A DNA stretch of 40,440 bases, taken from assembly GCA_017881445.1 (NCBI GenBank), contig JADGQX010000011.1, positions 1-40,440 on the forward strand. The letters are read 5' to 3'. Every line of letters starts with the position of its first letter. Position 1 is the first letter of the stretch. Origin of the DNA: Gemmatimonadota bacterium (GTDB lineage Bacteria > Gemmatimonadota > Gemmatimonadetes > Longimicrobiales > RSA9). The translations under genes and the position numbers were made by a program. The notes under the pieces are model-generated. The model was not told the DNA's origin, made no database searches, and saw nothing but the letters and a program-made list of their open reading frames with translations. Below, piece by piece: positions 1-40,440 of the stretch.

Positions 1-138
1 CGCGTGCAGAAGGATGGCCACAACGAGGCTCGCCGCCGACGAGCGATCGTGCGCCTCGAAGTCGGCGGTGAAGAACAGGTGGGAAAGGACGCGCTCCCCC
101 CACGCGGCGGGAGGTGTCGCTTCGACCGGCTGGCTCAT
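1..138 (-). CDS. TonB-family energy transducer, N-terminal part (runs off window)
   Basis: The minus strand opens with ATG at 138 and stays open to the window edge (46 codons seen). The visible protein has a short polar start, then VLSHLFFTADFE and SAASLVVAILLHA, which begins a hydrophobic helix. That layout, a short cytosolic tail then one membrane anchor, is what TonB-like proteins show. It lies directly downstream of two ExbD genes and one ExbB gene, the natural partners of TonB, but a terminator separates them. No strong Shine-Dalgarno precedes the ATG. The periplasmic Pro-rich linker and C-terminal domain would lie outside the window, so the family call rests on context and the N-terminal pattern. 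Confidence 0.55.
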   Translation of the reverse strand, partial: MSQPVEATPPAAWGERVLSHLFFTADFEAHDRSSAASLVVAILLHA

Positions 139-242
139 GCTGAATAGTACCGCCGAACGGCGGCCCAGGTTTCGCCCCCGCGGCCATCCGCCCGAAACGC
201 GGCGCGGCCGCCCCGTCGCGCGCGCCGGGTGTGCCTCACAGC

Positions 243-269
243 AAAACGGCCCGGGAAAGTCCCGGGCCG
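243..269 (-). terminator. Rho-independent terminator after the exb operon
   Basis: On the minus strand a perfect 10-bp GC-rich stem (260-269 with 247-256) with a 3-nt loop is followed by TTTT at 246-243. It lies 27 bases beyond the stop of the second ExbD gene and before the TonB gene at the left edge. The rest of 139-295 shows no gene. Confidence 0.85.
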
Positions 270-295
270 CCTGCCAGACTCCGACTCTCTACTGA

Positions 296-712
296 TCAGG
301 CCGCCGGCGGCAGCACCGCGCCGATCACCTTCACACCGGCGCCGCGAGCCATGTCGATCGCCCAGATCACGTCCTGGTACTTAACCCGGCCATCCGCCTT
401 GACGAAGATCACCTTCTTGGGCCGTCCCGTGTAGGTCTGCGTCAGGAACGACGGAAGCTGGGCCTTGGTCAACGGCCGCGTGTTCACGCGAAACACGCCG
501 CCGGGCTCGATCTCCATGATGATGTTGTCGGGATCCTGGTTCTGCGGCTGATTGGCCTCCGCGTCTTTCGGCAGCTGAATGTCCACTGCCTTCATCAGCA
601 CCTGCTGCGCGAGCATGAAGATCACGAGCAGCACCAGCAGCACGTCGATCATCGGCGTGATGTTGATGTCGGAAACCTCCGACCGCCCGGTCTTCCCCAT
701 TGACACGCCCAT
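296..712 (-). CDS. exbD: ExbD/TolR family biopolymer transport protein
   Basis: A 138-residue ExbD/TolR protein. It has a short cytosolic N-terminus, one membrane helix (about residues 18-38, INITPMIDVLLVLLVIFML) and a periplasmic domain. The Asp in the helix (TPMIDV, residue 23) is the proton-path residue of this family. With ExbB it forms an inner-membrane proton channel that drives TonB or TolA. An AGGAGA motif lies 7 bases before the ATG. It is the last gene before the terminator and the second of two different ExbD copies in a row. It lacks the 20-30 residue insert with Cys that the upstream copy carries. Confidence 0.93.
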   Translation of the reverse strand: MGVSMGKTGRSEVSDINITPMIDVLLVLLVIFMLAQQVLMKAVDIQLPKDAEANQPQNQDPDNIIMEIEPGGVFRVNTRPLTKAQLPSFLTQTYTGRPKKVIFVKADGRVKYQDVIWAIDMARGAGVKVIGAVLPPAA

Positions 713-790
713 AACGGCATCTCCTCTTCGATTTATCCCGGCATCGCCCCGGCGGCGTGACCGTCGCCGGGGCGGGATGCGTCGTAGGCG

Positions 791-1297
<507 letters not shown>

Positions 1298-1309
1298 GAG
1301 TTGCCTCCC

Positions 1310-2077
1310 TTACGACATCCGAGAGCGCGCCAGCGAAGCCGCATCGGGCGTGGACGACGAGTCCATCAGGGTGGAGATCGCCTCGCTCGCCTTGCCGGCC
1401 GTCTTGTGCAGACGCGCCTCGTAGCGGAAGAGGAAGTCCACGAATTCCTTCGTGGCGTACGTGATCTCCATCGAGATGTAGTCGATGCGGTTGATGAAGT
1501 AGTTGTACAGCCACACGGCCGGGATGGCGACGAGCAGACCGAACGCGGTCGTGATCAGCGCCTCGGCGATACCGGCCGAGATCGCGGCCAGACCGCCGGA
1601 GCCCGACTGCGCCATGCCCGTGAAGGCGTTCACCACGCCCATGGTCGTGCCCAGCAGCCCGACGAAGGGCGCCGTGGCGCCGACCGTGGCGATCACCCCC
1701 AGGCCGCGCCGGAACTTCGACAGCTGCTCCAGCGTGTTCAGGTCGATCATGCGCTGCACCGACGCGATCTCGGCCGCGGACAGATCGAGGTCCTGCGAGT
1801 GGAACGTCAGGTTCGGGAACACCCGACGGAACACCGTCGACAGGTGGCTCTGCGGGTAGGCCTCGACGAGCCGCTCCGCCTCACCGAAGTCCTCGTTCGA
1901 GAGTGCCTCCGAGAAGGGGCCCGAGAACTTGAGCGTCGCCGTCTTCGAGCGACGCAGCTGGATCAGCTTCCGGATGGTGATGGTCGCCACGAAGATCGAC
2001 ATGAACAGCAGAATGAACGCGATGCCCTTGGCGAACCAGCCCATCGAGCGCCAGAGATCGACGAGCGACATTCCCAT
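1310..2077 (-). CDS. exbB: MotA/TolQ/ExbB proton channel family protein
   Basis: A 255-residue polytopic protein of the MotA/TolQ/ExbB family. It has one N-terminal helix (about 15-35), a long cytosolic loop, then two helices (about 145-170 and 190-210). The segment TVGATAPFVGLLGTTMGVV matches the family signature before the second helix. It would form the pentameric core of the proton channel with the downstream ExbD subunits. The ATG at 2077 is chosen over an upstream in-frame start at 2167 because homology begins at MSLVDLWRSMGW and an AGGG motif precedes it. Confidence 0.93.
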   Translation of the reverse strand: MGMSLVDLWRSMGWFAKGIAFILLFMSIFVATITIRKLIQLRRSKTATLKFSGPFSEALSNEDFGEAERLVEAYPQSHLSTVFRRVFPNLTFHSQDLDLSAAEIASVQRMIDLNTLEQLSKFRRGLGVIATVGATAPFVGLLGTTMGVVNAFTGMAQSGSGGLAAISAGIAEALITTAFGLLVAIPAVWLYNYFINRIDYISMEITYATKEFVDFLFRYEARLHKTAGKASEAISTLMDSSSTPDAASLARSRMS

Positions 2078-2194
2078 TGTGATTTGCCCTTTCAGCGTAG
2101 GGGTCGGGCTTCCCGCTGCTTCGCGGAAAGAACCATGTGGAACCTTGTCGCTCCGACGCGCCGCCACCCCGGGGGGCAGCGGCGCCGAGCCGCC

Positions 2195-2401
2195 TCATTG
2201 CGTCTTGAACACCACCGGCAACTGGATCCAGACCTTCACCTTCTGATCCCGGTTCAACGCCGGCGTGAACTTCATCACCGTGCCGATCCTCTGCGCGGCG
2301 CACGGCGCGTCGGCCCCGCAAGGCCGCAAACGTCGTGCTCGCTTGGAGTTGTCTCTGACGATCACTCTCTCCGGACACGCCCGAGCGCCCGGAAGGTTCA
2401 T
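2195..2401 (-). pseudogene. TonB C-terminal domain fragment
   Basis: The last about 30 codons read GTVMKFTPALNRDQ then KVKVWIQLPVVF, the closing strands of a TonB C-terminal domain (R-MRF-PA-N...PV-VW-Q-P-F). Nothing upstream in any minus frame gives the Pro-rich linker or membrane anchor. From the ATG at 2401 only 68 residues remain, and the first about 35 (rich in Arg and Cys) look degenerate. I read this as a decayed or recombined TonB. However, the ATG overlaps the TGA of the preceding 49-residue gene (TGATG), so a translated stand-alone mini-domain is possible. It lies just before exbB, where a tonB gene would be expected. Confidence 0.6.
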
Positions 2402-2550
2402 CAAGCCCGCGTACGGCTGCCTCGCCAGATGAGGTAGATCGAGATCGCGAGGAAGATGTAGATGAATATCGCGGGTGCATCGTGAGGAATCCCCGCGATG
2501 ATTCGTCCGAAACCAGAGCCCTCTTGGGAGAGGAGGGCGAGCGCTGCCAT
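2401..2550 (-). CDS. Small single-span membrane protein (49 aa)
   Basis: A 49-residue protein, first gene of the minus-strand exb transcript. GGAGG lies 8 bases before the ATG at 2550, and this decides the start. After a short N-terminus it has one hydrophobic helix (about residues 25-43, PAIFIYIFLAISIYLIW) and a basic tail (RGSRTRA), so the C-terminus should face the cytosol. I do not recognise a family. Its stop overlaps the start of the TonB fragment by one base, which would couple their translation. A role as a small accessory subunit of the Exb complex is only a guess from position. Confidence 0.6.
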   Translation of the reverse strand: MAALALLSQEGSGFGRIIAGIPHDAPAIFIYIFLAISIYLIWRGSRTRA

Positions 2551-2670
2551 CGTCAGAGCCTCCGAGCGGGCAATTCCGACACCATTCCCGGTCGCGCCGG
2601 CCCGCCGACCGACTGCCGTTCCACGTCGCGGTGGGGGATGCGGCCACACCGCAGGGGGCCATTCAGTAAC

Positions 2671-2691
2671 AAAAAGGAGGCAAGTGCCTCC
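2671..2691 (-). terminator. Leader hairpin with T-tract (attenuator-like)
   Basis: On the minus strand a perfect 6-7 bp stem (GGAGGC/GCCTCC, 2676-2691) is followed directly by TTTTT (2675-2671). It begins only about 25 bases after the transcription start predicted from the promoter at 2722-2750. It looks like a terminator placed in the leader of the exb operon. It could attenuate the operon or release a very short RNA. Confidence 0.55.
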
Positions 2692-2721
2692 TCCGTGGAA
2701 CGGTCCCCGGGAGTCTGAGCC

Positions 2722-2750
2722 AATGTAGTCGCGGCACGGTTTATCGTCAA
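2722..2750 (-). promoter_or_regulatory. Sigma-70-type promoter of the exb operon
   Basis: The minus strand reads TTGACG (2750-2745), a 17-base spacer, then TACATT (2727-2722). That is a near-consensus housekeeping promoter with ideal spacing. Transcription should start near 2715 and run into the 49-aa gene, exbB and the exbD pair. The rest of the 2751-3023 spacer is GC-rich and I see no gene in it. Confidence 0.75.
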
Positions 2751-3023
2751 GTGTCAGGCGCGCGTATCACGCGTGCGTGAGCGGTCGTGGCGCGGGGTGC
2801 GCGCGGGCCCCGTTCGCCGGCGCGCGGGGCGTCCGTGCGGCGGCGCGATTCCCGTGCGTGCGCGCGGGGTTGCGGCGCCCAAGGAGCGGCACCATGTTCC
2901 CGCCGCGCTATCCCCGCGGAGAAGGCTTGCGCCGGCTGTATGGGGGTCGTATGCTCCGCGCCCGCGAAGCGGGGGGCATGGGGCCGCGGCGGACCAGGAA
3001 CGGTCTTCAGAGTCAGGTAGCCC

Positions 3024-3551
3024 ATGGGCAGAGTGAGGTGGGTGCTCCTCGGGGTGGTCGCGACCCTGGCGCTGGCAGGCACGGGGATCGGGGCGGCGGG
3101 GCAGAGCCCGCTGGGGGGGAAGGGCCCGCAGCAGCCGATTGCATTTCCGCACGACCTTCACGCCGGCAAGAGCAAGATTCCGTGCATGTACTGCCACTAC
3201 TCGGCGGATCGCTCGTGGGACGCAGGCATTCCGGCGGTGGCGACGTGCGCGGGCTGCCATCTGCCGGGCGGTGTGCCCATGGTGCGGGCGGACCGGCCCG
3301 GGGTGAAGCAGCTGGCGGAGTACTGGCAGCGGAAGCTGCCGATTCCTTGGGTGCGGATCTACAACCTGCCGGACTACGTGCACTTCCCCCACATGCGGCA
3401 CGTGAAGGCCGGGATGCAGTGCCAGGAATGCCACGGCCCGGTGGAGACCATGCCGGTGGTCCAGAAGGTGGTGCCGTTGCAGATGGGCTGGTGCATCCAG
3501 TGCCACCGGAAGCGGGGCGCGCGCACGGACTGCTTCATGTGTCACTACTGA
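3024..3551 (+). CDS. actA: Alternative complex III subunit ActA, pentaheme cytochrome c
   Basis: A 175-residue exported cytochrome c. A hydrophobic N-terminus (residues 5-25) acts as signal or anchor. Five CxxCH heme sites follow: C54-H58, C75-H79, C133-H137, C157-H161 and C170-H174. Extra His in FPHDLH and FPHMRH are likely distal ligands. In alternative complex III, ActA passes electrons from the ActB iron-sulfur chain to ActE or a soluble acceptor on the periplasmic side. Five hemes and about 175-200 residues fit ActA. It is first in the act operon, with an unusual 148-base spacer before actB that holds a repeat element. Confidence 0.93.
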   Translation: MGRVRWVLLGVVATLALAGTGIGAAGQSPLGGKGPQQPIAFPHDLHAGKSKIPCMYCHYSADRSWDAGIPAVATCAGCHLPGGVPMVRADRPGVKQLAEYWQRKLPIPWVRIYNLPDYVHFPHMRHVKAGMQCQECHGPVETMPVVQKVVPLQMGWCIQCHRKRGARTDCFMCHY

Positions 3552-3552
3552 C

Positions 3553-3690
3553 GAGCAGGAGCACGGACACGTGCAGGAGCAGGAGCAGGGGACGCGAGCA
3601 GGTGGAACGGTTGCAGTGATACGTGAGAACGAGCAGGTGCAGGTGTGAGGTGAAGGCGCTCGTGTCCCGTGCACGGGCTCGGCCGTTAGG
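3553..3690 (+). repeat. Intergenic GCAGG-rich repeat element inside the act operon
   Basis: The actA-actB spacer holds about seven copies of GCAGG. It also has the octamer CACGTGCA (3568-3575) joined to the 15-mer at 3576-3590. An imperfect inverted pair (GAGCACGGACACG near 3559-3571 against CGTGTCCCGTGC near 3661-3675) could fold the whole segment. The same 15-mer recurs inverted at 36091-36105. No coding sequence is evident. Confidence 0.6.
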
Positions 3691-3699
3691 AGGTTCTGG

Positions 3700-6600
3700 A
3701 TGGAGAGGCGCGATTTCCTGAAGGTGGTGGGCACGGCGGCGGGGGCAGGGGCGCTGGCATCCTGCAGCAACACGGGCGGGGTGCCGCCGGAGCGGATGCT
3801 GCCGTACGTGATCGGCGAGCCCGAGATCGTGCCGGGGATCTCGACGTACTACCGCACGACCTGCCGGGAGTGCCCGGCGGGATGCGGCATGGACGTGCGC
3901 ACGCGGGAGGGCCGGGCGCTCAAGGCGGATGGGAACCCGCTCTCGCCCATCTCGCATGGCAAGCTGTGCGCGCGGGGGCAGGCATCGCTGCACGGGCTCT
4001 ACAACCCGGACCGGGTGCCGCAGGCGCTGGTGCGCCAGGGCGGGCCGAAGGATGCGGATCCCTGGAAGAAGCTCAGCTGGGACCAAGCGGAGCAGCAGCT
4101 GGCGGATGCGCTGGCGCGGGGCCGTGGCCGGGCGGTGTTCCTGACGCAGAACTACACGGGCACGCTGGACCGGCTGGTCACGGACTGGTGCGCGGCGCTG
4201 GGCGTGGAGCGGGTGATCTACGACACCTTCGCCTGGGAGCCGGTGCGGACGGCGAACCGCCTGCTCTTCGGCGTGGACGGCGTGCCGGTCCACGACTTCG
4301 CGCAGGCGGAGGTGGTGCTCAACTTCGGCGCGGACTTCCTGGAGACCTGGATCTCGCCCGTGGACTACGCCCACGGCTTCGTCCAGGGCAATGCCTACCG
4401 GGCCGGGAAGCGGGGCAAGCTCTACGCGCTCTCGGCGCACCAGACGCTGACGGACCTGAACGCCGAGGAGTGGGTGCCGGTCAAGCCGGGGACCGAGCCG
4501 CTGGTGGCGCTGGCCATCGCCAGGCTGGTGGCGGAGCGGGCGGGCGGCGCCGGCGCCGGGGCGGCGGCGCCGCTGCTGGCGGGGGTGAACGTGGACGCCG
4601 CGGCGGCGGCCGCGGGCATCAGCCCCGAGAAGATCCGGCAGATCGCGCAGGACTTCGGCAACGGCGGCCGCTCCCTGGCGGTGGGCCCGGGCCCGGCGGC
4701 GCAGCACCGCAACGCCACGGCCGTGGCCGCGGCGGTGGCGATCCTGAACTCCGTGGCGGGGAACTACGGCCACACCTTGAGCTTCGCGCGGCTGGAGGAG
4801 CACGCCGGGCGGAGCGCCTCCTACGCCCAGATGCAGCAGCTGCTCGGCCGGCTGCGCTCGGGGCAGGTGCAGGTGCTGCTGGTGGACGGGCCCAACCCGC
4901 TCTACGCCTTCCCGGCGCAGGATGACGTGGCGGGCGCGCTGGCGAAGGTGCCGTTCATCGCCTCCTTCTCGTCCTACCTGGACGAGACCAGCGAGCGCGC
5001 CCACCTGCTGCTGCCGGACCACCACTTCCTGGAGAGCTGGGGCGACTACGTCCCCCGCACGGGCGTCCGCTCCATCGTGCAGCCGGTCATGATGCCGGTG
5101 TTCGACACCAAGCTGAAGGGCGACGTGCTGCTCTCGGTGGCCACGCGGGCGAAGGCGACGCTACCCAACGCCGCGCCCACCTTCTACGACTATCTGCGGG
5201 GCAGCTGGCAGCGGGAGGTTCAGCCGGCGGCCGGCGGCGCCGGCGCTTTCGAGGCGTGGTGGGAGGAGTCGCTCAAGGCGGGTGTCGTGCTGACGGCCGG
5301 CGCGGCGGCTCCGGCGGGCGGCGCCGCCGCGCCCGCGCTCCAGGCGGCGGGGCTGGCGCGCATTCGCTTCGAGGCGGCCAGCTTCGATGCGGCGCCGGCC
5401 GGCTCAGGCGAGAGCCTGATACTGCTGGCGTACCCGTCGTACCGCTTCTATGACGGGCGCATGGCGGACCGTGCCTGGCTGCAGGAGCTGCCCGACCCGG
5501 TGCACAAGGTGACCTGGGACTCGGTGCTGGAGATCAGCCCGGTGACCGCGAAGCGGCTGGGGCTGGACGATGGCAACGTGGTGGAGGTCACGACGTCGCA
5601 CGGCAAGGCGACGCTGCCGGTGTGGCGGCACCCGGGCATGCGCCCGGACGTGGTGGCGCTGCAGATGGGGCTGGGGCACCGCGGCTTCGGCCGCTACGCC
5701 GACGGCCGGGGCGTGAACGTGGCGTCGCTGCTGGGTGCCGTGGCGGAGCCGGAGTCGGGCGCCATGGTCTGGCAGCAGGTGACGGCGCGGGTGAAGCCCA
5801 CGGGCGAGTGGGCGCGCATGTCCATGCAGAACCAGGTGAAGACGGAGTCCGGGCGGGAGATCACGCGCGACATCTCGCTGGCGGATGCGCGGCGGCTGGA
5901 GGCCGGCGCCGTGGTCGCGGGCGCCAGCGCCGGGAGCCCGGCGCGGGAGTCCGCGAGGGAGCGCTACCCCGAGCACGTGGACGTGACGGGGAACCCGAAG
6001 GGCAAGGTCGTGGGCGAGCTGCAGGCGGCGGGCGGCTTCGCGCCCGAGACCGTGACCGCGGGCCCCGCGGACTATCCGCCGCCCCACACCTACTACGGCG
6101 AGTATTCGGAAGCGCAGCCTCGCTGGGCCATGGCCATCGACATGGAGCGGTGCATCGGCTGCAGCGCCTGCACCACGGCGTGTTACGCGGAGAACAACAT
6201 CGGCATCGTGGGACCGGAGCAGGTGGCGCGGGGCCGGCACCTGCAATGGATTCGGATCGAGCGCTACTTCGAGGGGCCGGAGGCGGAGACGGCGCCCACG
6301 CACGTGAACTTCCTGCCCATGCTCTGCCAGCAGTGCGGCAACGCGCCCTGCGAGCCGGTCTGCCCGGTGTACGCCGCCTATCACACGCCGGACGGGCTGA
6401 ACGCCCAGATCTACAACCGCTGCGTGGGCACGCGGTACTGCGCGAACAACTGCCCGTACAAGGTGCGCGTCTTCAACTGGTTCACCTGGCAGTGGCCGGA
6501 GCCGCTCAACTGGCAGCTGAACCCGGACGTGGGGGTGCGCGAGAAGGGCGTGATGGAGAAGTGCACGTTCTGCGTGCAGCGGATCCGGGATGCGCAGAAC

Positions 6601-6822
6601 GAGGCGCGGCTGCAGGGGCGGGGCGTGCACGACGGCGAGATCGTGCCGGCGTGCGCGCAGACGTGTCCGGGCGAGGCGATCGTGTTCGGCAACGTGAAGG
6701 ACCCCAACTCCCGGGTGGCGCAGGTCGCCGCATCCGGCCGCGGCTACCGCGTGCTGGAGGAGCTCAACACCCAACCCGCCATCACCTACCTGAAGAGGGT
6801 GGTGGACGCTTCGGAGGCCTAG
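3700..6822 (+). CDS. actB: Alternative complex III subunit ActB (MopB-like and iron-sulfur fusion)
   Basis: A 1040-residue fusion. It starts with a Tat motif (RRDFLK, 3-8) and a lipobox-like Cys (LASC, C22). Residues about 45-690 form a molybdopterin-oxidoreductase-like domain, which in ActB carries no Mo cofactor. It keeps a CxxCxxxC...C set (C55, C58, C62, C90). Residues about 805-1010 are a four-cluster ferredoxin domain: C818/821/824/828, C876/879/884/888, C908/914/918 and C955/958 with C985/989. The third motif reads CVGTRYC, with Thr replacing one Cys, as expected for the [3Fe-4S] site. It relays quinol electrons to ActA. GGAGG lies before the ATG. Confidence 0.95.
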   Translation: MERRDFLKVVGTAAGAGALASCSNTGGVPPERMLPYVIGEPEIVPGISTYYRTTCRECPAGCGMDVRTREGRALKADGNPLSPISHGKLCARGQASLHGLYNPDRVPQALVRQGGPKDADPWKKLSWDQAEQQLADALARGRGRAVFLTQNYTGTLDRLVTDWCAALGVERVIYDTFAWEPVRTANRLLFGVDGVPVHDFAQAEVVLNFGADFLETWISPVDYAHGFVQGNAYRAGKRGKLYALSAHQTLTDLNAEEWVPVKPGTEPLVALAIARLVAERAGGAGAGAAAPLLAGVNVDAAAAAAGISPEKIRQIAQDFGNGGRSLAVGPGPAAQHRNATAVAAAVAILNSVAGNYGHTLSFARLEEHAGRSASYAQMQQLLGRLRSGQVQVLLVDGPNPLYAFPAQDDVAGALAKVPFIASFSSYLDETSERAHLLLPDHHFLESWGDYVPRTGVRSIVQPVMMPVFDTKLKGDVLLSVATRAKATLPNAAPTFYDYLRGSWQREVQPAAGGAGAFEAWWEESLKAGVVLTAGAAAPAGGAAAPALQAAGLARIRFEAASFDAAPAGSGESLILLAYPSYRFYDGRMADRAWLQELPDPVHKVTWDSVLEISPVTAKRLGLDDGNVVEVTTSHGKATLPVWRHPGMRPDVVALQMGLGHRGFGRYADGRGVNVASLLGAVAEPESGAMVWQQVTARVKPTGEWARMSMQNQVKTESGREITRDISLADARRLEAGAVVAGASAGSPARESARERYPEHVDVTGNPKGKVVGELQAAGGFAPETVTAGPADYPPPHTYYGEYSEAQPRWAMAIDMERCIGCSACTTACYAENNIGIVGPEQVARGRHLQWIRIERYFEGPEAETAPTHVNFLPMLCQQCGNAPCEPVCPVYAAYHTPDGLNAQIYNRCVGTRYCANNCPYKVRVFNWFTWQWPEPLNWQLNPDVGVREKGVMEKCTFCVQRIRDAQNEARLQGRGVHDGEIVPACAQTCPGEAIVFGNVKDPNSRVAQVAASGRGYRVLEELNTQPAITYLKRVVDASEA

Positions 6823-6828
6823 GCGAGC

Positions 6829-8238
6829 ATGGCGACGGTCGTGCGCTCAGAGACCCACCCGGACATTGGCTCGTACGAGGACGTCAATCGCGACATCCTC
6901 AAGCTGCTGAGCCGGCCGGGGCGGGGCTACCGGATCCTCCTGGCGCTGGCGATAGCGGGCGTGATCGCCCTCTTCACCGCCTGGGGGCTGCAGATCGTCC
7001 TGGGGATCGGCATGTCGGGGCTGCGCAACCCGATCGGCTGGGGCGTCTACATCACGACGTTCGTCTTCTGGGTCGGCATCGCGCACTCGGGCACGCTGAT
7101 CTCGGCCATCCTCTACCTGTTCCGCGCGCGCTGGCGCCAGTCGATCTACCGCGCGGCTGAGGCGATGACGGTCTTCGCGGTCATGACCGCGGGGCTCTTC
7201 CCCGTCATCCACGTGGGGCGGCCCTGGCTGGCGTACTACCTGATGCCGTATCCCAACCAGCGGATGATCTGGCCCAACTTCCGCTCGCCGCTGGTCTGGG
7301 ACGTGTTCGCGGTGGGGACGTACTTCACGGTGTCGGCCACCTTCTTCTACATCGGCATGATTCCGGACCTGGCCGCGGCCCGGGACTCGGCCATCGTGCC
7401 CTGGCGCAAGAAGCTGTACAGCACGCTCTCGCTGGGCTGGCGCGGCACCAACTGGGAGTGGAAGCACTTCACCCGCGCCTACCTCTACCTGGCCGCCCTG
7501 GCTACGCCCCTGGTGCTCTCGGTGCACTCCGTCGTGTCCTGGGACTTCGCCATGTCGCTGGTCCCGGGCTGGCACTCGACGGTGTTCGCGCCCTACTTCG
7601 TGGCCGGCGCCATCTACAGCGGCCTGGCCATGGTGCTCACGCTGCTGATCCCGATCCGCAAGATCTTCGGCCTGGAGGCGTACTTCACCACCCGGCACGT
7701 GGAGCAGATGGCCAAGGTGATGCTGCTCACGTCGCTCATCGTCTCGTACGCCTATCTGTGCGAGGCCTTTACCGCCTGGTACACCTTCGAGCCGGCGGAG
7801 CAGACGGGCGGCTATCTGATGTTCGGCGCCACGGGCGAGTACTGGTGGTCGGCCTGGCTCATGCTGACCTGCAACGCCTTCGTGCCGCAGCTCCTCTGGT
7901 TCCGCCAGGTGCGCCGCAGCATTCCCGCCATGTTCGTGATCACGCTCTTCGTGAACATCGGCATGTGGTTCGAGCGCTACTCGATCATCGTGCTCTCGCT
8001 CTCGCACGAGTACGAACCCTGGATGTGGAACCAGTACCGGCCCTCGCTCACGGGCATGATCATCATCCTGGGCAGCTTCGGCTGGTTCCTGATGTGGTTC
8101 CTGCTCTTCCTGCGGGTGCTGCCGGCGGTGTCGGTGGCCGAGCTGAAGGAGGTCCTGCCCCCGCCGCTGCGCCGGCTGCGGGCGGGGCCCGCCACGCTAC
8201 GGCGCCCCCGGGGCGGCGCGGAGGAGGTGAGGCCATGA
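6829..8238 (+). CDS. actC: Alternative complex III subunit ActC (NrfD/PsrC-like quinol-binding)
   Basis: A 469-residue protein with about ten membrane helices, of the NrfD/PsrC family. In alternative complex III, ActC binds menaquinol or ubiquinol at the periplasmic side next to the ActB iron-sulfur domain, and it may translocate protons. Recognisable segments are PIGWGVYITTFVFWVGIAHSG (near 65-85) and a late SLTGMIIILGSFGWF. It starts 6 bases after the actB stop and its own stop overlaps the actD start (ATGA), so translation is coupled. The length fits the family. Confidence 0.95.
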   Translation: MATVVRSETHPDIGSYEDVNRDILKLLSRPGRGYRILLALAIAGVIALFTAWGLQIVLGIGMSGLRNPIGWGVYITTFVFWVGIAHSGTLISAILYLFRARWRQSIYRAAEAMTVFAVMTAGLFPVIHVGRPWLAYYLMPYPNQRMIWPNFRSPLVWDVFAVGTYFTVSATFFYIGMIPDLAAARDSAIVPWRKKLYSTLSLGWRGTNWEWKHFTRAYLYLAALATPLVLSVHSVVSWDFAMSLVPGWHSTVFAPYFVAGAIYSGLAMVLTLLIPIRKIFGLEAYFTTRHVEQMAKVMLLTSLIVSYAYLCEAFTAWYTFEPAEQTGGYLMFGATGEYWWSAWLMLTCNAFVPQLLWFRQVRRSIPAMFVITLFVNIGMWFERYSIIVLSLSHEYEPWMWNQYRPSLTGMIIILGSFGWFLMWFLLFLRVLPAVSVAELKEVLPPPLRRLRAGPATLRRPRGGAEEVRP

Positions 8239-8774
8239 GCGCGCGGGCGGACGCCGGCATGCTGGCCGTGTTCGGCGAGCTGGACGCGACCGTGACGGCC
8301 ATCGAGCGGCTGCGGGCGCTGAAGGTGAGCGACATCGTGGTGTTCACGCCCGTGCCGAGGCACGAGCTGGACCACGCGCTGCACGAGCCGGAGAGCCCGG
8401 TGCGGATCTTCACGCTGGTGGGCGGCCTGACGGGTGCCGCCACGGGCTTCGCGCTGGGGACCTGGACTTCGCTGGACTGGCCGCTGGTGACGGGGGGCAA
8501 GCCGATCATCACCCTGCCGGCCTTCGTGATCATCGCCTTCGAGCTGACCATCCTCTTCGGCGCGCTCTCGACGGTGGCGGGGCTGCTGATCAACGCGCGG
8601 CTGCCGCACATGGGGCTGGAGGTCATCTACGACCCGGCCTTCTCGGCGGGCAAGTTCGGCATCTACGCCGTGCCGCAGCCGGGGCAGGGCGCCAGCGTCC
8701 GCCAGATCCTGGGGGACGCGGGGGCCGAGGAGATCCGGGAGCGTCCGGAGGAGGTGCGCGTTGGCACCGTTTGA
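8235..8774 (+). CDS. actD: Alternative complex III subunit ActD (DUF3341)
   Basis: A 179-residue DUF3341 protein. It has a soluble N-terminal part (AVFGELDATVTAIERLRAL), two membrane helices (about 60-80 and 95-120) and a soluble C-terminus. ActD is a structural subunit of the complex, without cofactors, packed against ActC. The ATG at 8235 overlaps the actC TGA (ATGA) and follows GAGGAGGTGAGGCC, which fixes the start. A longer same-frame ORF reaching back to 7458 is only read-through inside actC. Its 3' end overlaps actE by 14 bases. Confidence 0.93.
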   Translation: MSARADAGMLAVFGELDATVTAIERLRALKVSDIVVFTPVPRHELDHALHEPESPVRIFTLVGGLTGAATGFALGTWTSLDWPLVTGGKPIITLPAFVIIAFELTILFGALSTVAGLLINARLPHMGLEVIYDPAFSAGKFGIYAVPQPGQGASVRQILGDAGAEEIRERPEEVRVGTV

Positions 8775-9411
8775 GCGCGTGGTCCGCCTGGGTGCGGCGG
8801 CCGCCGCGGCGGCGCTGGTCCTGCTGGCCGGGGGTTGCACGGCGCTGGACAACGGCCTGGCGGAGGTGCCCTTCCTGAGCTTCATGCAGAAGTCGCCTGC
8901 GCCGCCGCCCTACGGCATGCCCCGGCCGGCGCCGCCGGGATCGATCCCCTACGCCTCGCCGGCGGGCGAGGTGTTCCCGGAGCTGCAGCCGACCGAGGTC
9001 TCGCTGCAGGCGTTCGCGGCCTCGCACACCAACCCGGTGCCGATGACCGACAGTGCGGCGCTCAAGGCGGGGGCGGCGCTCTTCAACCGCTACTGCTACG
9101 TCTGCCACGGGCCACAGGCGAAGGGCGACGGGCCGATCCTGAACCAACCCCTGTCGAAGGATCCCACGATGCAGTCGGGCCGGTTCCCCTTCGCGCCCAA
9201 CCTGACGCTGCCCATCACCGTGGCGCGGCCGGACGGCTACATCTTCGCCATCATGACCGTGGGCAGGGGGCTGATGCCGGAGTATGGCAGCAAGATCCCG
9301 GCGCCGGAGCGCTGGATGGTGGTCAACTACCTGCGCACGCTGCAGCGCGCCGCGGCACCCGCGGCGCCCGCCGCCGCGCCGGCGCCGGCCGCCGCGCCGC
9401 TCACTCGCTGA
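8761..9411 (+). CDS. actE: Alternative complex III subunit ActE, monoheme cytochrome c lipoprotein
   Basis: A 216-residue lipoprotein cytochrome c. A signal helix ends in the lipobox LAGGC (C26), and one heme site CYVCH lies at C112-H116. A later GRGLMPEYG offers the axial Met. The tail is an Ala/Pro-rich stretch. ActE is the mobile or exit heme of alternative complex III, taking electrons from ActA. The start is TTG at 8761, inside the end of actD, behind GGAGGAGG. No ATG or GTG fits this frame nearby, so the TTG start is well supported. Confidence 0.92.
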   Translation: MAPFERVVRLGAAAAAAALVLLAGGCTALDNGLAEVPFLSFMQKSPAPPPYGMPRPAPPGSIPYASPAGEVFPELQPTEVSLQAFAASHTNPVPMTDSAALKAGAALFNRYCYVCHGPQAKGDGPILNQPLSKDPTMQSGRFPFAPNLTLPITVARPDGYIFAIMTVGRGLMPEYGSKIPAPERWMVVNYLRTLQRAAAPAAPAAAPAPAAAPLTR

Positions 9412-9422
9412 GGGACCGACAC

Positions 9423-10724
9423 ATGGCCGAGCATTCAGGCTACGACGAGCTGCCCGTGCGGCGCTTCGAGGGGTTTCCGCGGGGAGGCGCCATCGCGGCG
9501 GCGGTCCTGGTGGTGGCGGGGGCCATCGCCTTCGGTGCGGCGCTGGTGGTCGACCCGGCGCGGGCGTGGCGGGCCTACATGCAGAACTGGATGTTCTTCA
9601 CCAGCATCTCGGCGGGCGCGGTCATGCTGTCGGCGGTGGTCGTCATGGCGCGCGGCCTCTGGTCGCAGCCGATCCGGCGCATCGCGCTCTCCTTCGTCAG
9701 CTTCCTGCCGGTCGCCTTCGTGCTCCTGATCCCGATCCTGATCGTGAGCGGGACCTACTACCTGCCCTGGGTGCACGAGGCGCTTCCCCGGGGCAAGGAG
9801 CTCTGGCTGAACGTCCCCTTCGTCATCGTGCGTAACCTGGTCCTGTTCGGCGCCTTCGTCTGCGTGGCCGTGGCTTTCGCCTACTGGTCGCTGCGGCCCG
9901 ATGTGGCCGTGCTGCGGGAGGAGTCCGCGGGCGTGGCGCCGGCCGTGTGGGCGCGCTTCAAGCGCGACTGGCGGGGCGCCGAGGCGGAGGAGGTGCGCGC
10001 CTCCCACAACACGGCCACCCTCGCGCCCATCCTGGCGCTGCTCTACGTCTTCTCGCTCAGCATGGTGGCCTTCGACTACGTCATGTCGCTGCAGCCGGAG
10101 TTCAAGAGCACGCTCATCGGCGGCTATTTCTTCATGGGCGCGTTCCTGGGCGGGATCGCCGCCACTTCGCTGCTCACGGCCATCTACCGGCGCGTGCTGG
10201 GGCTGGAGGACGCGATCCTGCCGGGCAACATCCACGACCTGGGCAAGCTGCATTTCGCGTTCAGCATCTTCTGGGCTTATCTTTTCTGGGCGCAGTTCAT
10301 CGTCATCTGGTACGGACTGCTGACGAGCGAGCAGAGCTTCGTTATCCGCCGCTTCCAGGCGCCCAACGGCACCATCGCGGTGATCGTTCTGTTCTGCTTG
10401 TTCGTGATCCCCTTCTTCGGCCTGCTGGGCGTGAAGCCGAAGCGGACCCCGGAGATCCTGGCGGGGTTCAGCTCGGTGGTACTGATCGGTCTCTGGCTGG
10501 AGCGCTGGCTGCTGACCTACCCGTCCTGGTATCCGCCCACCCGGATCTGGCTGGGATGGCAGGAGGTTGGTGTCGGGCTCGCCTTCGCCGGGCTGCTGGT
10601 TGCATCTTTGTTGTGGTTCGCGTCGCGCTTCCCGCTGCTGCAGCTCTGGCGCCCGATGGCCGAGCTGGAGCTGCTGGGCCGCGGCGAGGACGCGCCGGGC
10701 GAGGAGGTCACCCAGCTGACTTAG
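9423..10724 (+). CDS. actF: Alternative complex III subunit ActF (NrfD-like)
   Basis: A 433-residue protein with about ten membrane helices, paralogous to ActC but lacking close contact with the iron-sulfur subunit in known structures. Its role is structural and possibly proton-conducting. Segments such as FTSISAGAVMLSAVVV, FDYVMSLQPEFKSTLIGGYF and KLHFAFSIFWAYLFWAQF are typical of ActF. It starts 11 bases after actE. A same-frame extension back to 8835 lies inside actE and is not the start. It is the last gene of the operon: no cytochrome oxidase follows, and its final 17 bases overlap the convergent trmJ. Confidence 0.93.
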   Translation: MAEHSGYDELPVRRFEGFPRGGAIAAAVLVVAGAIAFGAALVVDPARAWRAYMQNWMFFTSISAGAVMLSAVVVMARGLWSQPIRRIALSFVSFLPVAFVLLIPILIVSGTYYLPWVHEALPRGKELWLNVPFVIVRNLVLFGAFVCVAVAFAYWSLRPDVAVLREESAGVAPAVWARFKRDWRGAEAEEVRASHNTATLAPILALLYVFSLSMVAFDYVMSLQPEFKSTLIGGYFFMGAFLGGIAATSLLTAIYRRVLGLEDAILPGNIHDLGKLHFAFSIFWAYLFWAQFIVIWYGLLTSEQSFVIRRFQAPNGTIAVIVLFCLFVIPFFGLLGVKPKRTPEILAGFSSVVLIGLWLERWLLTYPSWYPPTRIWLGWQEVGVGLAFAGLLVASLLWFASRFPLLQLWRPMAELELLGRGEDAPGEEVTQLT

Positions 10725-11508
10725 CGCCGCGGACGCGGTCGAGGACCTTCCTCACCTCGATCGCCATGGCGCGGAAAAGCCTGGCCTCCCGGGCGTCCAG
10801 CCCTGCCCGGCGCGTCACCGCACGGACAGTGCGGAGGATGGCGGCCGGGTTTCGTTTTTTGAAGAAGTCGATCTCCTCGAGCGTGCGCTCCACGTCCTGG
10901 AAGAGATCCTGCAGGTCGGCGACGCCGGCCGCGGGGGCGTGGCGCCGGGCGCGGGGCAGCGCGGTCGGCGTCCGGGCCAGGGCGGCCATGCGCAGTTCGT
11001 AGCAGACGAGCAGCACCGCCTGCGCCAGGTTGAGCGACGACGCGGCCGGGTCGGTGGGCACGTTGAGCAGCCGGTCGCAGCGGTCCAGGTCGTCGTTCGA
11101 CAGCCCCTTGTCCTCGCGCCCGAACACCAGGGCGACGGGGGCTCCGGCGCCGGCGGCGAGCTCCAGGATCCCGGGCGCGGCCTCGCGGGGGTGCTGCCAG
11201 ACGTAGGCGGCCTCCCGCCGGCGGGCGGTGGTGCCGACGACATGGGCCATGTCCCGGACGGCGTCCGCCAGCGTGTCGAAGAACTCGACGCGCTCCAACA
11301 TGGCCTCGGAGCCGTGGGCGATGCCCGCAATGCGGTACGCGTCGAACTCGGCCGGCCGGACGAGCCGGAGCCGCTCGATGCCCATGTTGCGCATGGCGCG
11401 GACGGACCCGGCGATGTTGACGCGGTCCTGGGGCTCGTTCAGGATGACTACGAAGCGGCCGAGGGCGGTCGCGACGGGACCGGGTGGGGGGTGGGGGTGG
11501 GGAGACAT
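10708..11508 (-). CDS. trmJ: TrmJ-like SPOUT RNA methyltransferase
   Basis: A 266-residue SPOUT (TrmH) family methyltransferase, closest in layout to TrmJ, which 2'-O-methylates position 32 of tRNA using S-adenosylmethionine. The N-terminal half begins VVILNEPQDRVNIAGSVRAM, where the Asn and Arg form motif 1. The knot motifs are VALVFGREDKGLSNDDL and NVPTDPAASSLNLAQAV. A short helical extension follows, typical of TrmJ. The ATG at 11508 is preferred over one at 11574, which overlaps the divergent ilvE start. Neither has a good Shine-Dalgarno. Confidence 0.88.
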   Translation of the reverse strand: MSPHPHPPPGPVATALGRFVVILNEPQDRVNIAGSVRAMRNMGIERLRLVRPAEFDAYRIAGIAHGSEAMLERVEFFDTLADAVRDMAHVVGTTARRREAAYVWQHPREAAPGILELAAGAGAPVALVFGREDKGLSNDDLDRCDRLLNVPTDPAASSLNLAQAVLLVCYELRMAALARTPTALPRARRHAPAAGVADLQDLFQDVERTLEEIDFFKKRNPAAILRTVRAVTRRAGLDAREARLFRAMAIEVRKVLDRVRGAKSAG

Positions 11509-11567
11509 CGGCAGAAGGTGCAGGGGCAGCCGCACCCCGTCAAGCGCGGCACCACAGGAGGGATTCC

Positions 11568-12506
11568 ATGGCATTTCCGCAAACGGCGTGGATCTGGCAC
11601 GACGGGGAGTTCATCCCCTGGGAAGACGCGACGATCCATGTCATGAGCCACGTCGTTCACTACGGCTCGTGCGTGTTTGAGGGCATCCGCTGCTACTCCA
11701 CGGCGAGCGGCCCGGCGATCTTCCGGCTGCCGGAGCACATCCGCCGCTTCCAGGACTCCGCCAAGATCTACCGCATGGACATTCCCGATTCGGCCACGAT
11801 GGAGGATGCCTGCCGGGAGGTGGTGGCGCGCAATGAGAAGGAGGCCTGCTACATCCGGCCGATCTCCTTCCGCGGCTACGGCACGCCGGGCGTGAACCCG
11901 GCCGACAGCCCCGTGGAGACCTACGTGATCTGCTGGGAGTGGGGCGCGTACCTGGGCAAGGAGGGGATGAGCCGGGGCGTGGACGCTTGCGTCTCCACCT
12001 GGATGCGGCCGCATCCCGATACCTATCCGGCCATGGCCAAGGCCGGCGGCAACTACCTGAACGGCCAGCTGCTCAAGCTCGAGGCCCACGCCAACGGTTA
12101 CGCCGAAGCGATCGCCCTCGGTCCCGGAGGACTGGTCAGCGAGGGCAGCGGCCAGAACATCTTCCTCGTGCGCGACGGCACCCTCATCGCCCCGGCGATC
12201 GATGGCACCTTCCTGCTCGGCATCACGCGCGACGCCATCCTGCAGTACGCCCGCGACCTCGGCATCCCGGTGCGCGAGCAGGCCGTGCCGCGCGAGATGC
12301 TCTACGTAGCCGACGAGGTCTTCTTCTGCGGCACCGCCGCCGAGGTCACGCCCGTGCGCAGCATCGATCGCATCACGGTGGGCAACGGTGCCATGGGGCC
12401 CGTCACCCAGCGTCTCCAGGACCACTTCTTCGCAGTGGTGCGCGGTGATGTCCCCGACGTCCACGGCTGGCTCACGCCGGTCAAGGCCGCGGCCGGCGTT
12501 CTGTAG
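11568..12506 (+). CDS. ilvE: Branched-chain amino acid aminotransferase
   Basis: A 312-residue class IV PLP aminotransferase that swaps amino groups between Leu, Ile or Val and 2-oxoglutarate. The fold-type IV signature is intact: MSHVVHYGSCVFEGIR near 26-41, the PLP Lys in AKAGGNYLN (K158), and IALGPGGLVSEGSGQNIF, which binds the cofactor phosphate. Length is normal. AGGAGG lies 6 bases before the ATG. It is divergent from trmJ with only 59 bases between the starts, so the two promoters must be compact or overlapping. No other ilv genes are nearby. Confidence 0.94.
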   Translation: MAFPQTAWIWHDGEFIPWEDATIHVMSHVVHYGSCVFEGIRCYSTASGPAIFRLPEHIRRFQDSAKIYRMDIPDSATMEDACREVVARNEKEACYIRPISFRGYGTPGVNPADSPVETYVICWEWGAYLGKEGMSRGVDACVSTWMRPHPDTYPAMAKAGGNYLNGQLLKLEAHANGYAEAIALGPGGLVSEGSGQNIFLVRDGTLIAPAIDGTFLLGITRDAILQYARDLGIPVREQAVPREMLYVADEVFFCGTAAEVTPVRSIDRITVGNGAMGPVTQRLQDHFFAVVRGDVPDVHGWLTPVKAAAGVL

Positions 12507-12529
12507 GCCGCCCGTCTTCTGCGGCACTC

Positions 12530-12563
12530 GAGAGCCCGGGCGTTTTCGGACGGCCGGGCTCTC
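12530..12563 (+). terminator. Hairpin after ilvE (possible terminator)
   Basis: GAGAGCCCGG (12530-12539) pairs with CCGGGCTCTC (12554-12563) across a short T-containing loop. It lies 24 bases after the ilvE stop. There is no T-tract after it on either strand, so termination is uncertain. Confidence 0.4.
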
Positions 12564-12572
12564 GGTGCGGAT

Positions 12573-12620
12573 GGGGGGATGGGGGGATGGGGGGATGGGG
12601 CGACACGGCGACACGGCGAC
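12573..12620 (+). repeat. Tandem G-run repeat (G-quadruplex-like) and CGACACGG repeat
   Basis: Three runs of six G and one of four G (12573-12600), each separated only by AT, then CGACACGG twice and CGAC (12601-12620). The first part meets the four-tract G-quadruplex pattern with 2-base loops on the plus strand. It lies between convergent ilvE and the MFS gene. The rest of the 12507-12761 spacer holds no gene I can see. Confidence 0.8.
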
Positions 12621-12761
12621 CGCGGGCGCCAGGGGCGCTGCCCGGGCCGGGCCTCCGAGGAAGCGCCGGGCCGCCCCGCCTGATGTTGCGCCCCATCCGC
12701 CTGGATGCGCCCGGGAGCGGGCGAATCCGCGCCATGCGCCGGCCATCGATGTTGCCCCCCC

Positions 12762-14012
12762 TCAGCTGGTCGGCGACTCGGCCTCGCCCCTGGGCGGCGG
12801 ACCGACCGGGGCCAGAGCCTCGCCCTTGCCAGGCACGCTGACCAGGGCCAGGGCGACGGCGGCGGCGAGCGCCAGCGCGCCGCCGGTGAGGAACGCGGTC
12901 TCGGGGCCGAAGCGCTGCCAGAGCACGCCGAACATCACGCTGGCCGGGAGCGCCGCCAGGCCGATGGCCGAGTGGTAGGCGCCGAAGGCGAGGCCCCGCT
13001 CCCCCGCGGGCGCCAGGCTGGCCACCAGCGCCTTCTCGGGCGCTTCCGTGAGGCCGTAGAAGAGGCCGTAGAAGAGGAAGAGCGCCCAGATCTGCCACTC
13101 CCGCCCGGCGAAGGCGAAGCCCGCGTACGCGGCGGCGTAGACCAGCCAGCCCGCGGCGATGGAGCGGCGCGGCCCGTGCCGGTCCGCCAGCATCCCGCCG
13201 GGCACGCTCCAGGACATCTTGCTCACGTGGAAGGCGGCCCACAGGATCGGGATCAGCGCCAGGCTCACGCCCAGCTGCTGCGCCCGCAGCAGCAGGAACG
13301 CGTCCGAGGCGTTGCCCAGCGTGAAGAGCACCAGCACCGCCATCAGTCGCAGGAATCTGCCGCCCAGGCGGTGCAGGGCGCCGGCAGCTCCCGGGCCGGA
13401 CGATGTCGCCGCCGCCGGCTCCGGGGCGACCGCTCCGCCGGCAGCGGCGCCGCGCCCCGGCTCGCGCACGCGCACGACCAGTACCAGCACGCCCAGCAGT
13501 CCCGGGATCGCCGCCAGGGCGAAGACCAGCCGGAGCCGCGTCGCCGGAAGCAGCAGCAGCCCGGCCGCGATCAGAGGCCCCACCACCGCACCCGCGTGGT
13601 CCGCCGCGCGGTGGATGCCGAAGGCGGTGCCGCGCACTCCCGGCTCCACCGATTCGGCCAGGAGCGCGTCCCGCGGCGCCGTACGCACGCCCTTGCCCAC
13701 CCGGTCCGCGAAGCGGATGCCGAGCACGTGCCAGGGCTGCGTCGCCACCGCGATGAACGGCCGCAGCAGGGCGGCGATGCCGTAGCCCCACACCGCCAGC
13801 ACCTTGCGCCGCCGCAGCCGGTCCGAGAGCCAGCCGCCACCCAGCTTCACCAGGCTGGACGTGGCTTCAGCCACACCTTCGATCAGTCCCAGGAACGCCG
13901 GACCCGCACCCAGGACTTGGAGGACAAAGGCGGGGAGCAGCGGGTAGATCATCTCGCTGGAGGCGTCGTTCAGCAGCGAGACGACGCTCAGCCAGAGCAC
14001 GTTGCCCCGCAT
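12762..14012 (-). CDS. MFS transporter
   Basis: A major facilitator superfamily permease of 416 residues from the ATG at 14012, with about 12 helices. The first helix region reads LSVVSLLNDASSEMIYPLLP and is followed by GGGWLSDRLRRRKV, the loop 2-3 motif A of MFS proteins. A repeat of that motif, GGMLADRHGPRR, lies in the second half, separated by an Ala/Pro-rich cytosolic linker. The frame stays open upstream to a TTG at 14162 through a low-complexity, Ala/Gly-rich stretch; a GTG at 14123 is another option. No start has a good Shine-Dalgarno, so the N-terminus is uncertain. The substrate cannot be read from sequence. Confidence 0.85.
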   Translation of the reverse strand: MRGNVLWLSVVSLLNDASSEMIYPLLPAFVLQVLGAGPAFLGLIEGVAEATSSLVKLGGGWLSDRLRRRKVLAVWGYGIAALLRPFIAVATQPWHVLGIRFADRVGKGVRTAPRDALLAESVEPGVRGTAFGIHRAADHAGAVVGPLIAAGLLLLPATRLRLVFALAAIPGLLGVLVLVVRVREPGRGAAAGGAVAPEPAAATSSGPGAAGALHRLGGRFLRLMAVLVLFTLGNASDAFLLLRAQQLGVSLALIPILWAAFHVSKMSWSVPGGMLADRHGPRRSIAAGWLVYAAAYAGFAFAGREWQIWALFLFYGLFYGLTEAPEKALVASLAPAGERGLAFGAYHSAIGLAALPASVMFGVLWQRFGPETAFLTGGALALAAAVALALVSVPGKGEALAPVGPPPRGEAESPTS

Positions 14013-14266
14013 CAGGCCGGCCACACCGGGCGGCCCGGAGCCGCCGCCGGCCCCGGCCGCACCGTGGTCCGCGGCCCCGCCCGCAGCGCCGCGCGCCTGC
14101 CTCTGCTGCTCAGCGGCCGCCACGGCGCGCCCCCGGTCTAGTTGTGTAAAGCATTGTGGCAAGTGGCGTTAATGCGCATGGATGTCTGGACCGATCCTTG
14201 CGCTGGGGCCGGCCGACCGGGATGGGCGCCACGCCCGTCCCGCACGCGTGGGGAGCGGGAGGAGCC

Positions 14267-14725
14267 ATGCGGTTCATCATGAGGGCGATGGCGGGGGCGG
14301 TGGTGGTGCTGGCGATGCCCGGGGTGGCGAGCGCCCAGCAGCTGGCGCTGGGCGGGCCCGTGTGCCGGGCGACGATGAACGGCGGGCAGCTGACCACGGT
14401 GGTCCAGTTCGAGGACGGCTACACGGTGGAAGGACCGTGGCAGGTGCTGCAGAACCGGGCGGCGTCGCTGGAAGACGGTGGCCGGGGCTTCCAGGTGGGC
14501 GCGCGCCTGGACCGTATCGTGGAGGTGGATCCATCGACGGGCGAGCGGCAGGCGACGGCGTTCCCTTCGCCGGTGAGCGTGACGTTCGAGGGTCACGACC
14601 AGGACGAGCTGGTGACGCGCGCGGCCCAGATCTGGTGCGCGAGCGTGATGAAGGCGCGGTCGGAAGGGCCGCAGAAGTCGAGCGGTTCTCAGGGCGCGCA
14701 AGGCTTGATCCGGGCTACGCTGTAA
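14267..14725 (+). CDS. Secreted hypothetical protein
   Basis: A 152-residue exported protein. It has a classical signal peptide (MRFIMRAMAGAVVVLAMPG, cleavage likely after VASA near residue 20), then a small soluble domain with two Cys (CRATM and WCASV), possibly a disulfide. I do not recognise the family. GGGAGGAG lies before the ATG at 14267, which settles the start against a longer same-frame ORF from 14156. The C-terminal 20 residues are polar. It is followed by a strong hairpin and the PLP enzyme gene. Its role is unknown. Confidence 0.75.
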   Translation: MRFIMRAMAGAVVVLAMPGVASAQQLALGGPVCRATMNGGQLTTVVQFEDGYTVEGPWQVLQNRAASLEDGGRGFQVGARLDRIVEVDPSTGERQATAFPSPVSVTFEGHDQDELVTRAAQIWCASVMKARSEGPQKSSGSQGAQGLIRATL

Positions 14726-14769
14726 CGGCGGGCTGAGAATAGTCGCGGTCGTCGCCCAGGGACAGGGCG

Positions 14770-14805
14770 GGCGCCCCGGGTCGCTGTTACGCGATCCGGG
14801 GCGCC
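14770..14805 (+). other. Strong intergenic hairpin before the PLP enzyme gene
   Basis: GGCGCCCCGGGTCGC (14770-14784) pairs with 14791-14805 in a 15-bp stem with one G-T wobble and a 6-base loop. No T-tract follows on either strand. It ends 15 bases before the ATG at 14821, so it would sit in the mRNA leader close to the ribosome site. Confidence 0.5.
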
Positions 14806-14820
14806 GCTACGTTGGGGACC

Positions 14821-15879
14821 ATGTCGAGCCAGGCCATGCCCACCCTGCCGCTGTTCCGCCGGTTCCCCGAGCTGGAGGGGGTCATCCCCTGGATGCCGCT
14901 GGGACACTTCCCCACGCCGCTGGAGCCGCTGGCGCTGGCGGCGGAATCTCGCTCGAGCGTGAAGCGGGACGATCTCACGGGGGAGCCGTATGGCGGCAAC
15001 AAGGTGCGTAAGCTGGAGTTCCTGGTGGCGGATGCGCTGCGGGCGGGGTCGCGGCGGCTGATCACCGCAGGGGCGCTCGGATCGCATCACGCGCTGGCGA
15101 CGGCGGTCTACGGCCGGGCCGCGGGGCTGCCGGTGACGCTCATCCTCTTTCCCCAGCCGATGACGGCGCACGTGGTGCGGGTGCTGCTCTCGGACGTGGC
15201 GCAGGGGGCGGAGCTGCGCTTCGTGCCGCGCATGGAGCTGGTACCGGCGGCCCTGATGGCCCAGCGCTGGGCGCGGCGCGACGAGGGGGCCTACGTGATC
15301 CCGCCCGGCGGCTCGGATGCGCTGGGCACGCTCGGTTACGTGAACGGCGTCCTGGAGCTGGCGGAGCAGCTGGCCGCGGGCGCCGCCCTTGCGCCCGCGG
15401 AGATCCACGTCGCGGCCGGCACGCTGGGCACCACGGCCGGGATCGCCATCGGCCTGGCGCTGGCGGGCGTGGAGGCCGGGCTCGTGGCCACGCGCATCAC
15501 GTCGCGGGTGGTCACGAACGAGCGCGCGCTGGCGCGGCTGGTGCGGGGGGCGCTGGATCTGCTGGGCCCCGGCGCGGGGCTGGACGCGGGGCAGGTGGTG
15601 CGGCGGGTGGAGATTCGCCATGGCCAGATCGGCGGCGGCTACGGCCGGGAAACGGCGGCGGGCCGCGAGGCGACGGAGCTCTTCCAGGCGCTGGGGCTCC
15701 GGCTGGACCCGACGTACACCGCCAAGGCGGCCGCGGAGGCGCTGGCGGCGGCGCGCGCGGGGCGGAGCGTGCTGTTCTGGCACACGCTGAGCGCGCGGGA
15801 GCCCGAGTTGGGGGAGCCGGAGGCGGCGCTGGCGGCGCGGCTGCCGGAGCGCTTCCGGCGCCTGCTCGAGAGCGGGTAG
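14821..15879 (+). CDS. PLP-dependent D-cysteine desulfhydrase / ACC deaminase family enzyme
   Basis: A 352-residue fold-type II PLP enzyme of the 1-aminocyclopropane-1-carboxylate deaminase and D-cysteine desulfhydrase group. The Schiff-base Lys lies in GEPYGGNKVRKLEF (K61), preceded by VKRDDLTG, a family hallmark. AGALGSHHALATAVYGRAAG lines the active site and AAGTLGTTAGIAIGLALAG is the phosphate-binding loop. Sequence alone does not separate the two activities. ATG 14821 follows a GGGGA. A TTG at 14812 is possible. Downstream, the S46 and M20 genes point the same way, but the 187-base spacer with hairpins suggests separate transcription. Confidence 0.87.
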   Translation: MSSQAMPTLPLFRRFPELEGVIPWMPLGHFPTPLEPLALAAESRSSVKRDDLTGEPYGGNKVRKLEFLVADALRAGSRRLITAGALGSHHALATAVYGRAAGLPVTLILFPQPMTAHVVRVLLSDVAQGAELRFVPRMELVPAALMAQRWARRDEGAYVIPPGGSDALGTLGYVNGVLELAEQLAAGAALAPAEIHVAAGTLGTTAGIAIGLALAGVEAGLVATRITSRVVTNERALARLVRGALDLLGPGAGLDAGQVVRRVEIRHGQIGGGYGRETAAGREATELFQALGLRLDPTYTAKAAAEALAAARAGRSVLFWHTLSAREPELGEPEAALAARLPERFRRLLESG

Positions 15880-15916
15880 CCGGCCCCCCGCGCGTGGCCG
15901 GCGCACGCCGCCAAAC

Positions 15917-16013
15917 GCCCGCCGGCCAGCTTGCGCCGACCGGCGGGCAGGGCTAGATCGACCGTGCGCCGGAAACGGGTGCCGCCAGCCGGGCCGCAGG
16001 GCCCGGCGGCGGC
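15917..16013 (+). terminator. Two GC hairpins between the PLP enzyme and S46 peptidase genes
   Basis: GCCCGCCGGCC (15917-15927) pairs with 15938-15948. A second stem with one bulged A pairs 15981-15995 with 16000-16013. Only ATTT follows the second. They are candidate terminators or leader structures. Nothing else is visible in 15880-16066. Confidence 0.4.
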
Positions 16014-16066
16014 ATTTCCCGCCCTGGATCCGGCGAACATCGGTTGCCAACCTTCCGGAGAGTGCC

Positions 16067-18298
16067 ATGCCTCCGCCCGCCCGCTCGTCCATGATCCGGG
16101 TCGCCCTGACCGGGTTCATCGCCGCCGCGCTGAGCGCCTGCGCCAGCGGCAGCCGGCCGCAAGCCGCTCCCGCGCCGGTGCCGCTCGCACCGGCGCCCGT
16201 GGTGGCGCCGGCCGGCCCGACGGCGCTGCTGCAGCCACCGCCGGAGGCAATGCGCACGGGCGAGCGCCTCAAGCCCACCGGGCTGGAGCTCGGGACCATG
16301 TGGACGTTCGAGAATCCGCCCATGGACTACTGGGCCCGGGAGTACAACTTCCGGCCGACGACGCAGTGGCTGGACCACGTGCGGCTGTCCTCGGTGCGCT
16401 TTGCCGACTACTGCTCGGCGTCGTTCGTCTCGCCGGACGGGCTGGTGATGACCAACCATCACTGCGGGCGGGAGTGCGTGGAATCGCAGTCCACGCCGCA
16501 GCGGGACTACGTGACCACCGGGTTCTACGCGGCGACGCGCCAGGAGGAGAAGCTCTGCCCGAACCTCTACCTGGACCAGCTCGTCTCCATCGAGGACGTG
16601 ACGGGCCAGGTGCAGGGGGCGACGCCGGCCGGCGCCGGCGACAGCGCGGCCGCCGCGGCGGTCCAGGCCGCGACCGGGCGCATCGAGCGGGACTGCGCGG
16701 CCGCGACCAAGCTGCAGTGCCAGGTGGTCCCGCTCTACCACGGTGGCCTCTACCACCTCTACCGCTACCAGCGCATCTCGCCCGTGAAGCTGGTGTTCGC
16801 GCCCGAGCTGGCCGCCGGCTTCTTCGGCGGTGACCCGGACAACTTCACCTACCCGCGCTACGACCTGGACGTCACCTTCGTACGCGCCTACCAGCCCGAC
16901 GGCGTGACGCCGCTGCACCCGGCCGACTACTTCCAGTGGCGGACCGAGGGCGCGGCGCCGGGCGAGCCCGTCTTCGTCACGGGCAACCCCGGGTCCACCA
17001 GCCGCCTGATCACGGTGGCCCAGCTGATGTACGAGCGGCAGTTCCGCCATCCCTTCCTGATCGCCTACCTGCAGTCGCGCTACGACGCGCTGCGGGAGGA
17101 GGCGAAGCAAGGGCCGGATGCGGCGCAGCGGGTGCGGCAGGAGATGTTCGAGGTCTCGAACTCGCTCAAGGCGTACCAGGGCGAGGAGCGCGGGCTGCTG
17201 GACACGCTGGTCGTGGGGCGCAAGATCGCGTGGGAGCGCGACTTCAAGACGCGCCTGGCCGCCAATGCCCAGGCCGGCGCCCAGTACGGCGACGTCTTCG
17301 ACCGCATGGCCGCCATCGCCGCGCAGAAGATGGTCGTGGCGCCGCGCCTGAACGCCAGCAACGTCATGATGTTCGACGATCCGCTGCAGCTGGCGGGACT
17401 GCTGGCCCGCGTGATCGGCGAGAAGGGGCTGCCCGATGCGCAGCGCTCCGAGCAGCTCCGCAATGGCCAGCTGGAGCAGCTGCAGGGGCGGCTGGGGCAG
17501 CCGGTCCCCTTCGACGCGGCCGGGATGACGGCCGCGCTCGCCCAGCGGCTGCACCTGGTGTCGGCGGTGCTGCCGGCGGGCGATCCGTTGCTGGCGCAGA
17601 TGATCAACCCGGGCGAGACGCCGGAGCAGGCCGCGAGCCGCCTGGTCGGCGCCACACGCATCGGCGACGCCGGCTTCCGCCAGCAGCTCCTGAGCGGCGG
17701 CAGCGCGGCGCTGGGCGCCTCCACCGACCCGCTGGTGGCGCTGGCGCGGCAGATGGAGGCGAACACGCGCGATCTGACCCCGCGCTGGCAGCAGGTCCAG
17801 GCCCAGGAGCAGGCGCAGCAGGCGCGCCTTGCCCGCGCGCTCTTCGCCGTCTACGGCACCTCGGTGCCGCCGGACGCGACCTTCACCCTGCGCATCAGTG
17901 ACGGGCGCATCGACGGTTACTCGTACAATGGCACGCTGGCGCCGGCCTACACGACCATCTACGGGCTGTATGGCCGCTCGGCCGAGTTCCAGGACAAGGA
18001 TCCGTTCACGCTGGCGCCCACCTGGGCGCAGCGCAGGTCGGCCGTGGACATGAGCCGCTACCTGAACCAGGTCTCGACCAACGACATCACCGGCGGCAAC
18101 AGCGGCAGCCCGCTCATCGACGAGCAAGGCCGCATCGTGGGACTGGTCTTCGACAGCAACATCGAGGCACTTCCGACCACCTTCATGTTCCCCATCGAGA
18201 ACGGCCGCACCGTGGCCGTGCACACGGCGGGCATCACGGAGGCGCTGCGGAGCGTGTACCAGGCCGCCGCGCTGGTCAAGGAGCTGACCGGCCGGTAA
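16067..18298 (+). CDS. S46 family dipeptidyl-peptidase (DPP7/DPP11-like), lipoprotein
   Basis: A 743-residue S46 serine peptidase that removes dipeptides from the N-terminus of peptides in the periplasm. The signal peptide ends in a lipobox (LSAC, C25), so it is probably lipid-anchored. The chymotrypsin-fold parts sit at both ends, as in this family: the TNHHC His (about 131-132) early, an Asp near YPRYDLDVTF, and the Ser in GGNSGSP (S679) late. A helical domain lies between. Length fits DPP7/DPP11 (about 700-720). GGAGAG precedes the ATG. The next gene is an M20 dipeptidase, so the pair could degrade peptides to amino acids. Confidence 0.92.
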   Translation: MPPPARSSMIRVALTGFIAAALSACASGSRPQAAPAPVPLAPAPVVAPAGPTALLQPPPEAMRTGERLKPTGLELGTMWTFENPPMDYWAREYNFRPTTQWLDHVRLSSVRFADYCSASFVSPDGLVMTNHHCGRECVESQSTPQRDYVTTGFYAATRQEEKLCPNLYLDQLVSIEDVTGQVQGATPAGAGDSAAAAAVQAATGRIERDCAAATKLQCQVVPLYHGGLYHLYRYQRISPVKLVFAPELAAGFFGGDPDNFTYPRYDLDVTFVRAYQPDGVTPLHPADYFQWRTEGAAPGEPVFVTGNPGSTSRLITVAQLMYERQFRHPFLIAYLQSRYDALREEAKQGPDAAQRVRQEMFEVSNSLKAYQGEERGLLDTLVVGRKIAWERDFKTRLAANAQAGAQYGDVFDRMAAIAAQKMVVAPRLNASNVMMFDDPLQLAGLLARVIGEKGLPDAQRSEQLRNGQLEQLQGRLGQPVPFDAAGMTAALAQRLHLVSAVLPAGDPLLAQMINPGETPEQAASRLVGATRIGDAGFRQQLLSGGSAALGASTDPLVALARQMEANTRDLTPRWQQVQAQEQAQQARLARALFAVYGTSVPPDATFTLRISDGRIDGYSYNGTLAPAYTTIYGLYGRSAEFQDKDPFTLAPTWAQRRSAVDMSRYLNQVSTNDITGGNSGSPLIDEQGRIVGLVFDSNIEALPTTFMFPIENGRTVAVHTAGITEALRSVYQAAALVKELTGR

Positions 18299-18310
18299 GA
18301 AAAGCAGGCA

Positions 18311-18331
18311 ACTGCAACTGCAACTGCAACG
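18311..18331 (+). repeat. AACTGC tandem repeat in the S46-M20 spacer
   Basis: Three full copies of AACTGC and a partial AAC lie 12 bases before the M20 start, occupying most of the 44-base spacer. Similar short-word repeats occur in other spacers of this window. Confidence 0.8.
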
Positions 18332-18342
18332 TCGGGGGGAAG

Positions 18343-19707
18343 ATGAGCAGGGCGGATACGTATATCGACGAGAACATGTCTCGTTTCCGGGAGGAGCTGT
18401 TCGATTTCCTGCGCATTCCGAGCGTGAGCGCGAACTCCGAGAACCGCCCGGACATGCAGAGGGCAGCGGAGTGGCTGGTGCAGCGGATGCGGGAGGCGGG
18501 GCTCCAGGCGGCGATCCATCCGACCGCGGGACACCCGATCGTGCTGGGCGAATGGCGGGGTGCCGGCGCGGGGGCGCCGACCGTGCTCATATACGGCCAC
18601 TATGACGTCCAGCCGGCGGAGCCGCTGGAGCTATGGAGCTCGCCGCCCTACGAGCCGGAGATCCGCGACGGCCGCATCTACGCCCGTGGCTCGGTGGACG
18701 ACAAGGGACAGCTCTACCTGCACGTGAAGGCGCTGGAGTCGCTGCTGAAAGCCGAGGGCCGCCTTCCCGTGAACGTGGTGCTGGTCGCGGAGGGCGAAGA
18801 GGAGATCGGCAGCGACAACCTGGTGCCGTTCCTGGAGAAGATGCGCGACCAGCTCGCCTGCGATTACGTCATCGTTTCGGATACCACCATGGTGGCGCCG
18901 GGCGTACCCACCATCGGCGCCTCGCTGCGGGGGCTGGCCTACTTCCAGATCGACGTCCAGGGCCCGGCCAAGGACCTTCACTCCGGGAGCTACGGCGGGG
19001 CGGTGCTCAACCCGGCGACGGTGCTCTGCCGCATCGTCGCCAGCTTCCACGACCTGGATTGGCACGCCACCATCCCGGGCTTCTACGACAAGGTCCGCCC
19101 GGCCACGGAGGTGCGGGACCAGATCGCGCAGGTCCCCTTCGAGGACGAGACCCTGCGCGAGGAGACGGGCTCCCCCACCCTCGGTGGCGAGGCCGGCTAC
19201 TCCACGCTGGAGCGGCTCTGGGTGCGGCCCACGGTGGAAGTGAACGGGCTGCTCTCGGGGTTCACGGGCGAGGGCTCCAAGACGGTGCTGCCCGCGCACG
19301 CCATGGCCAAGGTCAGCTGCCGGCTGGTGCCGGACCAGGACCCGGTCCTGGTCGCGAAGCTCTTCATGGAGCACATCCACCGCGTCGCGCCCAAGGAGGG
19401 TGTCACCGTCACCATCACGCCCATGCACACGGGCCAGGCCTGGAGGGCGCGGCTCGGGGGAAAGCTCTACGAGGCCGCCGCCCGCTCGCTGGAGGCCGCG
19501 TTCGGCCGCAAAGTGGTCTACGCGGGTGAGGGCGGCTCCATTCCCATCGTGTCGGACTTCGAGCGGGTGCTGGGCGCGCCCGTGCTGCTCATGGGCTTCG
19601 GGCTGCCCGGCGAGAACGCCCATGCCCCGGACGAGTGGCTGGACGTGGACACCTTCGAGCGCGGCATGCACGCCGCCGCCAACCTGCTGGCGCAGCTCAG
19701 CGCCTAG
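18343..19707 (+). CDS. M20 family metallo-dipeptidase
   Basis: A 454-residue cytosolic M20 peptidase of the PepV/CNDP-like dipeptidase group. Zinc ligands and catalytic residues are visible: H86 and D88 in YGHYDVQP, D119 in GSVDDKG, the EGEEEIGS pair (about 151-154), D179 in VSDT and the late His in NAHAPDEW. A lid or dimer domain lies at about 200-380, with GLAYFQIDVQGPAKDLHSG at its start. It has no signal peptide. GGGGGGAAG precedes the ATG. It follows the S46 peptidase by 44 bases and is closed by a strong terminator, so it would finish dipeptides released by S46. Confidence 0.92.
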   Translation: MSRADTYIDENMSRFREELFDFLRIPSVSANSENRPDMQRAAEWLVQRMREAGLQAAIHPTAGHPIVLGEWRGAGAGAPTVLIYGHYDVQPAEPLELWSSPPYEPEIRDGRIYARGSVDDKGQLYLHVKALESLLKAEGRLPVNVVLVAEGEEEIGSDNLVPFLEKMRDQLACDYVIVSDTTMVAPGVPTIGASLRGLAYFQIDVQGPAKDLHSGSYGGAVLNPATVLCRIVASFHDLDWHATIPGFYDKVRPATEVRDQIAQVPFEDETLREETGSPTLGGEAGYSTLERLWVRPTVEVNGLLSGFTGEGSKTVLPAHAMAKVSCRLVPDQDPVLVAKLFMEHIHRVAPKEGVTVTITPMHTGQAWRARLGGKLYEAAARSLEAAFGRKVVYAGEGGSIPIVSDFERVLGAPVLLMGFGLPGENAHAPDEWLDVDTFERGMHAAANLLAQLSA

Positions 19708-19727
19708 CCGGGCAGGGTGCACGAAAA

Positions 19728-19761
19728 AGAGCCCCGCGGGCGCAGGCGCCCGCGGGGCTCT
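19728..19761. terminator. Strong bidirectional terminator between convergent genes
   Basis: A perfect 15-bp stem (19728-19742 with 19747-19761) has a 4-base loop. On the minus strand the T-run opposite AAAAA (19724-19728) follows it. On the plus strand it is followed by ATCTTT. It sits between the convergent M20 and transglycosylase genes and can serve both. Confidence 0.85.
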
Positions 19762-19778
19762 ATCTTTGGTCCCGCCGC

Positions 19779-20552
19779 TCAGCGGCCCAGGATCCTGGGC
19801 GGCCGCAGCCGGATGGCCTCGATCTCCCGGCCGATCTCTTGCCGTAGCCGTTCGATGCGCGCCGGATACCTGTGACAGTCCGGGGTATTGGTGCCGTCGC
19901 GGCAGCCGTTGTAGCCCAGGAGCGCCCGGTGCTCGTTGCCGTCCGCACGGTCCATGTACCACGCCAGCACGTTCGTGCCGGTACAGAGGTTGTCGTCGAT
20001 GCTGTACAGGTTCCGCCCGCATCCGCCCCACTGCCCCGCCCAGAGCGGCATCACCTGCATCAGGCCGCGGGCACCCACCGCGCTGGTCGCGTGGGGATTG
20101 CCCTCGCTCTCCACCAGCATCACCGACACCACCGTCGCCGGGTCCAGGCCCTTGCGCTGCGCGTGCTGTACCAGCGGCCAGGCCACCTGCCGCGCCGCCC
20201 AGCGCGTCAGCCCACGCCGCCGCAGTACCTGCTCCACCGGCATGATGTGGTTGCGGTACAGGTTCACGTACCGCACCGTCTTCTCCCCGTCCACCCGGAT
20301 GGCGCCCATGCTGCGCGTGAGCGCCTCGATCTGCACCCGGGGAACCTCACGGGCGTGCGTCGGGTCCCGCACGGCGGCGGTCGCCGGCAGCTCGAGTGCC
20401 CGCGTCGTCACCTTGCCCAGCCCCCAACCCGCGAGGAGCAGGACGGGCGCGGCCAGCGGGATCATGCGCACGCGCTTGAGCAACCGCTCGGCTTCATCGA
20501 GCAGGCTGTGGCGTCGTGGCGCGGCGTCGCTTCGGCGTCTGAACAATGCCAT
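19779..20552 (-). CDS. Lytic transglycosylase (SLT domain)
   Basis: A 257-residue protein with an N-terminal membrane segment (about 30-47, MIPLAAPVLLLAGWGLG) and a periplasmic SLT domain. The catalytic Glu lies in VVSVMLVESEGNPHATS and is followed by AVGARGLMQVMP, the classical lysozyme-like pattern. It cleaves peptidoglycan to 1,6-anhydro products. Two Cys pairs in the C-terminal part (GGCGRN, NLCTG, NGCRD and PDCHRY) may form disulfides. The ATG at 20552 is preferred. The frame is open to 20648, but that extension is Cys-rich and unlike a signal peptide. Confidence 0.85.
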   Translation of the reverse strand: MALFRRRSDAAPRRHSLLDEAERLLKRVRMIPLAAPVLLLAGWGLGKVTTRALELPATAAVRDPTHAREVPRVQIEALTRSMGAIRVDGEKTVRYVNLYRNHIMPVEQVLRRRGLTRWAARQVAWPLVQHAQRKGLDPATVVSVMLVESEGNPHATSAVGARGLMQVMPLWAGQWGGCGRNLYSIDDNLCTGTNVLAWYMDRADGNEHRALLGYNGCRDGTNTPDCHRYPARIERLRQEIGREIEAIRLRPPRILGR

Positions 20553-20644
20553 CCAGGTACACTTCGGGTTTGCGGGGAGGGCTGCTAATGTGCACCCGCG
20601 GCACCCGTGCGCGCAAGCGTCGTTGGCGCCATTTCGTGGACTCG

Positions 20645-20690
20645 GCATGTAAGTTATGTGATGACAATTACTTGAATGTTTGACCGAAAT
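20645..20690. promoter_or_regulatory. AT-rich divergent promoter region with an imperfect dyad
   Basis: An AT-rich island in a GC-rich background sits between the divergent transglycosylase and HMA-like genes. It contains AAGTTAT (20651-20657) and ATTACTT (20667-20673), an imperfect inverted pair with 9 bases between. It probably holds the promoters and maybe an operator. I could not fix -35 and -10 boxes with certainty. Confidence 0.35.
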
Positions 20691-20710
20691 GTCGTCGGCG
20701 GGGAGGAAAC

Positions 20711-20926
20711 ATGGGAGAAGTGACGTTCGTGGTGCGTGGGCTGAGCGATGCCGACATGGCGGAGCAGGTGGAGGCGACGCTCTACGCCAAGGTGGGGGTG
20801 CACCAGGTGAAGGCCGACTGGGAGAGCGGCCGCGTCTGGCTCAGCTACGACGAGCGGGTGGTGCCGCAGCCGCGACTGCGGACCTACGTGCAGAGCTCGG
20901 GCGTCTCGGTGGTAGGCCTGGCCTAG
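20711..20926 (+). CDS. Small HMA-like (ferredoxin-fold) protein without the CxxC motif
   Basis: A 71-residue protein with the pattern of a heavy-metal-associated domain: beta strand VTFVVRGL, helix DMAEQVEATLYAKVG, strand VHQVKADWESGRVWLSY, then a second helix and a short final strand. The metal-binding CxxC expected after the first strand is absent; the loop reads GLSDADMAEQ and there is no Cys in the protein. So the metal-chaperone role is unlikely. GGGAGG lies before the ATG. Its stop codon shares the palindrome CTAG (20923-20926) with the stop of the convergent gene. Confidence 0.75.
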   Translation: MGEVTFVVRGLSDADMAEQVEATLYAKVGVHQVKADWESGRVWLSYDERVVPQPRLRTYVQSSGVSVVGLA

Positions 20927-21432
20927 GCGTTGTGGGCGCGACGCCGGGCACGCCGGATGAGGATGTAGACGCCGAGAAGGGCGACGAGTGCGGCTTCGGG
21001 CAGCTCCGCCCCCGCGGGCTCGATCCGGCAATAGCCGCCCCGGAAGATGGAGGCCAGGTGGCCGTGAATGCTCACCAGGTCGGAGCCGAGCTGGTCCTGG
21101 AAGGCAATGCCCCTGGGGAGCAGCGAAGTCCGCTTCAGCGCGAGGTGTCGGCCATCGGCGAAGTCGAGCTCGCCGGAGCCGAAGAGGTGCAGGCGAACGG
21201 AGGCGACGGCGTCGCCGGAGGCGGCGTCCTCGACGAGCAGCTGGCGGAAGCCGTGGCGACGGATGCGCCAGGCCGTGCCGTCGGCGCGGGCGATGGCGTG
21301 GGAGGTGAAGAACCGCTCCCAGGCGAGAGTGCCGATCTCCGTGCCGTTCCAGTGGATGGCATAGGCCGCGGGCAGGTATCCGGCCCGGCTCCAGGTGAGC
21401 TCCACTCCGGCGATCTCGCGCAGGTCCGCCAT
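20923..21432 (-). CDS. Hypothetical protein with a C-terminal membrane helix
   Basis: A 169-residue protein I cannot assign firmly. Residues 8-130 alternate short beta strands rich in aromatic residues (YAIHWNGTEIGTLAWERFF, WRIRRHGFRQLLVED, LDFADGRHLALKR), a style reminiscent of Tubby-C/LURP-one barrels. Residues about 145-160 form a hydrophobic helix (ELPEAALVALLGVYILI) with a basic tail, so it is probably tail-anchored in the inner membrane. GGAGG precedes the ATG. It follows hslO by 38 bases on the same strand and may be co-transcribed with it. Confidence 0.7.
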   Translation of the reverse strand: MADLREIAGVELTWSRAGYLPAAYAIHWNGTEIGTLAWERFFTSHAIARADGTAWRIRRHGFRQLLVEDAASGDAVASVRLHLFGSGELDFADGRHLALKRTSLLPRGIAFQDQLGSDLVSIHGHLASIFRGGYCRIEPAGAELPEAALVALLGVYILIRRARRRAHNA

Positions 21433-21470
21433 CGGCCGCCTCCGTGCGGTGGCCAGGTTGCCCGGCCGCG

Positions 21471-22370
21471 TCAGGCGGCGCGGGCTTCGTCGATCAGCTC
21501 ATCCATCTCGGCCGTGCTGAAGCGGTACTCGGCCGCGCAGAACTGGCAGACGGCCTCGGTGTGCCCGCGCTCCCGCCCTTCCTCCCGCATCTCGACCAGC
21601 GCTTCGCCCCCCAGCAGGACGAGTGCGCGCTCGGCGCGGTCGCGGGAGCAGGGGCAGTGGAAGCGGACCGGAATGCGGTCCAGCGGCTGCCAGCCCTCGG
21701 GGAAGATGCGCGCCAGGATGCCTTCCGGCGAGTCGCCGCTGCGCAGCATGGCGGTGGGATGGGGCAGCGAGCGGATGCGCGTCTCGATGCCGGCGACCTC
21801 GTCGTCGGGGAGCCCCGGGAGCAACTGGATAATGTAACCTCCTGCCGCTTCGACGGTTGCATCGGCGCGCACGAAGACGCCGATGCCCACGGCCGAGGGC
21901 ACCTGCTCGCTGCGCGCCAGGTAGTACGCCACGTCCTCGCCCACCTCGCCCGAGACCAGCTCCACGGTGCTGGAGTAGGGCTGGCGCATGCCCAGGTCCT
22001 TGGTGACGGTGAGGTGACCGTCGCGGCCCACCACGCCGGCCACGTTCAGCTTGCCGTCCCGCGCCTGGTCGATCTCCGGCCTCGGGTTCGAGACCAGGCC
22101 GCGCACCTCGCCCCGGCCGGTGGCGGTCACCAGCAGGGTCCCGGCCGGGCCGCCACCCCGGAGCCGCAGGGTGACCAGCTGCTCCTGCTCCTTCAGCATC
22201 ACGCCCAGGATGAGCGCCGCCGTAGCGAGCCGGCCGAGCGCGGCGGTCACGGCGGGGAAGGTGCCGTGGCGCGCCGCCAGCTCGGCGACGACGTCCGTGG
22301 AGTCGATGGCGAAGGCGCGCACGAGGCCGTCGCGGGCGGTGGCGCGGGCGATGTAGTTCGAAGTCGGCAT
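21471..22370 (-). CDS. hslO: Redox-regulated chaperone Hsp33
   Basis: A 299-residue Hsp33. It is a cytosolic holdase switched on by oxidation, when its zinc-bound Cys form disulfides and it unfolds. The N-terminal domain begins with NYIARATARDGLVRAFAIDS and includes GYIIQLLPGLPDDEV. The zinc site near the end is complete: CPC (x-C type) in RFHCPCSRDRAER and CQFC in AVCQFCAAEYRF. The ATG at 22370 is chosen because homology starts at MPTSNY; the frame is open to 22490 with no family similarity. It lies downstream of a GroES-like gene on the same strand. Confidence 0.95.
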   Translation of the reverse strand: MPTSNYIARATARDGLVRAFAIDSTDVVAELAARHGTFPAVTAALGRLATAALILGVMLKEQEQLVTLRLRGGGPAGTLLVTATGRGEVRGLVSNPRPEIDQARDGKLNVAGVVGRDGHLTVTKDLGMRQPYSSTVELVSGEVGEDVAYYLARSEQVPSAVGIGVFVRADATVEAAGGYIIQLLPGLPDDEVAGIETRIRSLPHPTAMLRSGDSPEGILARIFPEGWQPLDRIPVRFHCPCSRDRAERALVLLGGEALVEMREEGRERGHTEAVCQFCAAEYRFSTAEMDELIDEARAA

Positions 22371-22439
22371 GTGGGGACGGGCGCTCCATTCGAGGGTCAA
22401 GGGAAACGGAATACACCCTCTATGGCGAAAGGAGCCGGA

Positions 22440-22512
22440 CTGCGAACGGCATGGAAAGGGAAGAGGTGCGGGTGAGGGAGGGTAGGGCAAAGGGAAGGGG
22501 AAAGGGGGGCTT
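22440..22512 (-). other. Purine-rich spacer between the GroES-like gene and hslO
   Basis: The plus strand from about 22440 is nearly all A and G, with recurring AAGGGAAG and GGGA words. On the transcribed minus strand it is a long pyrimidine tract. No hairpin or ORF is evident. Confidence 0.45.
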
Positions 22513-22520
22513 GGCCCGCG

Positions 22521-22898
22521 TTACCAGTCCTCGTGGCCGATGTCCTGCTCCCGGACGAGGACGAGGATGGCGGCCTGGGGGACGACGAGGTACTTCTCGC
22601 CTTCGAAGGTGATCTCCACGGCGGCGCGGCGGAAGAAGATGGCGTAGTCGCCGGGGCGGGCCTGGACGGGGAGGTACTTGGCCTCGCCGCCGCCGATGTT
22701 CCAGGGTTCGTCGTCCAGGTCGGCGGGGGCGGAGATGGGAGTGCCGGGGCCGGTGGCCACGACCGTGCCCGTCTGCACGGCCTGGTTGTCCACGGCGCTG
22801 GCCGGGAGGTAGAGGCCGACCCGGCTGCGGTCCTCGCCCTCCTCGGGCTTCACCAGGACGCGGTCGCCGACGACGATGAGGCGTTTCTTCGGTTCCAT
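22521..22898 (-). CDS. GroES-like co-chaperonin (divergent)
   Basis: A 125-residue GroES-fold protein. It opens with VVGDRVLVKPEEGEDRSRVGLYLP, matching the GroES first strands and mobile loop, and later has TGTVVATGPG, KYLPVQARPGDYAIFFR and EITFEGEKYLVVPQAAILVLV, the closing strands. True GroES is about 95 residues; this one carries an insert of about 20 (PISAPADLDDEPWNIGGGEA) between the halves. No groEL is adjacent and no CIRCE operator is visible upstream. It precedes hslO on the same strand, so it may be part of a stress set. It may work with a housekeeping GroEL or be a specialised paralog. Confidence 0.8.
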   Translation of the reverse strand: MEPKKRLIVVGDRVLVKPEEGEDRSRVGLYLPASAVDNQAVQTGTVVATGPGTPISAPADLDDEPWNIGGGEAKYLPVQARPGDYAIFFRRAAVEITFEGEKYLVVPQAAILVLVREQDIGHEDW

Positions 22899-23124
22899 GA
22901 CTCTACGTTCGTCTCGCCGGTCCCCCCGCGCAAGCATCGCCCTACGGCGGTTCCCTGGAAAACGCCGCTCCCGCCGGGCCACGTGCACGGCCGGCCCGGG
23001 CGCGGCCGCGGGTCCGTGCCGCGTGGCCCAGCGAGCCATGGATGCGCCCCGGCGGACGCCGCATCGTGGACGCGGGTTCGGCATGCGGGTGCGGAATGAG
23101 CGGCGCGGCGGGGAGGCGAACGTG

Positions 23125-23355
23125 ATGGAACGTGGAACGGGAAGGGCGGGCGCGGAGGGCACGAGGCGGCGGCCGGGGGCGCCCTCGCGGCGGCCGTTCA
23201 CCTTCGTGTTGGACGGTCAGCTGGTGGAGCGGGCCCAGCGGGAGGTGGGCGAGAAGGACGTGGTGCGGAGCATCGAGGCCGCCCTCGCCGCCGCCCTGGA
23301 CTACCAGCTCTGGGTGCGGGAGGTGAGCGCCGGCGAGCGGGGAGTATTGTCCTGA
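23125..23355 (+). CDS. Ribbon-helix-helix domain protein (antitoxin-like, orphan)
   Basis: A 76-residue protein with a basic, disordered N-terminus (about 1-28), then FTFVLDGQLVERAQREVGEKDVVRSIEAALAAAL split as strand-helix-helix. This is the RHH/CopG-VapB DNA-binding layout, with the strand pairing in a dimer. GGAGG lies 8 bases before the ATG at 23125. Antitoxins of this kind usually precede a toxin gene, but the next 150 bases contain only an inverted repeat and then a convergent gene. So either the toxin is missing or this is a stand-alone regulator. Confidence 0.65.
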   Translation: MERGTGRAGAEGTRRRPGAPSRRPFTFVLDGQLVERAQREVGEKDVVRSIEAALAAALDYQLWVREVSAGERGVLS

Positions 23356-23402
23356 GGGCTGGCCCGCCGCCCCGGCGAGGCCAGGCGGCAAACGACCGGA
23401 GA

Positions 23403-23465
23403 CGCAGGCGCAGGCGCAGACACAGACGTCCCCGTACCCGTGAACGTCGATCGCCTGCGCCTGCG
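23403..23465. repeat. Inverted GCAGGC-word repeat between convergent genes
   Basis: CGCAGGCGCAGGCG (23403-23416) is perfectly complementary to 23452-23465, a 14-bp stem with a 35-base loop. Inside the loop GACGT and ACGTC also pair. Each arm is itself a tandem repeat of GCAGGC. It lies between the RHH gene and the PorV-like gene. There is no T-tract. Confidence 0.75.
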
Positions 23466-23505
23466 CATCCGGCCGTTGAAGCCCGGAGCCGTCGTAAGGC
23501 CTTGC

Positions 23506-24486
23506 TCACCGCAGGGGGCTGAGCCAGCGGATGCCGATGCGGTGCACGGCGCCGAAGTAGTTCAGGTTCTGGAAGGTGTAGTCCAGGGCAATGGCGCCGA
23601 GGGACAGCCCGCCGCCGACCTGGAGCGGGGCGAGTCCGCCGGAGCCCTGGGCACCGCTGAAGCCGACGCGGGCCACGGCGCCGAGTCGGCGGTTGGCGGC
23701 GGGGATCAGCCCGGCCTCCGCGCCGGCGACCAGACCGGAGGTGTGCTCCTTGAGCCCGGCGACGAAGTCGGCGGAAACGGCCATGCCGAGGCCGGAGGGA
23801 GTGCTGCGGGCGTAGCTCAGGCCGACGCGGGCCTCGGCCGGCAGCGGCGCGGCGGTGCTGTCGCCGCTGAGGGAGCCGCCGAAGTTGCGCAGCGAGGCTC
23901 CAACGGTCAGTGAGGGCAGCAGGCCGACCTGAGCGCCGAGGTCGAACATGGGCGCGCCGGAGCTGGCGCCGGCGATGGAGGTGGAGACGAAGCCCGCGCT
24001 GGCGCCGATGCGGACGCGGCCATGGGCCAGCGGATAGGAGGCGCCGAAGCGGGCGGCGGATTCCGTTGCGCTGACGGACTGTCCGGTGGCGGTTCCGCGC
24101 TGTCCGCCGAAGAGCGGGTCGGGCGTGAACTCCTCCACGCTGCCCCCGTTGAGGTAGGCAATGCCGGCGCCGAGGGCGAGGCGGCCCACATGGAAGGAGC
24201 CGGCGGCGGAACCGAAGGAGATGCCCTCGACCAGCGGCTCGAAGGCGGCGCCGGCCCCGGCATTGAAGGAGGCCAGCCCGGCCGGGTTGTAGAAGAGCAC
24301 GTCGGCGTCGCCGGTCATGCCGGTGTAGGCGCCGGAGAAGGAGGCCGCGCGACTGCCGGCGGGGAGCTGCAGCACCATGGCGCCGGCGACGCCGGCGCCG
24401 CTCTGGGCGTGGGCAGGTGTGGCCGCGGCGAGAGCGACCAGGGCGCCGGCTGCGGCGGCTGCGAGTCGGAATTGCGAGCGAATCAT
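23506..24486 (-). CDS. PorV/PorQ-like outer-membrane beta-barrel protein
   Basis: A 326-residue outer-membrane protein. A signal peptide ends near residue 27 (ATPAHA). The start of the mature part, GSRAASFSGAYTGMTGDADVLFYNPAGLASF, is the hallmark of the PorV/PorQ/UPF0164 family (FadL-like barrels). Alternating strands continue to an aromatic end, RIGIRWLSPLR. In Bacteroidota, PorV shuttles type IX secretion cargo from the translocon to the surface-attachment complex. The gene starts 3 bases after the stop of the S8 protease, with AGGAG inside that gene's end, so the two are translated together. I infer that the protease is its cargo. Confidence 0.85.
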   Translation of the reverse strand: MIRSQFRLAAAAAGALVALAAATPAHAQSGAGVAGAMVLQLPAGSRAASFSGAYTGMTGDADVLFYNPAGLASFNAGAGAAFEPLVEGISFGSAAGSFHVGRLALGAGIAYLNGGSVEEFTPDPLFGGQRGTATGQSVSATESAARFGASYPLAHGRVRIGASAGFVSTSIAGASSGAPMFDLGAQVGLLPSLTVGASLRNFGGSLSGDSTAAPLPAEARVGLSYARSTPSGLGMAVSADFVAGLKEHTSGLVAGAEAGLIPAANRRLGAVARVGFSGAQGSGGLAPLQVGGGLSLGAIALDYTFQNLNYFGAVHRIGIRWLSPLR

Positions 24487-24489
24487 GAG

Positions 24490-27400
24490 CTACTCCTGCG
24501 GGCTCGCGCCGGCGGCCGACGCAGTGGTGGCGATGAAGAGCTTCTGGCGGACCAGCTGGCCGCCGATGTTGAACACCACGAGGTAGATCCCCGGTGCCAC
24601 GGCGGCGCCCTGGTCGTTGGTGAGCTTCCAGTCGATGCGCCCGCCATTCTCGAGGCGGGGCAGCAGGTCCACGACACGGCGCCCGGTCAGCGAGTAAACC
24701 GCGGCCACGGTCGGGGCCTGGCTGAAGTTGAAGATCACGTGGCCGTGGTGGACCGGGTTCTCGCTCAGGGCGAAGGTCTCGCTCGCGCCCAGGACCGTGG
24801 TGACCGCCGGGGCGGAGGCCACGGTGCTGGCGCCGGTCCCGAGCTGGTCGGTGGCCAGCGAGCGGACGCCCAGCGTGTGGGTGGCCGTGGGCACGAGCGT
24901 GGCGGCGAAGCGGGCGCCGTTCGGTGCCTGCCCGCTCATCTCCACGGCCAGGATCAGCTGGGTCGTGGAGTTGGCCGGAACGCTCACGGAATCCAGGGTG
25001 AAGGTGACGCGGGTGGCAGTGGCGCTCAGCGCGGCCGTGGCCGCGCCGACCTGGGGCTCACCCGGGCTGAGCGTGCCGGAGCCGTCCACGTCGCGGAAGA
25101 GAACGAGGCGCGCGGCCGGGTCGTTGCCCGTGGCGTCGAAGGCGAGGGAGGTGATCTTCATGGCCTCGAAGCCGGTCACCTTGAGGGCGATGGTCAGCAG
25201 CGGCACGCGCGTCCCCTTGAGGCTGATCGTCGCCTTTGCGGGCGAGACGGAGGCGCCGGTGAGCGTGAGCACGGAGGGCGGGACCACCACCACCGAGATG
25301 CTGTCGCGGATCGCACCCACCGCCGCGATGATGAAGGCGCTGCCATTGGCGATGGCCCGGACCAGCCCCGTCGCGTCCACGGTCGCCACCGCGGTGTTGG
25401 AGGACGTCCAGGTGACCGCCAAGGCGAGTCGCACGCCCACGCCGTTGAAGACGGTGGCCGTCAGCCTGTCGGTGCCGCCGCGCACGAGGGTGTCCGCCCG
25501 GGGGCTGATGGTGACGCCGGCGACGGCATTGGGGTTGGTGTTCATGGCCGCGAGGGCGGCCCTCACGTTCAGCTTGCCGCCCCCCCACCAGTCCTGCGGC
25601 GCTCCGCCGACGCCGTAGGTGCGGGAGGTGAAGCCATCCTGGGTGGCGTTGACCGCCAGGATGGTCCGGATCTGGTCAGCGGTGAGGCTCTTGTTGAGCT
25701 GGAACATGAGGGCGATGGCACCGGTCACGTGCGGTGTCGCCATGCTCGTGCCCTCTTCGGCCCAGTGCTGGCCATCGACGGCGACCAGCGGGGCGCTGCC
25801 CGAGTTGATGACCACGTCGCGCGAGAGCGCGGACAGCACGGTGGCACCGGGCGCGGCGATGTCGGGCTTGCGACGGCCGTCGCGCGTGGGGCCGGGGCTG
25901 GAGAAATCCGCGAGGTCGCCCAGCACCGTATTGTCGATGAAATGGAAGGTGCCCGTTGCGGCCCGCCAGTTGGTGCGGCTGGTGAAGGCGCCGGCGGTGA
26001 TCACGGACTTCGCCGTGCCGGGCGTGCCCACGACGTAGCGGTTGTCGAAGCCGGCGAGGCCCGTGGCGGCCGCGCCGCCCACGCCCAGGTCGCCGCCGGT
26101 GAGCCAGAGGTGGTACATCCGGCCCGAGGGCGCGGAGCGGCCGGTGACCTGGATGGTCCAGGTGCCGGGCGCGGGGGTGCCCGCACTGGTCCCGCAGTCG
26201 TTGATCTCGATCTGCGCCTGGTTGTCGCCGTTGTTCGGGTTCGGTCCGGTCGAGGCGTTGTCGGCCACGATGGCGCCGCCGGAGTTGTCCTGGCCGCTGT
26301 TGGTGCCGCGCGCCGCCAGGTAGGAGGAGCCGTCCGGGCGGATGATGGTGAAGTCGAGGTTGTCCTGGCCGGAGTACCAGATCTCGATGTCCTCGGCATC
26401 GTTGCACTTGCCCGGGTTGGGCGTGTACTGCGGCACCGTGAAGGTGTACGCCTGCGTCTGGCCGGTCGCGATCACCGCTCCCGCGTGCAGCAGGTGCGCC
26501 GGCTGGGCGGAAACGCTGTTGCCGTTGGAGCCGTCGTTGCCGGCGGCGACCACGACGGCGAAGCTGTCTCGCGCCAGCAAGTCGAGCATCCGCTCCGGGT
26601 CGCTGGTGCCGTCGTGGGGGCCGAACTGCGCGCCCAGCGACAGGTTGACCACCGCGGCTTTGCCCAGCGCCCGGGCCTGCTGGTAGATCCAGGCCACGCC
26701 GTCGATGATCTGGTTGAAGCTGAAGCTGCCGTTGCCGCCCTTCACGACGATCAGGTCGGCGGCGGGCGCCACGCCGGCATACTGGTACTGCGTGCCGCTG
26801 CCGGCGGCGGCGCCGTTGCCGGCCGCGCTGCCGGCCACGTGCGTGCCGTGGCCCACCACGTCGTTCTCGGTGCAGGAGGCGGCGTTGCCATTGATGGCCT
26901 TCTGGATCGAGTCCTGCGTGCAGAGGTTGCCGTAGCTGAAGTTGCCGCCGAAGCTGCCAGCGGACCAGGCTCCGCCCGGGGCCGTGCCGGACGTGGTCTG
27001 GTCCCAGAGCTCGAGCAGGCGGGTCTTGCCGTTGCCATCCAGGAAGTCGCCGTGCCGGAAGTCGATGCCGGTGTCGTAGGTCCCGACGATGACCCCCTGT
27101 CCGGCGACGCCGGTCCAGACACTGCCCGCGTGCTGGCGCACCTCGTCCGCATGGATGGCGTGGACACCGGAGTCGTTCACGACCTTCACCCGGCGCGCCA
27201 CGGAGATGGAGACCAGCCCGCTGACGTGAGTGAGGGAATCCGCCAGGTCCAGCGGCACGGTGGCGGTGAGCAGGTAGCCGCCCTGGGGTGTGCGCACGAC
27301 CGTGCCCACCCGGGCGCCGCGGTCGCGGAGTGCTTCCAGGGCGACCTGGTCGCTCACCTCGAGGAAGAGCCCGACCTGCGGCCGGCCCCGCTCGTCCCGG

Positions 27401-27612
27401 TCCACCGCCAGCAGCCCGGCCAGCGGCAGGGGCGCGTCCGTGGGGAGCACGTCGAAGCGGCCGCTCGGCGCCGCCGCCTTGCGCACCTCGGGGCTGATGA
27501 GCTGCTTCAGTGCCAGGTCGATGCGGGGGCCGACCTGCTGGGCGGCGGCGGCGAGGGGCAGCGCGAGAGCGGCCAGCAGGGCCAGCAACATCCGGGGCAG
27601 TCGAGACGTCAT
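24490..27612 (-). CDS. S8 subtilisin-like protease with Big_2-like and C-terminal sorting-like domains
   Basis: A 1040-residue exported protease. In order: signal peptide (1-25), propeptide-like region (about 60-145), and S8 catalytic domain (about 165-690) with D180 in GTYDTGID, H255 in GHGTHVAG, oxyanion N359 in AAGNDGS and S623 in EEGTSMATPH. A long insert (about 375-510) carries a pre-peptidase-like domain. A Big_2-like Ig domain follows (about 700-780, TSSNTAVATVDATGLV). The end (about 955-1030) resembles the FlgD-Ig/type IX sorting domain: FALSENPV, VYSLTGRRVVDL, APGIYLVVF, RQKLFI. Its ATG overlaps the stop of the upstream lipoprotein (ATGA). Confidence 0.92.
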   Translation of the reverse strand: MTSRLPRMLLALLAALALPLAAAAQQVGPRIDLALKQLISPEVRKAAAPSGRFDVLPTDAPLPLAGLLAVDRDERGRPQVGLFLEVSDQVALEALRDRGARVGTVVRTPQGGYLLTATVPLDLADSLTHVSGLVSISVARRVKVVNDSGVHAIHADEVRQHAGSVWTGVAGQGVIVGTYDTGIDFRHGDFLDGNGKTRLLELWDQTTSGTAPGGAWSAGSFGGNFSYGNLCTQDSIQKAINGNAASCTENDVVGHGTHVAGSAAGNGAAAGSGTQYQYAGVAPAADLIVVKGGNGSFSFNQIIDGVAWIYQQARALGKAAVVNLSLGAQFGPHDGTSDPERMLDLLARDSFAVVVAAGNDGSNGNSVSAQPAHLLHAGAVIATGQTQAYTFTVPQYTPNPGKCNDAEDIEIWYSGQDNLDFTIIRPDGSSYLAARGTNSGQDNSGGAIVADNASTGPNPNNGDNQAQIEINDCGTSAGTPAPGTWTIQVTGRSAPSGRMYHLWLTGGDLGVGGAAATGLAGFDNRYVVGTPGTAKSVITAGAFTSRTNWRAATGTFHFIDNTVLGDLADFSSPGPTRDGRRKPDIAAPGATVLSALSRDVVINSGSAPLVAVDGQHWAEEGTSMATPHVTGAIALMFQLNKSLTADQIRTILAVNATQDGFTSRTYGVGGAPQDWWGGGKLNVRAALAAMNTNPNAVAGVTISPRADTLVRGGTDRLTATVFNGVGVRLALAVTWTSSNTAVATVDATGLVRAIANGSAFIIAAVGAIRDSISVVVVPPSVLTLTGASVSPAKATISLKGTRVPLLTIALKVTGFEAMKITSLAFDATGNDPAARLVLFRDVDGSGTLSPGEPQVGAATAALSATATRVTFTLDSVSVPANSTTQLILAVEMSGQAPNGARFAATLVPTATHTLGVRSLATDQLGTGASTVASAPAVTTVLGASETFALSENPVHHGHVIFNFSQAPTVAAVYSLTGRRVVDLLPRLENGGRIDWKLTNDQGAAVAPGIYLVVFNIGGQLVRQKLFIATTASAAGASPQE

Positions 27613-28004
27613 GCAGCACCATCGGGGGCAGAGGTGACGGACGCCCGGCCGCGCGACCGGCCCTGAGGTCGCGCCGAGCGGGAAAGCTCCATGTGCCGTA
27701 CGAAGGAAAGTCCGGCGACGGCGGCGAGGCTCCCGCCGGCCACCTCGCCCGTGAGCAGCTCTCCCGTCACCGTGCCCAGGCGCAGGCCCGCCCGCTCCAG
27801 CGCCTGGCGGTCGGCCGCGTCCAGCGGCCGCGTCGTGCGAATGAAGACACCGACGACCATGTCCCCCCCCGACGCCGCAATGGCGCGCAGCCGCACGTCC
27901 ATCTTGGCGGCGCGCGCCGGATCCAGCCCGCCCGGCTGGCGGGCATGCGTGCAGGCGAAGCCGGCGACGAGAAGCACGGTCAGTAGGGCGAGCGACACCC
28001 GCAT
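27609..28004 (-). CDS. Lipoprotein resembling a subtilisin propeptide / I9 inhibitor
   Basis: A 131-residue lipoprotein (VAGFAC lipobox, C20). The mature part contains VVGVFIRTTR, LERAGLRLGTVTGELLTGEV and LAAVAGLSFVRHMELS. This order matches the propeptide region of the downstream protease (QVGLFLEVSD, LRDRGARVGTV, LLTATV, LTHVSGLVSISVAR). Such I9-like folds act as chaperone-inhibitors of subtilisins. I infer a membrane-tethered inhibitor or folding helper for its neighbour. AGGG lies 8 bases before the ATG at 28004; another ATG is at 28010. Its stop overlaps the protease start. The C-terminus is basic and polar. Confidence 0.75.
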   Translation of the reverse strand: MRVSLALLTVLLVAGFACTHARQPGGLDPARAAKMDVRLRAIAASGGDMVVGVFIRTTRPLDAADRQALERAGLRLGTVTGELLTGEVAGGSLAAVAGLSFVRHMELSRSARPQGRSRGRASVTSAPDGAA

Positions 28005-28086
28005 TGACATTTCCCTGAGAAACGGCGGTCGACGGGAGCCGTCAACCGCAGGGAAGCACCTACACCGGCGGCGAGTGCCGGTTCCG

Positions 28087-29364
28087 TCAGGCCCGGGCGG
28101 TAGCCAGGGCGCGGGATTGCAGCGCGCCGGCGATGAGCCGGGCGCGCTCGCCGGGCTCGCCGGGCAGGGTCCGTCCGCTGCCTGCGGCACTGGCCTGCGT
28201 GACCTCGACCTCCAGGGCGGCGACCAGGTCGGGGTAGCCGCCGCGCCGCGCGGCGTCCAGGCCATCGCGCAGGTGGTCGCGGGCCACGTCCGGAACGCCC
28301 ACCAGCAGGCAGGCGCGCGCGAGCCGCAGATGCATTTCGGCGGCGGGGCGGGGGGGCGGGGACTCCGCCCGGGCGTCCCGGAGCAGGCGCTTGCGCGCCA
28401 GGGCGAACTCCTCGAGCCGGCCCGCCTCCGCGTAGCTGCCGGCCACGTCGGCGTGGGCGCGCCAGAGGTCGGCGGCCGGCAGGGCCTCGCTCAGGAGCAT
28501 CTCGTAGGCGCGCAGGGCGGCGTCCAGCAGCCCCAGCGTGCGGAACGCGCCGCCGGCCGCCTCGAGGGCGGCGGCGCGACACGGGGAGTCCGACGCGTTC
28601 TCCAGCGCGGTCCACGCATGCTCGACGGCCGCCTCGGCATCCCCCGCCGCCAGAGCGGATTCGGCCAGGCCGGCGAAGGCCAGGCTCTGCACCTGCCGGT
28701 CGGCCCAGCTCCGCCCCTGCCGCAGCACCTGCTCGAGCATGGCGCTCGCGCCGGCGCCATCGCCGCGGCGCAGCAACAGCCTGGCCCCGGCGCAGGCGGC
28801 CTTGGCCCACTCGCCGTGCGCGCCTGCCGCGGTCGCCGCCGTGGCGGCGGCGCTCAGGTGCTGCTCCGCCTCCTCTTCCCGCCCGTGGCGGAAGCAGAGC
28901 GTGCCCAGCCGGCGGAGTGCGGCCGCGGCGGCGGCGGCGCGCCCGAACGCCTGCGCCAGCTCCAGGCCGCTGCGGTAGAACTCCTCCGCCGCGCAGGCGT
29001 GTCCCGCCTCCTCCGCGACATCCCCCAGCCCCGCCACGGCCGCAGCCAGATCCGCGGGCGAGCGACTCTCGATCTCGTGCAGGTAGCGGGAGATGCGCAG
29101 GCGCTCCGGGTCGCGGGCGGGCAGGTGCCCCAGCTCCTCGCGGATCGCCTCGACCTGGCGGGCGTAGGAGGCCGCGCTCACACCTTCCAGGCCGAGCGCC
29201 AGTACTCGGCGCAGCGGACGGAGCGCCAGGAACCGGAGCCGCGCGCGCCGCGCCAGCTCGGAGTCGCGCTCCCGGCCCTCCAGGTCCCGGAAGATGAGCC
29301 AGCCGGGGAACGCGGCTTCGCGCACCGGGGCCGGCAGCGGGGCGATGCGATCATAGCGCGCCAT
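28087..29364 (-). CDS. TPR-repeat protein
   Basis: A 425-residue all-helical protein of tetratricopeptide-like repeats, very rich in Ala. Repeats are visible from about residue 75 onward, for example AAEEFYRSGLELAQAFGR, LGTLCFRHGREEEAEQHL and ALRAYEMLLSEALPAADLW. There is no signal peptide or membrane helix, so it is probably cytosolic and binds a protein partner. It starts 4 bases after the stop of the regulator gene, so the two are co-translated. The ATG at 29364 is chosen because the frame upstream lies inside the regulator. Co-occurrence suggests that it senses or modulates the regulator's state. Confidence 0.8.
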   Translation of the reverse strand: MARYDRIAPLPAPVREAAFPGWLIFRDLEGRERDSELARRARLRFLALRPLRRVLALGLEGVSAASYARQVEAIREELGHLPARDPERLRISRYLHEIESRSPADLAAAVAGLGDVAEEAGHACAAEEFYRSGLELAQAFGRAAAAAAALRRLGTLCFRHGREEEAEQHLSAAATAATAAGAHGEWAKAACAGARLLLRRGDGAGASAMLEQVLRQGRSWADRQVQSLAFAGLAESALAAGDAEAAVEHAWTALENASDSPCRAAALEAAGGAFRTLGLLDAALRAYEMLLSEALPAADLWRAHADVAGSYAEAGRLEEFALARKRLLRDARAESPPPRPAAEMHLRLARACLLVGVPDVARDHLRDGLDAARRGGYPDLVAALEVEVTQASAAGSGRTLPGEPGERARLIAGALQSRALATARA

Positions 29365-29368
29365 GCCG

Positions 29369-30148
29369 TTACTCCAGCGCGAGAGCTGCTGTGCCCGGAC
29401 ACTCGGCCACCATCGCGTCGAGCGCCCGCTGGAACCCGGTGGCCGTCCGCAGCGGTGAGGGCCGGCCGCCGATCGTCGCCTTGATCGCCCGCCGGAAGGC
29501 TGCGCCCGACGAGTAGCCGAGCTGCTCCGCGACGGATTCCACACTGCGCCCCGGCTCCAGCAGCCAGCGCAGGCCGTAGAGCACCCGCAGCCAGAGGAGC
29601 AGCCGCCCGGGCGTGGGCAGGCCCCAACGCTGGCAGCGCCGCTCCAGCGTCGAGACCGACATGGCGAAGGCCGATGCCAGTCCCGGTACCTGGATGTGCG
29701 TGGGAATGTGCGTCGCCGCGTGCAGCACCAGCTCCAGCGCCCGGGGCGACAGCGGCTCCCGCAGCCGCGCGGCCAGCGTCGCCGGAATGCCGCGGCGCAG
29801 CGCCGATTCCAGCACGCCCGACACCAGCTCGGCGTCCTCCGCCTCCCGCGAGACCACCACGTCCGCCGCCCCTGCCTTGCCGATGCGCAGCAGCTCGCGC
29901 CCGTCCATCTCCCCCCACACCACCACCGGCGTCAGCGGGTAGCGCTGGGAGAAGCGGAAGACCCGCAGCGCGCCATCCTTCCGGGTCTCCGCGTGGAGGT
30001 CCGCGACCACCGCCGCCACCGGCTGCTTGCGCACGGCGCGATAGAGGTCACGCCAACTCTCCGCCCAGGCAACCTCATGGGCCGAGAGCGCCGCCCGCAG
30101 ACAATCACGGTCGGATGAATTCGGGAGGAGAGCCGCGATCAGGGGCAT
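29369..30148 (-). CDS. AraC-type transcriptional regulator with receiver-like N-terminus
   Basis: A 259-residue regulator. Residues 1-115 look like a receiver fold (AALLPNSSDRDCLRAAL, VAAVVADLHAE with a possible phospho-Asp, PVVVWGEMDGRELLRIGKAGAADVVV), but the usual late Lys is not obvious, so it may not be phosphorylated. Residues 150-250 hold two helix-turn-helix motifs of the AraC family: LASAFAMSVSTLERRCQRW and SVESVAEQLGYSSGAAFRRA. The translation start lies in a small hairpin (30152-30169). It leads a pair with the TPR protein. The protease trio lies 82 bases beyond on the same strand and is the obvious candidate target. Confidence 0.85.
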   Translation of the reverse strand: MPLIAALLPNSSDRDCLRAALSAHEVAWAESWRDLYRAVRKQPVAAVVADLHAETRKDGALRVFRFSQRYPLTPVVVWGEMDGRELLRIGKAGAADVVVSREAEDAELVSGVLESALRRGIPATLAARLREPLSPRALELVLHAATHIPTHIQVPGLASAFAMSVSTLERRCQRWGLPTPGRLLLWLRVLYGLRWLLEPGRSVESVAEQLGYSSGAAFRRAIKATIGGRPSPLRTATGFQRALDAMVAECPGTAALALE

Positions 30149-30151
30149 GTC

Positions 30152-30169
30152 GCACCTTGATAGAGGTGC
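30152..30169 (-). promoter_or_regulatory. Hairpin covering the Shine-Dalgarno of the AraC-type regulator
   Basis: On the minus strand GCACCT (30169-30164) pairs perfectly with AGGTGC (30157-30152) across a 6-base loop. The AAGGTG in the second arm is the only plausible ribosome site for the ATG at 30148. The stem would hide it. A possible promoter (TTGCGG, 17 bases, TTACCT) lies upstream near 30186-30214. The remaining 30149-30320 spacer holds no gene. Confidence 0.45.
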
Positions 30170-30319
30170 AGCGGACTACGGCGAAGGCGAAGGTAATGCG
30201 GCTGGAAAAAGACCCGCAAGAGAGTTGTTCATCCGCCGCCGAATCCGCCGAGCCCGCCGCGCCCTCTGGCACGGTGGCGGAAGAAGGGCCGGCCGACCTC
30301 CCGCGGCGCTCTGCGCCAT

Positions 30320-30356
30320 GAAGAAAGGGGGGCGGCGGCCGTGGCCGCCGCCCCCC
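30320..30356 (-). terminator. Rho-independent terminator after the first acyl-CoA dehydrogenase
   Basis: A perfect 14-bp stem (30327-30340 with 30343-30356) is followed on the minus strand by TTTCTT. It lies 25 bases after the stop of the acyl-CoA dehydrogenase and ends the two-gene operon. Confidence 0.85.
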
Positions 30357-30380
30357 GGGGCGTGCGTTGGGCGTGCGGCG

Positions 30381-32309
30381 CTAGCGTGCGCCGGCGCTGC
30401 CCGCCTCCTGCAGCTTGGGCGCGGCCAGGGTGGAGTGGCCGCCGGCGGGAGCAGGGGCGAGAGGTCCCTGCTCGAGCCAGATGTGCTTGCCCTTGAGCAC
30501 GTTCTGAGCGACGCGGTAGCGCGTGTCGTCGTGGTTCTTGAACACCTCGGCGAAGAGCTGGCGCACGCGCTGGCGCGCGCCGCGGCAGAAGAGGTCCGCG
30601 ATCTCGAGCGCGCCGGCATCGCCCTGCCGGGCCTTCTTCTGCGCGTAGACGCAGGTGGCGGAGATGGCGAACAGCTCGGCGCCGATGTCCACGAGGCGGA
30701 AGAGGACGGCCTGCTTCTTCTCCAGCCTGCCGCCGAAGCGGGTCATGGCGTAGAAGAGGGTACGCGCGAGCTTGCGGGCGGCGCGGTCGGCGAAGCGGAG
30801 ATGCCGGTCGAGCGGCCCGTAACTCCCGTAGCGTGGCCAGTGTCCCCACCCGAGGTATAGCCCGGGAACCCAGCCGGCCATGTGGGCGCTGAGGCCGAGC
30901 AGCCCCTTGAGCTTGGCACCGGCGGAGGCGTCGCGCTCCAGGAAGGCGCCGGCGCTGGAGAGGTGCGGGTCCACCGCCTCCCGGGCGATGAAGAGGCGCA
31001 TGATCTCGGAGGAGCCCTCGAAGATCAGGTTGATGCGCAGGTCGCGCATGACGCGCTCGACCGGGATGGCGGGCTCGCCGCGGGAGGCCAGCGACTCGGC
31101 GGTCTCGTAGCCGCGCCCGCCGCGGATCTGCAAGGTCTCGTCGATGATGCGCCAGGCCGCCTCGGAGTTGAACATCTTGGCGATGGCGGCCTCGAGCCGG
31201 ATGTCGGACCGGCCGGCGTCGGCCAGGCCGGCCGCCAGCTCTGCGATCGACTCCATGGCGAAGGTGCGCGCGGCGATGTCGGCGATCATGGCGGCGACGG
31301 CTTCGTGCTTGCCGACCGGGGCGCCCCACTGGACCCGCTCGTTGGACCAGCTGCGGACCACCTCGAGCGCCCACTTGCCCGTGGAGGCGCAGATGGCGGG
31401 GATGGTCAGGCGGCCGGTATTGAGGGTGACGAGGGCGAGCTTGAGGCCCTTGCCCTCGCCCCAGAGCACGTTCTCCTTGGGAACGCGGACGTTGTGGAAC
31501 CGCATCACGCCGTTCTCGATGCCGCTCAGCCCCATGAAATGGAGCCGGTGCGTCGTCTCGACGCCGGGCCAGTCCGCCTCGACGATGAAGGCGGTGATGC
31601 CGCGGCGCTTGCCCTCACGCGCGGGCGTGCGTGCCATGACCACGAACAGCTCGGCGACGGGGCCGTTCGTGCACCAGAGCTTCTCGCCGTTGAGGATGTA
31701 GGCCTGGCCGTCCTCGGTGGGCTCGGCGGTGGCGCCCAGGCGGGCCGGGTCGCTGCCGACGTCGTTCTCGGTCAGGGCGAAGGCGGAGATGGCGCCCTTC
31801 GCCAGGCGCGGCAGATACTTCTTCTTCTGCTCCTCGGTGCCGAACATCTTGAGCGGCTGCGGCACCCCGATGGACTGGTGGGCGGAGAGCATGACGCCCA
31901 GCGCGGTGCAGTGGCTGCTGATGTAGGCGACGGCGCGGTTGTAGCTGGTCTGGGAGAGGCCGATCCCCCCGTACTCGCGGGGGATCTTCATGCCGAAGGC
32001 GCCTGTGCGGCGCAGGCCCTCGATCACCTTTTCCGGCACCTTGCCGTTGCGCTCGATCTCGGCGGCGTCCACCTCGGTCTCGAGGAACCGCTTCACCCCC
32101 TCCATGAAGGCGGCTGCCCGCTTCTGCTCCTCCGGGTCGGGCTCGGGCGGCGGATCGATCAGGTCGAGGCGAAGCTTGCCCAGGAAGAGCTCGCGGACGA
32201 AGCTCGGCTTCGTCCAGTCGGTCTCCCGCGCGGCTTCCGCCACCTGCCGTGCTTCCTGCTCCGACACCACCCCCGGGCCCTTACCATTGGGCGCCCGCAT
32301 TTCGGCCAT
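30381..32309 (-). CDS. Acyl-CoA dehydrogenase, long (VLCAD/ACAD9-like)
   Basis: A 642-residue flavin acyl-CoA dehydrogenase, longer than the usual 380-400 and thus like VLCAD/ACAD9 forms. It makes the trans-2-enoyl-CoA in the first step of fatty-acid oxidation and passes electrons to ETF. The core (about 65-465) includes AFALTENDVGSDPARL, LWCTNGPVAELFVVMA and the catalytic Glu in NLIFEGSSEIMRL. A C-terminal helical domain (about 490-620) follows, as in VLCAD, where it aids membrane binding. It lies 112 bases after the second dehydrogenase on the same strand and is followed by a terminator. Confidence 0.92.
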   Translation of the reverse strand: MAEMRAPNGKGPGVVSEQEARQVAEAARETDWTKPSFVRELFLGKLRLDLIDPPPEPDPEEQKRAAAFMEGVKRFLETEVDAAEIERNGKVPEKVIEGLRRTGAFGMKIPREYGGIGLSQTSYNRAVAYISSHCTALGVMLSAHQSIGVPQPLKMFGTEEQKKKYLPRLAKGAISAFALTENDVGSDPARLGATAEPTEDGQAYILNGEKLWCTNGPVAELFVVMARTPAREGKRRGITAFIVEADWPGVETTHRLHFMGLSGIENGVMRFHNVRVPKENVLWGEGKGLKLALVTLNTGRLTIPAICASTGKWALEVVRSWSNERVQWGAPVGKHEAVAAMIADIAARTFAMESIAELAAGLADAGRSDIRLEAAIAKMFNSEAAWRIIDETLQIRGGRGYETAESLASRGEPAIPVERVMRDLRINLIFEGSSEIMRLFIAREAVDPHLSSAGAFLERDASAGAKLKGLLGLSAHMAGWVPGLYLGWGHWPRYGSYGPLDRHLRFADRAARKLARTLFYAMTRFGGRLEKKQAVLFRLVDIGAELFAISATCVYAQKKARQGDAGALEIADLFCRGARQRVRQLFAEVFKNHDDTRYRVAQNVLKGKHIWLEQGPLAPAPAGGHSTLAAPKLQEAGSAGAR

Positions 32310-32421
32310 GGTTCCCTCTCGTGTTGTCGAGCCCGGCCGGGCGATTGGGACCGGGCTACGTGGACCAGGGCCGCCCTCGTCACGGATCGTGCCGCAGCGT
32401 CACGGGGACCGCAGAGTGCGG

Positions 32422-33591
32422 CTACTTCAGCATCGTCTTGGCGATCGTCTGCAGCTGCATGTTGCTCGTACCCTCGTAGATGGTACCGATTTTCGCATCC
32501 CGGTAGAGCTTCTCGACCGGGTACTCCCGGGTGAAGCCGTTGCCGCCGTAAAGGTCGATGCACGTGGAGGCGATCCGCTGCGCCGTCTGGGAGCTGAAGA
32601 GCTTGGCCATGGCCGCCTCCGCCATGAAGGGCTGGCCCGCGTCCTTCAACCGCGCCGCGTTGTACACCATGAGGCGCACCGCCTCCAGCTCGGTCCGCAT
32701 CTGGGCCAGCTCGAACTGCACGCCCTGGAAGTCGCCGATCCTGTGGCCGAACTGCGCCCGCTCCTGCACGTAGGCGACGGTGTGGTCCAGGGCGCCCTGC
32801 GCCAGCCCCAGCATCTGCGCGCCGATGCCAATGCGGCCCTCGTTCAGCGTCTCTATGGACACCTTGTACCCCTTGCCCACCTCACCCAGCACGTTCTCCC
32901 GGGGCACGCGGCAGTCGTCCAGCATCAGCTCGCAGGTGGACGACGCCCGGATGCCGAGCTTGTCCTCCTTCTTGCCCACGGCGAAGCCCGGGAACTCCCG
33001 CTCCACGATGAAGGCCGTGATGCCGCGGTAGCCCGCTTCCGGGTTGACGTTGGCGAAGACGATGAAGAGACCGGCCTCCGCCGCGTTCGTGATCCACAGC
33101 TTCCGGCCCGTGAGCACCCAGGCATCGCCATCTTCGCGCGCCCGCGTCTGCAGCGCGAAGGCGTCGGAACCGGAGCCCGCCTCGGAGAGCGCGTACGCGC
33201 CCACCAGCTCCGTGCAGAGGCGGGGGAAGTACCGTGCCTTCAGCTCTTCGCTGCCCCAGCGCAGGATGGCGTTGTTCACCAGCGTGTTCTGCACGTCCAC
33301 GAAGACGCCCACGCTCGGGTCCACCCGCGACAGCTCCTCCACCACCAGCGCCGCGGTGAAGAAGGAGGCGCCGGCGCCGCCCCATTTATCCGGGATCTCG
33401 ATGCCCATGATCCCGAGCTCGAAGAGCTGGGGAATGAGATCGGGGTCGAGCTTCGCCTCCCGGTCCATGTGCTCGGTCCGGCCGGTGATCGCCTCCTCGG
33501 CGAAACTGCGCACCGTGTCCCGGAACAGCCGCTCCTCTTCCGTCAGGATCGTGAGGGGCGGCCGCGTGAGCTCAGGAAGCGTGACGGCCAT
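32422..33591 (-). CDS. Acyl-CoA dehydrogenase, short/branched-chain type
   Basis: A 389-residue acyl-CoA dehydrogenase of standard length, resembling the short/branched-chain (ACADSB) group. It oxidises acyl-CoA to enoyl-CoA with FAD and ETF. Signatures include YALSEAGSGSDAFAL, LWITNAAEAGLFIVFANV, GRIGIGAQMLGLAQGALD and the catalytic Glu in IGTIYEGTSNMQLQTIA. The ATG at 33591 follows AGAGGA and the expected N-terminal helices begin soon after; the frame is open upstream to 33675 without similarity. It is the first gene of the two-gene unit, upstream of the longer paralog. Confidence 0.94.
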   Translation of the reverse strand: MAVTLPELTRPPLTILTEEERLFRDTVRSFAEEAITGRTEHMDREAKLDPDLIPQLFELGIMGIEIPDKWGGAGASFFTAALVVEELSRVDPSVGVFVDVQNTLVNNAILRWGSEELKARYFPRLCTELVGAYALSEAGSGSDAFALQTRAREDGDAWVLTGRKLWITNAAEAGLFIVFANVNPEAGYRGITAFIVEREFPGFAVGKKEDKLGIRASSTCELMLDDCRVPRENVLGEVGKGYKVSIETLNEGRIGIGAQMLGLAQGALDHTVAYVQERAQFGHRIGDFQGVQFELAQMRTELEAVRLMVYNAARLKDAGQPFMAEAAMAKLFSSQTAQRIASTCIDLYGGNGFTREYPVEKLYRDAKIGTIYEGTSNMQLQTIAKTMLK

Positions 33592-33725
33592 GGCGGCGTC
33601 CTCTTCGTCGGGGTTCGTATGCTGGCTGAAAGCGCGAATACAATAGGGACCGGGGCCATACTCCGGCCAGGGCATGCGTAAGGCGTGCCGTGTGCCGGAA
33701 GATCCCGCGGACGGCGGGAGGCCGC

Positions 33726-33935
33726 TCAGCCGACCGGGGCGGCGCCGGCGGCGAGCTCGTGCAGCACCGCCAGGTGAAGCTCAAGGCGGGCTTCGAGATC
33801 CGCCGGCAGGGAGAGCCCCCGGCGCGCCGCCATCCAGCCGGCCGCCCGGTCCTTGTCCAGGATTCCGGCGCGCGAGGTCCACCGTGACGGGTGTGGCTCG
33901 AACTCCACGACGACCTCCACGCCGTCCGCGGCCGG
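33726..33935 (-). CDS. Possible small hypothetical protein (start uncertain)
   Basis: The minus frame ending at 33726 reads like protein: GVEVVVEFEPHPSRWTSRAG, ILDKDRAAGWMAARRGLSLP, ADLEARLELHLAVLHELAAG, with strong GC third positions. I do not recognise it. The frame is open back to a GTG at 34022, but that path runs through the terminator hairpin at 33952-33983, so any real start lies after it, perhaps at a GTG near 33930-33936. No Shine-Dalgarno is convincing. It may be non-coding. The 33592-33725 stretch holds nothing clear apart from the likely dehydrogenase promoter. Confidence 0.3.
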   Translation of the reverse strand, partial: PAADGVEVVVEFEPHPSRWTSRAGILDKDRAAGWMAARRGLSLPADLEARLELHLAVLHELAAGAAPVG

Positions 33936-33944
33936 GCGGCGCCG

Positions 33945-33983
33945 CAAAAGAACGACGCCGCCGGCCAAGGCCGGCGGCGTCGT
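33945..33983 (-). terminator. Strong minus-strand terminator
   Basis: A perfect 15-bp stem (33952-33966 with 33969-33983) is followed on the minus strand by TTCTTTT (33951-33945). It would end a transcript coming from the right, the one that holds the 20-codon ORF at 34061-34123. On the plus strand there is no T-tract. Confidence 0.8.
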
Positions 33984-34060
33984 GGGCTGCCCACAACCCG
34001 ACGCGATGCCGCGATCAGGCACCCATCGAGCGGACAGTCGGTTCTGCGAGTGTCGATCGG

Positions 34061-34123
34061 CTAGGCGCCGATGCGGCGATCGCTTGCCCGTGTCGAGTTG
34101 CGGACAGGTTTCGTACTTGGCAA
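34061..34123 (-). CDS. 20-residue basic peptide ORF with a near-perfect Shine-Dalgarno
   Basis: TTG at 34123 starts a 20-codon ORF ending in TAG: MPSTKPVRNSTRASDRRIGA, net positive with no Cys or Trp. It is preceded at the ideal 7-base spacing by AGGAGG, within a 13-base match to the anti-Shine-Dalgarno of 16S rRNA (34125-34137). No family is recognised. A possible promoter lies at about 34189-34229 (TTGCGG then TAGAGT). The strong terminator at 33945-33983 would end an RNA of about 240 bases. It could be a leader peptide, a small protein, or a ribosome-trapping RNA. Confidence 0.4.
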   Translation of the reverse strand: MPSTKPVRNSTRASDRRIGA

Positions 34124-34124
34124 G

Positions 34125-34137
34125 GGATCACCTCCTT
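34125..34137 (-). promoter_or_regulatory. Exceptionally long Shine-Dalgarno
   Basis: The minus strand reads AAGGAGGTGATCC, complementary over 13 bases to the usual 3' end of 16S rRNA. The core AGGAGG is 7 bases from the TTG of the 20-codon ORF. Ordinary genes in this window show only 4-6 matching bases. Confidence 0.7.
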
Positions 34138-34405
34138 CTTTAGGGGAGCGCGAGGGCGTGGTCACCAGCGGGCCCGCGGCCCGCAACTGCTGCGGAATAC
34201 TCTAATAGCGGGCTGGAAGTTCCGCAACGGCATGGGGTTGGTCGCGTACTCCGGCGGCGGCTCCCGGCGGTTTCCGGCGGGCCGCGCCCGAAGCTGCCGT
34301 TTCGACGCTGCTGCGCGCGCGGCCGTTCCGCCGTGGCGGTGTGCTGGCGGGGGACCGGGGGGCGAAATACCTTTTTCGTCCGGCGGCGAAAACGAAAGGG
34401 CACGA

Positions 34406-34645
34406 ATGGATGCACAAGGGTATCGGGAGCTGGTCGCGCTGGTGCGGCAAGTGCGCCACGACGCGAGCAATCCGCTGACGGCGGCGCTGGGGAACGTGCA
34501 GCTGCTGCTGGAGGATCCGGCGGTGCAGGACGCGGAGGTGCGGGAGGGGCTAACGGTGGTCGAGAGCGAGCTGCGTCGGCTGGCGGACATCCTGCGGCGG
34601 CTGAACGTGGTGAGGTCCGAGCCGGAAGGTACGGACCCGATCTGA
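34406..34645 (+). CDS. Isolated histidine-kinase dimerisation (HisKA-like) domain protein
   Basis: A 79-residue protein matching only the DHp part of a sensor kinase. Helix 1 holds VRHDASNPLTAALGNVQLLL with H18 in an H-box of the form HDxxNPL. A second helix follows, VREGLTVVESELRRLADILRRL. No ATPase domain, sensor domain or membrane helix is present, so it cannot phosphorylate itself alone. It may be a phosphotransfer or kinase-inhibiting module. The ATG at 34406 follows AAAGGG; the longer same-frame ORF from 33674 is not supported. It lies just before the gcvH promoter on the same strand. Confidence 0.7.
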   Translation: MDAQGYRELVALVRQVRHDASNPLTAALGNVQLLLEDPAVQDAEVREGLTVVESELRRLADILRRLNVVRSEPEGTDPI

Positions 34646-34660
34646 GCCCGTCGCGGCGGC

Positions 34661-34690
34661 TTGACGCTCGCCGCGACCGTGATCTATATC
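34661..34690 (+). promoter_or_regulatory. Sigma-70-type promoter of gcvH
   Basis: TTGACG (34661-34666), an 18-base spacer, then TATATC (34685-34690). Transcription should start near 34697, about 34 bases before the gcvH ATG. Confidence 0.7.
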
Positions 34691-34730
34691 TGTGCCCCGT
34701 CGGAGGGGCCACGCGCGCGAGGGAGGAGCC

Positions 34731-35120
34731 ATGTCGGAGATTCCGTCGGAGCTGCTGTACACGGAGGAGCACGAGTACCTGGCGCCCACGGACGAGGAGC
34801 TCGTCTACTCCGTGGGAATCACCGACTACGCGCAGGGCGAGCTGGGCGACATCGTCTACGTCGAGCTGCCGAGCGTGGGCGACCACTTCGGCCGGATGGA
34901 GACGTTCGGGACGGTCGAGGCGGTGAAGGCCGTCAGCGACCTGTTCTCTCCCGTGGCGGGCACGGTCGTGGAGGTCAATCCGGCGCTGGAAGCCGATCCG
35001 TCGCTGGTGAACAGCGATCCCTACGGCGCGGGCTGGATGATCAAGCTGCGGGTGGACGGCGCGGGCGAGCTGGACGAGCTGCTCGGGTCCGAGGAGTACG
35101 GCGCGCACCTGGGCGCATAG
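34731..35120 (+). CDS. gcvH: Glycine cleavage system H protein
   Basis: A 129-residue H protein that carries the aminomethyl group of glycine on a lipoyl arm between the P, T and L proteins. It starts with ELLYTEEHEYL and keeps VGITDYAQGELGDIVYVELP. The lipoyl Lys lies in GTVEAVKAVSDLFSPVAG (K66). Length is normal. GGGAGGAG lies before the ATG at 34731, behind a clear promoter. The gcvP gene lies 1 kb downstream, and a LipM-like octanoyltransferase that could modify K66 follows it. Confidence 0.96.
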   Translation: MSEIPSELLYTEEHEYLAPTDEELVYSVGITDYAQGELGDIVYVELPSVGDHFGRMETFGTVEAVKAVSDLFSPVAGTVVEVNPALEADPSLVNSDPYGAGWMIKLRVDGAGELDELLGSEEYGAHLGA

Positions 35121-35206
35121 CCCGGTCGGTCATCGACGACGCGCCGCGCGCGGGCGAACCCGGTGCGCGGCGCGTTCGTGCGTTCACGGGCACAACGGGG
35201 GGAACC

Positions 35207-35896
35207 ATGGCTCGCCTGACCTGGCACGGACACTCCTGCTTCCTGCTGGAAACGGACGACGGCAAGCGCATCCTCTTCGATCCATTCCTGGATCAGAACC
35301 CCGTCTCCGACATCCGGGCGGCCGACATCGGCGACCTGGATTTCATCCTGGTGACCCATGGCCACGCGGACCATTTCGCCGACGCCATTTCGCTGGCCAA
35401 GCGCACCGGCGCCACGCTCGTCTCCTCCTTCGAGATCGTGAGCTTCGTCCAGACGCAGGGCGTGGAGAACGCGCACCCCATGAGCATAGGCGGCGGCCAC
35501 AGCTTCTCCTTCGGCTACGCCAAGATGACGCCCGCGCTCCACGGCGGCGAGGTGGCCGGCGACGACGAGGGCAAGTACACCACCATGGCTGGCGGCTGGT
35601 GGCTCGACCTCAACGGCGGCAAGCGACTCTACCACGCCGGCGACACCGCCCTCACCATGGACATGAAGCTGCTGGAGGGGCAGGTGGACGTGGCCCTGCT
35701 CCCCATCGGCGACAACTTCACCATGGGGCCCGGCGACGCCGTGCGGGCGGTCGAGTTCATCCGCCCGCGCGCCGTCATTCCCATGCACTACAACACCTGG
35801 GACGTGATCAAGCAGGACCCGCACGCCTTTGCCCGCGCGGTGGGCGAGCTGGCCCGCGTGGTGGTGCTGGAGCCGGGCGGCAGCTACGAGTTCTAG
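35207..35896 (+). CDS. UPF0173 metal-dependent hydrolase (metallo-beta-lactamase fold)
   Basis: A 229-residue cytosolic metallo-hydrolase of the UPF0173 group. Metal-binding motifs are in place: TWHGHSCFLLE at the start, LVTHGHADHFADA (HxHxDH), HAGDTALTMDM and a late IPMHYNTWDV. The substrate of this family is not known to me. GGGGGGAA precedes the ATG. It sits between gcvH and gcvP on the same strand and is followed by a terminator-like hairpin, so it probably shares the gcvH transcript. A link to glycine cleavage is not established. Confidence 0.9.
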   Translation: MARLTWHGHSCFLLETDDGKRILFDPFLDQNPVSDIRAADIGDLDFILVTHGHADHFADAISLAKRTGATLVSSFEIVSFVQTQGVENAHPMSIGGGHSFSFGYAKMTPALHGGEVAGDDEGKYTTMAGGWWLDLNGGKRLYHAGDTALTMDMKLLEGQVDVALLPIGDNFTMGPGDAVRAVEFIRPRAVIPMHYNTWDVIKQDPHAFARAVGELARVVVLEPGGSYEF

Positions 35897-35915
35897 GCGA
35901 CGCGGGCGGCACTCG

Positions 35916-35957
35916 GAGCCCCGGCCGACCTGCAGGTTCGCGGGCGGCCCGGGGCTC
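35916..35957 (+). terminator. Terminator-like hairpin after the UPF0173 gene
   Basis: GAGCCCCGG-CC (from 35916) pairs with GGCCCGGGGCTC (ending 35957) with one bulge and is followed by TTCTC. It lies 19 bases after the stop codon. Confidence 0.6.
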
Positions 35958-36039
35958 TTCTCGAACGGCGAAACTACTTTCGTGCGCGTGCGCGAGCGCG
36001 TGAGCGCCGCGTCCGGGTTCTCGTGCTCCGCGACCTGCT

Positions 36040-36110
36040 CCTACCTGCCGCCGCCGGCCTCCTCCTCGAGCACGTGCATCTGCACGTGAGCCCTGCTCCT
36101 GCTCCCGTCG
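36040..36110 (-). repeat. GCAGG-word repeat element upstream of gcvP
   Basis: Read on the minus strand, this spacer segment holds the same 15-mer as 3576-3590 (here 36091-36105), further GAGCAGG words, and the octamer CACGTGCA as a perfect inverted pair (36071-36078 and 36081-36088). The rest of the 35897-36200 spacer has the hairpin above and presumably the gcvP promoter. I see no glycine riboswitch. Confidence 0.55.
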
Positions 36111-36200
36111 CGTCGGCTTTACGGGGGTAGTATCTTTCATAAGCTGGGCTCTTTTCCGGCGGACGAAGAACTGGAATCAGAACCGACGCGACGGGGCTTT

Positions 36201-39095
<2,895 letters not shown>

Positions 39096-39135
39096 GCAAG
39101 TTGAGGCGGAATCGCGCGAACGGGCGGGGGAGGCG

Positions 39136-40092
39136 GTGAGCGAGGGCGGGGGACAGCGGGACAGCGGGACAGCGGGAGACGGGGCGTTCGCGTCGATCCC
39201 GGCGGACAGCCTGGCCGCTCGCGCGTCCGAATTCTCCCACTCTTCCACTGTCCCGCTGTCCGAGAGTGAGCGGCGGCACTCTGCCGTTTGGCGGCTCGTC
39301 GATAGTGGTGCGCCCGCTCGCCCGGGGGCGGAGAACATGGCCATCGATCAGGCGCTGCTCGAGGCCGTGGAAGCGGGGGGTCTGCCGGCCCTCCGCTTCT
39401 ATTACTGGGAGCCGCCCTGCCTCTCGCTGGGACGGAACCAGCCGGCCCGGCGGGTCTACGATACCGCCGCCGCCGCGGCGCGCGGGATCGACATCGTGCG
39501 GCGGCCCACCGGCGGCCGGGCGGTGCTGCACGACCGGGAGCTGACCTACTGCGCGGTCGTCCCCGTCGGTGAGCTCGGGTCGCCGCGGGAGACCTATGCC
39601 GCCATCAACCGCGCGCTGGTCGCGGGGCTGCGGCGGCTGGGGGTCCCCGCCCTGGTGGTGTCCGGTCCCGCGGCCGGGGCGTCGCCCCCTGCCTGGCAGG
39701 AGGCGCTGGGCGCCTCGCCCTGCTTCGACGTGGCCGCGCCGGGCGAGGTGGTGGCGGAGGGGCGCAAGCTGATCGGCAGCGCCCAGCGCCGCGATGGCGG
39801 GGTAATGCTGCAGCACGGCTCCCTGCTGCTGGACGGCGACCAGGCCGCCGTGGTCGAGCTGCGCCTCGACCCGGGGCCGGTTCCGCCCGCGTTGCTGCCG
39901 CGTCCGGCCACGCTGCGCGAGCTGCTGGGAGAAGCGCCGCCTCGGGCGGCGCTGGAGCGGGCACTGGCGGCCGGATTCGAAGAGGCGCTAGGCATTCGTC
40001 TTGCGCCCGCCGCATTGTCCGGGGCCGAGGTGCAGGCCGCCGCGCGTTGGACGGCGCATTTCGGGTCGGAAGAGTGGACGTGGCGGCGGTGA
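39136..40092 (+). CDS. LipM-like octanoyltransferase / lipoate-protein ligase family
   Basis: A biotin/lipoyl transferase family protein, 318 residues from GTG 39136. Recognisable homology begins only at about residue 52 (VWRLVDSG, ENMAIDQALLEAV). Key motifs are IVRRPTGGRAVLHDRELTY, a Cys in SPCFDV (C196) and GRKLIGSAQRR (K211), followed by LQHGSLLLDGD. The Cys placed before the Lys motif fits LipM, which moves octanoyl from acyl carrier protein to GcvH through a Cys thioester. LplA, the ATP-dependent ligase, lacks it. The first about 50 codons read through a repeat tract, so the real start is in doubt; no ATG, GTG or TTG lies nearer in frame. Confidence 0.82.
   Translation: MSEGGGQRDSGTAGDGAFASIPADSLAARASEFSHSSTVPLSESERRHSAVWRLVDSGAPARPGAENMAIDQALLEAVEAGGLPALRFYYWEPPCLSLGRNQPARRVYDTAAAAARGIDIVRRPTGGRAVLHDRELTYCAVVPVGELGSPRETYAAINRALVAGLRRLGVPALVVSGPAAGASPPAWQEALGASPCFDVAAPGEVVAEGRKLIGSAQRRDGGVMLQHGSLLLDGDQAAVVELRLDPGPVPPALLPRPATLRELLGEAPPRAALERALAAGFEEALGIRLAPAALSGAEVQAAARWTAHFGSEEWTWRR
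39150..39260. repeat. GGGACAGC tandem repeat with a distant inverted copy
   Basis: GGGACAGC occurs three times in tandem (39150-39173). A 13-base segment of it (39152-39164) is perfectly inverted at 39248-39260. The pair spans the unlikely N-terminal coding part of the LipM-like gene and could form a stem with an 83-base loop. Confidence 0.8.
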
Positions 40093-40136
40093 GGCAGGGC
40101 CAGGGGACGTAGCGGCGAAACACCAGGGAGGGTGAT

Positions 40137-40440
40137 ATGGGGTTGGCGGACGCGACGATGCGGAGACTGGGCGCGAGGGTCGTGCTCGCGCTGGTGCTGG
40201 CGGCTGCGGTCGTCGCCTGCGGTGAGAAGAAGCGGCAGCCGGCGGCCGGCAGCGCCAGGCCGCGCGGGGGGACGGTGGTCGTCGGCATGCGCAGCGACTT
40301 CGGGCCGCTCGTGACCCCGGCCGGCCCGCTCGTCACGGTCGAATACGGCGGCGGCTACGCGGATGCCCTGATGACGCTCCGGATCCCCGCCGTGATCCCG
40401 GACGGCGCCGTGGCAGGCGCGTTCATCCATCATCAGGGTC
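40137..40440 (+). CDS. Lipoprotein, possibly a solute-binding protein (runs off window)
   Basis: The ATG at 40137 follows GGGAGG by 5 bases and opens a frame to the window end (101 codons). A signal helix ends in a lipobox (VVAC, C28), then GEKKRQPAAG and RGGTVVVGMRSDFG. The last string resembles the start of family 5 peptide-binding proteins of ABC transporters (GGTLVVGLRSDP...), but the following visible residues do not confirm it. Short of the rest of the gene, only an exported lipoprotein is certain. Confidence 0.65.
   Translation, partial: MGLADATMRRLGARVVLALVLAAAVVACGEKKRQPAAGSARPRGGTVVVGMRSDFGPLVTPAGPLVTVEYGGGYADALMTLRIPAVIPDGAVAGAFIHHQG

Follow-up and report, generated by a model that had tools for sequence, protein, structure and literature searches.

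A subtilisin-like protease gene and the outer membrane barrel gene that follows it probably encode a type IX secretion (T9SS) cargo-carrier pair, in which a PorV-type barrel is dedicated to one cargo bearing a type A C-terminal sorting domain (CTD) and export proceeds via a shared SprA. Together with a small upstream gene, the two form a trio on the minus strand, positions 23506 to 28010 of the window, that is, of the whole 40,440-nucleotide stretch of Gemmatimonadota DNA that was analyzed (Table 1). The locus unites a type A CTD with a PorV-family barrel in the gene layout of a cognate pair, and it is a variant of type IX secretion, not a new system. The close packing of the three genes had been described in an initial annotation of the sequence, and both junctions were confirmed as listed there.

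TABLE 1 Features of the trio and its gene junctions, in window coordinates
Feature	Position	Strand	Description and evidence
Small exported protein, probable lipoprotein, 131-133 aa	27609..28010	-	One domain resembling the N-terminal prodomain of the protease; hhalign; ortholog in genome G002
S8 subtilase, 1040 aa	24490..27612	-	Signal peptide, prodomain, catalytic domain, Big_2 Ig domain, C-terminal T9SS sorting domain
Type A T9SS CTD	24523..24771	-	TIGR04183, family CTD model, fold matches, near-C-terminal Lys
PorV/PorQ-family 14-strand outer membrane barrel, 326 aa; candidate cognate carrier for the protease CTD	23506..24486	-	NF033709, AF2 model, PDB matches
ATGA stop/start overlap, small protein/protease	27609..27612	-	
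3-base gap (CTC), protease stop to barrel ATG	24487..24489	-	

All three genes showed a coding-like third-position GC content, and a promoter and terminator scan found none. In the related genomes G001 and G006, an ATGA overlap occupies the position of the 3-base gap before the barrel gene. Upstream of the trio and on the same strand (window positions 28087 to 30148) lie genes for a TPR protein and an AraC-type HTH protein, a possible regulator, and these are kept beside the trio in G002 and G009.

A Pfam scan of the protease identified Peptidase_S8 (E value of 1.8e-42) and Big_2 (E value of 2.9e-11) domains, and the catalytic D, H, and S motifs are intact (DTGID at residue 180, GHGTHVAG at 254, and GTSMATPH at 621). 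Its PHROG matches were to generic subtilase and Ig families only and were discounted. The CTD matched TIGR04183, the "T9SS type A sorting domain" model, at a borderline level, with 25.4 bits in the genome search (cutoff, 23) and 21.7 bits in the whole-protein scan, and it was the sole over-cutoff match to that model in its own genome. The family CTD model described below gave 76.4 bits. A lysine near the C terminus (RQKLFIA) is invariant in alignment A4, and such a lysine is important in type A CTDs (PMC10994853). The fold expected of such a CTD is a 7-strand beta-sandwich. A modest structure model of the domain, with a mean pLDDT of 64 and values of about 80 to 93 across the core, had T9SS CTDs (PorU, RgpB, PorZ, and NucA) as its best fold matches, these being weak with E values of about 0.02. 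Sub-cutoff TIGR04183 matches on contigs C206 and C399 were disregarded as dubious or foreign, as was the low-GC contig G059:C226. An isolated 80-codon CTD fragment at G000:C318:6955-7134 (L192), where relatives have a second subtilase, appears to be a degenerate copy.

The barrel was modeled with AlphaFold (AF2) as 14 strands with a mean pLDDT of 84, and the top PDB matches of the model were 8gl6_F (E value of 4e-12) and 6h3i_F (E value of 3e-11), both of them PorV in SprA complexes. The fold search gave matches where a phmmer search of the barrel against PDB sequences gave none. By profile, the barrel scored 74 bits against NF033709 (PorV_fam), which is under the curated cutoff of 90 and counts against our reading, and 56 bits against PorQ; its orthologs in G009, G008, and G010 score above 90 with the PorV/PorQ family profile. 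No match to PorP/SprF was found in a Pfam scan of the barrel. FadL-type channels (FadL/TodX) also matched the structure model and, taken with the modest CTD scores, would fit a protein of another kind, a FadL-like transporter whose substrates are peptides or lipids that the protease sets free, in which case the CTD would be an ordinary FlgD-like Ig domain. We consider this very improbable, because those channels rank below PorV, the CTD matches T9SS domains by profile as well as by fold (with the weak fold E values given above), SprA is present in the genome, and barrels of this type also pair with CTD proteins carrying nonprotease passengers.

The adjacency of protease and barrel genes is kept in several related genera, beyond chance. 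The complete trio is found in G002, with matching flanking genes on both sides, split there by a contig break (L084 and L047), and the protease and barrel occur together in G009 (two copies), G010, G007, G006, and a locus of a Gemmatimonadetes metagenome-assembled genome (L102). A CTD model (A2) was built from CTD genes of this kind, and 61 related genomes were searched with it, scores above 70 bits being called strong. There were 25 strong CTD genes, 22 of which have a PorV-family barrel directly downstream, a count that is partly circular because the seeds of the model were chosen beside barrels. One of the remaining three is truncated where its contig ends; the other two, G011:C47 and G002:C556, the latter a protease paralog, have no adjoining barrel and count against a dedicated carrier. 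With the independent model TIGR04183, all six over-cutoff matches in the family had a barrel partner, which in one case lay across a contig break.

The pairing extends to other passengers. In G001, a Sortilin/BNR propeller replaces the protease before an orthologous barrel that is 51% identical to the barrel of the trio, and protease residues 697 to 1027, from the Ig domain to the CTD, align at 48% identity to the Sortilin/BNR protein. This passenger swap indicates that the CTD and barrel travel as a module independent of the passenger. Pairing is a general cargo-carrier rule, and the original idea of a unit for a single surface protease was too narrow. Distances among CTDs and among their barrels were correlated with an r of 0.93, a value reached in 0 of 5,000 shuffles, and, when partners were shuffled within genomes, in 1 of 5,000, with a mean r of 0.62 versus 0.93; linkage (co-inheritance) alone could produce such a correlation.

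The drop on within-genome shuffling, the persistence of pairing across duplicated pairs (G010 and G001 have several CTD-barrel pairs each), and the retention of barrel and CTD together despite a change of passenger all argue against an account in which the barrel is an interchangeable PorV-family carrier, any barrel serves any CTD, and the pairing reflects dosage or an inherited ancestral operon of a CTD-protein gene and porV. That account draws on the cross-talk known between similar type B cargo/carrier pairs (PMC12618676), on the barrel-less protease paralog in G002, and on the wide distribution of an extra barrel linked to era, and we regard it as unlikely. A recurrent cassette (L085, L088, and L089) consists of a TonB receptor, a CTD protein of about 1,260 amino acids, a PorV-family barrel, and a GWxTD-domain protein, with the TonB and some of the GWxTD assignments made by eye. 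Proteins of 150 to 180 amino acids, one in many genomes, showed a weak partial CTD-like match at model positions 41 to 94.

The genome that contains the trio also encodes SprA, on contig C127. The protein matched PF14349 over the cutoff and TIGR04189 at 469.9 bits (cutoff, 200), and it is at least 1,987 amino acids long, running off the contig end. Across the relatives, SprA was found in 14 of 14 genomes with strong CTDs versus 23 of 47 others (Fisher P value of 3.6e-4, uncorrected for kinship). Searches for GldN in the trio's own genome and for GldM in ten genomes gave no match, and the FCB positive-control genomes gave no match either. Many SprA-positive genomes of the related family f2 have no recognizable strong type A CTD. 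In several genomes (L011, L092, and L093), sprA adjoins type IV pilus genes (pilB/pilT/pilC-like) and an LptF/LptG-like gene, as judged by eye.

The initial annotation had proposed a self-contained export-and-control unit, to be abandoned if the C-terminal domain matched no sorting domain, the genome had no type IX translocon, or the neighborhood was not conserved. The CTD does match, SprA is present, and protease-barrel adjacency is kept in relatives, so on none of these counts does the proposal fail, and its PorV-like barrel has a PorV fold. What cannot be kept is the self-containment, since SprA is encoded elsewhere in the genome, on another contig.

A further PorV-family barrel gene was seen directly 3' of an Era GTPase gene (L012:1164-2366, G000:C76), and an era-linked barrel of this family recurs in 25 loci among those examined, including other genomes. 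This protein is a candidate for the group's general PorV or PorQ; its presence in the same genome, where it might act as a general carrier, counts against a private carrier for the protease. The occurrence of an era-linked barrel here and in many SprA-positive relatives would also suit a barrel in the trio that acts as surface anchor or receptor of the protease, with export by another PorV, such as the era-linked one, and for type B cargo the carrier is known to act as the anchor once export is complete (PMC12618676, PMC9143113). However, the type B export carrier and anchor are one and the same PorP/SprF-type protein, and the best structural matches of the trio's barrel are PorV bound in SprA; such a division of labor therefore seems to us quite improbable.

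Our preferred reading, that of a carrier dedicated to the protease, can be set beside the cryo-electron microscopy structures from Flavobacterium johnsoniae, in which loops of PorV hold on to the type A CTD within SprA before PorV exits sideways with the cargo (PMC10994853). Here, we infer that the protease, which has a signal peptide, would cross the inner membrane by Sec. The dedicated PorV-type barrel would dock at the side opening of the shared SprA and, within the SprA pore, bind the type A CTD through its extracellular loops. The loaded barrel would then exit SprA laterally and hold the protease on the cell surface, so that the barrel would be the protease's own carrier and likely also its anchor. 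Coupled translation would supply carrier and cargo together.

The small gene at the head of the trio appears to be an accessory. The open reading frame at 27609 to 28004 encodes 131 amino acids, and an alternative in-frame ATG lies at 28010. The protein is similar to the prodomain at the N terminus of the protease itself (hhalign probability of 96% and E value of 4.5e-9 against protease prodomains), and its lipobox (AGFAC) is marginal only. Subtilisin propeptides and stand-alone prodomain inhibitors are proteins of a known kind, and the small protein is like them in resembling the prodomain of its own protease; it differs in being separately encoded and probably lipid anchored, with a predicted role, and in occurring in two genomes. 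It probably serves as an extra, separately encoded prodomain, helping to fold the protease or holding it inactive before arrival at the surface. An ortholog with 39% identity is present in G002. The gene is absent in G009, where the gap between the protease gene and the one before it is only about 50 bases, and it was not seen at the G001 locus. Among the genomes compared it thus occurs in two in all, the source genome and G002, which is why we treat it as accessory. The initial annotation had made a cognate inhibitor or folding helper part of the unit. With the gene seen in a single relative and a prodomain in the protease itself, that part of the proposal, like the self-contained and single-protease parts, is not supported in its original form, and control of the protease by the small protein is presumptive, while the CTD, the PorV fold, SprA, and the conserved neighborhood stand.

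CTD-barrel pairs were also found in other phyla. A member of the Margulisbacteria has a subtilase with a type A CTD (35.5 bits) whose gene overlaps a barrel gene (139.6 bits), and pairs of the same arrangement are present in Kapaibacterium and in WOR-3, the WOR-3 CTD being recognized by our own model. On plasmid pRMAR01 of Rhodothermus marinus (L197, NC_013502.1), a cultured organism, the genes for a 1,132-amino-acid CTD protein (RMAR_RS14115) and, downstream of it, a PorV/PorQ protein (RMAR_RS14110; 215.9 bits) overlap by 29 bases. A search for SprA gave a match in the Kapaibacterium genome, a weak one in that of WOR-3, and none in the Margulisbacteria genome searched.

In the porU-porV arrangement of Bacteroidota, a CTD-protein gene lies upstream of porV, and the trio resembles it in having a CTD-protein gene 5' of a PorV-family gene. 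It differs in its passenger, a subtilase, and the other paired cargo that was scanned is without the C25 sortase domain; an identification of the large paired CTD proteins as PorU was rejected, as they have no C25 domain and their matches are confined to the CTD. The barrel shares its fold, its family, type A CTD cargo, and SprA in the genome with PorV of the Bacteroidota T9SS (F. johnsoniae and Porphyromonas gingivalis). In published experiments on the Bacteroidota studied, however, one PorV serves all type A CTDs and dedicated carriers serve type B only, whereas here there is a separate barrel per cargo, encoded by close or overlapping genes. In this respect the locus is like that of type B cargo, whose cognate PorP/SprF carriers are commonly encoded directly downstream (PMC12618676), one carrier per cargo (PMC12618676, PMC9143113), and it differs from that system in combining a type A CTD (TIGR04183) with a carrier of the PorV/PorQ family. 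We found no description of cognate PorV-family carriers for type A CTDs in the literature searched, the coverage of which left out preprints and most subscription papers.

It is conceivable, if rather doubtful, that outside the Bacteroidia each type A cargo of the T9SS has one private PorV, a barrel that both carries it through export and anchors it permanently at the surface, possibly with an SprA that works without a recognizable GldLM motor. If the genes of several other phyla do follow a rule of one PorV-family barrel for each type A cargo, the one-PorV picture would have to change. The pairing would also help to predict type IX cargo where CTD models are weak, by looking upstream of PorV-family genes. 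Its recurrence in relatives and in other phyla makes a private carrier for each cargo a testable proposition, including in the cultured R. marinus.
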